From Malaciobacter mytili LMG 24559 (GTDB lineage Bacteria > Campylobacterota > Campylobacteria > Campylobacterales > Arcobacteraceae): a stretch of DNA of 64,000 bases. How positions within the stretch are numbered: the stretch's first letter is position 1; every line of letters starts with the position of its first letter. Position numbers and translations under genes: made by a program. The stretch covers positions 1,116,001 through 1,180,000 of the forward strand of contig NZ_CP031219.1 in NCBI RefSeq assembly GCF_003346775.1, given 5' to 3'. The notes beneath the pieces were generated by a model, which was not told the DNA's origin, made no database searches, and saw only the letters and a list, made by a program, of their open reading frames with translations. Below, piece after piece: positions 1-64,000 of this stretch.

Positions 1-586
1 CCCCTGTAATACTCTCTATATGCTCTTTAAACTCTACTAATTCCTCTTTCCAAAGTTTTAAATCTTTTTCTCTTTTCATATGGGGAATATTCATAACTTT
101 TACTGGATGATGTTTATTTAAAATTTCCCAAGTTTTTTTCTTTGCTTCACAAGTTGTTTCTCCATAAATAAAATCTGATGATTGTGTATAAGCACATGTT
201 TTTTGTAGCTTAAAACCATGAGCAGATTTTATTAAAGGACAGATATTTCTAGGAAGTTCTGTTTCTGCATCTGCAATTGTAGCAGGGCTTCCTCCACATA
301 ACCCAAAACAAGCGCCACCTGCACCAACTATAATCTCTTCAGGAACAAAAATACAAAAAGCACCAATTGAAGGTCTTTTTTTCTTTCTTAATTCATTTAT
401 TTCAGCTATTCTTTGACCTTGAATTTCACTCATAAACCAATCAAAATATTTCATAGCTTCAGGTCTGTTTTTTTGAGTCATAAATTGATTTTTATAAGAT
501 TCTAATCCCATTTCCATCATTTTTGCATGTCTTTCAACATCCACTCCAATATCTTTTAATAAACTTCTATGTTCATGTACACCCAT
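1..586 (-). CDS. Double-cubane-cluster anaerobic reductase / 2-hydroxyacyl-CoA dehydratase family protein (partial, N-terminal part)
   Basis: The frame is open from an ATG at 586 to the left edge, so 195 N-terminal residues are visible and the C-terminal part lies outside the window. The start has AAAGG eight bases upstream. Family marks are VPEEII at residues 81-86, CFGLCGG at 93-99, CPLIKS at 116-121 and GETTCEAKKK at 142-151. Visible cysteines are 78, 93, 97, 116, 131 and 146. This pattern fits the HgdB/BcrC superfamily, in particular the double-cubane [8Fe-9S] reductases, which use ATP-driven electron transfer for difficult reductions. The physiological substrate of this branch is not known to me. 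The gene stands alone on its strand within the window and is preceded by a 110-base leader with a predicted hairpin. Confidence 0.8.
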   Translation of the reverse strand, partial: MGVHEHRSLLKDIGVDVERHAKMMEMGLESYKNQFMTQKNRPEAMKYFDWFMSEIQGQRIAEINELRKKKRPSIGAFCIFVPEEIIVGAGGACFGLCGGSPATIADAETELPRNICPLIKSAHGFKLQKTCAYTQSSDFIYGETTCEAKKKTWEILNKHHPVKVMNIPHMKREKDLKLWKEELVEFKEHIESITG

Positions 587-641
587 AATATTTGCCTTTA
601 ATTAAATGCTGTTAAAAAAGTAGTTACATGTAAAAAAGCTA

Positions 642-709
642 AAAGAATGGAAGCTTAGTCATGTATGTCTAATCCTTAGACCTAATATACAGCTTTACTT
701 AAAATTATA
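642..709 (-). promoter_or_regulatory. Promoter and structured leader of the double-cubane reductase gene
   Basis: On the minus strand a TATAAT box lies at 709-704, which predicts a transcript start near 697 and a leader of about 110 bases. Within it, 667-681 is a perfect hairpin (GTCTA, five-base loop, TAGAC). It is flanked by a second pairing, 662-666 with 687-691, and a possible third, 651-655 with 691-695. I do not recognise a known riboswitch consensus. Seen: box and pairings. Inferred: regulatory role. Confidence 0.4.
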
Positions 710-780
710 ATATAGTTTTATTAATAAAGTATTAAAAAAGGTAAAAATATTTTTACTTTTATATGTAAGTTAAAGTTATA

Positions 781-804
781 AATTAAGAGAAGATTCTCTT
801 AATT
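781..804 (-). terminator. Hairpin overlapping the stop codon of the zinc-ribbon membrane protein gene
   Basis: A perfect inverted repeat with 11-base arms (AATTAAGAGAA / TTCTCTTAATT) and a 2-base centre covers the stop codon at 799-801. The run of T after it on the minus strand is weak, so termination is likely but not certain. Confidence 0.5.
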
Positions 805-1191
805 TTCATAAAGGAAGAATTTATGTTCTTTATTTTTTTGACATTGAATATATTCACTATTTGCAATTTTTAGTTCTCCCTTACATATAGGGCAATTTCC
901 TTTTAATTTTGTAAGATAAACATCTCCTGCATTTGAACATTCAAAACTATATTCTCCAAAATATAAAATCTTTTTTTGAAGTAAAATAATACTTAGAATT
1001 AATGCAGCAAAAGGAATAATTCCTAAAAAAATAAGTGTAGTATTTTTAGTTTCATAATATAAGGCTATAAAATATAAAAGTAGGGCACTAAAGATTAAGA
1101 TTACTCTTGTTATTTTTAATTGTTTACCAAAGATTTTTATAGCTTTCTCATAAACTCTTTCTAGTTTAACTTTTTCATTTTTTTTCTTCAT
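799..1191 (-). CDS. Small membrane protein with C-terminal zinc-ribbon-like motif, function unknown
   Basis: I do not recognise a characterised family. The protein (130 residues from the ATG at 1191) begins with a lysine-rich stretch, has two adjacent hydrophobic segments around residues 30-75, and ends in a cytosolic tail with CPIC followed by a further cysteine and histidine, resembling half of a zinc ribbon. A TTG at 1221 would add ten residues but has no ribosome binding site, so the ATG is preferred. The gene is single, divergent from the DsbA-like gene at 1311, and ends in a hairpin. Confidence 0.65.
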   Translation of the reverse strand: MKKKNEKVKLERVYEKAIKIFGKQLKITRVILIFSALLLYFIALYYETKNTTLIFLGIIPFAALILSIILLQKKILYFGEYSFECSNAGDVYLTKLKGNCPICKGELKIANSEYIQCQKNKEHKFFLYEN

Positions 1192-1244
1192 TTGCTCTCT
1201 TTTGTTTTTATAATAATACAAAATTAGTTTTTAACTATCTATTA

Positions 1245-1283
1245 TCTACACATAATCTACACGTAAATTTGTTAAAATATAAT
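1245..1283 (+). promoter_or_regulatory. Direct-repeat operator and promoter of the DsbA-like gene
   Basis: TCTACAC occurs at 1245-1251 and again at 1256-1262, an 11-base period typical of OmpR-type response regulators binding in tandem. A -10 element follows (TAAAAT at 1273-1278, overlapping TATAAT at 1278-1283). The same layout and near-identical sequence is found upstream of dsbB at 14501-14535, which suggests shared control. Repeats are seen; the binding protein is inferred. Confidence 0.5.
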
Positions 1284-1310
1284 AGTTTTTTTTATTTGGA
1301 GTAATAAGTT

Positions 1311-1949
1311 ATGCAAAACAAAAAAGTTGTTTTACTTTCAATAATAGCAATTTTAGCTTTATTTATTGGCGGTACATATTTTTATAAAAGTAGTAAAGCT
1401 AAAGAGTATCAAGCTTTAGTACAAAAGAAAAAAGATAGTCTTCAAAGACCTTATTCTTTAGTAGTTGGTAATAGTGATGCAAAGGTTCAATTAGTTGAGT
1501 TTTTTGATCCTGCTTGTGGAACTTGTGCTCAATTTCATCCTTATGTAAAAAATATTATGAAAGAAAACGAAGGAAAGATAAAACTTGTTTTAAGATATGC
1601 TCCTTTTCATAAAAATTCTGATTTTGCTGTAAGGGTTTTAGAAGCTTCAAGAAAGCAAGATAAATTTATGCAAACTTTAGAAATTTTATTTGCTACACAA
1701 GGATATTGGACAGAAAATCATATTGTAATACCAGAAAAAATATGGAGAGTTTTACCTAAAGCTGGCCTTGATATGCAAATGTTAGCAAATGATATGAAAA
1801 ATGATGAAATTACAAAAATAATCAAACAAGATTTATTTGATGCCCAAGAGTTAGGTGCAAATAAAACACCTTCTTATTTTGTAAATGGTAAACCTTTAGA
1901 AGTATTTGGTTTACAAGAATTAATAGATTTAATTAATTCTCAATTATGA
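1311..1949 (+). CDS. Membrane-anchored DsbA-family thiol:disulfide oxidoreductase (CGTC)
   Basis: The protein has 212 residues. An N-terminal hydrophobic anchor (about residues 5-24) should hold a thioredoxin-fold domain in the periplasm. The active site CGTC is at residues 69-72 within FFDPACGTC, and a TP cis-proline site precedes YFVNGK near residue 187. The role is oxidation or isomerisation of disulfides in exported proteins. It is a paralogue of the protein at 14977-15630, which has CESC at exactly the same residue numbers. No DsbB partner is adjacent here, so it may share the DsbB at 14559. The last six bases overlap the convergent gene downstream. The substrates cannot be told from sequence. 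Confidence 0.85.
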   Translation: MQNKKVVLLSIIAILALFIGGTYFYKSSKAKEYQALVQKKKDSLQRPYSLVVGNSDAKVQLVEFFDPACGTCAQFHPYVKNIMKENEGKIKLVLRYAPFHKNSDFAVRVLEASRKQDKFMQTLEILFATQGYWTENHIVIPEKIWRVLPKAGLDMQMLANDMKNDEITKIIKQDLFDAQELGANKTPSYFVNGKPLEVFGLQELIDLINSQL

Positions 1950-2639
1950 TTTTTTAAATCTCTTTTTTATTTTAAAATATAGGGTACTTCCTACTATTAT
2001 TAGTAGAAGTATCCAAATATAAAGTGAATCTAACTGTAAAATATTATCAACTATTGTATTTAAAAAAAATCCCCAAAGAGTAATTGCAATGGCAGTTGCA
2101 ATAAATACTATAAACATAATTGTAAAGTGTTTTAAACCTATTAAATACCCTATAATTGCTCCCACAATTGGTCCTGTCATCCAAAAAGGTATAAAAACAA
2201 AAATAAAAAGCCCAATTTTTCCATATTTTTCAAATTTGTCTTGATGTTGTAATTTTTTTTGTTTTACTTCTTCAAAAAAACTTTCTAAAAGCTTGATTTT
2301 TAGTATACCTTTAAAACTATAAATAAATAAGGGATATAAAATAGTAACTAAAATAAGTTCAGTTAAAATATTTATAGAAATTACAAAAAAGTGAGAGAGT
2401 CCAGAAGCATACCCTAAAGATAAGGCAGGTACTCTTCCTACAAATAAATTTGATGCTATAATTGCTGTAAGTTTGTTTGCTAAAGAAGTATCAACAATAT
2501 ATGTAAAGATTATAAATAAAGTAAGGCAAATAATTAATACTAATCCAAATAATAATATATTTCCTTCTTTTTGTTTAAATAGTTTTTGTAAAATTAGATA
2601 CATCTTCCCTCTTTTTATAAACTTATAATATTCTAACAT
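1944..2639 (-). CDS. Small multidrug export family membrane protein (Sm_multidrug_ex type)
   Basis: A 231-residue integral membrane protein with about five to six hydrophobic segments. The central stretch, with KYGKIGLFIFVFIP followed by a TGP(I)VGA segment, matches the family annotated as putative small multidrug export protein, whose transport substrate has not been firmly shown. Overlap with the convergent DsbA-like gene is six bases. A functional link to its neighbours is not evident. Confidence 0.7.
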   Translation of the reverse strand: MLEYYKFIKRGKMYLILQKLFKQKEGNILLFGLVLIICLTLFIIFTYIVDTSLANKLTAIIASNLFVGRVPALSLGYASGLSHFFVISINILTELILVTILYPLFIYSFKGILKIKLLESFFEEVKQKKLQHQDKFEKYGKIGLFIFVFIPFWMTGPIVGAIIGYLIGLKHFTIMFIVFIATAIAITLWGFFLNTIVDNILQLDSLYIWILLLIIVGSTLYFKIKKRFKKS

Positions 2640-2720
2640 ACACTTTTATAAAATCTTACAAAATGAAATAAAATCAGTTAAATTTTATTTTTTTATATAT
2701 ACTTTTAAAAAGGAGATAAA

Positions 2721-3119
2721 ATGAGAGTATGTGCAGTTGAATTAAAATCAAATAATGCAATTTTATCTGTTTTAGATAATCAAAATTATATAGATACAAA
2801 AATAAAAAAAATTAGTTTAATTGATGATGAAAAAAAAGATTCAATTTTAGCTTTTAAACAAGAGTTTGAAGATTTTATTCAAAAAAATAATATAACACAA
2901 ATTGTAATTAAAAAAAGAGCAAAAAAGGGTACTTTTGCAGGTGGAGCAATAACTTTTAAAATGGAAGCTATAATTCAATCAATTTTATTTTGTGAAGTTG
3001 AATTAATCTCTTCACAAACTATAAGTTCTTATGAGAAAAAAAATAGTATTATTTTCCCAAAAGAGCTAAAAAAGTATCAAGAACAAAGTTATTTGGCTGG
3101 TTTGTGTTTTTGGATGTGA
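2721..3119 (+). CDS. DUF3010 family protein
   Basis: A 132-residue soluble protein starting MRVCAVELKSNNA, with an excellent ribosome binding site (AAAAAGGAG). The pattern VIKKRAKKGTFAGG and the ELISSQTI strand match DUF3010, a family of unknown function with an RNase H-like/RuvC-like alternation of beta strands. The last 31 bases overlap the convergent flavoprotein gene, so the two C termini are encoded on opposite strands. Confidence 0.75.
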   Translation: MRVCAVELKSNNAILSVLDNQNYIDTKIKKISLIDDEKKDSILAFKQEFEDFIQKNNITQIVIKKRAKKGTFAGGAITFKMEAIIQSILFCEVELISSQTISSYEKKNSIIFPKELKKYQEQSYLAGLCFWM

Positions 3120-4054
3120 GAACTTATAATATATCCATGATTTAAAGCCAAAGCAATAGAGCCACCAACATTTCCTGCAATATCTCCTGCTAGATATACA
3201 CCTTCTTGGTGGTTTCTAAGGTTTTTATCAATAAGTGGTTTATTTTCACTATCTAATAAAATACCACAGCGTTGTAGTAAGTCAGTTGGATTTGAGCCTC
3301 CCAGAGCATAAATTATTCTATCAAACTGTTTTATTTGGTTATTTGAAAAATAAACTTCTAATTTATTGTTTTTTTCTTCAACTTTTTGTATATCTAAATT
3401 AAGTTGTAAATTAATTAAATCTTTTTCTACAAAATCAAATAATTGATGTAGATTTATTGGATTTACCCTTGAAAAACTCTCTTTTCTATATGCTAAAGTT
3501 ACTCTATTTTGTTTTGCAATATAATATGCAAATTCAACTGCACTATCTCCTCCTCCCACAACAAGTATCTCTTCATTATTTTTACATTCAGAAATATTAA
3601 AATTTATTTTATCTTTTAAATTTACGGGGAGTTTATATGAGGGTTTATTTGGTTTACCCATAGTTCCTATACTAATAACTATATTTTTTGCATAATATTC
3701 ATTTTCTTTAATTGTTTTAATTTCAAAAAGATTATTTTGTTTTGTTATACCATAAACTTCTTCATTAAAACAGGCTTCTATATCTTTATTAGCAACTAAA
3801 GTATCAAAGAGATCTAAAGTACTTTCTTTAGTCCCATCTGTAAAATGAATATTTCCTTTAAGTTCTACTTTTATACCCTTCCAATCTTTATCTACTCTTT
3901 TATTATCTTTAAAATATTTTCGTATAGTGTCTGAATGATTATTACTTTTTTCAAAAACTATTACTTCTTTTAAACCAAGTAAAATAGCCTCTACACTTGT
4001 TGCAATTCCACCAGGTCCTGCACCAATAATTGCTAAGTCATAGATTTTTTTCAT
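3089..4054 (-). CDS. FAD/NAD(P)-binding oxidoreductase, thioredoxin-reductase-like (YpdA-type)
   Basis: The 321-residue protein has an N-terminal FAD-binding motif GAGPGGIATS (residues 11-20), a second dinucleotide motif VVGGGDSAVEFA near 165-176, and the C-terminal FAD motif YLAGDIAGNVGGS near 288-300. The order matches the low-molecular-weight thioredoxin reductase superfamily. No redox-active CxxC is present, so it is not a classical TrxB. It resembles YpdA-like flavoproteins, some of which reduce bacillithiol disulfide; the substrate here is unknown. A 40-codon reading frame lies 62 bases upstream on the same strand. Confidence 0.8.
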   Translation of the reverse strand: MKKIYDLAIIGAGPGGIATSVEAILLGLKEVIVFEKSNNHSDTIRKYFKDNKRVDKDWKGIKVELKGNIHFTDGTKESTLDLFDTLVANKDIEACFNEEVYGITKQNNLFEIKTIKENEYYAKNIVISIGTMGKPNKPSYKLPVNLKDKINFNISECKNNEEILVVGGGDSAVEFAYYIAKQNRVTLAYRKESFSRVNPINLHQLFDFVEKDLINLQLNLDIQKVEEKNNKLEVYFSNNQIKQFDRIIYALGGSNPTDLLQRCGILLDSENKPLIDKNLRNHQEGVYLAGDIAGNVGGSIALALNHGYIISSHIQKHKPAK

Positions 4055-4116
4055 TTTAATCCTTTAGACAATTTTTACAAATTTGGGTATCAAAAGCGTA
4101 ACATTTATAAAATCAG

Positions 4117-4239
4117 TTAAAAGTATCCTAATATATAGTGATATTTATAAGTAAATTTTTTAGCTTGTTCAAACATTAATTTAAGTGTTTGTAGCAACTC
4201 TTCTTGTAAAGTTTGTTGATTATATCCTATTGCTTGCAT
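4117..4239 (-). CDS. Possible 40-residue small protein upstream of the flavoprotein gene
   Basis: An ATG at 4239 is preceded by AAAAAGGATAGATT, a good ribosome binding site, and opens a 40-codon frame ending in TAA at 4117. The product begins MQAIGYNQQTLQEELLQTLK and has amphipathic helical character with a lysine/tyrosine-rich end. I recognise no family. It sits in an otherwise gene-free stretch (4055-4408) and could be a genuine small protein, a leader peptide, or chance. The rest of that stretch holds AT-rich DNA with the antiporter promoter region and nothing else I can support. Confidence 0.4.
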   Translation of the reverse strand: MQAIGYNQQTLQEELLQTLKLMFEQAKKFTYKYHYILGYF

Positions 4240-4408
4240 AATCTATCCTTTTTTAAGCTAATTGATAATTATAACATTTATTTATAAAAATTTAAACTAT
4301 ATTTTTTTATAGTCTATTTTTTATATAAACTGAATAATAAATATACAGAAGTAGAAAAAAAACTATCTATTTTTTGTTAAAATATTTAAAATATACTAAA
4401 GAGGTTTA

Positions 4409-6001
4409 ATGCAAAGTATTTTAATAACAATTTTTTTAGCTATTTCAATATCAACTATTATAAATATTGTACTTAAAAAATTGGGGATTTCACATATAAT
4501 AGGTTATATTTTAACTGGAACTATAATTAGTTATATTTTTAATTTTAGTAGTTTTGATATACATTCACTTGATTTAATTGCAGAATTTGGAATAGTATTT
4601 TTAATGTTTACTATTGGTTTAGAAATGAGTTTTGAACGAATTAGAAAGATGAAAGAAATACTTCTTTTAAATGGATTTTTACAAGTATTTTTAAGCGCAC
4701 TAATTATCTTTTTAGTTTCTTATTATCTTATAAAACTTCCTTTAGTTGCATCACTTATAGTTTCTCTTGCCTTATCTTTATCTTCAACGGCAATAGTTTT
4801 AAGTTATTTAAAACATTCAAAAGATATATATACTCCTTATGGAGAAAAAGCAACAGCTATTTTAATTTTTCAAGATTTAGCTGTTATTCCTATTTTATTA
4901 TTAATAACTTTTTTAACAAATGATACTCTTTCAATTTCAGAAATCTTATTAAATACTTTTATTTCAGCAATTATTGTAATTTTATTTTTATTTACAATTG
5001 GAAAAAAAGTAATGAATTGGCTTTTAAAATTTTCTTCAAATACTCAATTAGAAGAGTTATTTTTAGGTTCAGTTTTTTCAATAGTAATTGGAGCTTCTTT
5101 ATTAGCTCATGAAATGGGTTTTACTTATTCATTAGGTGCTTTTATTGCAGGTATGATTATCTCTGAAACTAGATATAGAATAAAAGTAGAATCAGATATT
5201 GCTACTTATAAAGATCTTTTACTTGGTACTTTTTTCTTTAGTGTAGGAACAAAAATTGATTTATTTTTCTTTTTTAAAAATTTACACTATATCTTTGCTG
5301 TTTTTGTATTGGTTATGTTTATAAAAGCTTTTGTTGTTTATTGGATAATAAGAAGAAAAGCAAATAGAAGTATCTCTATAAAAACAGCTATTTCTTTATG
5401 TCAAATTGGAGAGTTTTCTTTTGCTATTTTTGCTTTAGCTGCAAATGATAATTTATTATCTCAAGAATTAACAAATTTTTTAATTTTAGTAACTGTTTTA
5501 TCTATGATTATTACACCATTTATTATAAATAATATTTATAAACTAGCTTCATATTTTGAAGTAGAGTTTTATGAATCTGATAAAATTACACCTATTAAAG
5601 CAACAAATCACGTAGTAATTTGTGGTTTTTCAACTTTAGGAAGAATTGTAGCAAGAACTCTACAATTAAATAAAAAACCTTTTGTAATAATTTCAGATGA
5701 CTTAAGACACGTATTACTTGCTAGAAAACTTGGTTATATGGCATATTTTGGACACTTAGATAAAACACCTGTTTTAGAATCTTTAAAAGTTGATGAAGCT
5801 TCAAGTATTATAATAACTTTATCAAATACAAAAAGAAAAAGACTTATTTGTGAAGCTATACTTGCTTTTGATAAAGGAGCAAATATTGTCTTAAAAATTG
5901 ACTCAACTGAAGAGAAAAGAGACTTAAAAGATTTAAATATTAAAAACTTTGTTCATGCCCATAAACAAGTGGCTAGGCTATTAGTTTCAAAAGCAATATA
6001 A
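4409..6001 (+). CDS. CPA2-family cation:proton antiporter with RCK domain (KefB type)
   Basis: The 530-residue protein has about twelve to thirteen membrane helices over residues 1-385, including the CPA2 signature around residues 110-160 (SLSSTAIVL; ILIFQDLAVIPI). It ends in a cytosolic TrkA-N/RCK domain starting near residue 400 (NHVVICGFSTLGR), which binds a nucleotide and gates transport. The family exchanges K+ or Na+ for H+ in pH and potassium homeostasis. No KefF-like partner is next to it. The start ATG has GAGG five bases upstream. Confidence 0.88.
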   Translation: MQSILITIFLAISISTIINIVLKKLGISHIIGYILTGTIISYIFNFSSFDIHSLDLIAEFGIVFLMFTIGLEMSFERIRKMKEILLLNGFLQVFLSALIIFLVSYYLIKLPLVASLIVSLALSLSSTAIVLSYLKHSKDIYTPYGEKATAILIFQDLAVIPILLLITFLTNDTLSISEILLNTFISAIIVILFLFTIGKKVMNWLLKFSSNTQLEELFLGSVFSIVIGASLLAHEMGFTYSLGAFIAGMIISETRYRIKVESDIATYKDLLLGTFFFSVGTKIDLFFFFKNLHYIFAVFVLVMFIKAFVVYWIIRRKANRSISIKTAISLCQIGEFSFAIFALAANDNLLSQELTNFLILVTVLSMIITPFIINNIYKLASYFEVEFYESDKITPIKATNHVVICGFSTLGRIVARTLQLNKKPFVIISDDLRHVLLARKLGYMAYFGHLDKTPVLESLKVDEASSIIITLSNTKRKRLICEAILAFDKGANIVLKIDSTEEKRDLKDLNIKNFVHAHKQVARLLVSKAI

Positions 6002-6072
6002 CTTAAAAAAATGAAATATAAATCTTTTTTTTGTATAATCAACACTTACTATTTTTCAAGGATATGATTTTA

Positions 6073-7917
6073 ATGAGAAAAAAATTTACTTGGCAACTTT
6101 TATTTATTGGGATTATTTTAACAGTTTTAGTTACAACTTTAAGTCTTTATAACCTAAGAAATACAAATCTTAAATCTTCAATTCAAAATGCACAGGTTAT
6201 TGCAAACGTAGTAAAAAGTGGTTTAACTTCGCATATGATTAATGGAAATATGGACCAAGTAGATACTTTTATTAATTCTGTTGCTAGTATGAAAAATATT
6301 GAAGAGTTATGGCTAATAAGAAGTGATTTAGTTAAAGCTCAATTTGGAAAAGAAAATCTTAGAAATCCTAAAGATGAAATAGATTTAGAAGTTTTAAAAA
6401 CAGGACAAATAAAATATCAACTAAATGAGAGCTTTACTAAAACAACTATGAGAGTTACAGTTCCTTATAACTCTATTTTAGAAAATGGAATTGACTGTAA
6501 TAAATGTCATAAGGTAAATTATGGGGATACTTTAGGAGCTGTTTCTTTAAAGTTAGATATTAGTGATATAAAACAAGTTGGATTGGAAATTACTTATTTA
6601 ATTCCTCTAATGATTCTTTTATCAATATTATTAATTTTATTTTTAGCAAGAAGAGTAAATGAACATTATGTTGCTGTATTGGAAAAATTAGCAAGAAGTA
6701 TAAAACTAGCTATTTCTGGAAGATTTAAAGAAATAGTATATGAAGCAAATAAATCAAATGAAATTGTAACTTTAATTGATGATTATAATCTATTAATGTC
6801 TACTTTTAGAGATACTTCTGTGGACATTGAAAGAAGACTTCAAGGTTTTATTGGACAAGAGGCAAATAGTTCACAAATCAATCCTTTAGAAAAATCAAAA
6901 GATATTATAAAAAATCTTTCAAATCTTTATCAATTTAAAAAAGAAATAGAATTAGATAATACAAAAATAGAGATTTATAATAGATTATCTGAAGTATTTC
7001 AAAATCAATTTAAAATTAAACATTTTACTTTAATAGAAATAGATAATATAAAAAGCAAGCTTACAGTTGTAAAAAGTGTAGGTAATAGTTTTTATTGTAA
7101 AGATAATATATCTGATGAACCAGAATTTTGTAGATGTGCAAGGACAAAAAATGATGTAATCTCTGTTGATTTTCATCATAGCTGTCCATATTTTGAAAAA
7201 GAGAATAAATTTCACTATTGTTTAAATGTAGAAATAAGCAAAAATATCTATTTAATAATAAACTTTGTATGTGAAACTAAAAATGAATTGGAAGAATTAA
7301 AAGATAAAATCTCTTTTGTAAAAAGTTATATAAATGAAGCAGCACCTTCAATTGAAGTTAAAATTCTTATGAATGCCCTTCAAGAATCAGCTTTCCAAGA
7401 TGGCTTAACTGGTTTATATAATAGAAAATTCTTAGAAGAACATAGTAAAAAACTTGTACCACAAATTAAAAGAGAGAATTTAAATATTGGTGTACTTCTT
7501 TTAGATATGGATCATTTTAAAGCTGTAAATGATGAATATGGACATGATATTGGAGATAAAGTTTTAAAAGAGTTAGCAAGAATTTTAAATGAAACTGTAA
7601 GAGAATCGGATTTAATTATTAGATATGGTGGCGAAGAGTTTATGGTTCTTTTAGTTGGTGTAAATAGTGATAGTGATGCTTTAAATGTTGCAAATAAAAT
7701 AAGAGAAAATGTAAGAGAAAATGAGATAGATGTATATGCTGGAAATAAATTGAAAAAAACAGTAAGTATTGGTTTATCTATGTTTCCACAAGATTCAAAA
7801 ACTTTAGATGGAGTTATTAAAAATGCTGATATTGCCTTATATGAAGCAAAAAACTCTGGAAGAGATAAAGTTGTAAGATTTCATGAAAGTCAAGTATCAA
7901 GTATAGATCTGTTTTAA
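6073..7917 (+). CDS. Diguanylate cyclase with a periplasmic CxxCH (haem-binding type) sensor domain
   Basis: From the ATG at 6073 the product has 614 residues; AAGGA lies ten bases upstream, while an ATG at 6064 is too close to it. Order: membrane helix (about 8-27), periplasmic domain with CNKCH at 142-146, second helix (about 172-192), a linker, a GAF-like region, and a C-terminal GGDEF domain with GGEEF at 519-523, so cyclic-di-GMP synthesis is expected. CxxCH is the covalent haem c attachment motif, suggesting a redox, NO or O2 sensor. The middle domain carries further cysteines at 353, 355, 371 and 383, possibly a metal or iron-sulfur site. The end converges on the IclR gene with a 4-base overlap. 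Confidence 0.85.
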   Translation: MRKKFTWQLLFIGIILTVLVTTLSLYNLRNTNLKSSIQNAQVIANVVKSGLTSHMINGNMDQVDTFINSVASMKNIEELWLIRSDLVKAQFGKENLRNPKDEIDLEVLKTGQIKYQLNESFTKTTMRVTVPYNSILENGIDCNKCHKVNYGDTLGAVSLKLDISDIKQVGLEITYLIPLMILLSILLILFLARRVNEHYVAVLEKLARSIKLAISGRFKEIVYEANKSNEIVTLIDDYNLLMSTFRDTSVDIERRLQGFIGQEANSSQINPLEKSKDIIKNLSNLYQFKKEIELDNTKIEIYNRLSEVFQNQFKIKHFTLIEIDNIKSKLTVVKSVGNSFYCKDNISDEPEFCRCARTKNDVISVDFHHSCPYFEKENKFHYCLNVEISKNIYLIINFVCETKNELEELKDKISFVKSYINEAAPSIEVKILMNALQESAFQDGLTGLYNRKFLEEHSKKLVPQIKRENLNIGVLLLDMDHFKAVNDEYGHDIGDKVLKELARILNETVRESDLIIRYGGEEFMVLLVGVNSDSDALNVANKIRENVRENEIDVYAGNKLKKTVSIGLSMFPQDSKTLDGVIKNADIALYEAKNSGRDKVVRFHESQVSSIDLF

Positions 7918-7930
7918 CAGATCACTTGAT
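7896..7930. terminator. Shared hairpin at convergent gene ends
   Basis: ATCAAGT and GATCTGTT (7896-7913, with a 3-base bulge) pair with AACAGATC and ACTTGAT (7916-7930) around a TT centre. The structure covers the stop codons of both the diguanylate cyclase and the IclR gene and may terminate both. Confidence 0.55.
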
Positions 7931-8648
7931 ATTTTGTAGTTATATCTTGTAGAAGTATTCCTAATTTATTTAATTTTTCTTTAGTTAATCTATCTTTTGT
8001 TCCTGAAATTCCCACTGCACCTATTAAAATATTTTCATTATTAAATAAAGGCACTGCAACACATCTCATATTATCTTGGTATTCACTTATATCTAAAGAA
8101 TAGCCTTTTTGTTTAACTTCTTCAAGGGTTTTTTCAAGTTTTTGTAACTGAGTAATTGTTTGATGGGTATATTGATTTAATCTTAATTTTTCTAAATCAT
8201 AATTTCCAAAAGCAAGTATAGACTTACCTAATGCACTATTATAAATAGGTAGTTCTAATCCTATATTATTTCTTGTTTTTACTTTTCTTAAAGAGTAATC
8301 TATTTGATTTAAATATAAGACCTTATAGTTTGAAAAAATACCAAGATATACACACTCTTTTGTTTTTTTATGTATCTCTTCTAAAAGGGGTTTCGTAGCT
8401 TTTATAATTAGTTCAATTTTTGTTTTTTTATTTGTAGAATCATCAAGATTATTTGCAATAATTTCATTTGTTTTTTCAATATATGTAATAAAACCTTCTT
8501 TATTTAAAGTTTGTAAGATTCTTGACATAGTACTTTTATTAAGTTCTAGTCTTTTACATAAAGTTGAAGCAAGTATGGGCTTACCATAGTTTACAATTTC
8601 TTTGTAAACTTGTAAGCCTTTTGAAAGTGATTTTAGTTGTTCTTTCAC
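7914..8648 (-). CDS. IclR-family transcriptional regulator
   Basis: A 244-residue protein with an N-terminal winged helix (about residues 10-65; LCKRLELNKSTMSRILQTL is the recognition-helix region) and a C-terminal IclR effector domain with NIGLELPIYNSALGKSILA near residues 125-145. IclR proteins repress or activate small catabolic operons in response to a small ligand. The start codon follows the stop of the PfpI/DJ-1 gene directly, so the two form an operon, and a palindrome upstream of that gene is a plausible operator for autoregulation. Confidence 0.88.
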   Translation of the reverse strand: MKEQLKSLSKGLQVYKEIVNYGKPILASTLCKRLELNKSTMSRILQTLNKEGFITYIEKTNEIIANNLDDSTNKKTKIELIIKATKPLLEEIHKKTKECVYLGIFSNYKVLYLNQIDYSLRKVKTRNNIGLELPIYNSALGKSILAFGNYDLEKLRLNQYTHQTITQLQKLEKTLEEVKQKGYSLDISEYQDNMRCVAVPLFNNENILIGAVGISGTKDRLTKEKLNKLGILLQDITTKYQVIC

Positions 8649-9212
8649 TTATTTTAGTAACTCATTAAATTTAGCTAACCATTGTGGATGAGCTGGCCAA
8701 GCAGCAGCAGTTACTAAGTTTCCATCAACGTAAGCTGCTTCAAAACCAATATCAGTCCATGTTCCACCATTTTTATTCACATCAGGTGCACAAGCTGGAT
8801 AGCAAGAGCAAGTTTTCCCTTCTACCACATCAGCAGCAACTAAAAGTTGAATACCATGACAAATAGAAGCAATAGGTTTATTTTTAGAATTAAAATCTTT
8901 TACAATCTCAATTACTCTTGGGTATAGTCTTATATATTCAGGAGCTCTTCCTCCTGGAACTACCAATGCATCATATGTTGTTTCATCAATTTCATCAAAA
9001 GTAGCATTTAATGTAAAATTATGACCTGGTTTTTCTGTATATGTTTGATCACCTTCAAAATCATGAATGGCAGTTTTTATTTGTTCTCCAGCTTTTTTAT
9101 CTGGACATACAACATCAACTTTGTAACCTAACATAAGTAGGCATTGAAATGGTACCATTAACTCATAATCTTCAACAAAATCACCTGCTAAAATTAGTAT
9201 CTTTTTTGACAT
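8649..9212 (-). CDS. DJ-1/PfpI family protein
   Basis: The 187-residue protein has the family nucleophile elbow ASICHG with Cys near residue 117, preceded by a GGRAPEYIR segment. The family includes deglycases/glyoxalases and cysteine hydrolases. An unusual cysteine-rich stretch ([10 protein letters not shown]) follows, which recalls PfpI-like proteins with extra cysteines in some bacteria. It is transcribed first in a two-gene unit with the IclR regulator, so its substrate or product may be the IclR ligand. The ribosome binding site AAAAAAGGAG is strong. Confidence 0.85.
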
Positions 9213-9293
9213 ATTTTCTCCTTTTTTATTCTTTGAAAATATTATAAGAAAGAATATTAATAAAAAACATATATAAAATATTAATATTATATT

Positions 9294-9310
9294 GTTTCAT
9301 ATTATGAAAC
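9294..9310. promoter_or_regulatory. Palindromic operator upstream of the PfpI-IclR pair
   Basis: GTTTCATATTATGAAAC is a perfect inverted repeat with 8-base arms around one T. It ends 82 bases before the PfpI start codon and is followed on the minus strand by a TATAAT-like box. IclR relatives such as KdgR bind TGAAAC-type half sites, so the encoded IclR protein is the natural candidate to bind it. It could also act as a weak hairpin after the 73-residue gene that ends at 9316. Confidence 0.5.
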
Positions 9311-9315
9311 ACCAA

Positions 9316-9537
9316 CTATTTTATAACCCTTGCTTCTTTTATAAATTTATCCATTCCATAGCTATCTGTTACTACAAAAACTATTTCATTTTCTCCTATA
9401 ATAGCTTTAGCTTTTCCTAGTTCTATTCTATTTTCTCCATTAAAATAGTCTCTTTCTAAGTATTGTATTGTATAAATTTTCTCTTCATTTATATCCATAC
9501 TTTTTAACTCTTCTTGAGTATGTGGTATAAATTGCAT
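9316..9537 (-). CDS. Small hypothetical protein, 73 residues
   Basis: I do not recognise a family. The product starts MQFIPHTQEELKSM and has alternating polar and hydrophobic residues typical of a small beta-rich soluble domain (ENEIVFVVTDSYGMD near residues 50-64). A strong ribosome binding site (AAAAAGGAG) before the ATG at 9537 supports it as real. It is a single gene, divergent from the YitT gene and upstream of the PfpI promoter region. Confidence 0.65.
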   Translation of the reverse strand: MQFIPHTQEELKSMDINEEKIYTIQYLERDYFNGENRIELGKAKAIIGENEIVFVVTDSYGMDKFIKEARVIK

Positions 9538-9628
9538 AATTCTCCTTTTTTTGCCTAATACTAAATTATGGTAAAATAATGTTTATAACTCTCTTAATAT
9601 AAGAAGTAATTAATTTTTTGGAAAAGGT

Positions 9629-10474
9629 ATGATTGAAAAGTATTTAGAAGGTGAGATAAAAGAGTATTTTTTTATTGTTTTTGGGTGTTTATTTTTAGCT
9701 TTGGGTGTAGTTTGGTTTTTTATTCCAAATGCTTTACTAACGGGAGGAACAGCAGGTTTAGCACTATTATTGCATTATATTAGTTCTTTTAGTGTTGGTT
9801 TTTGGATGGTTGCTATAAATCTTCCTTTATTAGTAATTGGTATTAAATATTTAGGAAAAAAGTTTGCAATTAAAACAGTTATAACTATTATTTTTATTTC
9901 TTTAACAATTGATTTTTTTGCAGAAGTTTTAAAACTTCAACCTTTTGTTGAAGATAGGGTTTTAGCTGCTATTTTTGGTGGAATTTTTATAGGTATAGGT
10001 TTAGCTTTTGTTATAAAAGGAAATTCTTCAGCTGGTGGTTCAACTATCGTAGCAAGGGTTGTTGCTTCTAAAACTGAAATTAAACCAGCTCAAGTTATTT
10101 TAATTATTGATTCAATAATTATCTTCTCTTCTCTTCTTATTTTTAAAGATACTCAACAAGTTTTATATAGTATTGTAAGTATTTATATTACTGTTATTGC
10201 AATAGATAAAATTTTAACAGGTAACTTAAATAAAAAAGTTGTTCATTTAGTAACAAATGAAGTTGAAACAATGAGTAAACTAATAAAAGAAAAAATAGGA
10301 CCCTATGGAACTATTATTAGTGGAGTTGGTTTATATAATGAAGATAAAAAGATGATTTTAATTGTAATTGAAGTTACAAAGCTTCAACTTTTAAGGCAAT
10401 TGGTAAAAGAAGTGGATAAAGATGCTTTTTTAATTATAAGTGAAGCAAATGAAATGTTAGGAAGAGGTAACTAA
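9629..10474 (+). CDS. YitT family membrane protein (DUF161/DUF2179)
   Basis: The 281-residue protein has five to six membrane segments over residues 12-195 with the family motif NALLTGGTAGLALL near 32-45 and NSSAGGSTIVARVV near 131-144, then a cytosolic DUF2179 domain (about 205-281). YitT proteins are widespread bacterial membrane proteins whose transport role is not settled. The next gene begins at the base after the stop codon, so the two are translationally linked. Confidence 0.85.
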   Translation: MIEKYLEGEIKEYFFIVFGCLFLALGVVWFFIPNALLTGGTAGLALLLHYISSFSVGFWMVAINLPLLVIGIKYLGKKFAIKTVITIIFISLTIDFFAEVLKLQPFVEDRVLAAIFGGIFIGIGLAFVIKGNSSAGGSTIVARVVASKTEIKPAQVILIIDSIIIFSSLLIFKDTQQVLYSIVSIYITVIAIDKILTGNLNKKVVHLVTNEVETMSKLIKEKIGPYGTIISGVGLYNEDKKMILIVIEVTKLQLLRQLVKEVDKDAFLIISEANEMLGRGN

Positions 10475-11617
10475 TTGCAAGATTTTTATAAAAACTTAAA
10501 AACTATAAAATCTTTAGAAGAGATAACAAATGAAGCTTTATATGAAAAACTACCTTTATCTTGGTATGTTTTTTTATGTGATATAAAAGAGTCTACTTTT
10601 TTAATAAAGCAAGGTAAATATAAAGAGATAAATATGATAGCTGCTTTAAGTATTATTGGTGTATTAAATATTAATAAGCAGCTTGATTTACCCTTTGTTT
10701 TTGGTGGTGATGGCTCATATGTTTTTGTACCTTCTTTAATATTTGAGCAAACAAAAGAGGTTTTTTTACAAACAAAAATAAAAGCAAAAGAGGCTTATGA
10801 TATTGAGTTACGAATAGGGTATATTAGTATAGAAGAACTTTATAAACAAAATCAAAAATTACTTATTACAAAAATGCAAATTTCACAAGAGTATTTTCAA
10901 GCAATAATTAATGGTGGAGCTTTAGAGTATTTAGATAGATTATTAAAAGAAGATAAGTTATCAATTCCTTTTAAAAATAGTTTTAAGTATATAGCTGATT
11001 TTTCAGGTTTAGAGTGTAGATGGGAAAATATTCCTTCTCCTAAACATAGAGTTTTAACTTTACTTATTAAAAGTTTTAAAGATGATCAAAATACTTATAA
11101 AAGAGTTTTAAAAAGTATTGATTATTTAGTAGGCTCAAAAGAACAAAGAGCACCTATTATAAAAGAGAATATTGTTCTTTCTTTTAATCCAAAAGTATTA
11201 AAAAAAGAGGCATTGCTTTTTTCAAAAAATTATATACAGCAACTTTTACAAATTTTTAAATATATATTTTTTAACTTTTTAGGAAAATATCTTATGCAAA
11301 ATGGTAATAAACAGTGGAAGGAGTATAAAACAAGAGTTGTAAACTCTGTTGATACAGAAAAATTTGATGATATTTTAAGAATGGTTATTTCTTTAAATAA
11401 TAAAGAGTATAAGGCTTTACTAGATTATTTAGAACAAGAATATCAAAATAAAAAAATAGTTTATGGAACATTTAGTTCTGATTCATCTTTAATGACTTGC
11501 TTAATTTTTGAAAGACATGGTAAACATATACATTTTGTTGATGGAGATATGGGTGGATATGCAATGGCATCAAAAGAGTTTAAACAACGACAAGCTAAAA
11601 GCTTATCGTGGAAGTAA
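10475..11617 (+). CDS. DUF3095 family protein (class III cyclase-like fold)
   Basis: The 380-residue soluble protein starts with TTG directly after the YitT stop codon; GAGG lies six bases upstream and supports that start. The N-terminal half shows FLCDIKEST near residues 33-41 and FGGDGSY near 77-83. These sit where class III nucleotidyl cyclases have their metal-binding Asp and a GD turn, and the family is annotated DUF3095. Whether it makes a cyclic nucleotide is unknown. The last 23 bases overlap the convergent phosphatase-like gene. Confidence 0.75.
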   Translation: MQDFYKNLKTIKSLEEITNEALYEKLPLSWYVFLCDIKESTFLIKQGKYKEINMIAALSIIGVLNINKQLDLPFVFGGDGSYVFVPSLIFEQTKEVFLQTKIKAKEAYDIELRIGYISIEELYKQNQKLLITKMQISQEYFQAIINGGALEYLDRLLKEDKLSIPFKNSFKYIADFSGLECRWENIPSPKHRVLTLLIKSFKDDQNTYKRVLKSIDYLVGSKEQRAPIIKENIVLSFNPKVLKKEALLFSKNYIQQLLQIFKYIFFNFLGKYLMQNGNKQWKEYKTRVVNSVDTEKFDDILRMVISLNNKEYKALLDYLEQEYQNKKIVYGTFSSDSSLMTCLIFERHGKHIHFVDGDMGGYAMASKEFKQRQAKSLSWK

Positions 11618-12560
11618 CTTGTGCATGATCTGATTGTAAAAGTGAGCCATCTTTATTATCTTTTAAATGTAAATCAAATAGTTTATATTCCAAAACTTCT
11701 AAATTATTAGAAACTAAAATATAATCAAGTACATTCCCAAGATTTTTATAATATGAAGTTGCTTCTCTTTTATCTTTAGTTTTTGCTAGAAAATAGCTAT
11801 CATTCATATAGTTTTCTAAACCTAAATCCATATGTTTGTACTCTTTAAAATCATTAACTTCTAAAAGTGAACTATTTGTTAAAATATCTAAACTTAAAGA
11901 GTTTTCTTTATCATTTAAATCACCCATTGCAATAATATAAGGATTTTTTTCTTCTTGTATATCTTTTGCTAGGTGTAAAGCCTCCATAAGCCTTTGTTTT
12001 AAAGCAAAACTAAAATTTTCATTTATTGCATAAATAGATTTTTCAAGTTTTAAAGTTATATTGTCTTTTTTTGAAAATTTATATTCATATTCATTTAATC
12101 TATTTGATTTTAAATGAAAAATATAAGCTATTAGCTCTTTAGAGTCTATTTGTATAGTTGCTTTTATTGGTTTTCTAGAAAATATAAACTCTTCATTTGT
12201 ATTAAATTTTAAGCTTATATTTTTATCTTCATTAAGTGTACAAAGCTTTTTTATAGGATATTTTGAAGCAATAGCAACAACTGTTGAAATATAAATATTT
12301 GCATTTTTTTCATCTGTTTTTGGTTTATCTATTACTTCAAAATATTTATATCCTAAATTATTAACTAAAAGCTTTAATTCTTCTATGGAAAAAACTTCTT
12401 GAAAGCCTACAATATCACAATCCATTTGAAGTAACTGCTCTTTTATCCAAGCTGTTTTTTTCTTCCATTCTTCTTTTGTAAATTTATCTTTTTTAACATA
12501 CCAAGAAAAAGGAGGTGCTAAAAATTGAAAGAGATTAAATGTTCCTACTTTTATATTCAT
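11595..12560 (-). CDS. Endonuclease/exonuclease/phosphatase family protein
   Basis: The 321-residue protein fits the EEP superfamily (DNase I-like fold): VGTFNLFQF at the N terminus, DCDIVGFQEVF near residues 48-58 with the catalytic Glu, MGDLNDKENS near 212-221, and a terminal SDHAQV motif. The family includes nucleases and phosphodiesterases that cleave phosphate esters with a metal ion. No signal peptide is visible, so it should act in the cytosol. The substrate is undetermined. Confidence 0.8.
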   Translation of the reverse strand: MNIKVGTFNLFQFLAPPFSWYVKKDKFTKEEWKKKTAWIKEQLLQMDCDIVGFQEVFSIEELKLLVNNLGYKYFEVIDKPKTDEKNANIYISTVVAIASKYPIKKLCTLNEDKNISLKFNTNEEFIFSRKPIKATIQIDSKELIAYIFHLKSNRLNEYEYKFSKKDNITLKLEKSIYAINENFSFALKQRLMEALHLAKDIQEEKNPYIIAMGDLNDKENSLSLDILTNSSLLEVNDFKEYKHMDLGLENYMNDSYFLAKTKDKREATSYYKNLGNVLDYILVSNNLEVLEYKLFDLHLKDNKDGSLLQSDHAQVTSTISF

Positions 12561-12621
12561 AAATATATTCTACTATATTAAGTTTAAAAAAGATTAGTTA
12601 TACTTTGTTCAAAGGAAATTT

Positions 12622-12993
12622 ATGGAAAATATTGTTTTAACATATTTAGATGTATTTGATGAAAATAAACAAAAGAGTTTAGAATTTTCAAAGTATTTAC
12701 TAGAAGATGAGGTAAATAAAGATTCATTATTTGTTTTAAGAGTTGATGGAGAGTCTATGCAACCTGTGATAAATCATAAGGCTTTAGTAGTTGCTGATTT
12801 ATCTAAAAAACAATTAGAAAATGAAAGTATATATATAGCTTATTATGAAAATAGACTTTGGATAAAAAAAGCAGTTTTAAAAAATAAAGAGTTTTATTTA
12901 GTTTCAATTAATAAAAATTACTCTCATTTGGTATATAAAGCAAGTGAAGTTCATATTGTAGCAAAGGCATTATTGACCTTTACTAAACTTTAA
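12622..12993 (+). CDS. Stand-alone S24/LexA-type peptidase domain protein
   Basis: The 123-residue protein consists almost only of an S24 domain: VDGESMQP carries the nucleophilic Ser (about residue 45) and WIKKA near 85 supplies the Lys. In LexA-like repressors this domain follows a DNA-binding helix-turn-helix, but only about 35 residues precede it here and they do not look like one. It may be a shortened repressor or a UmuD-like self-cleaving protein; no polymerase V gene is adjacent. The ribosome binding site is CAAAGGAAA. Confidence 0.72.
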   Translation: MENIVLTYLDVFDENKQKSLEFSKYLLEDEVNKDSLFVLRVDGESMQPVINHKALVVADLSKKQLENESIYIAYYENRLWIKKAVLKNKEFYLVSINKNYSHLVYKASEVHIVAKALLTFTKL

Positions 12994-13160
12994 TTATCTT
13001 CTGTTTCTTTTAAAAGGGAAATAGCATCAATAAATTTTTGTTTTTCTTCTTCCTTCATATTATCAATACTATTTATTTGACCTTCAATCTCTTCTTTGCT
13101 TAACTCTTTTAGCATAGGAATTACCATTTTCATAAATTCATTAATATCATTTTCATTCAT
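12990..13160 (-). CDS. Small acidic helical protein, 56 residues
   Basis: An ATG at 13160 with AAAAGG seven bases upstream opens a 56-codon frame to a TAA at 12990. The product (MNENDINEFMKMVIPMLKEL at the start) is acidic, helical and tryptophan-free. I know of no family. It converges on the S24 gene with a 4-base overlap and lies upstream of the EAL gene on the opposite side. The good ribosome binding site and regular amphipathic pattern favour a real gene. Confidence 0.62.
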   Translation of the reverse strand: MNENDINEFMKMVIPMLKELSKEEIEGQINSIDNMKEEEKQKFIDAISLLKETEDN

Positions 13161-13212
13161 AATTTAGCCTTTTTTGTTTTATTATATAAAAAATTATTGA
13201 TAATTACTATGC

Positions 13213-14394
13213 TTAATTTGTTAATATATCAAAGCATAAGATAAATTTATCTTCATTTAAATTTATAACTCTTGCATAGGTTCTACACATATTGCCTGTT
13301 GCTTTTGAAATATACTTTTGACTTAAAAACTCTTTTGTTTTTGCTTCTTTTGTAATATAATAATACTCTTTTAAACTATGGTCTTCATTATGCTTAGAAG
13401 CTTGATAAAACCCCTTTGAAATTGAGTCAATTAAAGTATCATTAATTTGATTTCCTGATAAAAAATCAATTAAATAAATAGCTTCAATATTGGTATTTAC
13501 TTTCATTACTTCTTTTACTTTTTCAAAATGAAAAGTTTGTTCTTGTGAAATAGTATGAACAATATCTTTTGTTAAATGTTTCATTTTTTTTAAAATAGAG
13601 TTCTTTTTATCTATATGATTTTTAACTTCTTGTTTATATTCACTTCCAATAGTATTTATTTTCTCTAAAATATTTACTTTTATTTCATCAGTTATAGTCT
13701 CAACTGCTTTTTCAAAAAAGAAACCTTGATATACTTCTATATGATTCTTCATACAAATTAAAATTTCGTCATTTGTTTCAACACCCTCAGCTAGAGTTAA
13801 AGCTCCAATTTTATGTGAAATATCTACTATGGATTTTAATATTGACGCATTTATATAGTTTTTATTTATATTTTCAATTAAAGTTCTATCAATTTTTACA
13901 ATATCTGGCTTTACAATTGCCAATCTGTCAAAGCTTGAATACCCCGTTCCAAAATCATCTATTGCTATAATATATCCCAAATTTTTATAATATTCACAAA
14001 ACTCTTGCAAAGTGCTATTGCTATTAATTGTATCTTCTTTTATCTCTAAAACTATATTGCTTTCTTTTATATTTAACTGTTTTACTAAATTTGTAAAATC
14101 AAAGTTGTTTTTAATATTTTTATCTATAACTGATGATTCAAAGTTTAAAAATAGAAGTAGATTTTTATCTTTTTCATAATATGTAGCAAACTTTTTTATT
14201 GCCATTTCTCTTATATAATTATCAAACTCTTCTAAACATCTTTTTTTTCTAGCTTCACTTAATAGTTCTAAGGGTGAGATAAAATTATTTTCTTTATCGA
14301 AACCTCTTGTTAAAGCTTCAAAAGCAAAAATTTTTTTTTCTTTTATAGATATTATGGGTTGAAAATATACTTCAATCTTTTTATCTAAAAACAT
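13213..14394 (-). CDS. EAL-domain cyclic-di-GMP phosphodiesterase with C-terminal sensor-like domain
   Basis: The 393-residue protein begins directly with an EAL domain: FEALTRG near residues 24-30, NFES near 84, IDDFGTGYSSF near 145-155, KIDRTLI near 167-173 and AEGVET near 200-205. The metal and catalytic residues appear present, so c-di-GMP hydrolysis is expected. After residue 240 comes a linker and a domain with SQKYISKATGNMCRTYARV near 355-373 that resembles the C-terminal Cache-like domain of YkuI-type EAL proteins. It is soluble and divergent from the dsb operon. Confidence 0.86.
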   Translation of the reverse strand: MFLDKKIEVYFQPIISIKEKKIFAFEALTRGFDKENNFISPLELLSEARKKRCLEEFDNYIREMAIKKFATYYEKDKNLLLFLNFESSVIDKNIKNNFDFTNLVKQLNIKESNIVLEIKEDTINSNSTLQEFCEYYKNLGYIIAIDDFGTGYSSFDRLAIVKPDIVKIDRTLIENINKNYINASILKSIVDISHKIGALTLAEGVETNDEILICMKNHIEVYQGFFFEKAVETITDEIKVNILEKINTIGSEYKQEVKNHIDKKNSILKKMKHLTKDIVHTISQEQTFHFEKVKEVMKVNTNIEAIYLIDFLSGNQINDTLIDSISKGFYQASKHNEDHSLKEYYYITKEAKTKEFLSQKYISKATGNMCRTYARVINLNEDKFILCFDILTN

Positions 14395-14500
14395 CTATTC
14401 CCTTTTTTTAAATTGTATATTTATTATATCAAGAAGAATAAACTATATAATTTTTATACTGTTTATTTTTTATATAGTTCTTTAAAATAATTTTAATTAC

Positions 14501-14535
14501 TATACACAGAAACTACACGAAAGTTTAGATAAAAT
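14501..14535 (+). promoter_or_regulatory. Direct-repeat operator and promoter of the dsbB operon
   Basis: TATACAC (14501-14507) and ACTACAC (14512-14518) repeat at an 11-base period, followed by a TAAAAT -10 element at 14530-14535. Both the repeats and the following bases (CACG, AAA, TTT, TAAAATA) align with the promoter at 1245-1283, which also drives a DsbA-like gene. Confidence 0.5.
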
Positions 14536-14558
14536 AATAATAAAAATTAGGAATTAGT

Positions 14559-14987
14559 GTGAATACTATTGGCTCAAAAGTTATTTTTTTATGTTTTGTT
14601 ATAGCTTCAATAGCAACATTGGGAAGTCTTTTTTTTAGTGAAGTTATGCAATTTATACCTTGTTCAATGTGTTGGTATCAAAGAATTTTTATGTATCCTT
14701 TAGTGATTATTTTTCTTATAGCTTTATTATATCCTGATGATAAAGTGTTTAAATACTCTATTGGATTAGTTGTCGTTGGTCTATTTTTTGCTATTTATCA
14801 TAATTTATTAATGTTTGGAATTATCCCTGAAAGTGTTGTTCCTTGTGTTCAAGGAGTTCCTTGTAGTACAAAATATATTAATTGGTTTGGATTTATTAAT
14901 ATTCCTTTTTTATCTTTAATATCATATAGTTTGATTCTTATTTTATTACTTGCGGGAAAAAAAGGATTTTTAAAAGATGAAAAATAA
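14559..14987 (+). CDS. dsbB: Disulfide bond formation protein DsbB
   Basis: A 142-residue inner-membrane protein with four helices. The first periplasmic loop holds CSMC (near residues 32-35) followed by WYQR, and the second loop holds CVQGVPC near 100-106, the two redox pairs of the DsbB family that reoxidise DsbA and pass electrons to quinone. The start is GTG at 14559 with AGGA six bases upstream. The end overlaps the DsbA-like gene by 11 bases, so the two are translationally coupled. Confidence 0.9.
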   Translation: MNTIGSKVIFLCFVIASIATLGSLFFSEVMQFIPCSMCWYQRIFMYPLVIIFLIALLYPDDKVFKYSIGLVVVGLFFAIYHNLLMFGIIPESVVPCVQGVPCSTKYINWFGFINIPFLSLISYSLILILLLAGKKGFLKDEK

Positions 14988-15630
14988 AAAATTAGTATTT
15001 AGTTTTATTGTTATACTTTTAGCACTTTTTATTGGTGCAACATATTTATTTAATCAAAATCAAAAAAGTAAGCTTGAAGGTTTTAGTAAAAAAGATGAAG
15101 CTCCTTTTGTAAGAGAAAATGCAATTAGTTTTGGAGAAAATAAAGCAAATGTAGTTGTTGTTGAGTTTTTTGATCCTGAGTGTGAATCTTGCCAAGCATT
15201 TTATCCTGCTGTAAAAGAGGTATATAAACAATATTATAAAGATATTAAATTAGTTATTAGATATTTAGCAAATCATAAAAATTCAGCTTATATAATAAAA
15301 GTTTTAGAAGCTACAAGACTTCAAAATAAATATTTAGAGAGTTTAGAAGTGATTTTTAAATATCAACCTTTATGGGCAAATCACAATGACCCTCAACCAG
15401 AACTTGTATGGCAATATCTTCCAGAAGCTGGTCTTGATATGAAAAAGTTAAAAGAGGATTTTTTAAAACTTGATGTAAGTTTATTAATTAAAGAAGGTTT
15501 TAAAGATGCAAAAGCTTTAGGAGTTAGAGGTACTCCTACTTTTTTTGTAAATGGAAAAGAACTTAAAGAGTTAAGCTATCAAGCTTTACTTAATCTAGTA
15601 GAAAAAGAAATTTTTGAGAAGGAAAAATAG
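14977..15630 (+). CDS. Membrane-anchored DsbA-like thiol oxidoreductase (CESC)
   Basis: The 217-residue protein has an N-terminal hydrophobic anchor and a periplasmic thioredoxin fold with CESC at residues 69-72 (FFDPECESC) and a TP cis-proline site in RGTPTFFVNG near residue 187. It is a paralogue of the 1311 gene, with the same anchor style and the same position of the active site but a different dipeptide between the cysteines, which should change redox potential. Its coupling to DsbB makes it the likely DsbB substrate. The next gene starts at the base after its stop codon. Confidence 0.87.
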   Translation: MKNKKLVFSFIVILLALFIGATYLFNQNQKSKLEGFSKKDEAPFVRENAISFGENKANVVVVEFFDPECESCQAFYPAVKEVYKQYYKDIKLVIRYLANHKNSAYIIKVLEATRLQNKYLESLEVIFKYQPLWANHNDPQPELVWQYLPEAGLDMKKLKEDFLKLDVSLLIKEGFKDAKALGVRGTPTFFVNGKELKELSYQALLNLVEKEIFEKEK

Positions 15631-16197
15631 ATGAAAAAACTATACTTACCATTTTTAATTGCATTTGCAATATTTTTTACAGGATGTGGAAATGAAGAAG
15701 AGGCTGCTACTGTAATTAAAAGTAGTTCAGATTTTAAAGAGCTAAAAAAGCAAACAAATAAAACATATACATTAATGACTACAAAAAATGAAAAAATTGT
15801 TTTAACAGTAGAAAATGATATTTTAACTTCACAAGATTTAAAAAATAAAGTTGTGCTTATTAATTTTTGGGCTACTTGGTGTCCTCCTTGTATAAAAGAG
15901 ATGCCAACTTTAACGAAACTTCAAGATAAATATAAAGATGATTTTGTAATTGTTGGTGTTTTATATGAAAAAAATAAAGACTTAAAAGAGTTAGAAGCTT
16001 TTATGAATAAATATAAGATGAATTTTCCTGTAACTATAAGTGAAGAGGAAAACTTTAGAATGGCTAAAAACTTTGATGATGTTAAAAAAATCCCTGAATC
16101 ATTTTTATATGGTAAAGATGGTAAATTCTTAGAAAAATATGTTGGTTTAATAAATGAAGAAAGTTTAGAAACTCATATTAAAAATAGTTTAAAATAA
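15631..16197 (+). CDS. TlpA-like thioredoxin-fold lipoprotein
   Basis: The 188-residue protein has a lipoprotein signal (hydrophobic run ending FFTGC, Cys19) and a thioredoxin domain with FWATWCPPC, the redox cysteines being 84 and 87. TlpA/ResA-type proteins reduce thiols in the periplasm, for example apocytochromes c or copper-site cysteines. Third gene of the dsbB operon, so oxidising and reducing periplasmic activities are produced together. It ends at a strong hairpin. Confidence 0.87.
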
Positions 16198-16198
16198 A

Positions 16199-16223
16199 TA
16201 CCAAAGAGTTTAACTCTTTGGTA
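16199..16223. terminator. Bidirectional terminator between tlpA-like and glycerophosphodiesterase genes
   Basis: A perfect inverted repeat with 12-base arms (TACCAAAGAGTT / AACTCTTTGGTA) around one base lies directly after the + strand stop codon and covers the minus strand stop codon. Confidence 0.75.
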
Positions 16224-16950
16224 TATAATCTGTAAATACTGCTTTAATACCTTGTTTAAATAGTCTTTTTATCTCTTCTTGGTCATTTACTGTATAAACT
16301 AAGACTTCTATATTATTTTGTTTTAAAGCATTAATATCTAACTGATTAACTGCTTTTTTACTTATATTATATGAAACAGCTTTTAAATCTTTTAAGTAGT
16401 TTATTAAATCTTTTCTTTTTACCTCTTCATCTAATACTGCAATAGAAAAATCACTATTTTGTGAAATATATTTTAAATAGTTATGATTAAATGAAGAGAT
16501 TAAAATTTCACAACTAATATTATATTTTTTTAGCAATAAAAGTAAAACTTCTAAAGCTTTTATCTCATTAATTTCTTTTTGCATCTGTTTTATTTCTAAA
16601 TTAAAAACTATTTTTTTATCTTTTGCAAGAATTAAAAACTCTTCAAGTGAGGCTATTTTTGTTTTTTTATAGTTTAATTTTTTTATTTGATTAAATTCTA
16701 AATCTTTTATATACCAAGGTTTATACTTTTTAAATTCTTCTAGTTTTGAGATATTTGAACATCTTTTTAAAGTTTCATCATGGGTAATTATAGGAATATA
16801 ATCTTTTGTAAATTGTATGTCAAACTCTATAAAATCACAAAATTCTAAAGAGCTTATAAAAGCTTCCAAAGAGTTTTCTACAAACACTTTTCTAAAGCCT
16901 CTATGGGCACAAATTAGATTTTCTTTATTAAAATTATTAAAAAAGCTCAT
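16210..16950 (-). CDS. Glycerophosphodiester phosphodiesterase
   Basis: The 246-residue protein has the GDPD signature: CAHRGF near residues 14-19, ENSLEAF near 26-32, EFDIQFTKD near 38-46 and HDETLKR near 57-63, with the catalytic histidines in HRG and HDETL. It hydrolyses glycerophosphodiesters to glycerol 3-phosphate and an alcohol. No signal peptide, so cytosolic (UgpQ-like). It overlaps the 3-prime end of glpD by 14 bases; together they turn phospholipid headgroup remnants into dihydroxyacetone phosphate. Confidence 0.88.
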   Translation of the reverse strand: MSFFNNFNKENLICAHRGFRKVFVENSLEAFISSLEFCDFIEFDIQFTKDYIPIITHDETLKRCSNISKLEEFKKYKPWYIKDLEFNQIKKLNYKKTKIASLEEFLILAKDKKIVFNLEIKQMQKEINEIKALEVLLLLLKKYNISCEILISSFNHNYLKYISQNSDFSIAVLDEEVKRKDLINYLKDLKAVSYNISKKAVNQLDINALKQNNIEVLVYTVNDQEEIKRLFKQGIKAVFTDYIPKS

Positions 16951-18457
16951 TTATTTCCTTTTTTGCTAATGCAATATTTATTTTTAATTTTTCTTTATCC
17001 CACAAAAGTTCTTTTGCAAAAACTTTGCCCACATATTCAACCATTTGTATAGCTTTATTTTTATCTACAAAGGCTACTCTTACTCTTCTTGCTAAAAAAT
17101 CCACTATTGTTTTTGCATACTCATTTTTAATTGCATATAAAATTTGTGCTTTTATAATTAAAAAATCTTTATGTACTTTTTCAAATGCTTGTTCTTCTTT
17201 TGCTAAGATTAAAACTTCAATAGCTTTTGAGGCATACTCTTGGATTAAATATTTTAAAAGTTCTTCATCTTTTGTAAGATTTTTTAAACTTCTTATATCT
17301 ATTTTTTGTGTAATTTTTAATTCTTTTGAAATAGAAGAACTATTTTGTAAAAAAGAGTTTTTTATGGCAACTTGTATAGCTTCATAACCTATTTTTCTAA
17401 AAGTTGTCCATTTCCCTCCTGCAATGGAAATTAGATTTGTTTTTGAAACTTCTATTATCTGTTCTCTTATTATATTTTGTGATTGTTTTTCCTCTTTTAT
17501 AAGGGTTCTATATCCACTAAATGAAGAGAGAATATCTTTTTGTGTTAGTTTTGTATTAAAATAGCTATTAAAGTAGTTTAATAAATATTCTTTCTCCTCT
17601 TTTGACGCCATAGGATTTTGTTGTTTGTCTTCTTGTATTTCTGTTGTTCCAACAAGTGTATAATTTTGCCAAGGAATAATAAAAATTACTCTATTATCAG
17701 AGGTTTTAGGTATAAGAATAGCTTCATTTTTTAAATAGTCATCTTTTAAAACTATATGGCTTCCTTTACTAAAAGTTGCAATATTTAATGAATTTTTATT
17801 ATCACATTTTCTAATTTCATCAATTTCTTGTCCTGTTGCGTTAAATATAGCATTTGCTTTTACATTTATATATCTATTTTCTTCTTTTAAAAATATTTTT
17901 GCACCAATAAGTTTTTCTTCTTTATAAATAAAAGCAAAAAGTTTTGAATAGTTATATACTTGGCAGTTAAATTCTTCAGCCTTTTTTAAAATATTTATAA
18001 CCATCTTACTATCATTGAAAATCCCATCACAATAACTAACTTGCATTTTATTTAAAGAAAAAGTTGTTTTGCATAAAGAGTTTTTATAGGCTATAAACTC
18101 ATAAGTTTTCAATCCCAAATAGTAGTAAATTAATTCAAAATAGTTTTTGCAAGAGATTGTAAATTTTACTTTTTTACTAAGATGCATAGAATTATTTAAA
18201 AAAAGACTTCTCTCTTTTAGTGCTTCTTTTACTAAATTATATTGAGCTTTATCTAGATTTAAAATAGCTTTTTCAAGGTATCTAACTCCTCCGTGAATTA
18301 GTTTACTACTTTTGCTACTTGCACCACTTGCAAAATCATTTTGCTCAAATAAAATAGTTTTATAACCTCTTGAAGAGGCTTCTAAAGCAATGGCACTTCC
18401 AATAGCACCTCCACCTATTATAAGAACTTCACACTCTTTATCAAAAGTAACTTTCAT
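16937..18457 (-). CDS. glpD: FAD-dependent glycerol-3-phosphate dehydrogenase
   Basis: The 506-residue protein has an FAD-binding motif IIGGGAIGSAIALEA near residues 13-27 and the GlpD signature SKSSKLIHGGVRYLEK near 48-63, then AGGKWTTFRKIG near 350-361. It oxidises glycerol 3-phosphate to dihydroxyacetone phosphate at the membrane and passes electrons to quinone. It is the first gene of a two-gene unit with the diesterase. No glycerol facilitator or kinase is nearby, consistent with use of diester-derived glycerol phosphate. Confidence 0.87.
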   Translation of the reverse strand: MKVTFDKECEVLIIGGGAIGSAIALEASSRGYKTILFEQNDFASGASSKSSKLIHGGVRYLEKAILNLDKAQYNLVKEALKERSLFLNNSMHLSKKVKFTISCKNYFELIYYYLGLKTYEFIAYKNSLCKTTFSLNKMQVSYCDGIFNDSKMVINILKKAEEFNCQVYNYSKLFAFIYKEEKLIGAKIFLKEENRYINVKANAIFNATGQEIDEIRKCDNKNSLNIATFSKGSHIVLKDDYLKNEAILIPKTSDNRVIFIIPWQNYTLVGTTEIQEDKQQNPMASKEEKEYLLNYFNSYFNTKLTQKDILSSFSGYRTLIKEEKQSQNIIREQIIEVSKTNLISIAGGKWTTFRKIGYEAIQVAIKNSFLQNSSSISKELKITQKIDIRSLKNLTKDEELLKYLIQEYASKAIEVLILAKEEQAFEKVHKDFLIIKAQILYAIKNEYAKTIVDFLARRVRVAFVDKNKAIQMVEYVGKVFAKELLWDKEKLKINIALAKKEINELF

Positions 18458-18502
18458 TTTTAAACCTATGTTAATATTTATATACTATTTAAATAATGGT
18501 TA

Positions 18503-19378
18503 TTAAAACTTTATTGAAACATAAAAGCTAATATCAAATTCATTATCTTCACTTAAAAAATTGTTTTTATTATAAACTACAAAAGAAGGTTTTGTTGTAG
18601 TTTCATACTCACTTTTTACTAACCATTCATGATAAACCCAGTGAATAAACTTTAGCATATCTCCGTGTTTTCCTTTTAAATCAAATTTTGCATAAACTCC
18701 TTCTTCAATTTTAAAGCTAGGTAATCTATCACTTTTTACATCATTTTTATTTTTTGGAACAATACAAGCTATATATTGACACTCATTTAAAGGGGTAATT
18801 GTTGGATTATCATGTAATAGTGCAATTTGTTTGTACTCTTTTAAATTATTATTTAAAATAAGAGTTTGTAGTTTTTGCCAAGTCTCTTTTACATTTACAT
18901 TATAACCTTTGTTTCTAATATAAAAACTATCTTGTGTAGGCATTTTTACTATATTTGGAGTTAATTTTGAAAAATCTGCAGTTGATTGTAAAGCTCTTTG
19001 TGATTGTTGTAAAATTTTATTTGAATACTCTTTATATCCGTAATTTTTCCACTGTTTAGGAGACATTTCAAATCTTTGTTTAAATGCTTTTATAAAAGAA
19101 GATTGGGAACTATATCCACAAGAGTTTGCAATATTTGAAATAGTAGAGTATCTATTTGTTAAAAGTAAATTTGCTGCTTTTTGAAGTCTAATTGATTTTA
19201 TGCTTTCATAAATATTTTTTCCAAAAGCTTCTTTAAATATTCTATGCATATGAAATTTACTTATTTGTAAATCAAAACTTAACTCTTCAATATCAATATG
19301 TGTATCAATATGGGTGTAAATATAGTACATTATATCATTTGCAATTTTTGTTCTTTTTTGTAAAGTATCTTTTTTCAT
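18503..19378 (-). CDS. AraC/Rob-type transcriptional regulator with GyrI-like effector domain
   Basis: The 291-residue protein has an N-terminal AraC double helix-turn-helix (residues 10-115; ISKFHMHRIFKEAFG and CGYSSQSSFIKAFKQRF are the two helix pairs) followed by a GyrI-like small-molecule binding domain (about 135-291). That order, DNA-binding domain first, is the Rob arrangement, used for multidrug or stress responses. Three 22-base direct repeats begin 11 bases upstream of its start and are likely binding sites. Confidence 0.87.
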   Translation of the reverse strand: MKKDTLQKRTKIANDIMYYIYTHIDTHIDIEELSFDLQISKFHMHRIFKEAFGKNIYESIKSIRLQKAANLLLTNRYSTISNIANSCGYSSQSSFIKAFKQRFEMSPKQWKNYGYKEYSNKILQQSQRALQSTADFSKLTPNIVKMPTQDSFYIRNKGYNVNVKETWQKLQTLILNNNLKEYKQIALLHDNPTITPLNECQYIACIVPKNKNDVKSDRLPSFKIEEGVYAKFDLKGKHGDMLKFIHWVYHEWLVKSEYETTTKPSFVVYNKNNFLSEDNEFDISFYVSIKF

Positions 19379-19388
19379 ACTTATATAA

Positions 19389-19454
19389 TAGCACTATTTA
19401 TATATAAAATAAGCATAAATAGATATATAAATTAGCACAAATAAACAATAAAAT
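19389..19454. promoter_or_regulatory. Three tandem 22-bp direct repeats, likely sites for the Rob-like regulator
   Basis: Repeats start at 19389, 19411 and 19433. Each has AGCA at its second base (TAGCAC, AAGCAT, TAGCAC) and ends in AAAT. Any two share about 15-16 of 22 positions. A 22-base spacing is two helical turns, and GCAC is the core of the first recognition element of MarA/Rob sites. They lie between the regulator and the biotin carboxylase gene, so either or both may be controlled. Confidence 0.5.
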
Positions 19455-19527
19455 TAACAAAAAAGAAGAAGAAATATTTTTTATATAAGCCTAAAATTAG
19501 AGCGTAATTTTTTTTAAGGTAATAAAA

Positions 19528-20979
19528 ATGAATAAAATATCAAAAGTTTTAATAGCAAATAGAGGTGAGATTGCATTAAGAATTATAAGAGCTTGTAAAG
19601 AGCTAGAAATTACAAGTGTAGCAATTTTTTCAGAAGTAGATGTGGAAGGAGTTTGGGTAAGAAAAGCCGATGAATGTTATCCAATTATGGGAGATGTAAT
19701 AAAAGCATATTTAGATTATGAAGTAATTATTTCAATTGCAAAAAAAGCAAATTGTGATGCTATTCATCCAGGATATGGATTTTTAAGTGAAAATGCTGAT
19801 TTTGCAAAAGCCTGTGAAGAAAATGGGATAATTTTTATTGGTCCAAAACCTGAACATATTGCTCTTTTTGGAGATAAAATGGCTTCAAAAGTTGCTATGA
19901 AAAAAGTAGGAGTTCCAGTACTTGAAGGAACAGATGAACCTATTATTAATGTAAAAGAAGGTGAAAAAATTGCTTCACAAATTGGTTTTCCAGTAATTAT
20001 TAAAGCTGCATTTGGCGGTGGTGGACGAGGTATGAGAATAGTTAAGAACAAAAAAGATTTTGTTGAGATGTTTGAAAGTGCCACAAATGAGGCAAAAAAA
20101 TATTTTGGTAGAGGTGAAGTTTTTATTGAAAAATATGTTGAAAATCCAAGGCATATAGAAATACAAATTATTGCTGATAAATATGGGAATGTATTACATT
20201 TAGGCGAAAGGGATTGTTCTATTCAAAGAAGGCATCAAAAAGTAATTGAAATTGCTCCTTCACCAAGACTTAATAATACTGCAAGAAAAGAGCTTTATAG
20301 AATTGCAACAAAAGCAATGTTTAAATTGGGTTATGAAAGTGTGGGAACAATTGAATTCTTATTGGATGAAGATGATAATATTTATTTTATTGAGATGAAT
20401 ACAAGAGTTCAAGTAGAGCATCCAGTTACAGAAATAATTTCAGGTATAGATATTATACAAAGAATGATACAAATAGCAGAAGGAGATAAGTTACAATTAT
20501 TGCAAGAGGAGATTCAATTTAGAGGTTATGCAATTGAGTTTAGAATAAATGCAGAAAATCCTCAAAAAAATTTTATGCCTTCAACTGGAACAATTAAAAA
20601 ATATTTAACACCAGGAGGACCTGGAGTAAGACTTGATACAAGTGCTTATACAGGATATAAAGTTCCTGCAAATTATGATTCAATGATTGGAAAATTAATT
20701 GTTTGGTCTTTGGATTGGCAAGGGGCAGTAAAAAAAGCAAAAAGAGCTTTAGATGAGTATTATATAGAAGGTTTCCCTACTAATATCTCTTTACATAGAG
20801 AAATAGTAAGAGATGAAGATTTTATTGCTGGAAATTTTAATACAAACTATTTAGATAAAAAAATGCAAATATTTAAACTAAGTGGAGAGATACATATTAA
20901 GCAAGAAGAGGAAAAAATCTCAAAAATAATCTCATTTATTGAAAAAATTAAATCTAAAAATATAAAAGTTAAACACTAA
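19528..20979 (+). CDS. Biotin carboxylase subunit (acetyl-CoA or pyruvate carboxylase)
   Basis: The 483-residue protein is a complete biotin carboxylase: KVLIANRGEIALRIIRA at residues 6-22, HPGYGFLSEN near 78-87, the ATP-grasp glycine loop AFGGGGRGM near 163-171, EKYVENPRHIEIQI near 205-218 and EMNTRVQVEHPVTE near 290-303. It carboxylates biotin with ATP and bicarbonate. It lacks a biotinyl domain, so carrier and transferase subunits are elsewhere; both AccC and the PycA subunit of two-part pyruvate carboxylase fit. Ten bases downstream lies a carbonic anhydrase gene, which would supply bicarbonate. Confidence 0.88.
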   Translation: MNKISKVLIANRGEIALRIIRACKELEITSVAIFSEVDVEGVWVRKADECYPIMGDVIKAYLDYEVIISIAKKANCDAIHPGYGFLSENADFAKACEENGIIFIGPKPEHIALFGDKMASKVAMKKVGVPVLEGTDEPIINVKEGEKIASQIGFPVIIKAAFGGGGRGMRIVKNKKDFVEMFESATNEAKKYFGRGEVFIEKYVENPRHIEIQIIADKYGNVLHLGERDCSIQRRHQKVIEIAPSPRLNNTARKELYRIATKAMFKLGYESVGTIEFLLDEDDNIYFIEMNTRVQVEHPVTEIISGIDIIQRMIQIAEGDKLQLLQEEIQFRGYAIEFRINAENPQKNFMPSTGTIKKYLTPGGPGVRLDTSAYTGYKVPANYDSMIGKLIVWSLDWQGAVKKAKRALDEYYIEGFPTNISLHREIVRDEDFIAGNFNTNYLDKKMQIFKLSGEIHIKQEEEKISKIISFIEKIKSKNIKVKH

Positions 20980-20989
20980 TGGAGATAGC

Positions 20990-21643
20990 ATGGGATTTAG
21001 TCAATTAATAGAAGGAAATATTACTTTTCAAAACTCTACATTTAAAGATTATAAAGATGATTTTAAAACTTTGGTTGAAAAGGGACAAAATCCTGAGGTT
21101 TTATTTATTGGTTGCAGTGATAGTAGAGTAGTTCCAGAATTGATTATGGATTCAAAACCAGGGGATATGTTTATATTAAGAAATGTTGGAAATTTTATTC
21201 CTGCTTTTAAAGCAGATAACGATTTTCATGGAAGTGCAGCTGCTATTGAATTTGCAGTTAGTGTACTAAATGTTAAGCATATTATAGTTTGTGGTCATTC
21301 TCATTGTGGAGCTTGCAAAGCTTTATATAAGCAAATTGATGATGAAATAGGGATGATACATGTTAAAAAATGGTTAGAATTAGGTAAAACAGCAAAAGAG
21401 TATGTTTTACAAAATTATTCTACTTTAACACAAGAAGAAAAATATAGACAAACAGAAAAATACTCAATTTTATGTCAATTAAAAAATCTTATAACATATC
21501 CAGAAGTTAAAAAAAGAATAGAAAATAAAAGTTTAAAAATTCATGGTTGGTATTATAAAATAGAAGATGGTTCAATTGAATATTATAATGATAAAGAAGA
21601 TAAATTTTTTAATTTAAAAGATAAAGACTCTTTAGGTATCTAA
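20990..21643 (+). CDS. Beta-class carbonic anhydrase
   Basis: The 217-residue protein carries the beta-class zinc site: Cys42 in GCSDSRV with the Asp44/Arg46 dyad, and His103 and Cys106 in CGHSHCGACK. It interconverts CO2 and bicarbonate in the cytosol. It follows the biotin carboxylase by ten bases and is probably cotranscribed, which pairs bicarbonate supply with its consumption. Confidence 0.92.
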   Translation: MGFSQLIEGNITFQNSTFKDYKDDFKTLVEKGQNPEVLFIGCSDSRVVPELIMDSKPGDMFILRNVGNFIPAFKADNDFHGSAAAIEFAVSVLNVKHIIVCGHSHCGACKALYKQIDDEIGMIHVKKWLELGKTAKEYVLQNYSTLTQEEKYRQTEKYSILCQLKNLITYPEVKKRIENKSLKIHGWYYKIEDGSIEYYNDKEDKFFNLKDKDSLGI

Positions 21644-21649
21644 AGAGTC
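21626..21649. terminator. Bidirectional terminator between carbonic anhydrase and RraA genes
   Basis: A perfect hairpin with 10-base arms (GACTCTTTAG / CTAAAGAGTC) and GTAT loop covers the stop codon of the carbonic anhydrase gene and abuts the convergent rraA stop codon. Confidence 0.7.
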
Positions 21650-22138
21650 TTAAACAAGCTTTTTATTAGTAATAATTACCCCATCACTATCTGCATAGAT
21701 ATAATCACCACTTTTTACTTTAATTCCTTCAAAATTTAGTTCAATATCTCTAAAAGCTTCTGTTTTATCAAAATTTCTTTGTGGACAAGTTCCAATTGCA
21801 AAAAGCCCAACTTCAATATTTTTTGTAATATCTGTATCTCTTACATATCCATTAATAATAATTGCTTTATAGTTATTGTTTTTAGCAAAAGCCATAAGTT
21901 TATCACCCACAATTCCATAAAATGCTTGATCAACATCTACAACAACTATTTTACCGTCACTTTTTTCATTTTTTAGCATAGAAAGCAGTAGCCAATTGCT
22001 TTTATCTAATTTTACAGTTATAACTTCACCTTGAAATTTTTTAAGTCCGCCATATGATTTAAATTTTGGTGATAAAACTTGAATACTTTCACCACTATCT
22101 TTAAAATCGTCGCATATGTCTGCTGTACTAAAATTCAT
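21650..22138 (-). CDS. rraA: RraA family protein
   Basis: The 162-residue protein matches RraA: FSTADICDDF at the N terminus, GGLKKFQGEVITVK near residues 30-43, GDKLMAFA near 78-85 and INGYVRD near 94-100, with the conserved Arg-Asp. E. coli RraA binds and inhibits RNase E; related proteins are aldolases for 4-hydroxy-4-methyl-2-oxoglutarate. Campylobacterota lack a typical RNase E, so the aldolase-like or another role is equally possible. A TATAAT box is seen at 22174-22169 upstream. Confidence 0.8.
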   Translation of the reverse strand: MNFSTADICDDFKDSGESIQVLSPKFKSYGGLKKFQGEVITVKLDKSNWLLLSMLKNEKSDGKIVVVDVDQAFYGIVGDKLMAFAKNNNYKAIIINGYVRDTDITKNIEVGLFAIGTCPQRNFDKTEAFRDIELNFEGIKVKSGDYIYADSDGVIITNKKLV

Positions 22139-22242
22139 AACAATCCTTTAATCTTTGTCTAGCAAGGTATTATAATAAAATGCTATGTATATAAAGTGTT
22201 GAAATTGGTAAAATATACTATAATTTTTAAGCTTAGTTTTAT

Positions 22243-22272
22243 TTATTAAATAACTTTAAAGCTATTTAATAA
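22243..22272 (-). terminator. Hairpin at the end of the endonuclease I gene
   Basis: TTATTAAATA (22243-22252) pairs with TATTTAATAA (22263-22272) around a 10-base loop that itself contains CTTTAAAG. It overlaps the stop codon of the nuclease gene. AT-only arms make it weak. Confidence 0.4.
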
Positions 22273-22996
22273 AAATATTACTATCTCCTTGTATTTTTTC
22301 CACTCTTTTATTTTTTTCCCTTTCCCATTCATCAACAGGGTCTTGTTTATTCCAAACTTCAAATAGCTTTTTTTGTTGTTTTGAAATTGGCATTTTATAT
22401 TTATGTTCAAAATAGAAATATATTCTTGCAATATCTCCTCTTATACTCTCTTTGGGTTCTACTATTTTAGCCTTTGAATCAACTTCAAAATCTATATTTT
22501 CTCCATAAAATCTTTTTTCATCAGGTATTATTCCAAATTTGTAGTTTGAACGATTTGCATTTAACTCTCCAATTGCTGGAACTAAGTTGTGTAAATCTGC
22601 TTCCATAAATTTAAATTTTGATTCAACTTTACTACAGCATTTTCTTCCTTTATATTTTTTACCATTTTCTTTTACACATTGTTCATCACCTTCATTCCAA
22701 CATTTAAAAGCTCTACCAAAGTTTTCAGCAGGAATTACATGCTCCCATTCTATTCTTCTTGCTCTTTCATTTAATTTTCCACTTTTTGTATATTCATCTT
22801 TTGGTTTATACCCACAAGAGTTTCTATCTATCATATTTTTTTTATCTTTATAGTTATATTTACATCCAGCATAAAAAGTAACTTGATGATCACTATAGAT
22901 TTTTCTAAGTATTTTTTTTGCTTCAGTAAAAGAACTGATTTTTTCATTTGCATTTAAAGAATAAAGTAAAATTATACTTAAGAATAAAGCTTTCAT
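22262..22996 (-). CDS. Secreted endonuclease I family nuclease (EndA/Vvn type)
   Basis: The 244-residue protein has a signal peptide (MKALFLSIILLYSLNA) and the endonuclease I core: RRIEWEHVIPAENFG near residues 81-95 with the catalytic His, and ADLHNLVPAIGELNANRSNY near 133-152 with the metal ligands. Six or more cysteines (YAGC, NSCG, FKCW, EQCV, KCC) suggest the disulfide bonds of periplasmic Vvn-like enzymes. It cleaves DNA and RNA outside the cytoplasm, for nutrient use or to limit DNA uptake. Its folding would depend on the Dsb proteins in this window. Confidence 0.9.
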   Translation of the reverse strand: MKALFLSIILLYSLNANEKISSFTEAKKILRKIYSDHQVTFYAGCKYNYKDKKNMIDRNSCGYKPKDEYTKSGKLNERARRIEWEHVIPAENFGRAFKCWNEGDEQCVKENGKKYKGRKCCSKVESKFKFMEADLHNLVPAIGELNANRSNYKFGIIPDEKRFYGENIDFEVDSKAKIVEPKESIRGDIARIYFYFEHKYKMPISKQQKKLFEVWNKQDPVDEWEREKNKRVEKIQGDSNIFIK

Positions 22997-23139
22997 TTTC
23001 TTCCTTGAGTTGATTATTTTTTAGAAGTATATCTAAGATTATATAATAATAATTTTTTCAATCAATAGTTCAAAACCTCTTTTATATAAAAAAGATATAA
23101 AACTTGTTAAGATATATAAATTTAAAAAAAAGAGAGAAA

Positions 23140-23442
23140 ATGGATATTTTAAATTTATTAATAATTTCACTTATTTTATTACTTTTATATATATCAATTA
23201 GAAAAACTATTTTAAATAAATCTTACAAACCAGAGGGAGTAAAAAAGCAAGAGATAATTGATTCTTATGAAAAAGAAATGTTAGAACTTTTAGAGAAATA
23301 TAATTTAAATAATGATGAATTGTTAAAAAAGAAAAAAGAGTTTTTAATAAGAGTAAATCATGAATTATCTATGAATATCTTTTTTGAAAAGCAAGAAGCT
23401 CAAGAGATATTACAAAAACTTGTAAATTTGAAACTTAAATAA
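23140..23442 (+). CDS. Small single-pass membrane protein with coiled-coil tail
   Basis: From ATG 23140 the product has 100 residues; a TTG at 23104 would add twelve but has no ribosome binding site. Residues 4-18 form one membrane helix and the rest is a charged helix (EKEMLELLEKYNLNNDELLK). No family recognised. It stands alone between the divergent nuclease gene and the next gene. Confidence 0.6.
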   Translation: MDILNLLIISLILLLLYISIRKTILNKSYKPEGVKKQEIIDSYEKEMLELLEKYNLNNDELLKKKKEFLIRVNHELSMNIFFEKQEAQEILQKLVNLKLK

Positions 23443-23482
23443 ATAATTTACTTTATTAAATTATTAATTGACTTTTATATTG

Positions 23483-23491
23483 TGCTATAAT
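23483..23491 (+). promoter_or_regulatory. Extended -10 promoter
   Basis: TGCTATAAT is an extended -10 element about 38 bases before the next start codon. TTGACT at 23468-23473 is too close (12 bases) to act as its -35 element. Confidence 0.45.
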
Positions 23492-23529
23492 TTAACTAGA
23501 TAAAGTTAATTTCCTATAAGGAGTACCCT

Positions 23530-23880
23530 ATGATACTACATGGAATAACAATAGACTTTGATGATAGACGAACATGTGGATTACTTCCAGATTTATGTCT
23601 TGAGTGGGATGAAAAGTATGATGAGTTAGAAGATAATCAAAACTTAATTGATTATTGGGATAACAATCTAAAAAAGGTTCTTGAAAAAACTAATAAAATA
23701 GTAAGTGGTAATCTTGGTTCTAAAGCAATAGTTTATTCTGCACAAGAAGAAGCAATAGATGCTATAAAAGAAGCTTTTAAAGAATTAGAGCTTTCAACTT
23801 TAGATTATACTTCAATTATTAAGTGTGATAGGTGCCTTTTTTATGATTATTTAGATGAAAACTTTATTCCACCAAAATAG
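23530..23880 (+). CDS. Hypothetical protein, 116 residues
   Basis: I recognise no family. The acidic soluble protein starts MILHGITIDFDDRRTCGLLP and has four cysteines, including CDRC near residues 100-103, which could bind a metal. A good ribosome binding site (AAGGAG) precedes the ATG and a strong terminator follows, so it is a free-standing expressed gene. Confidence 0.7.
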   Translation: MILHGITIDFDDRRTCGLLPDLCLEWDEKYDELEDNQNLIDYWDNNLKKVLEKTNKIVSGNLGSKAIVYSAQEEAIDAIKEAFKELELSTLDYTSIIKCDRCLFYDYLDENFIPPK

Positions 23881-23882
23881 AT

Positions 23883-23908
23883 AAAAACTCACTATTTAGT
23901 GAGTTTTT
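23883..23908 (+). terminator. Rho-independent terminator
   Basis: AAAAACTCACTA pairs with TAGTGAGTTTTT around TT, and the right arm runs into a T tract. It starts two bases after the stop codon of the 116-residue gene. Confidence 0.8.
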
Positions 23909-24042
23909 TATAAATAAAGCAACTATGTAAGATAGTTACATCTTCTTATAAAATAGACTCTCTTATTTTTTCTGCAAGGCTAGTATTATCTAATTATTAT
24001 ATAATATTTTACAAATACAATAAAAAAGAGAGGATTTTTTAT

Positions 24043-24792
24043 ATGCTTAAAACAATGGTTTATATAATAATTGTTGCAATAATTGCTATATTATTAGGTG
24101 AGGGCGATAAAACAAAAACTTTCGCACAATGGGGATATAAAGATAACCTTGCTCCATCAAATTGGTCTTCTTTAGATGAAGAGTATAGGATTTGTAAAGA
24201 TGGGAAAACTCAATCTCCTATAAATATAGAAGATAGTGTTGATACAACTTTAGAAGAATTAACTTTTTATGATGATTCAAGAGCGACTACTTTTGAGTAT
24301 GATTCAAAAGTTTTAAAAGTTAGTTTTGCAAGGGGTAATGCAGTTGAGTTTATGAATAATGAGTATGCTTTACAACAAATGGTTTTTCATACTCCTGCTG
24401 AAAATAAAATAGAAGGTGAAGCTTTTCCTATGGAAGTACAATTAGTTCATGCTAGTAAAAAAGGCTCTATTTTAATCTTATCAGTGTTAGTTGAAGAAGA
24501 TGAAGAAACAAATATAGTTTTAAATAAACTTTTAAGAAATATTCCTTTAAAAGCTGGGGATAAAAATGAGTTAAAATCTGATATTTATGGATATGATATT
24601 TTACCTGAAGAAAAAACATATTTTACTTTTGATGGTTCTTTAACTACTCCTCCTTGTACAGAAGGTGTAAAATGGGTAGTTTTAAAAAATACAATTAAAG
24701 CTTCAAAAGATCAAATTAAAGATTTTCAGGAGCTTATGGGAAATAATGCAAGACCTATTCAAAATAAAAATGCAAGATTTATTTTAGAGTAA
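24043..24792 (+). CDS. Alpha-carbonic-anhydrase-like protein lacking two of three zinc histidines
   Basis: The 249-residue protein has an N-terminal hydrophobic signal and the alpha-carbonic anhydrase fold: WGYKDNLAPSNW near residues 30-41, QSPINI at 57-62 and DGSLTTPPCTEGVKW at 197-211, with Cys51 and Cys205 placed for the usual disulfide. The zinc site is altered. The position normally reading FHFH reads VFH, so the first ligand is Val114 and the second is His116. The usual third ligand in the EAHLVH-type strand is Gln133 (EVQLVH). With one ligand left, catalysis is unlikely, as in animal carbonic-anhydrase-related proteins. A TATAAT box lies at 24000-24005. Confidence 0.85.
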   Translation: MLKTMVYIIIVAIIAILLGEGDKTKTFAQWGYKDNLAPSNWSSLDEEYRICKDGKTQSPINIEDSVDTTLEELTFYDDSRATTFEYDSKVLKVSFARGNAVEFMNNEYALQQMVFHTPAENKIEGEAFPMEVQLVHASKKGSILILSVLVEEDEETNIVLNKLLRNIPLKAGDKNELKSDIYGYDILPEEKTYFTFDGSLTTPPCTEGVKWVVLKNTIKASKDQIKDFQELMGNNARPIQNKNARFILE

Positions 24793-24815
24793 AAGCAAGT
24801 ATTTTACTTGCTTTT
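24791..24815. terminator. Bidirectional terminator after the alpha-carbonic-anhydrase-like gene
   Basis: AAAAGCAAGTA (24791-24801) pairs with TACTTGCTTTT (24805-24815) around TTT. It starts within the + strand stop codon and covers the convergent stop codon at 24804; T tracts occur on both sides. Confidence 0.75.
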
Positions 24816-25586
24816 ATCTTCTTGTTCTTTTTTTATCTCTTCATCTAAAATTTCTAAATCAACTACTTCATCAAATTTTTTATTTTCAAGTTGAGGTTTT
24901 ATCTCTTCATTTTTAGGAGTTGAGCCATTTAAAGAAGCAATTAGTTTTGCTTCTGTTTGGGCATTTAAATTACCTTGTGCAATAGTATCAAGTATTTTAT
25001 TTGCTATTTGAAGTTTTGCTTCATTTTCTTTTGCTCTAAAATATTTTTCCATATTATCTTGATATGCTTTTAATTTATCTTTTCTTCTATTATTAAAATA
25101 AATAAAAATCGCAATACTAATAAGTAAAATAATAACACCAGTTAATAGCATGGCATAAAATTGTAATTGTTTATCTTTTTCTTTTTGTAAAGCTTCTAGT
25201 TCAAATTGAAGCCTTTTTTCTCTATTTTGTGCTTTTATTTTCTCTTTTTCAATTCTAATTTTTTCTTTTTCTATATCTGATTTTATTTTTTCTATCTCAA
25301 TATCTTTTTTATTATCAAGCTCGGCTTGTTTTTGAGCAAGAACCAATTGAGCTTCTTGTTGTTTTAGTTCTTTATTTTGAAGAATCTCTTTTTCTTTTAT
25401 ATTTAACTCTTTTTCTTTTATTGCAAAAGTTGCATTAAGTTCTTTTTGTTTTAGCTCTTTTGCTTGATCTAATTCCTTTTGTTTTAAAGCTATTTCTTCA
25501 TCACTTGGACCAAATATAGAACCACTATCACAGCCAGTAAAAGTTAATAAAAATATAAACAGTGGTAAAAATATAAATTGTTTCAA
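24804..25586 (-). CDS. Coiled-coil lipoprotein with internal membrane helix
   Basis: The 260-residue protein has a lipoprotein signal ending FTGC (Cys19), then a long charged coiled coil (about 35-140) built from repeats such as LKQKEL and EKEKIRIEKEKIKA, then a membrane helix (about 143-165) and a 95-residue acidic cytosolic-type tail. A lipid anchor at one end and a transmembrane helix further on could tie the outer and inner membrane together across the periplasm. No family is recognised. The repeats are low-complexity K/E-rich. Confidence 0.7.
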   Translation of the reverse strand: MKQFIFLPLFIFLLTFTGCDSGSIFGPSDEEIALKQKELDQAKELKQKELNATFAIKEKELNIKEKEILQNKELKQQEAQLVLAQKQAELDNKKDIEIEKIKSDIEKEKIRIEKEKIKAQNREKRLQFELEALQKEKDKQLQFYAMLLTGVIILLISIAIFIYFNNRRKDKLKAYQDNMEKYFRAKENEAKLQIANKILDTIAQGNLNAQTEAKLIASLNGSTPKNEEIKPQLENKKFDEVVDLEILDEEIKKEQEDKSK

Positions 25587-25694
25587 AACTATTCCTTTTT
25601 TACAAAAAATATAACATATTTGCAGTAATTATTGATTAAAATAACAGATTTTACCATCTATTATTTAAGCAATTATTAAAATTGTAACAAGAGT

Positions 25695-26204
25695 TTAAAA
25701 GTTTAATATATAAACTTCCCTATCACCTCTTGAATCTTCTGTTTTAACTTTTGTAAAATATGAGAGATTTAATTTTTTTATTGCATTAATTGAGCTTGTA
25801 TTTGAACTATCAACTAAAGCAATAACCCTTGAAGCTTTTATCTTATTTTTTACATAATCAATTTGTGCTTGACCTATTTCTGTGGCATAACCTTTGCCCC
25901 AAAACTCTTTTGCTAAAATAAACCCAATTTCATAATCTTTTTGATTTAAGTATTCACATTGTAAAACACCACCTAAACCTATAAGGGTATTTGTCTGTTT
26001 TTCTATAATTGCACTTAAGCCTATCTCTTTATCAAAATTACAATTTTCTTTTATAAATTTTGTACACTCTTCAAGGTTAAAAAGTTCATTTCCAAAAGTT
26101 AGTTTTATTACTTCAATATCTGAAAAAATTTTTTTATAAAGTTGTGGAATATCTTCATGGTTTACAGTTCTTAATATTAGTCTAGTAGTTTCTAAAATTT
26201 TCAT
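25695..26204 (-). CDS. GNAT-family N-acetyltransferase (RimJ/RimL-like)
   Basis: The 169-residue protein starts with the RimJ/RimL pattern LETTRLILRTVNHED, has the acetyl-CoA binding loop EFWGKGYATEIGQAQ near residues 96-110, and ends in the usual beta strand. It would transfer acetyl groups to an amine, perhaps a protein N terminus or small molecule; the substrate is unknown. It lies downstream of the flavin reductase gene on the same strand, separated by a hairpin. Confidence 0.82.
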   Translation of the reverse strand: MKILETTRLILRTVNHEDIPQLYKKIFSDIEVIKLTFGNELFNLEECTKFIKENCNFDKEIGLSAIIEKQTNTLIGLGGVLQCEYLNQKDYEIGFILAKEFWGKGYATEIGQAQIDYVKNKIKASRVIALVDSSNTSSINAIKKLNLSYFTKVKTEDSRGDREVYILNF

Positions 26205-26217
26205 AATTTATCCTAAA

Positions 26218-26240
26218 TAAAAGGGAATTTAACCCTTTTA
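26218..26240 (-). terminator. Terminator of the flavin reductase gene
   Basis: On the minus strand TAAAAGGG pairs with CCCTTTTA around seven bases and is followed by TTTAGG. It lies three bases after the stop codon of the 26243-26746 gene. Confidence 0.65.
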
Positions 26241-26242
26241 TT

Positions 26243-26746
26243 TTAAGATAATTTTGCTAATTGAAAGATTATATTTTTTGCAGTATCTTCATTTAGTGGT
26301 TTTTCGTAAGTAGTTAAAATTTCTCTTGCTAGGATATTTGCTCCTAAATGTTGAAACATTATTCTCATAGCTTGAAGCCCTTTTGCTCCACCTCCACCGC
26401 TATGTGTTGCTAAAGCTACAACTTTTTCATTAAAAGCATCTCTCCAATCTTTTGTACTTCTTGAAGTCCACGCCATAGCATTGTTTAAAACAGGAGGCAT
26501 TACTCCATTGTATTCAGGAGCTACTACTATAAAAGCATTTAAATTTAAAATTTTATTTGCTAATTCTAAAGCTTGTGTTGGTAAGCCATTTCTTTCTTCT
26601 TCAACAGTTGAATACAAAGGTAAATCTAAATCTACTAAATTTATAAGTTCAGCTTCATATCCTGCTTCAATAGTAAGTTCTTCTAATCTTTTTGCTAATT
26701 TAACATTATTATTTGCACTTGCAACAATTATTCCAATTTTTGCCAT
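26243..26746 (-). CDS. NADPH-dependent FMN reductase family protein
   Basis: The 167-residue protein has the flavodoxin-like fold of the FMN-red family: IGIIVASANNNVKLAK at the N terminus (phosphate loop), VAPEYNGVMPPVLNNAMAW near residues 75-93 and ATHSGGGGAKG near 112-122. It reduces FMN, quinones or azo compounds with NAD(P)H. Monocistronic by its flanking terminator; divergent from the Fur-box operon that starts at 26916. Confidence 0.85.
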   Translation of the reverse strand: MAKIGIIVASANNNVKLAKRLEELTIEAGYEAELINLVDLDLPLYSTVEEERNGLPTQALELANKILNLNAFIVVAPEYNGVMPPVLNNAMAWTSRSTKDWRDAFNEKVVALATHSGGGGAKGLQAMRIMFQHLGANILAREILTTYEKPLNEDTAKNIIFQLAKLS

Positions 26747-26859
26747 AAATATCTCCTAAAATCTATTCAAAATTTGTAAGGATTATACTCTTTAAATATT
26801 AAAGATTAATTTTGAAGTTTAACTAATATTGAAAAATTATAAAATTTTACTTATGATTA

Positions 26860-26889
26860 AGATAACTATTATCATTATTAATATATAAT
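26860..26889 (+). promoter_or_regulatory. Fur box and -10 element of the CobN/MotA operon
   Basis: AGATAACTATTATCA at 26860-26874 matches 13 of 14 fixed positions of the 7-1-7 Fur consensus TGATAATNATTATCA. Read as the 19-base form, GATAACTATTATCATTATT matches 15 of 19. A TATAAT element lies just downstream at 26884-26889, so bound Fur would cover the promoter. This predicts repression when iron is plentiful. Confidence 0.7.
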
Positions 26890-26915
26890 TTGAAAAATTA
26901 CTAATAAGGAAAAAA

Positions 26916-27458
26916 ATGATTTTTTTAATTGAGAGTTTTATGTATAAAGTTTCAAATACTTTTTTATTTCCTGTTTTACTACTAATTGTAGGATTGTTTT
27001 TTTATTCTCTTTTTGAAATTGGGGTATTTTTTATGCAAGCCATAAAAAGAAAAATATCTTATAAAAACTATATTAAATATATTAAAAGTGAAATAAGAAG
27101 TAATCTTAGTGGTTATCCTATAATAAATTATGAAATAAGAAGAGGTTTTCATGGTATTGAAGATTTAGAAGTATTTGCTTTTAAAAAACTACAAGTCTCT
27201 TCTCTTGTAACTAAAATTTCACCTATGTTAGGACTTGTTGCTACTATGATACCAATGGGACCTGCTTTAAAAGCCTTATCAAATGGAAATGTTCAAGGAA
27301 TAAGTGAAAATCTTATTATTGCTTTTGCAGCAGTGATTTTTGCCTTAATTACATCTTCTCTTACATATTGGGTTACTACAATTAGAAAAGGTTGGTATGC
27401 CCAAGAGATAAAAGACTTACTATTATTAAGAGGAGCAAAAGATGAAACTTCTAAATAA
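26916..27458 (+). CDS. MotA/TolQ/ExbB-type proton channel protein (HmuU-like)
   Basis: The 180-residue membrane protein has one helix near residues 17-38 and two near 100-120 and 130-152, with the family core SPMLGLVATMIPMGPAL near 102-118. Such proteins form proton-conducting pentamers that power a partner protein in the periplasm. AAGGA lies six bases before the ATG. It is the first gene of the Fur-box operon and overlaps the DUF2149 gene by 17 bases. The same pair accompanies CobN-like proteins in the hmu haem-use operon of Bacteroidetes. Confidence 0.82.
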   Translation: MIFLIESFMYKVSNTFLFPVLLLIVGLFFYSLFEIGVFFMQAIKRKISYKNYIKYIKSEIRSNLSGYPIINYEIRRGFHGIEDLEVFAFKKLQVSSLVTKISPMLGLVATMIPMGPALKALSNGNVQGISENLIIAFAAVIFALITSSLTYWVTTIRKGWYAQEIKDLLLLRGAKDETSK

Positions 27459-27747
27459 TGATGAGTCTTTAAATCCTCTTTTATCTGCTGTAAACTTAGT
27501 AGATGTTTTTTTAGTAATTATTGCAACATTGATAATTTTTATTTCACAAAATCCTCTTAACCCTTTTAATAATAATGATGTAACTGTAGTTAAAAATGCA
27601 GGAAAACAGAATATGGAAATTATAGTAAAAAAAGGAAAAAAAATAAAAAAATATAAATCAAAAGGAGAAATAAGCCAAGGTAATGGAAAAGAAGCAGGAG
27701 TTGCTTATATGCTAAAAGATGGAAGTATTATATATGTTCCCAAATAA
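27442..27747 (+). CDS. DUF2149 family protein (HmuV-like, ExbD-like position)
   Basis: The 101-residue protein has one N-terminal membrane helix (NLVDVFLVIIATLIIFI near residues 18-34) and a small periplasmic domain ending GVAYMLKDGSIIYVPK, the DUF2149 pattern. The NP(L)xSxxNLVD start is characteristic. Its topology, one helix plus periplasmic domain beside a MotA/ExbB-type channel, equals that of ExbD/TolR/MotB, so it probably completes the proton channel. Second gene of the operon; the CobN-like gene follows after nine bases. Confidence 0.85.
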   Translation: MKLLNNDESLNPLLSAVNLVDVFLVIIATLIIFISQNPLNPFNNNDVTVVKNAGKQNMEIIVKKGKKIKKYKSKGEISQGNGKEAGVAYMLKDGSIIYVPK

Positions 27748-27756
27748 AGGATAAAA

Positions 27757-30700
27757 ATGAAAATAATATCTTTTTTACTACTTTTTTTCATAAATATTTA
27801 TGCAAATGATATACTAATTTTAAGTACAAATATAGGAAAAATTTCCCAAGAAGCTAAAATTAATGAGTTTATTAATATTTCAAAAAAATATAATTTGAAA
27901 GTTGATTTTAAATTTGAAAATGAACTAAATAAAGAAGAAATTTTAAATGATTTTTCAAAATATAAGATTATTATCCTTGATTCATTAGCTGGAGAAAGAT
28001 CAGTTATTTCAATGTATGAAAAGTATAACAATATATTGAAAAAGCTTAATAATATTGTAATTCTTTCTTTTATAAAAGAAGAAAACTTATATATAAAAAA
28101 TATTACTTTAGAAGATAGTATAACTTTTAATGAGTATTGGAATAATGGAGGAGAATATAACTTTATAAATCTAAGTATTTTTATAAAAAATAAATTATTA
28201 AAAATTTCAAATAAAACTTATAATAAAGCAATAGTAATTCCTAAAGATGGAATATATCATCCAAAAAAAGAAAACTTAATCTTTAATACTCTTGAAGAGT
28301 ATGCTAAGTTTTTTAAACTAAATTTACAAGTTCTTTCAAAACCACTTATTGCAATAGGCTTACATAGAGGTTCAATAGTTTCAAATAATTTAGAACATAT
28401 AAATGAAATAATTAAATATTTAGAAGAAAAAGGCTTTCAAACTCTTCCTTTTTTTACTGATGTTACAGGAGATGATTTTATAGGAAAAAAGTTTTTAACA
28501 TATGAAAATAAAACAATAGTTGATGTAATAATAAATTTTCAACTAATGATTATAAACCATGAAAAGTTAAAAAATCAGTATAAAAAACTAAATATTCCAA
28601 TTCTTCATGCATTATATTATAGTAAAGGAAATATTCAAAAATGGTATGAAGATAAACATGGCGTAGAGTTTTCAATGATTCCTATGACATATATTATTCC
28701 TGAAACCATAGGTTATTTTGATCCTTTAATTATTTCTGCACAAGATAAAATATCAAAAAAACTTAAACCAATACCTTCTCAACTTTATTCTTTAGCAAAT
28801 AAAGCAATAAATATCTCTAATTTAAAAAGAAAAGAGAATAAAGATAAAAATATAGCAATTATGTATTATAACTATCCCTTTGGGGTAAAGAATATGGGTG
28901 CAAGTTTTTTAAATATTCCTCAAAGTTTAGAAGAGGTATTTAAAGCTTTAGTTAAAGATGGGTATAGCACTACAAGTTATAATGAAAAGTATTTAATAAA
29001 AGAGTCTTCAAAAGCTTTAAAATTGATATATAAAACAGATTTTAGCAATATTGAAGATGAAATAATAAAAAATGATAATGCAGTTTTATATCCTTTAAGT
29101 GAGTATTTAAAATTTTTTAATAAATTACCATTAAAGTTAAAAGAAGAGATAAAAAGAGTTTGGAAAGAACCTTTAGATTCACAAAATTTATTTTGCAAAG
29201 ATAAGAAGTGTTATTTTGTAATACCTAGAAAAAAATTTGGAAATATACTTTTGCTTCCTCAACCAAGACGAGCTCAAGGAAATAGTAGTATAGAAAAACA
29301 TAATTCAGATATAACAAAAGATGATACTAGACTTTGGCATAATCCTTTAATCCCTATTTCCCACTCATATTTAGCTACATATTTATATGTTACAAAGCAA
29401 TTTAATGCAGATGCAATAGTACACTTTGGAACCCATGGAACTCAAGAGTGGACACCTGGCAAACAAAGAGGCTTAAGTATATATGATAGTGCTTTAGTTG
29501 TATTAAATGATACTCCTATTATATATCCATATATTACAAATAATTTAGCAGAAGCCATACAGGCAAAAAGAAGAGGAAGAGCAACTTTAATTTCCCATCA
29601 AACTCCACCTTTTTCTCTAACTGGAACATATAAAGAATTAAGTGAAATTATGGATTTAATAAACCAATACAATAATGTTGATAAGGGAGTATTAAAAGAA
29701 CAGTTAAAAAAACAAATTATAGATTTAACTATAAAAGTAAATATAAATAAAGATATAAACTTTAAAAAAGATATGATTTTAAAAGATTTTAAGGAGTATT
29801 TATCAAAAGTTGAAGATTATATATTATCTGCTTCTAAGCAAGCAATGCCCCTTGGAATGCATACCTTTGGTACTTATCCTAAAAAAGAGCATCTTATCTC
29901 TACTCTTTTACAAATGTTAGGAAATGAGTTTATAGAAATTGTAGAAGGTAATAAAAATTTTTTTACTAAAAATTATCAAAAATTTAAAGAATCAAAATCC
30001 TTTAAACTTATTGATAATTTTGTAATTAATAATAAAGATTTTAAAGAGTTAGATAATCAAGCCTTAAGGCCATATTTGCAACTTGCAAGAAAATATAAAG
30101 AGGATTTTGAAAATACAAAAGAGATAAAAAACTTTTTAAGGGCATTAAACGGTGAGTATATTCAAACAGGTATAGGAGGCGACCCTATAAGAAATCCAAA
30201 CTCACTTCCAACAGGAATAAATATGTATGGATTTGATCCAAGTAAGGTTCCTACAAAAGCTGCATATAAAACTGGTAGTAAATTAATGAAAGATTTTATT
30301 TCTAATTATTATAAAGAAAATAAAAAATATCCCAATAAATTAACTTTTAATCTTTGGTCTTTAGAGACAATGAGACATTATGGGGTTTTAGAATCACAAA
30401 TTTTGTATGCAATGGGAGTAAAACCAATTTGGAATGAAACAGGTATATCAAATAAAGTTGTTCAAAATATGGCAAAAGCAGTATTACAAAGCTATTTAGG
30501 AGAAAGTTTTTCAACTTGGCTTTCTAGTTTTATAACTGTACCAATGGTTGATTTTGTATTAAGTTTAACTCCTAAGTCTTGGTTTTTAAAAGCTAAAAAA
30601 ATATTAGAGCACTCAAAAGCAACAGTAAAAGGAGAAATAGTAGATGTAGAGATAATTCCTTATAAAAAATTAAAAAGACCTAGAATAGATGTGGTTATAA

Positions 30701-31878
30701 GTGTAACTGGGCTTTATAGGGATACTTTTCCTCAAACTATAAAGATATTAGCTAAAGCTGTTGAAAAAGTATCAAAACTTAATGAAAAAGATAACTATTT
30801 AAGACAAAATACTTTAGCTTTAGAACAAAAGTTAAACTCACTTAAAAATATAACAAAACATGAGGCTTTGTATCTTTCAACAATTAGAGTTTTTTCAAAT
30901 AAAATAGGCGATTATGGTAGTGGAGTAGGGGATATTTCAAAGAGTGCTAGATGGAAAAATGATAAAAGAATTTCTCAAAACTATGTGCAAACTCTTGGAT
31001 ATTATTATGGAAGTGATGTTAATAGATGGGGAGAAAAAAATGTTGAACTTGATTTATATAGTAAAAACTTAAGTGGTACTGATGCTGTATTTTTTTCAAG
31101 AACTTCAAATTTATATGGATTATTAACTTCTGATGATCCTTTTGAGTATTTTGGTTCTATTTCAATGGCAATTAGAAATATAGATAAAAAAAGTGTAAAA
31201 ACATATATCTCAAATTTAAGAGATACAAAAAATCCTAAAATAGAAGATACTTCTACTTTTATGGCTAAAGAGTTAAGAGGAAGATATTTTCATCCCAAAT
31301 GGATAAAACAGATGAAAGAGGAGGGATATAGTGGTACTCTTGGAGTTTTAACTGTTATGGATAATTTTTGGGGTTGGCAAGTTGTTGATCCAAATATTGT
31401 AAGAAATGATCAATGGCAAGAGTTTGTTGAGGTTTATATAAATGATAAATATAATCTAAAACTTCCTAAATGGTTTGAAAACTTTAATCCAAATGCTTTT
31501 GCTTCCTTTGTAGAGAAGATTATAGAGGCTTCAAGAAAAGGTTATTTTAAAACTGATGAAAAAACTTTAAAAAAACTAATTGCACTATATAAAAACTTAG
31601 AAGATAAATATAAAATCAAAACTTATAATAATAAATTTAAAGAGTTTATAAATAAAAAAGTGACTGGTTATGGATTAATGTCTATTAAAAATGTGCCAAC
31701 TTCTCAACAAGAAAAAAAAGTGCAAGAGCTAAAAAAAATAGAATCTCCTTTAATAAAAGGACATAAACTAGAAAAAGTAGAAGAAAAAATTGATAATAAA
31801 ATAGAAAAGCTACTTTATATATTTTTATTTACTTTAATAATACTTGGAGCTTTAATTGAATATAGAAAAAAGGATTAG
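27757..31878 (+). CDS. Periplasmic, membrane-anchored CobN-like chelatase (HmuS-like)
   Basis: The 1373-residue protein belongs to the CobN/BchH large chelatase subunits. Family marks include HFGTHGTQEWTPGK at residues 556-569, GGDPIRNPNSLPTG near 807-820, RHYGVLESQILYAMG near 874-888, RIDVVISVTGLYRD near 978-991 and GSGVGDISKSARW near 1054-1066. Unlike cytosolic CobN of cobalamin synthesis, it begins with a signal peptide (FLLLFFINIYAND) and ends with a membrane helix (about 1347-1366), so it should face the periplasm. No CobS/CobT or ChlI/ChlD partners are present. With the channel and DUF2149 genes it matches HmuS of the haem-use operon, where a CobN-like protein removes iron from haem. 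Substrate here is inferred. Confidence 0.85.
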   Translation: MKIISFLLLFFINIYANDILILSTNIGKISQEAKINEFINISKKYNLKVDFKFENELNKEEILNDFSKYKIIILDSLAGERSVISMYEKYNNILKKLNNIVILSFIKEENLYIKNITLEDSITFNEYWNNGGEYNFINLSIFIKNKLLKISNKTYNKAIVIPKDGIYHPKKENLIFNTLEEYAKFFKLNLQVLSKPLIAIGLHRGSIVSNNLEHINEIIKYLEEKGFQTLPFFTDVTGDDFIGKKFLTYENKTIVDVIINFQLMIINHEKLKNQYKKLNIPILHALYYSKGNIQKWYEDKHGVEFSMIPMTYIIPETIGYFDPLIISAQDKISKKLKPIPSQLYSLANKAINISNLKRKENKDKNIAIMYYNYPFGVKNMGASFLNIPQSLEEVFKALVKDGYSTTSYNEKYLIKESSKALKLIYKTDFSNIEDEIIKNDNAVLYPLSEYLKFFNKLPLKLKEEIKRVWKEPLDSQNLFCKDKKCYFVIPRKKFGNILLLPQPRRAQGNSSIEKHNSDITKDDTRLWHNPLIPISHSYLATYLYVTKQFNADAIVHFGTHGTQEWTPGKQRGLSIYDSALVVLNDTPIIYPYITNNLAEAIQAKRRGRATLISHQTPPFSLTGTYKELSEIMDLINQYNNVDKGVLKEQLKKQIIDLTIKVNINKDINFKKDMILKDFKEYLSKVEDYILSASKQAMPLGMHTFGTYPKKEHLISTLLQMLGNEFIEIVEGNKNFFTKNYQKFKESKSFKLIDNFVINNKDFKELDNQALRPYLQLARKYKEDFENTKEIKNFLRALNGEYIQTGIGGDPIRNPNSLPTGINMYGFDPSKVPTKAAYKTGSKLMKDFISNYYKENKKYPNKLTFNLWSLETMRHYGVLESQILYAMGVKPIWNETGISNKVVQNMAKAVLQSYLGESFSTWLSSFITVPMVDFVLSLTPKSWFLKAKKILEHSKATVKGEIVDVEIIPYKKLKRPRIDVVISVTGLYRDTFPQTIKILAKAVEKVSKLNEKDNYLRQNTLALEQKLNSLKNITKHEALYLSTIRVFSNKIGDYGSGVGDISKSARWKNDKRISQNYVQTLGYYYGSDVNRWGEKNVELDLYSKNLSGTDAVFFSRTSNLYGLLTSDDPFEYFGSISMAIRNIDKKSVKTYISNLRDTKNPKIEDTSTFMAKELRGRYFHPKWIKQMKEEGYSGTLGVLTVMDNFWGWQVVDPNIVRNDQWQEFVEVYINDKYNLKLPKWFENFNPNAFASFVEKIIEASRKGYFKTDEKTLKKLIALYKNLEDKYKIKTYNNKFKEFINKKVTGYGLMSIKNVPTSQQEKKVQELKKIESPLIKGHKLEKVEEKIDNKIEKLLYIFLFTLIILGALIEYRKKD

Positions 31879-31939
31879 AATTTAAATCATTTAACTAAAG
31901 TATAGAGTTGAAAAAAGTTTCTCTTTTTTTTAATCAATT

Positions 31940-31954
31940 ATATAATAATTATTA
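31940..31954 (+). promoter_or_regulatory. Second, weaker Fur-like box before the TonB receptor gene
   Basis: ATATAATAATTATTA matches 12 of 14 fixed positions of the 7-1-7 Fur consensus and lies within the perfect palindrome TATAATAATTATTATA (31941-31956). It precedes the receptor start codon by 25 bases. The AT-only composition makes a chance match more likely than for the box at 26860. Confidence 0.4.
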
Positions 31955-31979
31955 TATTTAATATTATAAAGGATTTAAG

Positions 31980-33902
31980 ATGTATAGGGTATTTTCTAAG
32001 GTTTTAATTTTAAATTTAATTATGATAACAATGCTTTTTTCAATGGAAAAATTAGATGATGTAGTTATCACTTCAAAATCAAATAAAGAGGTTATTGATG
32101 TATCTTCAAGTGTATCTATAATTACACAAGAAGATATAAAAAAGATAAAAGCAGACTCTCTTGCAGATATTTTAAGTGAAGTAGTTGGTTTAAATTTTAG
32201 TGTTAATAATAGTTCAATTTATGGACGAAAAAATATATCTATTCGTGGATTAGAAAGTAGAAACTCTCTTATTTTAATTGATGGGAAAAGAGTATCTTTA
32301 ACAGATGCACAAATAGGACATTCTGATTTTCAATATAATTGGATTCCTTTAGAAGCAATTGAAAAAATAGAGATTATAAGAGGTCCAATGAGTTCACTAT
32401 ATGGTTCAAATGCTTTAGGTGGGGTAATTAATATAATTACAAAACAACCAAATGAAACTATTGTTTCTACTATTGATATTGAAGGAGGAACTTTAAATAA
32501 AAATAATCAGGGAAATGAAAAAAAATTCTCTTTTACTTCTGTGGGGAAAGTTAATGATAACTTCTCTTACTCTATTTTTGCTGAAGATAAAAATAAAAAT
32601 ATTACGGAATATGAAAATAGTGTGTTACATGAAGGAAAAGAAGTAAAAAATCTTATAGTTAATACTTGGTTTAATATTGATGATTCTCAAGAGATAAACT
32701 TATCAGCAATTCTTTCAAATGAACTAAGAGAAACTATTGATTATCCTACTTATTACAATATTAAAAAAAGAAACTATGCAATTTCTTATAATAAATATTT
32801 TGAAAAGTTTGCTATTAAATTAAAATATTATGAAACAAAATCAAATTCCCATACAAATCAATTTAAATATTCACATATATTAAAAGATAAAATAGCAAAT
32901 GCAGAAATCTCTATTGATGCAATAAAAAATAATAGGATTATTTTTGGAGGAGAGTTTAGAAAGGAAAGTTATAATAAAAGTTATGATCAAAGCTATAAAA
33001 AAAGTGCAAATTTTAATGATAGTATAAATTATAACTCATTGTTTGTTCAAGATGAAATAGATATTACAAATAGTTTAATTTTAACTTTAGGTGCAAGATA
33101 TGACAAGCATGAAAACTTTGGTTCACAAATTAGTCCTAAGGCTTATATGGTATATAAAATAGATGAATATAGCAGACTAAAAGGTGGATATGGACATGGT
33201 TTTAGTGCTCCTACTGTTACTCAAACTTCTTCTTCCTATATGTTTAGAAACTATTATGCAGGTCATGGCTTTAATGGAAATAAAGATTTAAAACCTGAGA
33301 GTTTAGATTCATATGAAATTAGTTATGAGTTTGAAAATAGAAGTGACTTTTTTAAAACAACACTTTTCTATAATAAAATAAAAAATTTAATTGATACAAA
33401 ACTAATAGGAGCTGAAACAAATATTTTATGCAAAAATTTTCCTATATTTATACCTTGCCCTTTTAGTAAAATGAAAATACAAAAGTATGATAATATTTCA
33501 AATGCAACTACAAAAGGCTTAGAGTTAGAGTATAAAAAAACTAATTTACTAAAAGATTTAAATTTTAATTTAAATTATACTTATTTAAAAACAGAAGATA
33601 AACAGACAAATAAAGAGCTAAAATTAAAACCAGAGCATACAATAAATACAAGAATAGTTTACTTATTACCTTACGATTTGCAAACAACTTTTAGATATAA
33701 GTATATTGGAAATCAAAAAGACCATAATAATAAAAGTTTAAAAGCGTATTCTACTTTTGCTTTACAACTTTCAAAAAAATTTACTGATTCTTTAAGTGTT
33801 AAAACTGGAATAGAAAATCTAACTAATAAAAAGTTAAATGATTTATATGATTATCAATTAAGAGGTAGGTTTTATTATGTGGGATTAAACTATACTTTTT
33901 AA
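31980..33902 (+). CDS. TonB-dependent outer-membrane receptor
   Basis: The 640-residue protein has a signal peptide, a TonB-box-like segment (KLDDVVITSK near residues 24-33), a plug domain with IRGLESRNSLILIDGKRV near 88-105 and IEIIRGPMSSLYGSNALGGV near 130-149, and a 22-strand barrel ending in an aromatic C terminus (YVGLNYTF). The outer-loop motif reads GFSAPTVTQ followed by KDLKPES, close to the CirA/FepA type; haem receptors more often read FRAP and NPNL, so a siderophore ligand cannot be excluded. It follows the CobN-like gene by 101 bases and has its own Fur-like box. Confidence 0.87.
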   Translation: MYRVFSKVLILNLIMITMLFSMEKLDDVVITSKSNKEVIDVSSSVSIITQEDIKKIKADSLADILSEVVGLNFSVNNSSIYGRKNISIRGLESRNSLILIDGKRVSLTDAQIGHSDFQYNWIPLEAIEKIEIIRGPMSSLYGSNALGGVINIITKQPNETIVSTIDIEGGTLNKNNQGNEKKFSFTSVGKVNDNFSYSIFAEDKNKNITEYENSVLHEGKEVKNLIVNTWFNIDDSQEINLSAILSNELRETIDYPTYYNIKKRNYAISYNKYFEKFAIKLKYYETKSNSHTNQFKYSHILKDKIANAEISIDAIKNNRIIFGGEFRKESYNKSYDQSYKKSANFNDSINYNSLFVQDEIDITNSLILTLGARYDKHENFGSQISPKAYMVYKIDEYSRLKGGYGHGFSAPTVTQTSSSYMFRNYYAGHGFNGNKDLKPESLDSYEISYEFENRSDFFKTTLFYNKIKNLIDTKLIGAETNILCKNFPIFIPCPFSKMKIQKYDNISNATTKGLELEYKKTNLLKDLNFNLNYTYLKTEDKQTNKELKLKPEHTINTRIVYLLPYDLQTTFRYKYIGNQKDHNNKSLKAYSTFALQLSKKFTDSLSVKTGIENLTNKKLNDLYDYQLRGRFYYVGLNYTF

Positions 33903-33910
33903 TATACTCT

Positions 33911-33964
33911 CTTGGTCAAACAAAAGATTCGTTCTCCTAAAATAAAATAACCTGTTTGGCCAAG
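33911..33964. repeat. Long-loop inverted repeat after the TonB receptor gene
   Basis: CTTGGTCAAACA (33911-33922) pairs with TGTTTGGCCAAG (33953-33964), twelve pairs with one G-U, around a 30-base AT-rich loop. It begins eight bases after the receptor stop codon. No T tract follows, so it may be an mRNA 3-prime stabilising structure or part of a small RNA instead of a standard terminator. Confidence 0.45.
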
Positions 33965-33975
33965 AACCTCTTAAC

Positions 33976-34016
33976 TTGATTGTAATCAATAATTAATATC
34001 AAAAATAATGTTATAA
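33976..34016 (+). promoter_or_regulatory. Crp/Fnr-family site and promoter of the cupin gene
   Basis: TTGATTGTAATCAA at 33976-33989 is a perfect match to the Fnr-family consensus TTGATNNNNATCAA. A TATAAA -10 element lies at 34011-34016, predicting a start near 34023. The site centre is then about 41 bases upstream, the standard position for class II activation by this family. Confidence 0.6.
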
Positions 34017-34035
34017 ATTTACTAAAGGATTTATA

Positions 34036-34374
34036 ATGAATAGATATAACATATTAGAAGATTTAGAGTATAAAGATACAGTTGCAATTTCACTTATGTT
34101 TGAAAATGAACTTTCAAAAGAAATAAGAATTCTTATGAAAGAAAATCAAATAATGAAAGAACATAAAACAGCTTTTCCTATTACTGTTGAGATATTTGAA
34201 GGGGAAATAGAGTTTGGAGTTGAAAAACAAATCCATAAATTAGTAAAAGGTGATATAGTATCTTTAAGTGCAAATATACCACATGATTTAAAAGCAAATA
34301 AAAACTCAATTATTAGATTAACTTTAGCAAAAAAAGATAGTGTTGCTAGGGTAAGTGGTGTATTAAAACTTTGA
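34036..34374 (+). CDS. Small cupin-domain protein
   Basis: The 112-residue protein is a single cupin barrel: EHKTAFPITVEIFEGEIEFG near residues 42-61 is the first motif and KGDIVSLSANIPHDLKAN near 74-91 the second. Metal ligands would be His43 and His86, with Glu residues between. Cupins of this size include metal-binding sensors and small dioxygenase-like proteins; the role is unknown. A perfect Fnr-type site upstream suggests induction at low oxygen or by NO. Confidence 0.75.
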   Translation: MNRYNILEDLEYKDTVAISLMFENELSKEIRILMKENQIMKEHKTAFPITVEIFEGEIEFGVEKQIHKLVKGDIVSLSANIPHDLKANKNSIIRLTLAKKDSVARVSGVLKL

Positions 34375-34385
34375 TTGTAAATAGG

Positions 34386-34472
34386 TGGTGCGAATGGTGA
34401 GAATCGAACTCACACTCCCAAACGGGAACGGGATTTTAAGTCCCGCGCGTCTACCAGTTCCGCCACACTCGC
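34386..34472 (-). tRNA. tRNA-Leu (TAA anticodon)
   Basis: The 87-base gene, CCA included, folds into a class II tRNA with a long variable arm. The acceptor stem GCGAGTG/CATTCGC is fully paired (one G-U), the anticodon loop is CTTAAAA and the T arm is GTGAG-TTCGATT-CTCAC. Last of three tRNA genes on the minus strand. Confidence 0.95.
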
Positions 34473-34495
34473 ACAGTGTGTATAAAAATAAAAGG

Positions 34496-34571
34496 TGGTG
34501 GCGCGGGGCAGAATCGAACTGCCGACACAAGGATTTTCAGTCCTTTGCTCTACCGACTGAGCTACCGAGCC
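34496..34571 (-). tRNA. tRNA-Phe (GAA anticodon)
   Basis: The 76-base gene includes CCA. The anticodon loop is CTGAAAA and the T arm GGCAG-TTCGATT-CTGCC. The acceptor stem GGCTCGG/CCGCGCC has a U-C mismatch at pair 4:69, which is unusual but need not prevent function. Confidence 0.94.
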
Positions 34572-34584
34572 ACCAAAACTTTAG

Positions 34585-34669
34585 TGGTGGTGAGAGAAGG
34601 ATTTGAACCTTCGAAGCCATAGGCGGGAGATTTACAGTCTCCTGGATTTGACCACTCTCCAACCTCACC
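34585..34669 (-). tRNA. tRNA-Tyr (GTA anticodon)
   Basis: The 85-base gene with CCA has a long variable arm, anticodon loop CTGTAAA, acceptor stem GGTGAGG/TCTCACC and T arm GAAGG-TTCAAAT-CCTTC. It is first in the Tyr-Phe-Leu series; gaps of 13 and 23 bases suggest one transcript. Confidence 0.95.
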
Positions 34670-34711
34670 GTTGTTAAGTTTTTTGTGTCGCTTTCTTGTT
34701 AAGCGGGTGGA

Positions 34712-34717
34712 ATTATA
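34712..34717 (-). promoter_or_regulatory. Promoter of the tRNA cluster
   Basis: TATAAT on the minus strand, about 43 bases upstream of the 5-prime end of tRNA-Tyr. Its position and GC-richer downstream bases fit a stable-RNA promoter. Confidence 0.5.
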
Positions 34718-34768
34718 ATAGTATGTTTATTAAACTAAGCTGAAATTTTGCCACTTTTTTTTAAAATA

Positions 34769-36385
34769 TTAAAAATATTTTATTTTATTTGATTTTAGCC
34801 ATTCATTTTGCAGTTGTTTTAGTTTTTTCATAGGAACTCTTTTATTATTTGTTCTTGAAATAAAACTACTACTTTTATCTTCCTCTTCTTCAAAACTATA
34901 AGTATAATCAAGTTTTAAATCCGCAAAATCAAGTGCATCTTTTGTTCTTGTTGCTGCAACATAATAGATATTTAGTTCTTCATTTATTTTTACATTACTT
35001 AGGTTATTTTTAGGATTTATAATATCTTTATTTGAAATAAAATCATTTTCACACATAATTACTTGTGAATATTCCATTCCTTTTGCTTTATGCGTAGTTG
35101 TAAAGATAATTTGAGCTTCTTGTTTATTTAAAGTAAGATTTTCTTTTATTTGTTTATTTATTTCAAAAATATTATCTTTATAGGTATTTACAAATTTAAT
35201 AACATTTAAATAATCTTGATTTTTTGTATCTTTAGCATACTCCTCTAACTCTTCTATTGAAGAAAATTGTGCTATTTCTTCTAAAGAGATTTTATCAAAT
35301 TTTTTTTCTTTTAAATAATAAATTGAATATACTGTTTGATTCATAAAAGAGTAAGTATTATATCCACCCTCAAAAAATATTTTTCTTTTTTTCTCATTTA
35401 GATATTTTATTACCTCTTTTGCTAATGCAAAACTTGTTCTACTTATTACACAAAAAGGTTTAGATTTATCCACAACACTACTTCCAAATTTTGAAGTTTT
35501 TTCTTCAATTCCAGTTATATATAGTTGTTTTAAATCTTTCTTTGCATATAGTTTATTTAATGTTTCTTGTATATTTTTTGCTAAATTATCACCAAATCTA
35601 AAGCTTTTACTTAGATTATAAGAAGGAAGATTAATCTTATCTAAGGCATTTAAAGCATATCTAAAAGAGTAAATTTGCTGAAAGCTATCTCCCACATATA
35701 CTCTTTTGCAGTTTTGTGCTTCAACTATTGCTATCATAACATCTGAAATATCTTGAGCTTCATCTACAAGTATTAAATCATATTCTAAATTTGAAGAGAT
35801 TTTTTTATTTAGAAAAAATAACTTTAGATAAAAATCATGTGTTGCTTCAATTTTATGAGTTTTCATACAAGTTAGTATATATTTTGTATGATTTAAAATA
35901 TTTGCACTTTTTGTTTTTATGATTTTTAAAATTTTTGCATCTAAATCAGAATATTTTTTATAGTTTTGAAGTAACACTTCATCTAATTGAATATGGGAGC
36001 TATTACAATAAAAGTTTACAATATCCTTAATTAAGGCTAAGTAGTTTGCACTGGGTTCAAAAAAGCTATCCATTTCTTTTATACATTTATAAATAGTATC
36101 TATTTTTAAGTCATAGGAGATTTTATAGTTCCAAGCTTGCATTTTTGTAAAAGCTAAAGAGTGGATAGTTTTTATTTGCATATTTGAAATATTACTAGTT
36201 TTTAGTTTCTCTTCTAAAGAAGTTTGCAAAGATTTATTATATGCTAAATATAAGATTTTTAAAGTAGGGTGCTTTTTGGCATATTCTAAAAGAGTAGTGG
36301 TTTTCCCACTACCTGCAACTGCATTTATTTTAAATGAGTGCTCTTTTGAGTTTATAATATCTAATTGTTCTTTGGTTAAATTCAT
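34769..36385 (-). CDS. UvrD/Rep-like superfamily 1 DNA helicase
   Basis: The 538-residue protein has Walker A AVAGSGKTTTL near residues 22-32, motif II LILVDEAQDI near 204-213, GDSFQQIYSFR near 230-240, motif V TTHKAKGMEYSQV near 433-445 and motif VI YVAATRTKDAL near 476-486. It is shorter than UvrD (about 720) and has the compact form seen in FBH1-like and some defence-associated helicases. It probably unwinds DNA 3-prime to 5-prime. It lies nine bases downstream of an unknown gene, suggesting joint function. Confidence 0.83.
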   Translation of the reverse strand: MNLTKEQLDIINSKEHSFKINAVAGSGKTTTLLEYAKKHPTLKILYLAYNKSLQTSLEEKLKTSNISNMQIKTIHSLAFTKMQAWNYKISYDLKIDTIYKCIKEMDSFFEPSANYLALIKDIVNFYCNSSHIQLDEVLLQNYKKYSDLDAKILKIIKTKSANILNHTKYILTCMKTHKIEATHDFYLKLFFLNKKISSNLEYDLILVDEAQDISDVMIAIVEAQNCKRVYVGDSFQQIYSFRYALNALDKINLPSYNLSKSFRFGDNLAKNIQETLNKLYAKKDLKQLYITGIEEKTSKFGSSVVDKSKPFCVISRTSFALAKEVIKYLNEKKRKIFFEGGYNTYSFMNQTVYSIYYLKEKKFDKISLEEIAQFSSIEELEEYAKDTKNQDYLNVIKFVNTYKDNIFEINKQIKENLTLNKQEAQIIFTTTHKAKGMEYSQVIMCENDFISNKDIINPKNNLSNVKINEELNIYYVAATRTKDALDFADLKLDYTYSFEEEEDKSSSFISRTNNKRVPMKKLKQLQNEWLKSNKIKYF

Positions 36386-36394
36386 CTAAAACTT

Positions 36395-37195
36395 TTAAAT
36401 ATAAGGAGTTATTTGTGGTGGAAACTCTTTAAATGACTCTTTTATTGCTTCTGTAATTGAAGCTTTATATTTTAAATTTTGCATAGGTGTTGCAAACTGA
36501 AGTAAGCTAATAGCACCTTCTAGTGATTTTTCTTTTTTATAAACAAAAGCTACTTTTTTCCCAAGTTTTAAGGCATTAGTATAAATAGCTCTAGCATAAT
36601 CATCTATATAAGGAAACTCTTTTGAGTTTATTTTTTCTCCCCAAGAAAAGAAAACAAACTTTCCACTAGGAATTAAATTTTGTGCATCAAGATACATAAT
36701 ATCTCTATCAAATTCAGTATTTTGATTTGAATTATATTTTTCTAAATCACTATTAAATTTTACTAATAGGTTAGAAGCATCAATATTTTTTTCATTTAAA
36801 TTAAATAGATTTCTTATTTCAACAACTTTTCCTTTAAACTCTTCTTTTTTCATAGCATTTTTAAAAACAGTTAAATATGTCTCTATTTTTATCTCTATTA
36901 ACTTAGAAAAATCATTAAAATCTTGTTCTAATAAAAACTTATTAGAATCATAACCTACTGGTGTAACTAAAGGATTATATAAAAAAATTGTTCCAATAAT
37001 ATTTTTTTTTCTTAATTTAGTATTGTTTATTAACTCTTTTAATTCTTTGGCTGTTATTATATCTTCTTCGTCTTTATTGATATAAAGATAACTTTCTGTT
37101 AAAAATAGTTCTTCATATTTAGTTTCGAATTTTCCAAAATATTGCATCAGTTTCCTTGTTATTAAATCTTGTGGAATTTTATCTAATTTTTTCAC
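36395..37195 (-). CDS. Unknown protein paired with the helicase
   Basis: I do not recognise this 266-residue protein. It is soluble and mixed alpha/beta, with IIGTIFLYNPLVTPVGYD near residues 65-82 and GKFVFFSWGEKINSKEFPYI near 181-200; the aromatic and Trp-Gly-Glu cluster looks like an active or binding site. It is first in a two-gene unit with the helicase, beside a tRNA cluster. The lack of a recognisable relative and the cassette-like setting could mean a DNA-processing or defence partner, but that is inference. Confidence 0.6.
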   Translation of the reverse strand: MKKLDKIPQDLITRKLMQYFGKFETKYEELFLTESYLYINKDEEDIITAKELKELINNTKLRKKNIIGTIFLYNPLVTPVGYDSNKFLLEQDFNDFSKLIEIKIETYLTVFKNAMKKEEFKGKVVEIRNLFNLNEKNIDASNLLVKFNSDLEKYNSNQNTEFDRDIMYLDAQNLIPSGKFVFFSWGEKINSKEFPYIDDYARAIYTNALKLGKKVAFVYKKEKSLEGAISLLQFATPMQNLKYKASITEAIKESFKEFPPQITPYI

Positions 37196-37270
37196 TTACA
37201 TAGCTTATTTGTCTTTTTTTTCACTTAAAATAAAAAAGATTATAATTTAGCTAGGAAAATTTAATAATTT

Positions 37271-37303
37271 TGATACTTTTATGATACTATTACTTAGTAA
37301 AAT
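37271..37303 (+). promoter_or_regulatory. Direct-repeat operator and promoter of the FIST-kinase operon
   Basis: TGATACT occurs at 37271-37277 and 37282-37288, an 11-base period, followed by a TAAAAT -10 element at 37298-37303. The geometry equals that of the two dsb promoters, though the repeat sequence differs. An OmpR-type activator is the likely binder. Confidence 0.45.
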
Positions 37304-37357
37304 AACATTGTAAGGTATTCTATGATGTTATACTGTATTGTAATGAAAGGAGTTACA

Positions 37358-38425
37358 ATGAGTATCGACATAAAATATTATAAAACTTTAGATACTTTTG
37401 TAAGGGATTGTAAAGGGGATAATAATAGATATTTACTTTTTATTGCACAAGAGTGTAAGTTTTATATTTCATTATTAAAAAATTCAAAAATTGAAGCATA
37501 TGGGGCAATATTCCCAGAAATTATTCTAGATACAATAAGTTATAAAGAGGGCTTAATAGCTTATAAATTAAATAAAAATGAAAAAGTTTTTCTTCAACAA
37601 GATATAAATAATTTAACATTAAAAGAAGATGACTTTGAAAATATAAATTCAGTAATTACATTTGTAGATGGCTTAAGTTTAAATATAAACTCTTATTTGG
37701 ATTCTTTATATGAATTATTAGCTCCTGAGACACAAGTAATAGGTGGAGGAGCTGGAAAAATTCCTTTTGAACAAAAAGAGAATATTTTTTCAAATGAAGG
37801 GATTTATAAAGAGGCAGCTTTAATAATTTGTTTAGAAAATAAAATAAAAGTAGGTTTTGAACATGGTTGGAGTTTAATGCAAGAACAAGCAATTGCAACT
37901 TTAAGTAAAGAAAATACTCTTTTTCAAATAGATTATATAAATGCATATGAATTTTATAAAAGTATGATTGAAAAAGATTTAAATAAAACTATTTTAGATG
38001 AAGAGTTAGAAACTTATTTAAAAACATATCCTTTGGGTTTAGTTAAATTTGATAATGAAATTTTAGTAAAAGAAATAATAAAAATAAATAAAGATAAATC
38101 TTTAGTATTAGGTTCTTCAATACCTCAAAATTCTATTATAAACTTTTTAAAAGGTGAAAAGGATGTGGTTATAGAAGCATCTAAAAAAGCTGCATTAAAA
38201 GCAGTGGAAAATTGTAATAATAAACAAAAAGCAGTTTTTTTATTTGAGTGTGTAAGTAGAAGATTATTTTTAGATGAAAATCATAAAAATGAGATAGAAA
38301 TAATAAAAGAAAATATTAATGAAAAGCTTTTAATTGGTCTTTTAACTTTAGGGGAAATTGTAAACAACAATGATATGAACATAAACTTTTATAATAAAAC
38401 TTGTATTGTAGGTGCCTTATGTTAG
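37358..38425 (+). CDS. FIST-domain sensor protein (possible NosP-like haem sensor)
   Basis: The 355-residue protein starts at ATG 37358, six bases after AAAGGAG. It has FIST N (about 15-200; IGGGAGKIPF near 130-139, EHGWSLM near 168-174) and FIST C (about 210-355; FLFECVSRRLFL near 294-305, LTLGEIVNNN, FYNKTCIVGAL at the end). FIST proteins are soluble ligand sensors; the NosP group binds haem and NO and controls a kinase encoded next to it. Here the stop codon overlaps the start of a histidine kinase, giving the same arrangement. Confidence 0.82.
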   Translation: MSIDIKYYKTLDTFVRDCKGDNNRYLLFIAQECKFYISLLKNSKIEAYGAIFPEIILDTISYKEGLIAYKLNKNEKVFLQQDINNLTLKEDDFENINSVITFVDGLSLNINSYLDSLYELLAPETQVIGGGAGKIPFEQKENIFSNEGIYKEAALIICLENKIKVGFEHGWSLMQEQAIATLSKENTLFQIDYINAYEFYKSMIEKDLNKTILDEELETYLKTYPLGLVKFDNEILVKEIIKINKDKSLVLGSSIPQNSIINFLKGEKDVVIEASKKAALKAVENCNNKQKAVFLFECVSRRLFLDENHKNEIEIIKENINEKLLIGLLTLGEIVNNNDMNINFYNKTCIVGALC

Positions 38426-40074
38426 TAGAACAATTAGCCTTAACATATAAATGTCATAGTGCAATAGGAAATAGTTTAGATTTAAAAGAGATGTTAAAAG
38501 AAGTTTTAAAAACTTTTATAAATGAAACTTTTGCACTTTATGGAACTTTTTATTTATATGATGAAACAAAAAAAAGTTTAAATAAAATAATTAGTATTGG
38601 TAAAATTAAAGATTTTAATATTGAAGAGTATAAAGATATATACGATAGTTTTAATATCTTAGATAATAAAAACAATCCTACTCAAAGGGTTTTAATTCTT
38701 CCTTTAGATAGAGGAATAATGTTTTTTATATATAGCAAAAAAAATATGAATATGAGTTTTTTAGGTTCTATGTTTCAAGGTCTAGCTCATAAATTAAATA
38801 TTAGTATTGACTCATGTTTAAATGTAAAAATTATGAAAAAAAGAAATGAAAAACTAAAGATTTTAGCTTTAGAATTGGAAAGACAAAGAAAAGAGTTAAT
38901 AGAAGCAAATAAATATAAAAATGACTTTTTAGCAAATATGAGTCATGAATTAAAGACTCCTTTAAATTCTATTATTGTTATTTCATCAGTTATGAAAAAA
39001 AACAAAAAAGGTAAATTAGATGAAGAACAAGTAAGAAATATGAATATTATTAATAACTGTGGTAATGATTTACTTATTTTAATTAATGATATTTTAGATA
39101 TTTCGAAAATTGAAGCAGGGGAATTAGCCTTAAATTTAAAAAAAGTAAATATTGAAGTTTTAATTGATAACTTATATGAAAGTATGAAACCACTTTCTGA
39201 TGAAAAAAATTTAAAATTTATAAAGACTTTTGAGATAGATAATACAGATATTTTAACAGATGAATCAAGATTAAAACAGATTATAAAAAATCTTTTAAGT
39301 AATGCTTTTAAATTTACAGAAAATGGTAAAGTTGAAATAAAAGTAAAAGCAGATAGCGAAAATATCTTTATTTCAGTTATTGATGAGGGTATTGGTATTT
39401 CAAAAGATAAACTTTTAAATATTTTTGATAGATTTAAACAAGCAGATGGAAGCACTACTCGAAAGTATGGCGGAACAGGTCTTGGACTTGCAATTTCTAA
39501 AGAATTAGCTCATCTTTTAGGCGGAGATATTAAAGTAAGTAGTGAAGTTAATATGGGAAGTGATTTTCAAGTAATTTTACCTAAAAAAGCAATTATTAAA
39601 AATATTTCTGATGATAAAGTTGATATTTCAAGTGGGGAAGAGACTGTAAAAACAGATGAAATTGTATTTTTTAATATGGAAGATAGCCTTAAGCTTGAAA
39701 CAATAGAAGAAGTGGATATAAATAGATTAAATAATCTTTTAATAATTAATGGTGATCATAGTTCACTTTTTTCAAGTTTAGTTGCATTTAAAAAAGATGG
39801 AGTAAACATTGAACATACAAACTCTATTGAAAATGCACAAAAAGTTTTACAAAATAGTATTTTTGATGCTTTAATAATTGATATTGAAAACTCAAAAGAA
39901 CAAAATATTAAAGAATTAATAAAAGTTGCAAAGAAAAATAATACTTTATTTGTTGCAGTAGGTGATGAAAAAATTGAAGATATAGATGTTAATATTTCAA
40001 GAAATAGTATAGATATTTCTTTTGTAAAACGAGTTCAAAACTTAGTAAAAGCAAAAAAAAAGAATTTGGATTAA
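38419..40074 (+). CDS. Soluble histidine kinase with degenerate C-terminal receiver domain
   Basis: From ATG 38419 the product has 551 residues; AGGTG lies five bases upstream and the frame overlaps the FIST stop codon. Order: a GAF-like N-terminal region (about 1-140), a coiled linker, HisKA with NMSHELKTPLNS near 173-184, HATPase with NLLSNAFKF, DEGIGIS and GGTGLGLAISKEL (about 290-385), and a receiver-like domain (about 435-545) that lacks the paired N-terminal acidic residues. It is a paralogue of the next kinase. No membrane segment, so it senses cytosolic signals, probably through the FIST protein. Confidence 0.85.
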   Translation: MLVEQLALTYKCHSAIGNSLDLKEMLKEVLKTFINETFALYGTFYLYDETKKSLNKIISIGKIKDFNIEEYKDIYDSFNILDNKNNPTQRVLILPLDRGIMFFIYSKKNMNMSFLGSMFQGLAHKLNISIDSCLNVKIMKKRNEKLKILALELERQRKELIEANKYKNDFLANMSHELKTPLNSIIVISSVMKKNKKGKLDEEQVRNMNIINNCGNDLLILINDILDISKIEAGELALNLKKVNIEVLIDNLYESMKPLSDEKNLKFIKTFEIDNTDILTDESRLKQIIKNLLSNAFKFTENGKVEIKVKADSENIFISVIDEGIGISKDKLLNIFDRFKQADGSTTRKYGGTGLGLAISKELAHLLGGDIKVSSEVNMGSDFQVILPKKAIIKNISDDKVDISSGEETVKTDEIVFFNMEDSLKLETIEEVDINRLNNLLIINGDHSSLFSSLVAFKKDGVNIEHTNSIENAQKVLQNSIFDALIIDIENSKEQNIKELIKVAKKNNTLFVAVGDEKIEDIDVNISRNSIDISFVKRVQNLVKAKKKNLD

Positions 40075-40083
40075 GAGGGTAAT

Positions 40084-41958
40084 ATGTATAGTTTTAAAAA
40101 CTCTTTATCTTTTTTAGTATTTAAAAAAATATTTATTTGGTATTTTTTTATTGCAACTATTTTTACAATTTATGAAATATATATGCAGTATAAAATAGTA
40201 AATAATAATATAATAAAAGAGTTAAATATTGCTAAAAACTCTTTTGAAAAGATTTTACAAACAAGTATTTGGAATTTGGATATAAAAAAGATAAATGAGG
40301 ATATAAAAGCTATTTTAAACTCAAAGAATATTATTGGTATTTCTATAAAAAGTTTAGATGAAGAGATTATAAGTAGAATTGGAGTATTACCTTTTGAAGA
40401 AAAAAAATATACTTTATATTTACTAAAAAATAAAGAAGAAGTTATTTTTAATGATTCTTTAGAAAAATTTACTTTTTTTATAGAAAATAGCAAAAAATTA
40501 GGTGAAAAAAAACTAGCAGTAGTTGATTTTTATTATTCAAAAGATACACCTTATGAGATGATTAAAGAAAATATTTTTTTAATAGTAGCAATAACATTTT
40601 TAAAATTATTTGTCTTGTTTTTATTGTTTAATTATTTTCTTAAAAAAATTATCACTAAACCTCTAAAAAATTTAATAGAAGCTACAAGGCATCTTGATGG
40701 TAGAAATAGGGTATTTGTAGATACTAATATTAAAAACAATTATCACACAGAATTAAATGTATTAACTGATAGTTTTAATTATATGTCAAAGAAAATTTAT
40801 GAAGATTTTGAAAGTTTAACAAAATTAAATGTCATATTAAAAAAACAAAAAAAAGAGTTACTTGAAGCATATGAATATAAAAATTTCTTTTTGGCAAATA
40901 TTAGTCATGAGTTAAAAACTCCTTTAAATCCCATCTCACTTATCTCTTCAACTATGATTAAAAATAAAGAGAATAAATATGATGAGGTAACAATTGAAAA
41001 TTTAAAAATAATAAATAAAGCTTCAGCAGAATTAAAACTATTGATTGAAGATATTTTAGATTTAATAAAAATAGAAGCAGGAGAAGTAAAAGCAAATTTT
41101 GAAGAAGTAGATTTGCAAGTTCTTTTTAATATTTTAATTTCTTCGTATAAAGAAGTTATAAATGAAAAATCTTTAGAACTTAACTATAACGTACAATTAA
41201 GTAACTCAAAACAAATAATTGATGTAAGAAGATTTAACCAAGTTTGTAGAAATCTAATAAGTAATGCAATAAAATTTACAAAAGAAGGAAGTATAAATAT
41301 CACTTTAAAAGATGATAAAAATAATATCTATTTTGAAGTAATAGATACAGGAATTGGAATTGATTTTAAAGATATTGATAAAATTTTTACTACTTTTAAG
41401 CAATTAGATGCTTCTACTACAAGGAAATTTAATGGTATGGGTGTGGGACTTGCTATTTCTAAAGAGTTAGCTAAGCTTTTAGAAGGTGATATAAAAGTTT
41501 TAAGTCAAAAAGATGCGGGAAGTACTTTTACTTTCTTTTTTAAAAAACAAGATAAAAGTAAAATTGGTATAAAAAAGCAAGAAGAAAATCTTGAGTTATG
41601 CTCTTTTTCTTTAGAAAATAAAAACCAAAACAATCCTTGTATAAAAATAAAAGTTTTTATTTTAAATGATAATCCTTTACTTTTTTTCAAATTAGGGGTT
41701 GCTTTAAATAAGCAAACTTTTATAAATTTAGAACAAATTAAAAGTTTAGATGAGTTGGGAAGTTTTGAAGATAGAATATATTTGATTATACAAGCACAAG
41801 AAAATAAAAAATTAGAAGAGATTAAACAGATAAATAAAAATTTAAAAATTATAGCTTTAGGTAATATTGAAAGTAACTTATATGATAAGTTATTTGAGTT
41901 TCCTTTTGAAAACGAATGTTTAATAGAATATATAAAAGAAGATTATAAAAAGAATTAA
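40084..41958 (+). CDS. Membrane histidine kinase with pseudo-receiver domain
   Basis: The 624-residue protein has a helix near residues 12-32, a periplasmic domain to about 165, a second helix (about 168-190), HAMP, HisKA with NISHELKTPLNP near 275-286, HATPase with NLISNAIKF, DTGIGID and GMGVGLAISKEL (about 395-485), and a C-terminal receiver-like domain (about 520-620). In that domain the usual phospho-acceptor Asp position reads Gln (LIIQAQ), so it cannot be phosphorylated in the normal way. It follows the previous kinase by nine bases; they share sequence from the linker onward, indicating tandem duplication. Confidence 0.85.
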   Translation: MYSFKNSLSFLVFKKIFIWYFFIATIFTIYEIYMQYKIVNNNIIKELNIAKNSFEKILQTSIWNLDIKKINEDIKAILNSKNIIGISIKSLDEEIISRIGVLPFEEKKYTLYLLKNKEEVIFNDSLEKFTFFIENSKKLGEKKLAVVDFYYSKDTPYEMIKENIFLIVAITFLKLFVLFLLFNYFLKKIITKPLKNLIEATRHLDGRNRVFVDTNIKNNYHTELNVLTDSFNYMSKKIYEDFESLTKLNVILKKQKKELLEAYEYKNFFLANISHELKTPLNPISLISSTMIKNKENKYDEVTIENLKIINKASAELKLLIEDILDLIKIEAGEVKANFEEVDLQVLFNILISSYKEVINEKSLELNYNVQLSNSKQIIDVRRFNQVCRNLISNAIKFTKEGSINITLKDDKNNIYFEVIDTGIGIDFKDIDKIFTTFKQLDASTTRKFNGMGVGLAISKELAKLLEGDIKVLSQKDAGSTFTFFFKKQDKSKIGIKKQEENLELCSFSLENKNQNNPCIKIKVFILNDNPLLFFKLGVALNKQTFINLEQIKSLDELGSFEDRIYLIIQAQENKKLEEIKQINKNLKIIALGNIESNLYDKLFEFPFENECLIEYIKEDYKKN

Positions 41959-42017
41959 ATATATATTGTTTTAAATATTTGTTAAAATATTTATAGATAA
42001 CTTTAAAAGGTTTTATT

Positions 42018-43130
42018 ATGAAAAAGTTTAGTATTTTACTTGTAGATGATGTAGCTGAAAATATTCACTCTTTAAAAATGATGATAGAAGATAGTTTTGA
42101 TGTGGATATTTATAGTGCTTTAAGTGCTCAAGAGGGTATGGAAATCTTAATGAAAAATGAGATAAATCTAATACTTACAGATATTCAAATGCCAGAAATT
42201 GATGGATTTGAATTTGCAGAGTATTTAAAAGGTATCGAAAAAACTAAAGATATTCCTTTGATTTTTATTACTGGAATTTATGATAAAGATGAGTATAAAA
42301 GAAGAGGGTATGATATTGGTGCAATAGAGTATATTACTAAACCTATTGATGATATTTTACTTGATGCAAAATTAAAAGTTTATATTGATATTTTTGAAAG
42401 AAGTAAAAAAAGAGAAGATGAAATTGAACAAAAAAATGAGATATTAATTCATCAAGCTAAAATGGCAACAATGGGAGAAATGATAGGGGTTATTGCCCAT
42501 CAATTAAAACAACCTTTAAATATTCTTTCTTTATATTGTAATGATGTAAAAGACTCATATAAATTTGGGGAAATAAATGATGAATTTATAGATGAATTTA
42601 CAAAAAATACTAAAAAAAATATAGATTTTATGAGTAAAACAATTGATGATTTTAGAGACTTTTTTAATCCAAAAAAATCAAAAAGAGTTTTTGAACTTAA
42701 AAAAGTTATTGATACAAGTTTAGAATTACTTTCAAAACAATTGGAAAATAATAATATACAAGTAAATGTTGATGTATCAGAGGAGACTGTTTTTGGAGTT
42801 GATTCTGAATTAGAACAAGTTATATTAAATCTATTAACAAATGCACAAGATGCTTTTATTGAAAGAAAAATAGAAGAAAGAGAGATAAAAATATCAGCTG
42901 GTTCAAATAAAAATTATACGATTTTAGTTTTTGAAGATACCGCAGGTGGAATTAAAGAAGATAATTTAGATAAAATTTTCGATCCTTATTTTACTACAAA
43001 AGAAAAAGGTACAGGAACAGGATTATATATGGTAAAACTTGTTGTAAAAACAAGTTTTAATGGAGATTTAAAACTGGAAAATAGCTCAAGAGGAGCTAAA
43101 TTTATCCTAGTTTTACCTTCTAAAAGTTAA
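42018..43130 (+). CDS. Hybrid receiver-histidine kinase
   Basis: The 370-residue soluble protein has an N-terminal receiver (residues 4-120) with LVDD, the phospho-acceptor Asp in LILTDIQMP (about 55) and the conserved Lys in ITKP (about 106). A linker and a histidine kinase core follow, with GVIAHQLKQPLN near 158-169 and HATPase motifs NLLTNAQDAF and GTGTGLYMVKLV. The HQLKQPL H-box is a form common in Campylobacterota. An N-terminal receiver lets another kinase modulate it; the two kinases upstream are candidates. It ends in a 4-base overlap with a convergent response regulator gene. Confidence 0.86.
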   Translation: MKKFSILLVDDVAENIHSLKMMIEDSFDVDIYSALSAQEGMEILMKNEINLILTDIQMPEIDGFEFAEYLKGIEKTKDIPLIFITGIYDKDEYKRRGYDIGAIEYITKPIDDILLDAKLKVYIDIFERSKKREDEIEQKNEILIHQAKMATMGEMIGVIAHQLKQPLNILSLYCNDVKDSYKFGEINDEFIDEFTKNTKKNIDFMSKTIDDFRDFFNPKKSKRVFELKKVIDTSLELLSKQLENNNIQVNVDVSEETVFGVDSELEQVILNLLTNAQDAFIERKIEEREIKISAGSNKNYTILVFEDTAGGIKEDNLDKIFDPYFTTKEKGTGTGLYMVKLVVKTSFNGDLKLENSSRGAKFILVLPSKS

Positions 43131-44389
43131 TTTAATATAATAGAAGGATCTAGCTTTTTAAGCTGGATTTCTCTATATTTAACCACATCATTTAAATCTT
43201 CAATTCTTTTTCTTTTTAATTCTAGCATCTCTTCTTTTCTTTCTATATCTAGTTTCCTTTCAAGAAGTTCTTTTTCTAAAACATGTGTTTTTTCAAGTAA
43301 AGCTTCTTTTTCTTTTTTTACTTTTGCTAGCATAATTCTATAGTCTTCAAACTGTTTATTTTTAGCTTTTAAAATATGTTCTTGTTTTTCATCAAAAGTT
43401 AATTTTTCAGTTTCTAAATGTTTTAATTGATTAAGCCTTGTTTGATTTTTCTTTTTTTCATTTTCAATTTCTTCTTTTAGTAAAACTATAATATTTTCAT
43501 ATTTTGATATTTTAAGTCTTAATTCTTCAACTTCTTTTTTATAAATTAAAATCTTTTGATTTTGTTCTTGAATATTTTTAAGTACTTTTTTCTTAAATTC
43601 CCTTTTTTCTAAATTCTCTTTTGTTGATACAAATCCAATATTAATAAAAAGTTTTTTATTGTTCTCTTCTATTTCAAAAATAGTGCTATTTACATAAAAA
43701 GGGTTATTATCACTACTTAAGTATTTTAAATCACCTTCCCAAATCTTATTTTTATTTATTATTTCAAATAGTGAATCTATAACTTCTTTTGAAATATCTG
43801 TATGAATTAACTCTCTAAAACTTGTATTTAAAATTTCATCTTCATTTTTATCAAATGATTCTAAAAATGAACTATTTATAAAAGTAATATTTCCTTCTTC
43901 ATCAAATTTTAAAACAACTGCAACATTATCTAAAGCTTTTAAATATTGTTCTAATTCTTGGTTTTTTAATAAAAGCATTCTTTCATAATATTTTTTTTGA
44001 CAAACTTCTTGAGATTTTAAAACAACATCTTCCATATCAATAGGTTTTAAAATATAGTGATTTGCTTTTAATTCAATCGCTTTTAAAAGATTTTCAGATT
44101 CAGATCTTGCTGTTGTGAAAATAAATGGAACTTCCTTATCTAGTTCTCTTATTTGTGCTAACATCTCAATACCACTCATTTTAGGCATATTTATATCACT
44201 TAAAACAAGATCAACAGGTGTTTTTGCAAGATGAAGTTTTTGAAATTGAATATAACCTTCAAGTCCATTTGGAGCTAAATAGACTTTTTTAAATAATCTA
44301 TTTAAGGTTTTAGCTAGTTTCTCTCTAGCTACATCTTCATCTTCCACATATAAAATAGTAAGTTTTTTTAGAAATTCTACATTAATCAT
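43127..44389 (-). CDS. Response regulator with PAS domain and long coiled coil
   Basis: The 420-residue protein has a receiver (residues 8-130; Asp in LVLSDINMP near 62, LKP near 114), a PAS domain (about 148-265; VVLKFDEEGNITFINSSFLE) and a long charged coiled coil from about 270 to 400. There is no DNA-binding, GGDEF or EAL output. It may work as a phosphorylation-controlled scaffold. It opposes the hybrid kinase gene tail to tail. Confidence 0.83.
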   Translation of the reverse strand: MINVEFLKKLTILYVEDEDVAREKLAKTLNRLFKKVYLAPNGLEGYIQFQKLHLAKTPVDLVLSDINMPKMSGIEMLAQIRELDKEVPFIFTTARSESENLLKAIELKANHYILKPIDMEDVVLKSQEVCQKKYYERMLLLKNQELEQYLKALDNVAVVLKFDEEGNITFINSSFLESFDKNEDEILNTSFRELIHTDISKEVIDSLFEIINKNKIWEGDLKYLSSDNNPFYVNSTIFEIEENNKKLFINIGFVSTKENLEKREFKKKVLKNIQEQNQKILIYKKEVEELRLKISKYENIIVLLKEEIENEKKKNQTRLNQLKHLETEKLTFDEKQEHILKAKNKQFEDYRIMLAKVKKEKEALLEKTHVLEKELLERKLDIERKEEMLELKRKRIEDLNDVVKYREIQLKKLDPSIILN

Positions 44390-44430
44390 AGTGGTCTCTT
44401 TATAGTTTAATATTAAATTTTATCATATAT

Positions 44431-45060
44431 TTACAAAAGTTCTTTTAAATTTTCGAACTTATCTATAAAATGTTTTGCTTTATTAAAGTTATGACTTTTA
44501 GTAAACTCATTTTTTACTATAATACAATCTATATTTGCACTATATGCTGAGTCTAAACCTCTTTGACTATCTTCCACAACAATAGCTTCATTTGCAGTTG
44601 CATTAAATTTTTCTAAGGCTTTTAAATATGGCTCTGGATGTGGCTTTGCTCTTTCATAATCTTCAACACATAAAATAAAATCCATATATTTTGTAATACC
44701 TCTATTTTTATGAATTAACTCAAAATTAACTCTTGTTGATGTTGTAACTATTGCCATTTTATATTTTTTACTTAGTTCTTCTAATGTCTCATTTATTCCA
44801 GCAATTGTAATATCTTTAGTTTGTAAATAGTGTTGATATAATTCATCTCTTTTTTCTTTAAGATTTTCAACTTCTTTTAAAGAATATCCTTGATTAAAAG
44901 CTAATTCCCAAGCTGTACCACCTCTAATCATAATCTTTTGATACTCTTCAAAAGCTAAATGAATATCTAAAGTTTTTAAAATATCGTAATTTGCTTGATA
45001 ATACCAAGCCTCTGTTTCAACTAAAACACCATCATTATCAAATAAAATATATTTTTTCAA
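44431..45060 (-). CDS. HAD-superfamily hydrolase (beta-phosphoglucomutase-like)
   Basis: The 209-residue protein has HAD motif I FDNDGVLVETE near residues 6-16, motif II VTTSTR near 104-109, a KPHPEPY segment near 136-142 (motif III region) and motif IV VVEDSQRGLDSA near 157-168. The cap domain is of the subfamily IA type. Likely a sugar phosphate or nucleotide phosphatase or mutase; the specific substrate is open. It lies within a run of signalling genes, four bases upstream of a CheY-like gene. Confidence 0.82.
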   Translation of the reverse strand: MKKYILFDNDGVLVETEAWYYQANYDILKTLDIHLAFEEYQKIMIRGGTAWELAFNQGYSLKEVENLKEKRDELYQHYLQTKDITIAGINETLEELSKKYKMAIVTTSTRVNFELIHKNRGITKYMDFILCVEDYERAKPHPEPYLKALEKFNATANEAIVVEDSQRGLDSAYSANIDCIIVKNEFTKSHNFNKAKHFIDKFENLKELL

Positions 45061-45064
45061 TTTA

Positions 45065-45442
45065 CTAATCCACTATTGTATTTATAAGTTTTATAATATC
45101 CATAGGTTTTACTAAATAACCTTTAATATTTAAGCTATTTGCTCTTTTTAAGTAAGGAGTTTCAGAGTGTGCTGAAAGTATTATAAACTCAATATTTTTA
45201 TAGTTTTTTTGTATCTCTTCTATTAATTGTAAGCCATTCATATTAGGCATATTTATATCTGTTATTACAAAGTTTATATCTTTATTTTCTTCTAAAATTT
45301 TTAAAGCTTCTTCTCCATCAGCTGCTATAAAAAAATTTACTTGTAAATTATTTAAGATATTAGATAAGGCATTTTGTATTGAAACTTCATCATCAACAAA
45401 AAGTAGTTTTAGCTCTTTTAGTTTATTAATTTTATCTTGCAC
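45065..45442 (-). CDS. Single-domain CheY-like response regulator
   Basis: The 125-residue protein is a receiver only: LLFVDDE near residues 13-19, phospho-acceptor Asp in FVITDINMPN near 61, Ser in ILSAHSE near 91 and Lys in LVKP near 112. With no output domain it must act by protein contact or as a phosphate sink. It is cotranscribed with the large EAL protein upstream (11-base gap), so it probably works in the same pathway. Confidence 0.87.
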   Translation of the reverse strand: MQDKINKLKELKLLFVDDEVSIQNALSNILNNLQVNFFIAADGEEALKILEENKDINFVITDINMPNMNGLQLIEEIQKNYKNIEFIILSAHSETPYLKRANSLNIKGYLVKPMDIIKLINTIVD

Positions 45443-45453
45443 TGTTTTTCCTT

Positions 45454-47772
45454 TTATAACTTTTGTGGTTTATGGAAATAGTATCCTTGAGAGTAATCTA
45501 TTCCTAACTCTTTTACTTTATTAAATATCTCTTCATTCTCAACAAATTCAGCAACTGTTTTAATCTTTTGTTTCTTTGCAAAAAGAATAATAGCTTCAAC
45601 AACATGCCTACTAAACTCATCATTAACAATATTTTTAATTAAGGAACCATCTATTTTTAGAAAATCAGGTTGAAAATCTAATAATCTTTCAAAATTAGAA
45701 TATCCAGAACCAAAATCATCAATTGCTATTTTTACATTTCCCATTAATTTTGCTAAAGATATAAAATCTTTTATAATATTAAAATCTTTTATATTTTCAT
45801 CTTCTAATAATTCAAAAGTAATTCTTCCTTTAAATTCTTCTTTCATAACTGATTCTAAAAGTAAATTTCTTATTTCAATATTTTCTATATCTGTTCCAGA
45901 AAGATTTATGCTTATATCTTTATTTGTTAATTTTAAAGCTTTAAAAGAGTTCTCAATTATCTTTTTTGTGATTTTTGTATAATAACCTGTTTTTTTAGAT
46001 AATTCTAAAAAATGATAAGGAGTTAAAGGTTCTTCATTTTTGTTTTTTAATCTAACTAAAGATTCATATTTTACTATTTCTTGTGTATTATTATCAATAA
46101 TACCTTGAAAGTGTGATTCAAAGCAGCTATTATCATTGGCAAGGGCATCTTTTATCATTTGAAGAATTTTTAGTTTTTTTCTAGCTTCAATTTGAGCTCT
46201 TCTATAAAAATCTTTTGCATATACTACTTGTGTTTTGGTCTCTATTGCATATTTTATTCCTAAACTTACATCATCATAAATATAAGATTTTTCATTTGAA
46301 TAACTTAAGCAAATTTCCATATCATAAATATTATCTCTAAATAAAACACCTTTTTCTTTAAAGTTTTTTATAACTTCTCCTAAACAAATATCGATATACT
46401 TTGATTCTAAGTATTGATTTTTAAGTAAAGCAAATAAACCATTGCTTAAATTGTATACTTTTTTTAATCCACTATATTCAGGAAAATATTCAAGTAGTTT
46501 TTTTGCAAGTTCTTCTTCAAATTGATGCATAATTGTTTCAGAATAAAAATCTTGAAAAAGTTTATAATTTACAATCTCTAAAAAGATTAAAATAGGATTT
46601 TCTATATATTTTAAATCATCTAAAAGTTGTCTTTTGGGATTCATAATATCAGTTATATCATGTCTTATTCCAATTATCTCTTTTATCTCTCCATTTATAT
46701 CCAAAATAGGAGAAATAGTTGCATCAACATAATAAACATTTCCATCTTTTTTTCTATTTTTTATAATATTTTTATATGTTTTTTTCTCTTTTATATGTTC
46801 CCACATCTCTTTAAAAATTAAAGAAGACATATCTGGGTGTCTTACTATGTTATGAGGTTTTCCTAAAAGTTCTTCTTTTGTATATCCTGAAATATTTACA
46901 AAATTATCATTTACATAAGTGATAATTCCTTTTGGGTTGGCTTTACTTATAATATCGCTTTCATTTAAAAGTCTTTTATATTCACTTAACTCTTTTGCCT
47001 GATTTGCTATTTCTTGTATTTGTTTAGAGTGTTTTATATGTAAGTTGGCTTTTAATAATATTTCTTCATTTAAAAAAGGTTTTCTTATAAAATCAATTGC
47101 TCCATGTTTTAAAACCTTGGCATAGCTTTCTCTATCTTTACTTCCTGATAGAACTAAAATTGGAATATCTTTTGTATTTATATCTTTTTTTAAAATATTT
47201 ATAAATTCTATTCCATCAATATTGGGCATCTCTAAATCTGAAAAAATTAAATCTACTTGCTGTTTTTTTAATATCTCTAAAGCCTCTTGTACATCTGCTG
47301 CTAAAAGAATATTATAGTTTTTAACGCTTAAAACAAGTTTCATTGTTTTTCTTACAAAAGAGGAGTCATCTACTACTAAAATAGAACTTTTATTATTTGT
47401 TAAAATATCACTTATAATAGTATCTATTTCTTCTACTAAGTCTTTTAAGGGTGCTTGTTTTGACAGATAATCAACAACCCCATGTTCAAATAAAAAGTTT
47501 CTTTTTTGAATATCCTGTTCACCACTTAATACAATTATTTTTGAGTTTTTATTGTTTTCAAGTAATGAAAGTTCTTTTATTAATTCTTCTCCTTCTTTAT
47601 CTGGAAGAATTAAATCTAAAATAATAAAATTAAAAGCTTGGTTTTTTAATATCTTTTGTGAGTCTGCAAAAGTATATGCTGGAGTTATTTTATAATTTTT
47701 TTGTTCAAGTAAAACACTTAGTGCTTTACTATATGATTTAGAATCTTCTATAAGAAGTATATTTATTGGCAA
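45454..47772 (-). CDS. Receiver-receiver-PAS-GGDEF(degenerate)-EAL protein
   Basis: The 772-residue protein has two receivers (about 3-120 with LDLILPDKEG; about 128-250 with FSDLEMPNIDG), a PAS domain with its C-terminal cap (about 265-375), a GGDEF-like region without the signature (NGLFALL in its place), and an EAL domain (about 525-770). EAL residues appear intact: YESLVR, SINLSG, FELLED, IDDFGSGYSNF, KIDG, AEFVENE. It should hydrolyse c-di-GMP under control of two phosphorylation inputs and a PAS ligand. It is the only enzymatic output in the local signalling cluster. Confidence 0.86.
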   Translation of the reverse strand: MPINILLIEDSKSYSKALSVLLEQKNYKITPAYTFADSQKILKNQAFNFIILDLILPDKEGEELIKELSLLENNKNSKIIVLSGEQDIQKRNFLFEHGVVDYLSKQAPLKDLVEEIDTIISDILTNNKSSILVVDDSSFVRKTMKLVLSVKNYNILLAADVQEALEILKKQQVDLIFSDLEMPNIDGIEFINILKKDINTKDIPILVLSGSKDRESYAKVLKHGAIDFIRKPFLNEEILLKANLHIKHSKQIQEIANQAKELSEYKRLLNESDIISKANPKGIITYVNDNFVNISGYTKEELLGKPHNIVRHPDMSSLIFKEMWEHIKEKKTYKNIIKNRKKDGNVYYVDATISPILDINGEIKEIIGIRHDITDIMNPKRQLLDDLKYIENPILIFLEIVNYKLFQDFYSETIMHQFEEELAKKLLEYFPEYSGLKKVYNLSNGLFALLKNQYLESKYIDICLGEVIKNFKEKGVLFRDNIYDMEICLSYSNEKSYIYDDVSLGIKYAIETKTQVVYAKDFYRRAQIEARKKLKILQMIKDALANDNSCFESHFQGIIDNNTQEIVKYESLVRLKNKNEEPLTPYHFLELSKKTGYYTKITKKIIENSFKALKLTNKDISINLSGTDIENIEIRNLLLESVMKEEFKGRITFELLEDENIKDFNIIKDFISLAKLMGNVKIAIDDFGSGYSNFERLLDFQPDFLKIDGSLIKNIVNDEFSRHVVEAIILFAKKQKIKTVAEFVENEEIFNKVKELGIDYSQGYYFHKPQKL

Positions 47773-47828
47773 TTTATAAACCTTTAGAAAATATAATAAT
47801 TATTTATTATACATAAATAAGGTTAAAT

Positions 47829-48236
47829 TTAATCATGTTTGAATTTTTCAAACTCTTCATCATAAAAACAACCCAATTGACAATGGGTAACTTTAATATC
47901 AGAATTTTTTATTGTAGAACCTACTTTTTTAAGTGTTGCACCTTTTGCTTGTGCTTCTTTCCAAGCAATTTCACACTCAACTTTTTTATTTTCAGTGGTA
48001 TTTTTAGTTAGTGAATTATAAATTTTATCATCCATTTCTGAAAATGTAAGTTTTCCAAAAACTCCTAATTCACAATTTGTTATAGTTATATCTAAACTTT
48101 TTGCAATTTCTGCCATATCTTTAGGTTTCATACCTATTAGTCTTGCAACTTTAAAGGCCTTTAGACAAGATAGTTTACCTTCTTCATCTAAATTTGTCAT
48201 TAATAAATCTGTTTGTATATTATCTAGTTTTTTCAT
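47829..48236 (-). CDS. Unknown protein built of two cysteine-bearing repeats
   Basis: The 135-residue protein contains two copies of about 40 residues. Copy one (about 22-60) reads LSCLKAFKVARLIG, then DITITNCELGVFG. Copy two (about 85-124) reads VECEIAWKEAQAKG, then DIKVTHCQLGCF. Each has a helical part starting with Cys and ends T-x-C-x-LG-x-F, so four cysteines could form a metal or redox site. I recognise no named family. A strand-opposite neighbour region (48237-48548) contains several hairpins. Confidence 0.68.
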   Translation of the reverse strand: MKKLDNIQTDLLMTNLDEEGKLSCLKAFKVARLIGMKPKDMAEIAKSLDITITNCELGVFGKLTFSEMDDKIYNSLTKNTTENKKVECEIAWKEAQAKGATLKKVGSTIKNSDIKVTHCQLGCFYDEEFEKFKHD

Positions 48237-48548
48237 TTTTACCTCTATTAAGATTTAAAAAATCTTAATTAAAAAACTTATATGAATAAGTATTCAATCT
48301 ATTATATATTATAATAAATATATAACGAACTTAATATAGTGTTTTTGTATATAAAATATAAAATATGTTAATTTTCTTAACAGTAAGAAAAGAGAATATA
48401 GTTTTAAGTTATAAAAGAGGAGCCAGTTTCCTCTTTTATATTCTATCATTTATCAAGGAGAGAATATACTGTGATTGAAAGTATATTGCTTGATTAAAAT
48501 TCTAACTATTTAATATTAACAAAATTGTAACAAAAGATTAACAAAGTA
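48237..48548. other. Gene-free region with three consecutive stem-loops
   Basis: No reading frame with a ribosome binding site is seen in these 312 bases. They hold a hairpin at 48372-48391 (8-base arms TTTTCTTA / TAAGAAAA), the strong hairpin at 48411-48439, and an inverted repeat at 48463-48487 (AATATACT / AGTATATT). A TATAAT lies at 48310-48315 on the + strand. A small RNA is possible; no known family is recognised. Confidence 0.4.
48411..48439. terminator. Strong hairpin, likely terminator
   Basis: ATAAAAGAGGA pairs perfectly with TCCTCTTTTAT around a 7-base loop. It could end the LOG-family transcript on the minus strand or a small + strand transcript. Confidence 0.6.
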
Positions 48549-49115
48549 TTAATTATCTTCCCATTTAGATTTAGGAGGAGTATAGTTTATTATTCTTTGA
48601 AAAATTTCCTCTATATCATCTGAAAAGATTATCATATCATAATGTCTTTTTGTTAAAAAGCCTTCTTCAACACAATTTTTTAAAAATTGCATTAAACTAT
48701 TATAATATCCATTTACATTATAAAAAGCACAAGGTTTTTTATGCATTCCTATTTGAGTATTTGACATAATCTCAAATATCTCCTCAAAAGTTCCATATCC
48801 TCCAGGAAGAGCAATAAAAGCATCACTTAATTTTTCCATCATAGCTTTTCTTTCTCTCATAGTTTCAACTTTATATAATGTTTTTAAGTTTTTATTGGCA
48901 ATTTCTTTATCTTCTAAATCATAAGTAATTACCCCTGTTACTTCAACTCCAAGTTTTAAGGCTTCATTTGAAACTATTCCCATAATTCCAGCTATGCTTC
49001 CTCCATAAACCATATTAAATTTATATTTTGCAAAAGTTTTAGCCACTTCTAAAGCTTTTATTTTATATATTTGTTTATCACCAAATTTTGAACCACAATA
49101 AATAGCTATATTCAC
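48549..49115 (-). CDS. LOG-family protein (TIGR00730; cytokinin riboside monophosphate phosphoribohydrolase type)
   Basis: Starting at GTG 49115, where AAGG lies seven bases upstream, the product has 188 residues; a TTG at 49145 would add ten without a ribosome binding site. It has the Rossmann start IAIYCGSKFGD, VYGGSIAGIMG near residues 33-43 and the signature PGGYGTFEE near 99-107. Family members cleave nucleoside monophosphates to base and ribose phosphate. No signal peptide. Confidence 0.83.
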   Translation of the reverse strand: MNIAIYCGSKFGDKQIYKIKALEVAKTFAKYKFNMVYGGSIAGIMGIVSNEALKLGVEVTGVITYDLEDKEIANKNLKTLYKVETMRERKAMMEKLSDAFIALPGGYGTFEEIFEIMSNTQIGMHKKPCAFYNVNGYYNSLMQFLKNCVEEGFLTKRHYDMIIFSDDIEEIFQRIINYTPPKSKWEDN

Positions 49116-49169
49116 TTTGTACCTTTTTATAAATTGTAAAAGCAATATAATAATTAATTTAAATTAGAG

Positions 49170-50777
49170 TTACTTTAAAGGAAGGGTTATTTTAAATAAG
49201 GCACCATAGTATTGTTCATTTTCAAAGAAAAAGTTAGTATTTTTTACTTCTATTTTTCCATACATATGTTTTGATATTATCTCTTGTGACATATATAATC
49301 CAATTCCTGTTCCTTGAGATTTATGCTTTGTTGTAAAATAAGGTTCAAAAACTTTTTCAATTATATGTTGAGGAATACCATTTGCATTATCTTTTATTTC
49401 TATTATGCAATCATTATTTTTTTTATAGACATTTATAAAAATAAGTTTATTTTTAATATCGTTTAAAATCAATGCATCTTCTGCATTATTTAAAATATTT
49501 ATTAAAACTTGTAATAACTCATTTTCAAATCCAAAAATAGGTAAATCTTCAATATCTTTTATAAAATTTATCTCTTTATTTTTAAACTTTGCACTTGTTA
49601 GATTTAATACCTTTTCTATGGTTTTTTTTATGAAAAAATCTTTTTTGCTTCTATTTTTTAAAAAAAAGCTTCTAAAATCATCTATTGTTTTAGTTAAATA
49701 TTTAGTTGAATTCAAAATATTATCTAAGGCTTCATCAACTAAATCTTCATTTAAAACTCCAACTTCTCTTTGAATTTTAACAGCTGAGGCACAAGTAGAA
49801 ATAAGGGAAAGAGGTTGTCTCCATTGGTGGGCAATATTTTCTAGCATTTCTCCTAAGCTAGCCATTTTGGATTGATGAATTAAAAGCAAATTTTTCTCTT
49901 TAAACTCTTTTTCATCTATATCTTTTTGCATAGCAATACTGCATAAATGTGAAAAAGAATCAATAAGTCGTAATTCATAAGAAGAGGGGCGTTTAGATTC
50001 TTTATAATAAAAAGTAAAAGTTCCTAAGATTTCATCAATACTTGAAAATATTGGTTGAGAACAACAGGCTTTTATTCCTACTTCATTGGTTATGTATTTA
50101 TATGCTTGCCAGTATGGATGAGTATTGATATTTTTGATAATCACTCTTTTTTTTAAAAAAGCAGCAGTTCCGGAAGCTGCCACTCCAGCTGCAATTTTAA
50201 TACCTTTAATATTTTTTATATATGAGTTTGGTAAGGAAGGTGCAATTGCTTTTTCAATTCTTTTTTTATCTTTATTTAAAAATAAAATTGAGCACATTAC
50301 ATTTGGACATTTTTCTTCTACAAAATTTATTATAGTATTTAAAATCTCTTCTAAAGGTTCTTTTTTTATTATCATCTCAAAGATAGTTTGATTTTCTTGA
50401 TATAAAATTTCATATTGTTTTCTTATTGTAATATCTCTTGATATTCCTAAAATTCCTATGGGATTATTTTTTTTATCATAAATAATTGTTTTTATTGTTT
50501 CTAAATAAATTGTTTCTTCTTTATTATAAATTCTTTCATCATATGTTTTAGTGATTTTATTTTTTAAGAGTTCAGTATCTGATTGAATAAAATTCATTGC
50601 TGTTTTTTTATTAAAAATTTCAAAATCATTTTTACCAACAATTTCATTCATATTTTTATTAAAATATTCTAAATAGGCTTTATTACAATTTTGATAAATT
50701 CCATCTAAGTCTTTTAAAAAAATTAAGTCATCAATGAGATTTATAATATCTTCTGGTTTTATATCTTTTTGTTTCAT
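49170..50777 (-). CDS. PAS-GAF histidine kinase, soluble
   Basis: The 535-residue protein has a PAS domain (about 8-125), a GAF domain (about 140-290; IAAGVAASGTAAF, KACCSQPIFSS), an H-box NIAHQWRQPLSLIS near 315-328 and HATPase motifs NILNNAEDAL and QGTGIGLYMSQEI. HQWRQPL kinases are abundant in Campylobacterota. No cognate regulator is adjacent on its strand. GAF cysteines (KACCS) might take part in sensing. Confidence 0.86.
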   Translation of the reverse strand: MKQKDIKPEDIINLIDDLIFLKDLDGIYQNCNKAYLEYFNKNMNEIVGKNDFEIFNKKTAMNFIQSDTELLKNKITKTYDERIYNKEETIYLETIKTIIYDKKNNPIGILGISRDITIRKQYEILYQENQTIFEMIIKKEPLEEILNTIINFVEEKCPNVMCSILFLNKDKKRIEKAIAPSLPNSYIKNIKGIKIAAGVAASGTAAFLKKRVIIKNINTHPYWQAYKYITNEVGIKACCSQPIFSSIDEILGTFTFYYKESKRPSSYELRLIDSFSHLCSIAMQKDIDEKEFKEKNLLLIHQSKMASLGEMLENIAHQWRQPLSLISTCASAVKIQREVGVLNEDLVDEALDNILNSTKYLTKTIDDFRSFFLKNRSKKDFFIKKTIEKVLNLTSAKFKNKEINFIKDIEDLPIFGFENELLQVLINILNNAEDALILNDIKNKLIFINVYKKNNDCIIEIKDNANGIPQHIIEKVFEPYFTTKHKSQGTGIGLYMSQEIISKHMYGKIEVKNTNFFFENEQYYGALFKITLPLK

Positions 50778-50853
50778 ACTTAAATTTTAATAAAATAAAT
50801 ATTAAAATTACTTAAAAGTAAAAAAAAATATTATTTTCAAAATAGAATTTTTT

Positions 50854-53334
50854 CTATTTTGAAAAAGGTTCAAAAAGTATAATCAATCTTGGAAGTAGTA
50901 ATATTGCTGAAAGTAAAATTGTAGCCATAACTATAACTGTTAATAATCCAAAGTATATTGTTGGAATTAGATTTGATAAAACTAAAATTGAAAAACCTAC
51001 CATTACTGCAACTGAAGTATAAACCATAGCAAAACCAATAGTTTTATGTGAACGTTTCATTGCTTCAATATAATTATGATCTTTTTTAAATTCTGTTTTA
51101 AATCTATGAATATAGTGAATTGTATCATCTACTCCAATCCCAATTGATATAGCAGCAATAGTAATAGTCATAATATCTAAAGGTATCTCTAGCCAACCCA
51201 TAATTCCAAAAATAATAGAAATAGGAACAATATTTGCTAATATAGCAATGGTTGCTAGCATTAAAGATCTAAATAAAATTATAAACATTATAAATAAAGT
51301 TAAAATTACAAATCCCAAAGTTTTAACTTGTGAATCAAATAATGATTGAAGCATATTATTATATAAAACCATTAAATTTGACAATCTATATTCAACACTA
51401 TTATCATTGATTACATTTTTTAAATCATAATTTATTTTTTTAAGTAATTCATCTCTTCTTAAATTATCATCAGAATCAATAATTCTAAGTGTAATTCTTG
51501 CTTGGTCTTTTTGAATATTTATATATGGATCTAATACTATGGCTTTATATTCATTTGGTAATTTATTATATAAAAGTGCTAATTTAAAAGAATCTAACTC
51601 TTCATTGTTATTTAAGATTTTTCCAACTTTTAACATTGTTGCTAAAGATTGAACTTTTCCCACTTGTGGAATACTTTCTAAATAATCATGAACCTTAATA
51701 ATCATATTCATTCTATGTTCAGTAAACCAATATTGTTCATTATTTTCTGTTTGATTAAATTCATCTTCAAAAGAAGCCAATATATCATCACTTGAAGTTT
51801 TTTTACTGTTCTCTTCTTTTTTTGTTTCATTAAAATTAATAATAATATCTAAAGGAGTTGTTCCACCTAGTTTTTGATCAATTACTTTCATACTTTTATA
51901 TATCTCTGTATCTTTTTTAAAATAAGAGATAAAGCTATTCTCAACAAGTAATTTTGAAGCACCTGTTAAAGCAAAAGCAATAAGTATAATACTTCCTATT
52001 AAAATAGTATTACCCTTAGAAGTTACTATTTTTATAGCATAATCTATAAAGTGAAGATTATTTTCAAATGTTTTATATGGTAAAACTTTATTTAATAAAA
52101 TTAAAATAGTTGGAAAAACTATAAATGCAATAATAAGTGAAATAGCAATTCCTGTACTCATCATCCAGCCTAAATTAATTACGGGCTGAATATTTGATAA
52201 TAATAGTGAACCAAATCCTGCTATTGTTGTAATAATTGCAAAAAAAGATGGATTTAATTTTGATAACATAGTATTTAAAATAATCTTGCTATGTGAAGAG
52301 TTTTTATAAGTAATTGTTAGTTCTCTATATCTTACAATTAAATGTAAAATAATAGAAATAGTAATAATTAACTGTAATGAGATAAAATTAGAAGAGATAA
52401 CTGTTACTTCCCAATTAAAAAATCCCAACATTCCACTTGTTGCAATTACTGATAAACTACAAATTAAAACAGATAAAGCAACCCATCTAATTTGTCTAAA
52501 AATAACCCATAAAATACCTATTAGCAATAAAATCAAAGTAGAACCATAAATTACTAAATCACTTTTTACAAAGCTTATAATATCAGTGGCTATCATATTT
52601 ACACCACCTAAAAATAGAACTCCTTCATTTTTATATTTTTTTAAAATTACTCTAATATTTTTTATATAGTTATGTTCTAAAATTCTTTGTTTATCTCTAT
52701 ATTCTTTAAACTCTAAAGTTACTTTTTCAAGTTCTTTTAGTTCATCTTTTGAGATATTTTTTTCTCTTTTTTTGCTTAATAAGTCATTTCTTTTTTCAAC
52801 TAAAGTAAAAAATTGTTCATTTCTTTTTAGATTTATAATAATTGCAGTTGTTTCAAAATCATTACTTACTAAACTATTTTTATAAATTGCAGAAGTTAAA
52901 AATTCATTTTTTACAAGTGCTTTATTTATATCTTTGCTATTTTCTAATGTTTTAACTTCTTCAACTAATTTTTGAAGTTGAGCTGTAGGAGACTGAAATA
53001 AAGGTACATTTAAAATAGAAATAATACTTTGTGTTTTATTTAGTTTTAAAATATCTTCACTTAAATCTTTAATTGTTTTTAGATTATTATTAGATAATAA
53101 GTCTTTATCTTTTGGAGTAAAAGTAATAACTAAAATATCTTCACTTTTATAATTTTTAGAAACTTCTCTTGCAAAAGCTAAATCTTTATCATCATCTAAT
53201 AATAAAGTTTCAGCTGAAGCATCTATTTCAAGTTTTGTTGCATAAAAACCTAAAAAAGCTATTGATAAAAATACTAAAAATAGAATTTTTTTAGGGTTTT
53301 TAAATAATATATTTGTATAAAATTTTTTTATCAT
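50854..53334 (-). CDS. RND-superfamily transporter (MMPL/HpnN-like)
   Basis: The 826-residue inner-membrane protein has the RND plan: helix 1 near residues 13-32, a large periplasmic domain, helices 2-6 (about 255-425), helix 7 near 440, a second periplasmic domain, and helices 8-12 (about 670-820; GIGVDDTIHYIHRFK near 742-756). It overlaps the MlaC-like gene by 4 bases. HpnN-type relatives move lipids to the outer membrane. With MlaC and MlaA it may form a lipid-moving route that uses the proton gradient instead of the MlaFEDB ATPase. Confidence 0.85.
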   Translation of the reverse strand: MIKKFYTNILFKNPKKILFLVFLSIAFLGFYATKLEIDASAETLLLDDDKDLAFAREVSKNYKSEDILVITFTPKDKDLLSNNNLKTIKDLSEDILKLNKTQSIISILNVPLFQSPTAQLQKLVEEVKTLENSKDINKALVKNEFLTSAIYKNSLVSNDFETTAIIINLKRNEQFFTLVEKRNDLLSKKREKNISKDELKELEKVTLEFKEYRDKQRILEHNYIKNIRVILKKYKNEGVLFLGGVNMIATDIISFVKSDLVIYGSTLILLLIGILWVIFRQIRWVALSVLICSLSVIATSGMLGFFNWEVTVISSNFISLQLIITISIILHLIVRYRELTITYKNSSHSKIILNTMLSKLNPSFFAIITTIAGFGSLLLSNIQPVINLGWMMSTGIAISLIIAFIVFPTILILLNKVLPYKTFENNLHFIDYAIKIVTSKGNTILIGSIILIAFALTGASKLLVENSFISYFKKDTEIYKSMKVIDQKLGGTTPLDIIINFNETKKEENSKKTSSDDILASFEDEFNQTENNEQYWFTEHRMNMIIKVHDYLESIPQVGKVQSLATMLKVGKILNNNEELDSFKLALLYNKLPNEYKAIVLDPYINIQKDQARITLRIIDSDDNLRRDELLKKINYDLKNVINDNSVEYRLSNLMVLYNNMLQSLFDSQVKTLGFVILTLFIMFIILFRSLMLATIAILANIVPISIIFGIMGWLEIPLDIMTITIAAISIGIGVDDTIHYIHRFKTEFKKDHNYIEAMKRSHKTIGFAMVYTSVAVMVGFSILVLSNLIPTIYFGLLTVIVMATILLSAILLLPRLIILFEPFSK

Positions 53335-53906
53335 ACTTCATTTTTTGTTTTAAGATATTCTATTAGACTCTCTATAGATTTATCTTTTAAATATTGTTCA
53401 AATTGAGTTCTATATGTTTGAATAATACTTACTCCTAGAATATTTACATCATAAATAAACCATTGATTATTTTTATTATTTTTATAAAATTTATAATCAA
53501 TAGGAAAATTTTCTTTTTCTCCAACTAAAAGAGTTTTTAAAACTAATCTATTTTTAATCTCTTCTAATTCATTAATTTGCATTTTTTGATTAGTATATAA
53601 TTCTAATTTATCAATATATGAATCTTTTAATCTTATCTCAAAAGCTTTAGAAAAGTTAGATTTTTGTTCATTTGAAATACTCTTCCAATTAGAACCTAAA
53701 GCTAACATAGACATAATTTGATAATCAAATGAAGTATCCATAATTTTTATAATCTCTTTACCTTTTTGTTCTTTTGAAAGAGATTTATTTTTTAATATTT
53801 CTAAAACATTATAAATATTTTTACTCATATTTTCTTTTATATCTTCTTTTTGCATAGCAAATAGGGATGTTGTTAATAATAAAATAGTAATAAATTTTTT
53901 TAACAT
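53331..53906 (-). CDS. mlaC: MlaC/Ttg2D-family periplasmic lipid-binding protein
   Basis: The 191-residue protein has a signal peptide (FITILLLTTSLFA) and the Tol_Tol_Ttg2 fold: MDTSFDYQIMSMLALG near residues 51-66, a central segment with VLKTLLVGEKENFPIDYKF near 121-139 and WFIYDVNILGVSII near 148-161. MlaC carries phospholipid between the membranes. It sits three bases after the MlaA-like gene and overlaps the RND gene. Confidence 0.85.
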   Translation of the reverse strand: MLKKFITILLLTTSLFAMQKEDIKENMSKNIYNVLEILKNKSLSKEQKGKEIIKIMDTSFDYQIMSMLALGSNWKSISNEQKSNFSKAFEIRLKDSYIDKLELYTNQKMQINELEEIKNRLVLKTLLVGEKENFPIDYKFYKNNKNNQWFIYDVNILGVSIIQTYRTQFEQYLKDKSIESLIEYLKTKNEV

Positions 53907-53909
53907 TGA

Positions 53910-54668
53910 TTATTCCTTTATCTCTTTATCTCTTTTTTGTTTATGTAGCTCTTTTAAATAAGGATATAAATCAATTGCATCTTTTTTAATTTTTTCATAA
54001 ACTTTTAAAGTAAAAGATGAATTATTTACTAATTTATAACTTCTTAAAGCCAAGCTCTCTTCAAATGAGTTTGCTAAATAAAAAGAAGAATGTCCATTTT
54101 TTAACGGATTTGCATAGTCATCAACTAAAAATCCTAAAAAATCCCTTAGATTAGAATTACCCCAAAATGGTAAAACAATTGGAAAACCATCTCCTACTCC
54201 CCAAGTAGCTAATGTTTGTCCAAAATCTTCATGATGATGTTTTAAATCAAAGTTATTTTCTTTTGCAACATCAATTAAACCTGCAACTCCAAATGTACTA
54301 TTTAATAAAAATAGTTGTAGCTCTTCCCATGAATTTTGAAATTTAAGTTGTAACAAATTATTTATAAATCTAATGGGAAACCCAAGATTTGTAAAAAAGT
54401 TTGAAACACCTGTTCTAACTGGTGAAGGTACTACATCTTTATATGTTGTAATAACAGGTTTAGAAATATAAACATAAAAAGTATCATTAAATGAAGTCAT
54501 TGCCCTATTATATCTTTCAAGTGGATCAAAATCCTCTTTTGGTGACTCAAATTCATTTGAAAACTCTTCAAACTGATTATTAACATTAAATTCTTTACTA
54601 TTAATTTCTTGTGCATTTGCATAAAAACATAGTAAAAAAAATATTAATACAACTTTTATCCTTCTCAA
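53910..54668 (-). CDS. mlaA: MlaA/VacJ-family outer-membrane protein
   Basis: The 252-residue protein has a signal peptide (VVLIFFLLCFYANA) and the VacJ core: DPLERYNRAMTSFNDTFY near residues 47-64, FFTNLGFPIRFINNLLQ near 91-107, NSTFGVAGLIDVA near 123-135, and FGQTLATWGVGDGFPIVLP near 147-165. No clear lipobox with the expected residues is seen, so it may not be lipidated. MlaA removes phospholipid from the outer leaflet. It is first in the mlaA-mlaC-RND operon. Confidence 0.88.
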   Translation of the reverse strand: MRRIKVVLIFFLLCFYANAQEINSKEFNVNNQFEEFSNEFESPKEDFDPLERYNRAMTSFNDTFYVYISKPVITTYKDVVPSPVRTGVSNFFTNLGFPIRFINNLLQLKFQNSWEELQLFLLNSTFGVAGLIDVAKENNFDLKHHHEDFGQTLATWGVGDGFPIVLPFWGNSNLRDFLGFLVDDYANPLKNGHSSFYLANSFEESLALRSYKLVNNSSFTLKVYEKIKKDAIDLYPYLKELHKQKRDKEIKE

Positions 54669-54723
54669 ATCTTTTTCCTTATGTGTGTTGGGCGAATATT
54701 ATAGTTAAAATATGCAAAAAAAC

Positions 54724-54750
54724 AATTAAAAGAAATTTATTTCTTTAATT
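54724..54750 (-). terminator. Hairpin at the end of the M23 peptidase gene
   Basis: An AT-rich hairpin (AAAGAAAT / ATTTCTTT core with one bulged base further out) covers the stop codon of the M23 gene. It separates this gene from mlaA. Confidence 0.4.
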
Positions 54751-55593
54751 ATTAAGTTGATTTAAAATTAAAATAGCTTGTAAAGGGTCAATTAATTTAG
54801 AATTAATTCTTATACTAAAATGTAAATGTGGTCCTGTAACTCTTCCTGTATCTCCACTTAAAGCTATAATTTCACCTCTTTTTACATAATCGCCTTCTTT
54901 ATAGTTCATCTTACTTAAGTGAAAGTAACAAGAATAAACTCCTTGTCCATGGTCAATTATAATAGAGTTTCCTGCATAAAACCTATCTTTTGCCAATACT
55001 ACAATACCATCATTTATAGCTTTGATTTTTGTTCCTATTGCAGCTTTAAAATCAGTTCCACTATGAAAACTTTTTATTGTATCATTATAAACTCTTTTAT
55101 TTCCAAAATTACTTGTAATTTTGCTATTCATAGGATAGATAAAGTCTTTAGTCCAAAAAATCTTAGAAGTTGAAGTATTGTAAATATCCATTGCTTCTTT
55201 ATATTCATATTGAGTTCTTATCTTATCTTTTTCATTTAAAGTTACTTTAGATTTTTGAACTTTAATGATTTCACTTTTATAGTTCCCATCTTCTACAAAT
55301 ATCTCTTGACCAATAAATTCTCTTTTATTATTTTTTAAATAGGAGATTATAATTTTATATTTTCCACTATTTGTATAATAATCAATTGGCAATAAGGCAT
55401 AAAAGCTATTAGTTTTAAAAGGGTGTACTTTAAAGTCAATATTTGACTTTTCAAAGGTTAATTTAACATCACTAATATCTTTTTGTGTAAGTTCTAAAAG
55501 TAAAGTGTTTGCATTTTTTACTTTTGTTGAACTAATTTGTATTGCAAAGAGTGAATTTATAATTAAAATTAAAAATATTAAAACTTTTTTCAT
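54745..55593 (-). CDS. M23-family zinc metallopeptidase, periplasmic
   Basis: The 282-residue protein has a signal peptide, an N-terminal beta-rich domain (about 20-150) and a C-terminal peptidase_M23 domain (about 150-275) with SFHSGTDFKA near 176-185 (first His and Asp ligands) and GPHLHFSIR near 257-265 (catalytic and third ligand His). It should cut peptidoglycan cross-bridges, and similar proteins set cell shape in Campylobacterota. The full motif set suggests it is active. Confidence 0.88.
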   Translation of the reverse strand: MKKVLIFLILIINSLFAIQISSTKVKNANTLLLELTQKDISDVKLTFEKSNIDFKVHPFKTNSFYALLPIDYYTNSGKYKIIISYLKNNKREFIGQEIFVEDGNYKSEIIKVQKSKVTLNEKDKIRTQYEYKEAMDIYNTSTSKIFWTKDFIYPMNSKITSNFGNKRVYNDTIKSFHSGTDFKAAIGTKIKAINDGIVVLAKDRFYAGNSIIIDHGQGVYSCYFHLSKMNYKEGDYVKRGEIIALSGDTGRVTGPHLHFSIRINSKLIDPLQAILILNQLNN

Positions 55594-55698
55594 AATGAAA
55601 TAATAACAAAAAAATATTTATTCAAGATTATTTATAAGTATATTATTACAAAATTGATATAATTGCAAAAATTTTGAGATTTTTATTGGAGTAATTTA

Positions 55699-56409
55699 AT
55701 GGGTAGAGCCTTTGAATATAGAAAAGCAGCAAAGATGAAAAGATGGGGAAATATGTCTAGAGTTTTCCCAAAACTTGCAAAAGCAATTGAAATTGCAGCA
55801 AAAGCAGGAGGTGGAGATCCTGAAATGAACTCTGCTTTAAGAACTGCTATATTAAATGCGAAAGCTGAAAATATGCCAAAAGCAAATATTGATGCGGCAA
55901 TAAAAAGAGCAACTGGAAAAGATGCTGCAAATTATGCTGATGTTAATTTTGAAGGAAAAGGTCCTCATGGTGTTTTAGTTTTTGTAGAAACTGCAACAGA
56001 CAATAATACAAGAACAGTAGCAAATGTAAAAATGCATTTTAATAAAAATGGTGGACAAGTTGTTCCAACTGGTTCTTTAGAGTTTTTCTTTGATAGAAAA
56101 GCTATTTTTGAATTTAATAAAACAGATGATATGGATTTAGATGAATTGGAATTAGAACTAATTGATGCTGGATTAGAAGAGATTGAAGAAGAAGAGGGTA
56201 TTGTTTTAGTTTATGCTGATTATAAAGATTTTGGTAATTTAAATAATAAATTTGAAGAGTTAGGAATAGCTTTAACAAAAGCAGAATTAAAAAGAATCCC
56301 AAATAATCCACAAGAGTTCACAGAAGAACAACAAGATGATATTGCTAAACTAATTGAAAAGCTTGAAGATGATGATGATGTTCAAGCTGTATATACAAAT
56401 ATAGCATAA
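55699..56409 (+). CDS. yebC: YebC/PmpR-family protein
   Basis: The 236-residue protein is a full-length Yeb[21 protein letters not shown] at the start, [14 protein letters not shown] near 37-50, [16 protein letters not shown] near 60-75 and [19 protein letters not shown] near 88-106. These proteins were described as transcription regulators; more recent work links relatives to translation of proline stretches. The start ATG has GGAG eight bases upstream. Confidence 0.93.
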
Positions 56410-56413
56410 TAGT

Positions 56414-56443
56414 TAAATAACATAGAATTTTCTATGTTATTTA
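56414..56443. terminator. Bidirectional terminator between yebC and M48 peptidase genes
   Basis: A perfect 14-base-arm hairpin (TAAATAACATAGAA / TTCTATGTTATTTA) with TT centre lies between the convergent genes and overlaps the M48 stop codon. Confidence 0.7.
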
Positions 56444-57195
56444 TTTTGAATTTTTTTAATTATATTTTTAATATTTTCTATTCTTGTAGTTGAATTTGGA
56501 TGTGTTGAGAAAAATTCTATACTTTCTTTTTTACCTTCACTCATATTTTCCCAAAATTTTAAAGCTTCATTTAAATTATAGCCTGCTTTATGCATTAGAT
56601 AAATACCTATTTCATCAGCTTCACTTTCTTGCATTCTTCCATAAGGCATTAAAACTCCATATTGACTTCCTAAACCATATGCAATATTAAAAGTTTTTGA
56701 GTATTGTGGTGCTTGAGTACTTAAAGCGATATTTCCTAAAACTTGAATACCTTGTGAAAGCATACTAGCACTTACTCTTTCTGCTCCATGTCTTGCAAGT
56801 GCATGGGCTATTTCATGAGAAATAACTGTTGCTAATTGATCATCATTTTTCGCAACTTTTAAAATACCTGTATAAACTACAACTTTCCCACCTGGTAAAC
56901 AAAAGGCATTTTTAGCTTCATTTTCAATTAAGTTAAATTCCCATTTATAATCTTTTTGATTAGCTACTTTTGCTATTTTTTCACCTATTTGTTTTACTTT
57001 ATTTGAATCTTTTGTATTTTTTATAACTTTTGACTCAGTTAAAGTCTTTTTATATGAACTTTCACCTAAGGCTAGTTCTTCTTCTTGTGAAATTAGTATT
57101 AGTTGGTCTCTATTTGTATATGGTGCTTTATGAGTGCAACCTACAAAAATAGAGATAACTATAAGAAATAATATAGATTTTTTTAATGTTTTCAA
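56437..57195 (-). CDS. M48-family metallopeptidase lipoprotein
   Basis: The 252-residue protein has a lipoprotein signal ending IFVGC (Cys20) and a peptidase_M48 domain with the zinc motif VISHEIAHALARHGAERV near residues 125-142 and the third ligand in ESEADEIG near 189-196. It resembles the peptidase part of BepA/LoiP proteins that handle outer-membrane protein quality control; the TPR domain of BepA is absent. Periplasmic. Confidence 0.88.
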   Translation of the reverse strand: MKTLKKSILFLIVISIFVGCTHKAPYTNRDQLILISQEEELALGESSYKKTLTESKVIKNTKDSNKVKQIGEKIAKVANQKDYKWEFNLIENEAKNAFCLPGGKVVVYTGILKVAKNDDQLATVISHEIAHALARHGAERVSASMLSQGIQVLGNIALSTQAPQYSKTFNIAYGLGSQYGVLMPYGRMQESEADEIGIYLMHKAGYNLNEALKFWENMSEGKKESIEFFSTHPNSTTRIENIKNIIKKIQNK

Positions 57196-57285
57196 TTTTT
57201 CTCCTTTTGATATTTAATTTTATCAAAAAAAAAATTATTTTAAGACAAATAAGAGTAAAATCAATAAAATTTATAAAGGTATATT

Positions 57286-58182
57286 TTGAATATTGAGCAT
57301 ACAAAAGGAAATATTTTAGGACTTATTACCATTCTTTTATGGTCTTCTTTAGCACTTTTTACAGTATATTCAGGTTCTATTCCTGCTTTTGAACTTTTAA
57401 GTATCTCTTTTTTTATTGCTTCTTTTATTGGTTTACTTATGCTTAAAAACCAAAAAAGAAAAGTAAAAGAGCTTTTTAAAATTCCTATTAAAGCATATAT
57501 TATTGGAGTTTTTGGTCTTTTTGGTTATCACTTTTTTTATTTTTTAGCAATAAAAAATGCTCCTGCTGTTGAAGCAAATTTGATAAATTATTTATGGCCT
57601 TTATTAATAGTTTTATTTTCTGCTTTTTTACCAAATGAAAAATTAAAATGGTATCACATTTTAGGAACTCTAATAGCTTTAATAGGAGCTATTTTATTAG
57701 TTTTAAAAGGTGGCTCATTTGAATTTGAAATAAAATATTTAGCTGGGTATCTTTTTGCTTTATTTGCTGCAATTATTTGGTCTAGTTATTCAGTAATTTC
57801 TAAAACTTTAAAACATGTACCAACTTTTGCAGTTACAGGATTTTGTATTTTAACAGCAATTTTTTCTTTAATTGCGCACTTGATTTTTGAAAATACAGTT
57901 ATACCTTCAAGTACAGAGTTATTTGCAGCAATAATGTTAGGTTTAGGTCCTGTTGGTGGAGCTTTTTACTTATGGGATTTTGCCCTTAAAAATGGAGATA
58001 TAAAAATCTTGGGTTCTTTATCATATTTAGCTCCTCTTTTATCCACATTAATACTTGTAATAATGGGTGTTGCTTCTATGAGTATTTATATTAGTTTAGC
58101 ATGTTTATTTATTATTTTAGGTTCTTTAATTAGTTCAAAAGAGTATTTAAAATTAATAAAAGGTATCTTTATTAAATCTTAA
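57286..58182 (+). CDS. EamA/DMT-family transporter
   Basis: The 298-residue protein has ten membrane helices in two EamA repeats (about 7-130 and 147-288); NAPAVEANLINYLWPLLIVL near 90-109 is the usual end of the first repeat. The start is TTG 57286, six bases after AAGG. Family members export or import amino acids, nucleotide precursors or other metabolites; substrate unknown. It converges on the thioesterase gene with an 11-base overlap. Confidence 0.86.
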   Translation: MNIEHTKGNILGLITILLWSSLALFTVYSGSIPAFELLSISFFIASFIGLLMLKNQKRKVKELFKIPIKAYIIGVFGLFGYHFFYFLAIKNAPAVEANLINYLWPLLIVLFSAFLPNEKLKWYHILGTLIALIGAILLVLKGGSFEFEIKYLAGYLFALFAAIIWSSYSVISKTLKHVPTFAVTGFCILTAIFSLIAHLIFENTVIPSSTELFAAIMLGLGPVGGAFYLWDFALKNGDIKILGSLSYLAPLLSTLILVIMGVASMSIYISLACLFIILGSLISSKEYLKLIKGIFIKS

Positions 58183-58198
58183 TTACATAGATACCTTT
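58159..58198. terminator. Shared inverted repeat at convergent gene ends
   Basis: AAAGGTATCT (58159-58168) pairs with AGATACCTTT (58189-58198) around a 20-base loop. It spans the stop codons of the transporter and thioesterase genes. Confidence 0.5.
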
Positions 58199-58615
58199 AA
58201 ACTCTACACAAACTTTTTCATTTTCAATAATTTGAGAAGTGATTGTAATTGAAGCACTATTTTTTTCTTGAAGTTTTCTTTTTAATATTTCAATTTGTTC
58301 CAATGTGGGCATAAGTGTTTTACAAACCATATCTTTTGTTATTGGAGTTCTATATGAAGTATCACTTTTAATAATTGCTATCATACTTTTTTCATAACCT
58401 AAAGCTTTTATCTGCAAATAACAAGCACTCCATGCTGAAATAGTTACAAGTGTACTTAAACTTCCAGCAAAACCTGTACCTTTATCATTTATATTGGGAG
58501 CTAAAGGAATTTTTGTAATTAAAGTATTATCTTTAATTGAATCAATATTTAATTGCATAAATTTTGTAAGAGGAATCTCTTTATGTAATTTTTCTTCTAA
58601 ATTTTTTAAATTCAA
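58172..58615 (-). CDS. Hotdog-fold thioesterase (YiiD C-terminal domain type)
   Basis: The 147-residue protein has the YiiD-type thioesterase pattern: IPLAPNINDKGTGFAGSL near residues 36-53, then LVTISAWSACYL near 55-66. It is expected to hydrolyse acyl-CoA or acyl-ACP thioesters. It is the last gene of the fatty-acid operon, 35 bases after the acyltransferase-hydrolase gene. Confidence 0.82.
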   Translation of the reverse strand: MNLKNLEEKLHKEIPLTKFMQLNIDSIKDNTLITKIPLAPNINDKGTGFAGSLSTLVTISAWSACYLQIKALGYEKSMIAIIKSDTSYRTPITKDMVCKTLMPTLEQIEILKRKLQEKNSASITITSQIIENEKVCVEFKGIYVIKI

Positions 58616-58650
58616 ATCTCTCTCCTATAAAAAAAAGATTTTATCATATT

Positions 58651-60762
58651 TTAGCTTTTTACAATAAAGTTAAGAATTTCCTCAAATACTCTTTTACTCT
58701 CTTCCCCTTTTATAATCACATGTTCATTTTGTTCTAAAACTATTAGTTCTTTATTTTTAGAGTGTATTTTTTCATATATTTCATAAGCAGAAGTGATATT
58801 TACTATTGGGTCATCTTTTGCTTGGATAATTAAAGTATTTGCATTTATTCTATTTAAACTTTTTCTAGTTTTACTCATTAGTTCTTTTAGTTGCATAATA
58901 GCTTTTACATAATGCTTATCATAATTTATCTCTGGGTATCGTGGATGATTATCTACATACTCTTTTGCAAGAGTATTTGCATTAAAAGAACTTACAATTT
59001 CATTCCAAAAATTAATTGCAGGAAGTATGGTTTTAATTCTCATATCTTTTAAATTTAAAGCTGCATTTATACATACAACTCCTTGTAGTTGTAAAAAATA
59101 TTTTTTTGAACTTAAAAGAGCTAAAAGTCCCCCTGTTGAAAAACCAACTAAATAGACTTTTTCATATTTTAATGTTGCAATAGTAATAGCTCTTGAAACA
59201 CTATTATACCAATCTTTATAATTTCTATTTTTTAAATCTTCTGCTACTGTTCCATGACCTCTTAATCTTGGGGCATAAACATTTAAACCTTTATAATTTA
59301 AATATAAAGCCATCTCTTCTACTTCTTTTGGTGCAGAAGAAAAACCATGTATTGCAATAACACATTTATTTGAATTTATATTTGTAAAAGTATAAGGTTG
59401 TCCTATTCTTTTATCTTTTATATTATCTATATTTTTAAATTGCAAATAATCATTTTCAAACTCTTCTTGTTCTTCTTTTTCTAAAATTTCAAGAAGTTTT
59501 GAATTAATCTGTTTTGAACAAAGAGCTATCTCTTCTTTTACAATATCATTCATTTTTTCTATTATTAAAACTTCATTTAAAATTACTCTAATAATATTTT
59601 TTAATCTTATTGTATTGTGTGTATGTTTATTTAAAAGATTTTCTTTATTTATAATATAATCATTTTTTGTTTGAATAATAATTTTATCTCTTATGGCAAT
59701 TTTTAATATTTCATTAAAAGGTATATATTTTTCATAAGAAATAAGATTTATAATATCCTTTTGCAAATCCTCTTCAAAAAGCTGACAATCTTGTTTTACT
59801 TTAGTTGCTATTAAATATAAAAGTCTTTTAAAATGATTTTTACAGATTACTTCTTTAGGGTAGTGATATAAAGTAAGAGCAAAAATATGCTCAAATCTAA
59901 TAGTTAGATTTTCATAAATTCTTTTCATAAATTTATGAGTTAAATCATATCTTAATCCTTCAATTGTAGTTTTATGATTTAATTCAATTCCATAACTCTC
60001 TTTTAACATTTTATGTAAAGAAATAGGTTTTAGTATTCTAATAATTGTTTTAGATTTTAGGACAATATTACTTTCTATTTCTATTTCTTCTAAAAATTTT
60101 TCATCAATATTATCAAAAAGTTTTTTAGCTATTTTTTTTAGAAAATTTTCACCATTTCTTAGGGGAGAATAGCTAATATTAATTGGTACAATCATTGTCT
60201 CATTAATATTAATTGTCTCCTCATCTTCTATTAGATATTTTCTTTTAAATTTTGTAATATTTCTAATTTTTTTATTTAGATAATCTTTTCTTAAAAGTTC
60301 GGAGTATAATGCAAAAAAAGCTGAACCTGTAAAAACACGACTCTCTTCATTATCTATTCTTACACAATAATGATTATCCATTTTTACTATATCTTTAGCT
60401 TTTACCATTCTTCCTTCTGGAAATATCATCCAATCTTTTTTTCCAGTTAAAATCTCACCTAAGATTATATTATTTCTATTTGGATGGGATTTTGGTAAAG
60501 CTCCAATATTTTTTAGAAAATTACCAAAATAGGTTTTAAATAGTCCATCATCTGCTATTACTCCTACTTTTTTACCTGTTAATTCATATAAAGCATAAGG
60601 AACTACTATTGCCTCTGTTCTTGTAAAATGGTTTGCTACAAAGATTCTAGGATTGTTTTTAGGAATATTTTCTATTCCATCAATTTTTATATCAGAATCC
60701 AAAATCTTTTCTAATATATTTAAAACATAACCACTAGAATCTATAAGTAGATCTTTTTTCAT
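58651..60762 (-). CDS. Fusion protein: PlsC-like acyltransferase and alpha/beta hydrolase
   Basis: The 703-residue protein combines two enzymes. Residues 20-260 are a PlsC-type acyltransferase with block I FVANHFTRTEA near 37-47 and FPEGRMVKAKD near 114-124; block I reads H-x4-E instead of the usual H-x4-D. A helical region follows (about 265-450). Residues 465-703 are an alpha/beta hydrolase with AIHGFSS near 473, the nucleophile in GFSTGG near 540, Asp in QAKDDPI and His in NEHVI. The pair could esterify an acyl group and release it again, or remodel lipid. It is 11 bases after the acyl-CoA dehydrogenase gene. Confidence 0.83.
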   Translation of the reverse strand: MKKDLLIDSSGYVLNILEKILDSDIKIDGIENIPKNNPRIFVANHFTRTEAIVVPYALYELTGKKVGVIADDGLFKTYFGNFLKNIGALPKSHPNRNNIILGEILTGKKDWMIFPEGRMVKAKDIVKMDNHYCVRIDNEESRVFTGSAFFALYSELLRKDYLNKKIRNITKFKRKYLIEDEETININETMIVPINISYSPLRNGENFLKKIAKKLFDNIDEKFLEEIEIESNIVLKSKTIIRILKPISLHKMLKESYGIELNHKTTIEGLRYDLTHKFMKRIYENLTIRFEHIFALTLYHYPKEVICKNHFKRLLYLIATKVKQDCQLFEEDLQKDIINLISYEKYIPFNEILKIAIRDKIIIQTKNDYIINKENLLNKHTHNTIRLKNIIRVILNEVLIIEKMNDIVKEEIALCSKQINSKLLEILEKEEQEEFENDYLQFKNIDNIKDKRIGQPYTFTNINSNKCVIAIHGFSSAPKEVEEMALYLNYKGLNVYAPRLRGHGTVAEDLKNRNYKDWYNSVSRAITIATLKYEKVYLVGFSTGGLLALLSSKKYFLQLQGVVCINAALNLKDMRIKTILPAINFWNEIVSSFNANTLAKEYVDNHPRYPEINYDKHYVKAIMQLKELMSKTRKSLNRINANTLIIQAKDDPIVNITSAYEIYEKIHSKNKELIVLEQNEHVIIKGEESKRVFEEILNFIVKS

Positions 60763-60773
60763 TTTAAAGCCTT

Positions 60774-63134
60774 TTATCTTTGCTGTTTATAAATTTTATC
60801 TTTAAAATAATCTACATGAATAACATCCATTTTTTTATTATATGCAAGTTTTAAAGCCTCATACTCTTCATTTGTAATTACTCCTACATTATGAGACTCT
60901 TCAAGCATATCTAAAAATGCAGCTTTTTTTATGCTTTCATGTTTTACAGCATATTTAATTCTATCAAGGATTTGTTTATTTTCATTTTGTAAATCAAGAG
61001 CTTCTTCTAATTTATATAAAGGATCTTTTTTATTTGTTGGTGTATATAAACCACTACAAAGTGAGTTTAGATTTTCTTTATTTGTTAAAAACTCTACAAT
61101 TTTTCTATTTAATTTATCTTCTGGTTTTATTCCAATTGGATTTAACCTAATAAAAGGTAAAAGAATTTTCATAAAGCCTAGATTTTGAATAATATCCTCT
61201 CTTGCTTCTTGAATTTTATAAAAACCATATTCACAAATATACTCAACTAAAATTTTATCTTCTTGTTTTTTACTATTTTCAAACTCTCTAATAGTTGCAG
61301 TTATAAGATATAACCAAGATAAAATATCTCCAAATCTTGCACTAATATTCTCTTTTTTCTTAATGTTTGCACCAAGTAAAACTAAAGAGAAATTTGATAG
61401 AGCTGTAAAGCTTGTTGCAGACCAAATCAATCTTTTTTTATAAGCTTGCAATTCTTTAGAAGTTTTTATAAATTTTCCTCTACTTATAAAATATACAAAA
61501 GATTTTATAGTTGAGTTAATTGATAAAGCAATGTGTTTTCTTAAAACTGTATCAAAAGAGTCTATATCATTATTTTGTATAGCTAATACTTGTTTATATA
61601 AATATGGATGAGATTTTATTAACCCTTGTCCAAATTGCATTAGATTTCTAGTTAAAATATTTGCACCTTCAACTGTAATAGATATTGGTAATGCAAAATA
61701 AGCATGAGCTAAAAGATTTTTTTCACCTCTAATTATTGCTGCTCCTCCTAATACATCCATACTGTCATTTATAATCTCTCTAAATTTTTCTGTTGCATGG
61801 TATTTCATTATTGAGTTTATTACTGCTGGTTTTGCCCCATTGTCAATTGCATCTAAAGTATAATTTCTTGAAGCATTTAATAAATAAGTAAAAGCTGCAA
61901 TTTTTGCAATTTTTTCTTCTACTCCTTCAAATTTATCTATACTTAATCCAAATTGTTCTCTTAGTTGAGTATAAGTGCTTACAACTTTTAAAGCAAGTTT
62001 ACTTCCACCTAAACTAACACTTGGTAAAGAAATACCTCTTCCTATTGATAAAGACTCAACTAGCATTTGCCATCCTTTACCAATCCCTTCTTTACCACCA
62101 ATAATATTTTCTAAAGAGATTACTACATTTTTACCAAATATAGGAGAGTTTACAAAAGCAATTCCAAGAGGGTCATGTCTATTTGAGTTATCTACTCCTT
62201 TTGTTTTTGAATCAATTAGACCAAAAGTAATACCTAAATTTTCTTCATTTGATAGTAAATGATCTGGGTCTTTTAACACAAAAGCAAGACCAATTAATGT
62301 TGCAATATTTCCTAAAGTAATATATCTTTTTTCAAAATTAAGTTTTATTTTTATCTCACCTTTTTCATCTTTAAATAAAACTCCACTTGAAGTAATAGAA
62401 GTGGCATCACTACCTGCATTTGGTTCTGTTAATCCAAAACAAGGAACCTCTTGTCCTTGTGCCAATCTTGGAAGATAATAATCTTTTTGTTCTTGTGTTC
62501 CATGTTTTAAAATAAGTTCAGCAGGTCCCAATGAATTTGGTACCATTACTGTTATTGCTAAAACCTGTGATTTAGATACAAGTTTTTCTATAACTTTAGA
62601 GTGTGCTGTTGCACTAAAACCTAATCCCCCATACTCTTTTGGAATAATCATTCCAAAGAATTTTTTAGTTTTTATAAACTCCCAAGACTCTTTACTTAAA
62701 TCTCTATTTTGAAAAATTTGCCAATCACTTTCTATTGCACATAATTGTTCAACTTCATTATCTAAAAAATCCTGTTCTTCTTTATTTAAAAGTGTAATTT
62801 TTTCATTTTTTACTTTATTAAAATCAACACTTCCTTTAAAAAAATCTGCTTCTATAAAGTTTGTTCCAGCTTGCAGTGCTTGATCTTCTGTTTTTGAAAT
62901 TTTTGGAATTAAACCTTTTTCTTTTATAAAATTTAAAATAGATTTTATAATAAAGTGTTGTCTAACCTCTTTATTTAAAATAACAATTGCTAAAAGAGCA
63001 AATACTATCCAAAAAAGAACACCTGTACTAAAAAATGTAAGAGAATAAACTCCTATAAAAACAAACCATAAAATGGCTGGATATGAATAAAATCCAAATA
63101 TCAATAATATTAAGGCAAAAATTAGTGTTTCCAT
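60774..63134 (-). CDS. Acyl-CoA dehydrogenase, long FadE type
   Basis: The 786-residue protein begins with hydrophobic segments (about 1-55), then an acyl-CoA dehydrogenase core with WEFIKTKKFFGMIIPKEYGG near residues 150-169, CFGLTEPNAGSDATS near 233-247 and GVEEKIAKIAAFTYLL near 405-420, followed by a C-terminal extension. This is the size and plan of FadE, which uses FAD for the first step of beta-oxidation at the membrane. It overlaps the hydroxyacyl-CoA dehydrogenase gene by 13 bases. Confidence 0.87.
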   Translation of the reverse strand: METLIFALILLIFGFYSYPAILWFVFIGVYSLTFFSTGVLFWIVFALLAIVILNKEVRQHFIIKSILNFIKEKGLIPKISKTEDQALQAGTNFIEADFFKGSVDFNKVKNEKITLLNKEEQDFLDNEVEQLCAIESDWQIFQNRDLSKESWEFIKTKKFFGMIIPKEYGGLGFSATAHSKVIEKLVSKSQVLAITVMVPNSLGPAELILKHGTQEQKDYYLPRLAQGQEVPCFGLTEPNAGSDATSITSSGVLFKDEKGEIKIKLNFEKRYITLGNIATLIGLAFVLKDPDHLLSNEENLGITFGLIDSKTKGVDNSNRHDPLGIAFVNSPIFGKNVVISLENIIGGKEGIGKGWQMLVESLSIGRGISLPSVSLGGSKLALKVVSTYTQLREQFGLSIDKFEGVEEKIAKIAAFTYLLNASRNYTLDAIDNGAKPAVINSIMKYHATEKFREIINDSMDVLGGAAIIRGEKNLLAHAYFALPISITVEGANILTRNLMQFGQGLIKSHPYLYKQVLAIQNNDIDSFDTVLRKHIALSINSTIKSFVYFISRGKFIKTSKELQAYKKRLIWSATSFTALSNFSLVLLGANIKKKENISARFGDILSWLYLITATIREFENSKKQEDKILVEYICEYGFYKIQEAREDIIQNLGFMKILLPFIRLNPIGIKPEDKLNRKIVEFLTNKENLNSLCSGLYTPTNKKDPLYKLEEALDLQNENKQILDRIKYAVKHESIKKAAFLDMLEESHNVGVITNEEYEALKLAYNKKMDVIHVDYFKDKIYKQQR

Positions 63135-64000
63135 AGCTCTTCTCCTGTGCTAAAATCTAATTTAGCTTCATTTAATTTTAATAATAAATTGCTAACTTTA
63201 AATCTTTTATCGTATAAATATTCTAATCTATTTAGTTCTTTTACGATTTTTTTAATACCTATTTCATTGGCATATTTTAATAATCCACCTTTATATGGTG
63301 GAAAACCAGTTCCTGCAACCATTGCAAAATCTAAAATATCTGCATCTTTCACAATCCCTTCTTCTAAACAAAGACTAGCTTCATTTATCATAATATAAAT
63401 ACATCTATTTCTAATCTCTTCTTCTGTTATAATCCTTGTATCTTTTGTGTAGTTATAAACTTCTTTATTTTCAACTATTTTTTTACTTGAGTAGTCATAA
63501 AAACCTTTTTTATTTTTTACTCCTAAATATTTTTTTTCATACATTTTTTCTAAAATAGGAGCAATTGCCATTCTTTCTCCATAGGATTTATTTAAAATAG
63601 TAGCCACATGAAAACCTATATCAATTCCTACTGTATCAGCAAGGCTAAAAGGTCCCATTGGCATACCAAAATCTTTTAAAACCCTATCAATAGTAGTTAT
63701 ATTACTTCCTTCACCAAGAATAAATCCAGCTTCATTTAAATAAGGTAATAAGATTCTATTTACTAAAAATCCTGCACAATCACCAACAACAATTGGCATT
63801 TTCCCAGCTTTTATTAGAGTTTGCTTTACTTTATTTATATTTTCTTCTTTTGTATATTTTGTAGGAATTATTTCTACTAAAGGCATCTTATTTACTGGGT
63901 TAAAAAAATGAATACCCATAAAGTTTTCTTTATTATTTAAAGAAGAAGCTAATTTTTCAATTGAAATTGAAGAAGTATTTGATGCAATAATTGCTTCTTT
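63122..64000 (-). CDS. 3-hydroxyacyl-CoA dehydrogenase, FadB/FadJ type (partial, N-terminal part missing)
   Basis: The frame stays open to the right edge: 293 codons (292 residues and a stop) are visible, beginning KEAIIASNTSSISIEK, before the ATG at 63919 that is not a real start. Marks are SNTSSISIE, MGIHFFNPVNKMPLVEII and GDCAGFLVNRILLPYLNEA, then the second C-terminal domain with GTGFPPYKGG. It oxidises 3-hydroxyacyl-CoA with NAD. In FadB/FadJ an enoyl-CoA hydratase domain precedes; whether it is present cannot be seen here. Confidence 0.87.
   Translation of the reverse strand, partial: KEAIIASNTSSISIEKLASSLNNKENFMGIHFFNPVNKMPLVEIIPTKYTKEENINKVKQTLIKAGKMPIVVGDCAGFLVNRILLPYLNEAGFILGEGSNITTIDRVLKDFGMPMGPFSLADTVGIDIGFHVATILNKSYGERMAIAPILEKMYEKKYLGVKNKKGFYDYSSKKIVENKEVYNYTKDTRIITEEEIRNRCIYIMINEASLCLEEGIVKDADILDFAMVAGTGFPPYKGGLLKYANEIGIKKIVKELNRLEYLYDKRFKVSNLLLKLNEAKLDFSTGEELWKH

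Follow-up and report, generated by a model that had tools for sequence, protein, structure and literature searches.

The alpha-carbonic anhydrase gene and its surroundings

The window, i.e. the whole 64,000-nucleotide stretch of Malaciobacter mytili LMG 24559 that was analysed (NZ_CP031219.1, positions 1,116,001 to 1,180,000), contains on its forward strand a complete open reading frame at 24043..24792 with an intact frame, and its 249-aa product, here called the window alpha-CA, is a member of the alpha-carbonic anhydrase (alpha-CA) sequence and fold family. It aligns to almost the entire PF00194 profile (E 3.4e-35, 122 bits with a cut-off of 27), and its AlphaFold model (pLDDT 89.4, pTM 0.82) has its best PDB match in 4coq of Thermovibrio (VIA-align Z 32.6, rmsd 1.3, 223 residues), with PTPRZ, PTPRG, and dioscorin also among the fold matches listed. 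The gene and its closest features are:

20990..21643, + strand: beta-carbonic anhydrase (PF00484, E 6e-50; alignment)
23883..23908, called on the - strand: terminator-like, palindromic hairpin upstream of the gene (scan)
24000..24005, + strand: TATAAT, possible -10 element, alignable in the congeners G001, G003, and G005
24028..24034, + strand: GAGAGGA ribosome-binding site (sequence)
24043..24792, + strand: alpha-carbonic anhydrase homologue with V-H-Q at the zinc ligands, 249 aa (ORF, PF00194, model)
24046..24096, + strand: hydrophobic helix at the N-terminus (residues 2-18) that may be an export signal or a membrane anchor (model)
24789..24817, + strand: terminator-like hairpin 3' of the gene (scan)

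A first, sequence-only reading of this DNA had described the protein as periplasmic and expressed. The location is plausible in view of the N-terminal helix, in which T4, I8, V11, and A15 are invariant across 18 relatives, but this N-terminus shows no evident signal-peptidase site, and the protein may thus be exported or membrane-anchored. Expression is a prediction, the signals seen being the ribosome-binding site, the -10-like TATAAT, and the flanking hairpins. The -10-like element is also present in three of the five congeners, and a promoter scan called no full sigma-70 site at this position. The flanking terminator-like hairpins suggest that the gene is probably transcribed alone.

Orthologues are found in all five congeneric genomes, where they are syntenic, share 54-58% identity with the window alpha-CA, and have histidines at all three ligand positions (HHH). 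The neighbourhood shared in the genus comprises a biotin-carboxylase-like gene, the beta-carbonic anhydrase (beta-CA), an RraA-like gene, small ORFs, and the alpha-CA. As the syntenic congeners are HHH and the window alpha-CA is VHQ, the ligand loss is specific to the window lineage, and a pseudoenzyme conserved throughout the clade is ruled out. Congeneric HHH proteins are the closest relatives of the window alpha-CA, and among relatives of the gene that have a name, Arcobacter-like MAG records come nearest. The tree groups the protein with congeners and other Arcobacteraceae; synteny and tree together rule out a horizontally acquired gene of the type of the animal carbonic-anhydrase-related proteins (CARPs). 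In the 3.04 Mb genome of this member of the Campylobacterales the window alpha-CA is the sole alpha-CA, so that it is not a paralogue of an active copy, and a sequencing or frame error is ruled out by the complete genome (2 contigs), the intact frame, and the coordinated changes described below.

The intact beta-class enzyme that had been noticed nearby is indeed present: the beta-CA lies 2.4 kb upstream, and its active-site residues are apparently intact by inspection. The genome encodes two beta-CAs, and so does every congener, so that there is no extra beta-CA that would compensate for a silenced alpha-CA. Of 14 syntenic genes, the beta-CA at 20990-21643 evolves fastest on the window branch, and this may be an adjustment to the loss of the alpha-CA. 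At 26916-31878, the window contains an ExbB/TolQ-like gene, a gene of 101 aa, and a CobN-like protein of 1373 aa that has a signal peptide and, at its C-terminus, a membrane segment; the cluster resembles one for an envelope-linked chelatase or for metal uptake.

Active-site residues of the window alpha-CA

Active-site positions are numbered as in human CA II (hCA II), and the protein was aligned with 24 family members and with alpha-CAs of the PDB. From this alignment come the following residues, with the conservation among homologues added for Ile145:

24193..24195, + strand: Cys51, first disulfide cysteine, kept
24304..24309, + strand: Ser88-Lys89, replacing Gly63-His64 (proton shuttle)
24382..24384, + strand: Val114, replacing the zinc ligand His94
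24388..24390, + strand: His116, corresponding to His96, the sole remaining zinc ligand
24400..24402, + strand: Glu120, corresponding to E106 of the Thr199-Glu106 pair, kept
24439..24441, + strand: Gln133, replacing the zinc ligand His119
24475..24477, + strand: Ile145, replacing Val143 of the CO2 pocket (Val in 228/228 HHH homologues)
24643..24645, + strand: Thr201, corresponding to T199, kept
24655..24657, + strand: Cys205, second disulfide cysteine, kept

The loss of two of the three zinc ligands that the sequence-only reading had proposed is thus confirmed by alignment with bacterial alpha-CAs, and the same holds for the claim that fold and disulfide are kept (PF00194, the model, and Cys51/Cys205). 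Chance can be dismissed, since 228 of the 240 distinct homologues have His in every one of the three ligand columns. Glu131, which corresponds to E117, is kept as well, and in the CO2 pocket V143 is changed to Ile while V121, L198, and W209 are unchanged. In hCA II, kcat/Km drops about tenfold with V143I and by 10^4-10^5 with V143F or V143Y, which block CO2 (PMC7642793). The window alpha-CA thus lacks three elements of catalysis, namely the three-His ligand set, an intact CO2 pocket, and the His64 shuttle, and its catalytic silencing is judged very likely from these residues; H64K and V143I add independent support to the earlier claim of a catalytically dead protein. Against silencing, there are hCA II variants that stay active with a single carboxamide among their ligands (Lesburg 1997, cited in PMC5437132).

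Ligand variants and the CO2 pocket among homologues

With profile, protein, and peptide-pattern searches, a set of 240 distinct alpha-CAs was obtained, of which 228 are HHH and 12 are ligand variants with these triads:

VHQ: the window alpha-CA
DHQ, three proteins: L016 (Arcobacteraceae MAG), L064 (Desulfobulbus MAG), L100 (Ca. Electronema aureum)
YHQ: L153, in a genome with an additional HHH copy
AHQ: L299
THE: L302
HRQ: L258
NHH, four proteins: L261, L303, L306, L308

L153 was found by a pattern demanding His96 and Gln119, and in another search His96 was part of one of two peptide patterns; the remaining variants come from profile or protein searches that had no ligand requirement. A scan with the xHQ pattern, which fixes the loop length, His96, and Gln119 and is blind to types such as NHH, THE, and HRQ, gave hits in the window, G510, and G592 and nowhere else among 397 Campylobacterota, 345 + 194 Desulfobacterota-related, and 299 G595-phylum genomes. 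A plasmid search gave homologues that all have <60% identity, and a phage search gave seven weak matches. Phage records named Listeria or Enterococcus phage (OR846721, OR846719, OR846607, and others) contain an alpha-CA that shares about 30% identity with the window alpha-CA and is possibly a carry-over from host or prophage. No carbonic anhydrase papers on H94D were found in the literature search.

In a FastTree phylogeny, parsimony requires about 10 separate losses for the 12 variants, with L303/L306 and L064/L302 as sister pairs, and the losses are spread over Campylobacterales and Desulfobulbaceae, i.e. over two phyla. A single DHQ ancestor of all variants is ruled out by this tree. A search of orthologues for the same change, as had been suggested from the sequence, thus finds none among the congeners, and the window loss is one of about ten that are sporadic and convergent. 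His94 is lost in 11 of the 12 variants, His119 in eight, and His96 in one; since four proteins have lost His94 alone, it seems that position 94 usually goes first. The shuttle His64 is lost in 5/12 variants and in 7/228 HHH proteins.

Some of these variants have relatives in the same genome or share a genomic context. Genome G510 encodes an HHH alpha-CA together with a fast-evolving YHQ copy (L285 9442-10155, L286 5860-6579), a pair that represents a duplication followed by silencing, and the genome of the NHH protein of G253 has an HHH copy elsewhere. A tandem pair of alpha-CA genes is found in one Campylobacterales genome (G318:C315:44928-46548). In the Desulfobulbaceae, cable bacteria included, ligand variants occur in 7 of about 31 gene-carrying genomes, and in L047, L049, L051, L057, L064, L066, L068, L078, and L100 of this family the alpha-CA gene adjoins gapA or is near it.

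The loss of ligands is coupled to changes in the CO2 pocket. When 234 columns were ranked by how frequently the first seven variants differ there from the consensus of the HHH proteins, ligands 94 and 119 came out on top, followed by V143 and V121 and then by G63 and H64. In the complete set, V143 is altered in 8/12 variants (seven times to Ile, once to Phe) and in 0/228 HHH proteins (p 2e-12), and V121 is altered in 5/12 (Ile, Ile, Met, Leu, Phe) and again in 0/228 (p 1e-7). Six of the seven first variants, which served for discovery, have V143 altered, and among the sequences found later these are two of five new variants and none of 23 new HHH proteins (hypergeometric p about 0.03), from which it follows that the effect is real but not universal. 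On the tree, the changes of V143 and V121 amount to eight and five events, every one of them in variant lineages, the branches of which make up 5% of the total tree length.

The residues at position 119 could also mean that the metal site is rewired rather than lost, with Gln133 and His116, and Asp94 in the DHQ proteins, binding a metal that is perhaps not zinc and supporting a slow or altered chemistry. The replacement at 119 is Gln in seven of the eight changed proteins and Glu in the eighth, both metal-capable, E106, E117, and T199 are retained in 12/12 variants, and the eta-CA of Plasmodium (His-His-Gln) functions with a Gln at this position (PMC5437132). The window alpha-CA does not belong to the eta-CAs (H-H-Q), as its first ligand is Val, and this Val114 leaves it with at most two ligands. 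By sequence, its first shell has gained no His, Cys, or acid, and near the cavity Asp87, at position 62 by hCA II numbering, would be the single newly acquired acid. As furthermore the shuttle and the CO2 pocket are altered as well and Toxoplasma TgCA_RP (F-H-Q) is inactive (PMC5437132), a rewired metal site is quite improbable.

Retention and possible role of the probably silenced alpha-CAs

If the protein is silenced, the gene may either be on its way to being lost or be kept for something else. An early gene decay would mean that the alpha-CA is dispensable given two beta-CAs, that the active site has drifted first, and that the frame is still open because the loss is recent. Decay would fit with losses that are sporadic and terminal, with an alpha-CA gene that is present in only 25 of 104 genomes of the family, observations that also speak against a maintained pseudoenzyme, and with a genome that keeps no HHH-type paralogue. 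It would also fit with a slightly elevated rate on the window branch. Between the window gene and its congeners, second-position differences are 0.19-0.23 and third-position differences 0.36-0.43, the NG86 dN/dS is 0.45-0.54 in comparison to 0.16-0.43 for most congener pairs, with the window loss lying on a single terminal branch of one strain, and the branch is the second longest among 14 neighbouring genes. Raised dN/dS and long branch make some relaxation on the window alpha-CA possible.

Decay should, however, affect cavity and fold columns alike, and this is not what is seen. Among the columns in which at least 95% of HHH proteins agree, the cavity columns, a set hand-picked from human CA II numbering with the ligands excluded, deviate in 22% of cases in variants and in 1.0% in HHH proteins, whereas the other conserved columns deviate in 3.7% and 1.7%, respectively, and the excess in the latter stems mostly from L153. 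This concentration indicates that the change is targeted at the active site and is not a general decay. Also the repeated change of the pocket to larger hydrophobics and the recurrent Gln at position 119 are not expected from decay, and the window gene has retained its ribosome-binding site, -10-like element, and terminator. Two variant pairs have a dN/dS near 0.1, namely the NHH sisters L303/L306 with 0.10-0.13 and L064 (DHQ)/L302 (THE) with 0.12-0.15, values that fall inside or close to those of comparably diverged HHH pairs; as NHH proteins may still bind zinc, the DHQ/THE pair is the stronger case, provided that its loss is ancestral. Decay is therefore considered unlikely.

A third possibility is that the cavity has been turned over to another reaction that needs no zinc, like in the case of the Lycopodium proteins CAL-1 and CAL-2, which have mutated triads and carry out a new reaction without zinc (PMC10700139). 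Like the window alpha-CA, PtCAL-1 and PtCAL-2 are alpha-CA relatives with a mutated His triad that reside outside the cytosol, but they have a new catalytic activity, lacking two and three of the histidines, respectively, and act as a pair (PMC10700139). A new substrate would also result in cavity-focused change, and the window alpha-CA has new residues Asp87, Lys89, and Lys92 at the positions of hCA II N62, H64, and N67. Nevertheless, the cavity becomes smaller and not larger, there are no biosynthetic genes adjoining the variants that were inspected, and the fact that unrelated bacteria have arrived at the same small set of residues does not point to one new substrate, which is why such a new enzyme function is very improbable.

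The best explanation, and a fairly probable one, is that the window alpha-CA is a silenced, exported or membrane-anchored pseudoenzyme that retains fold and disulfide, can neither bind a catalytic zinc nor efficiently hydrate CO2, and is kept for a role other than CO2 hydration. Taken by itself, the retention of the gene for a non-catalytic function is reasonably probable, and in the cell envelope the protein would most likely bind something or act as a scaffold; neither a partner nor a conserved neighbouring gene pointing to a scaffold was found. The ancestor would have been an active HHH alpha-CA of the envelope, encoded at the same locus as in the congeners. Once CO2 hydration by this enzyme was no longer needed, His94 would have been lost, then His119 would have changed to Gln or Glu, of which the Gln may preserve the hydrogen bond to Glu117, and His64 would often have been lost along the same route. 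The idle pocket would then have been filled by larger hydrophobics (V143I/F, V121I/L/M/F), which may often stabilise the fold, while the scaffold was retained for another role.

There are known examples of such proteins, to which the sequence-only reading had already pointed with the third-ligand change from His to Gln, and the comparison holds, as R-H-Q is the common triplet of metazoan CARPs (PMC4981384). Animal CARPs have lost one to three zinc ligands (PMC9032886). The window alpha-CA has the anatomy of a CARP, an alpha-CA fold without one or more of the zinc-ligand histidines, but does not descend from the animal CARP clade; it would be a convergently evolved bacterial counterpart of these proteins and of TgCA_RP. 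With CARP VIII, X, and XI it shares the fold, the loss of 94, the retained 96, and Gln at 119, but residue 94 is Arg in CARPs and Val, Asp, Asn, Tyr, Ala, or Thr in the bacterial variants, and CARPs are conserved over animal evolution and found in nervous tissue, whereas the bacterial losses are sporadic, at the level of single species or genera. TgCA_RP has lost the same two ligands, with Gln at 119 and His96 kept, but is an eta-class-like, GPI-anchored, eukaryotic protein with a rhoptry role. Human CARPs have been reported to regain activity once the triplet is restored (PMC4981384); TgCA_RP is still inactive with restored histidines (PMC5437132), and therefore other sites matter.

The alpha-CAs of Thermovibrio (4coq), Persephonella (6im0), and Helicobacter pylori (4ygf) share fold, disulfide, T199, and E106 with the window alpha-CA (Z 28-33, 33-39% identity), but are active enzymes, and at the three ligands and at V143, V121, and H64 those of Thermovibrio and Persephonella have HHH, V, V, and H where the window alpha-CA has V, H, Q, I, V, and K. 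For a binding role, the CA-like domain of PTPRZ (3jxf) is instructive, as it has the same fold (Z 27.6 to the window model) and is used for protein binding in the complex of PTPRZ with contactin/CNTN1 (3s97), albeit as part of a large animal receptor and with only 29% identity to the window alpha-CA. As the CA-like domains of PTPRZ and PTPRG demonstrate, the alpha-CA fold can serve protein binding.

It can thus be proposed, tentatively and with more doubt than confidence, that bacterial alpha-CAs have a second, non-catalytic function in the envelope, and that CARP-like pseudoenzymes recur in bacterial lineages for which periplasmic CO2 hydration has become dispensable, as they do in animals and apicomplexans. 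Part of this proposal, and just as tentative, is a repeatable route of closing the site, in which 94 is lost, 119 becomes Gln or Glu, V143 and V121 are filled, and the shuttle is lost while the scaffold is kept.

CARPs have so far been discussed as animal, viral, and protist proteins, with vertebrates, insects, nematodes, viruses, and its own protist given as hosts in PMC5437132 (2017), and the bacterial losses would extend this range. A published bacterial CARP was not found in the open-access literature, to which the search was confined, so that priority is uncertain. The about ten bacterial losses beside active sister sequences lend themselves as a natural series for following the order and the coupling of changes. 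As V143 and V121 are fixed while the zinc triad is intact and altered in most of the proteins that have lost it, they may serve as a sequence test for silenced alpha-CAs that are annotated as carbonic anhydrases, and the coupling to the pocket may help to explain why TgCA_RP is not reactivated by its histidines alone. A second job of the alpha-CA fold in the bacterial envelope thereby becomes testable.
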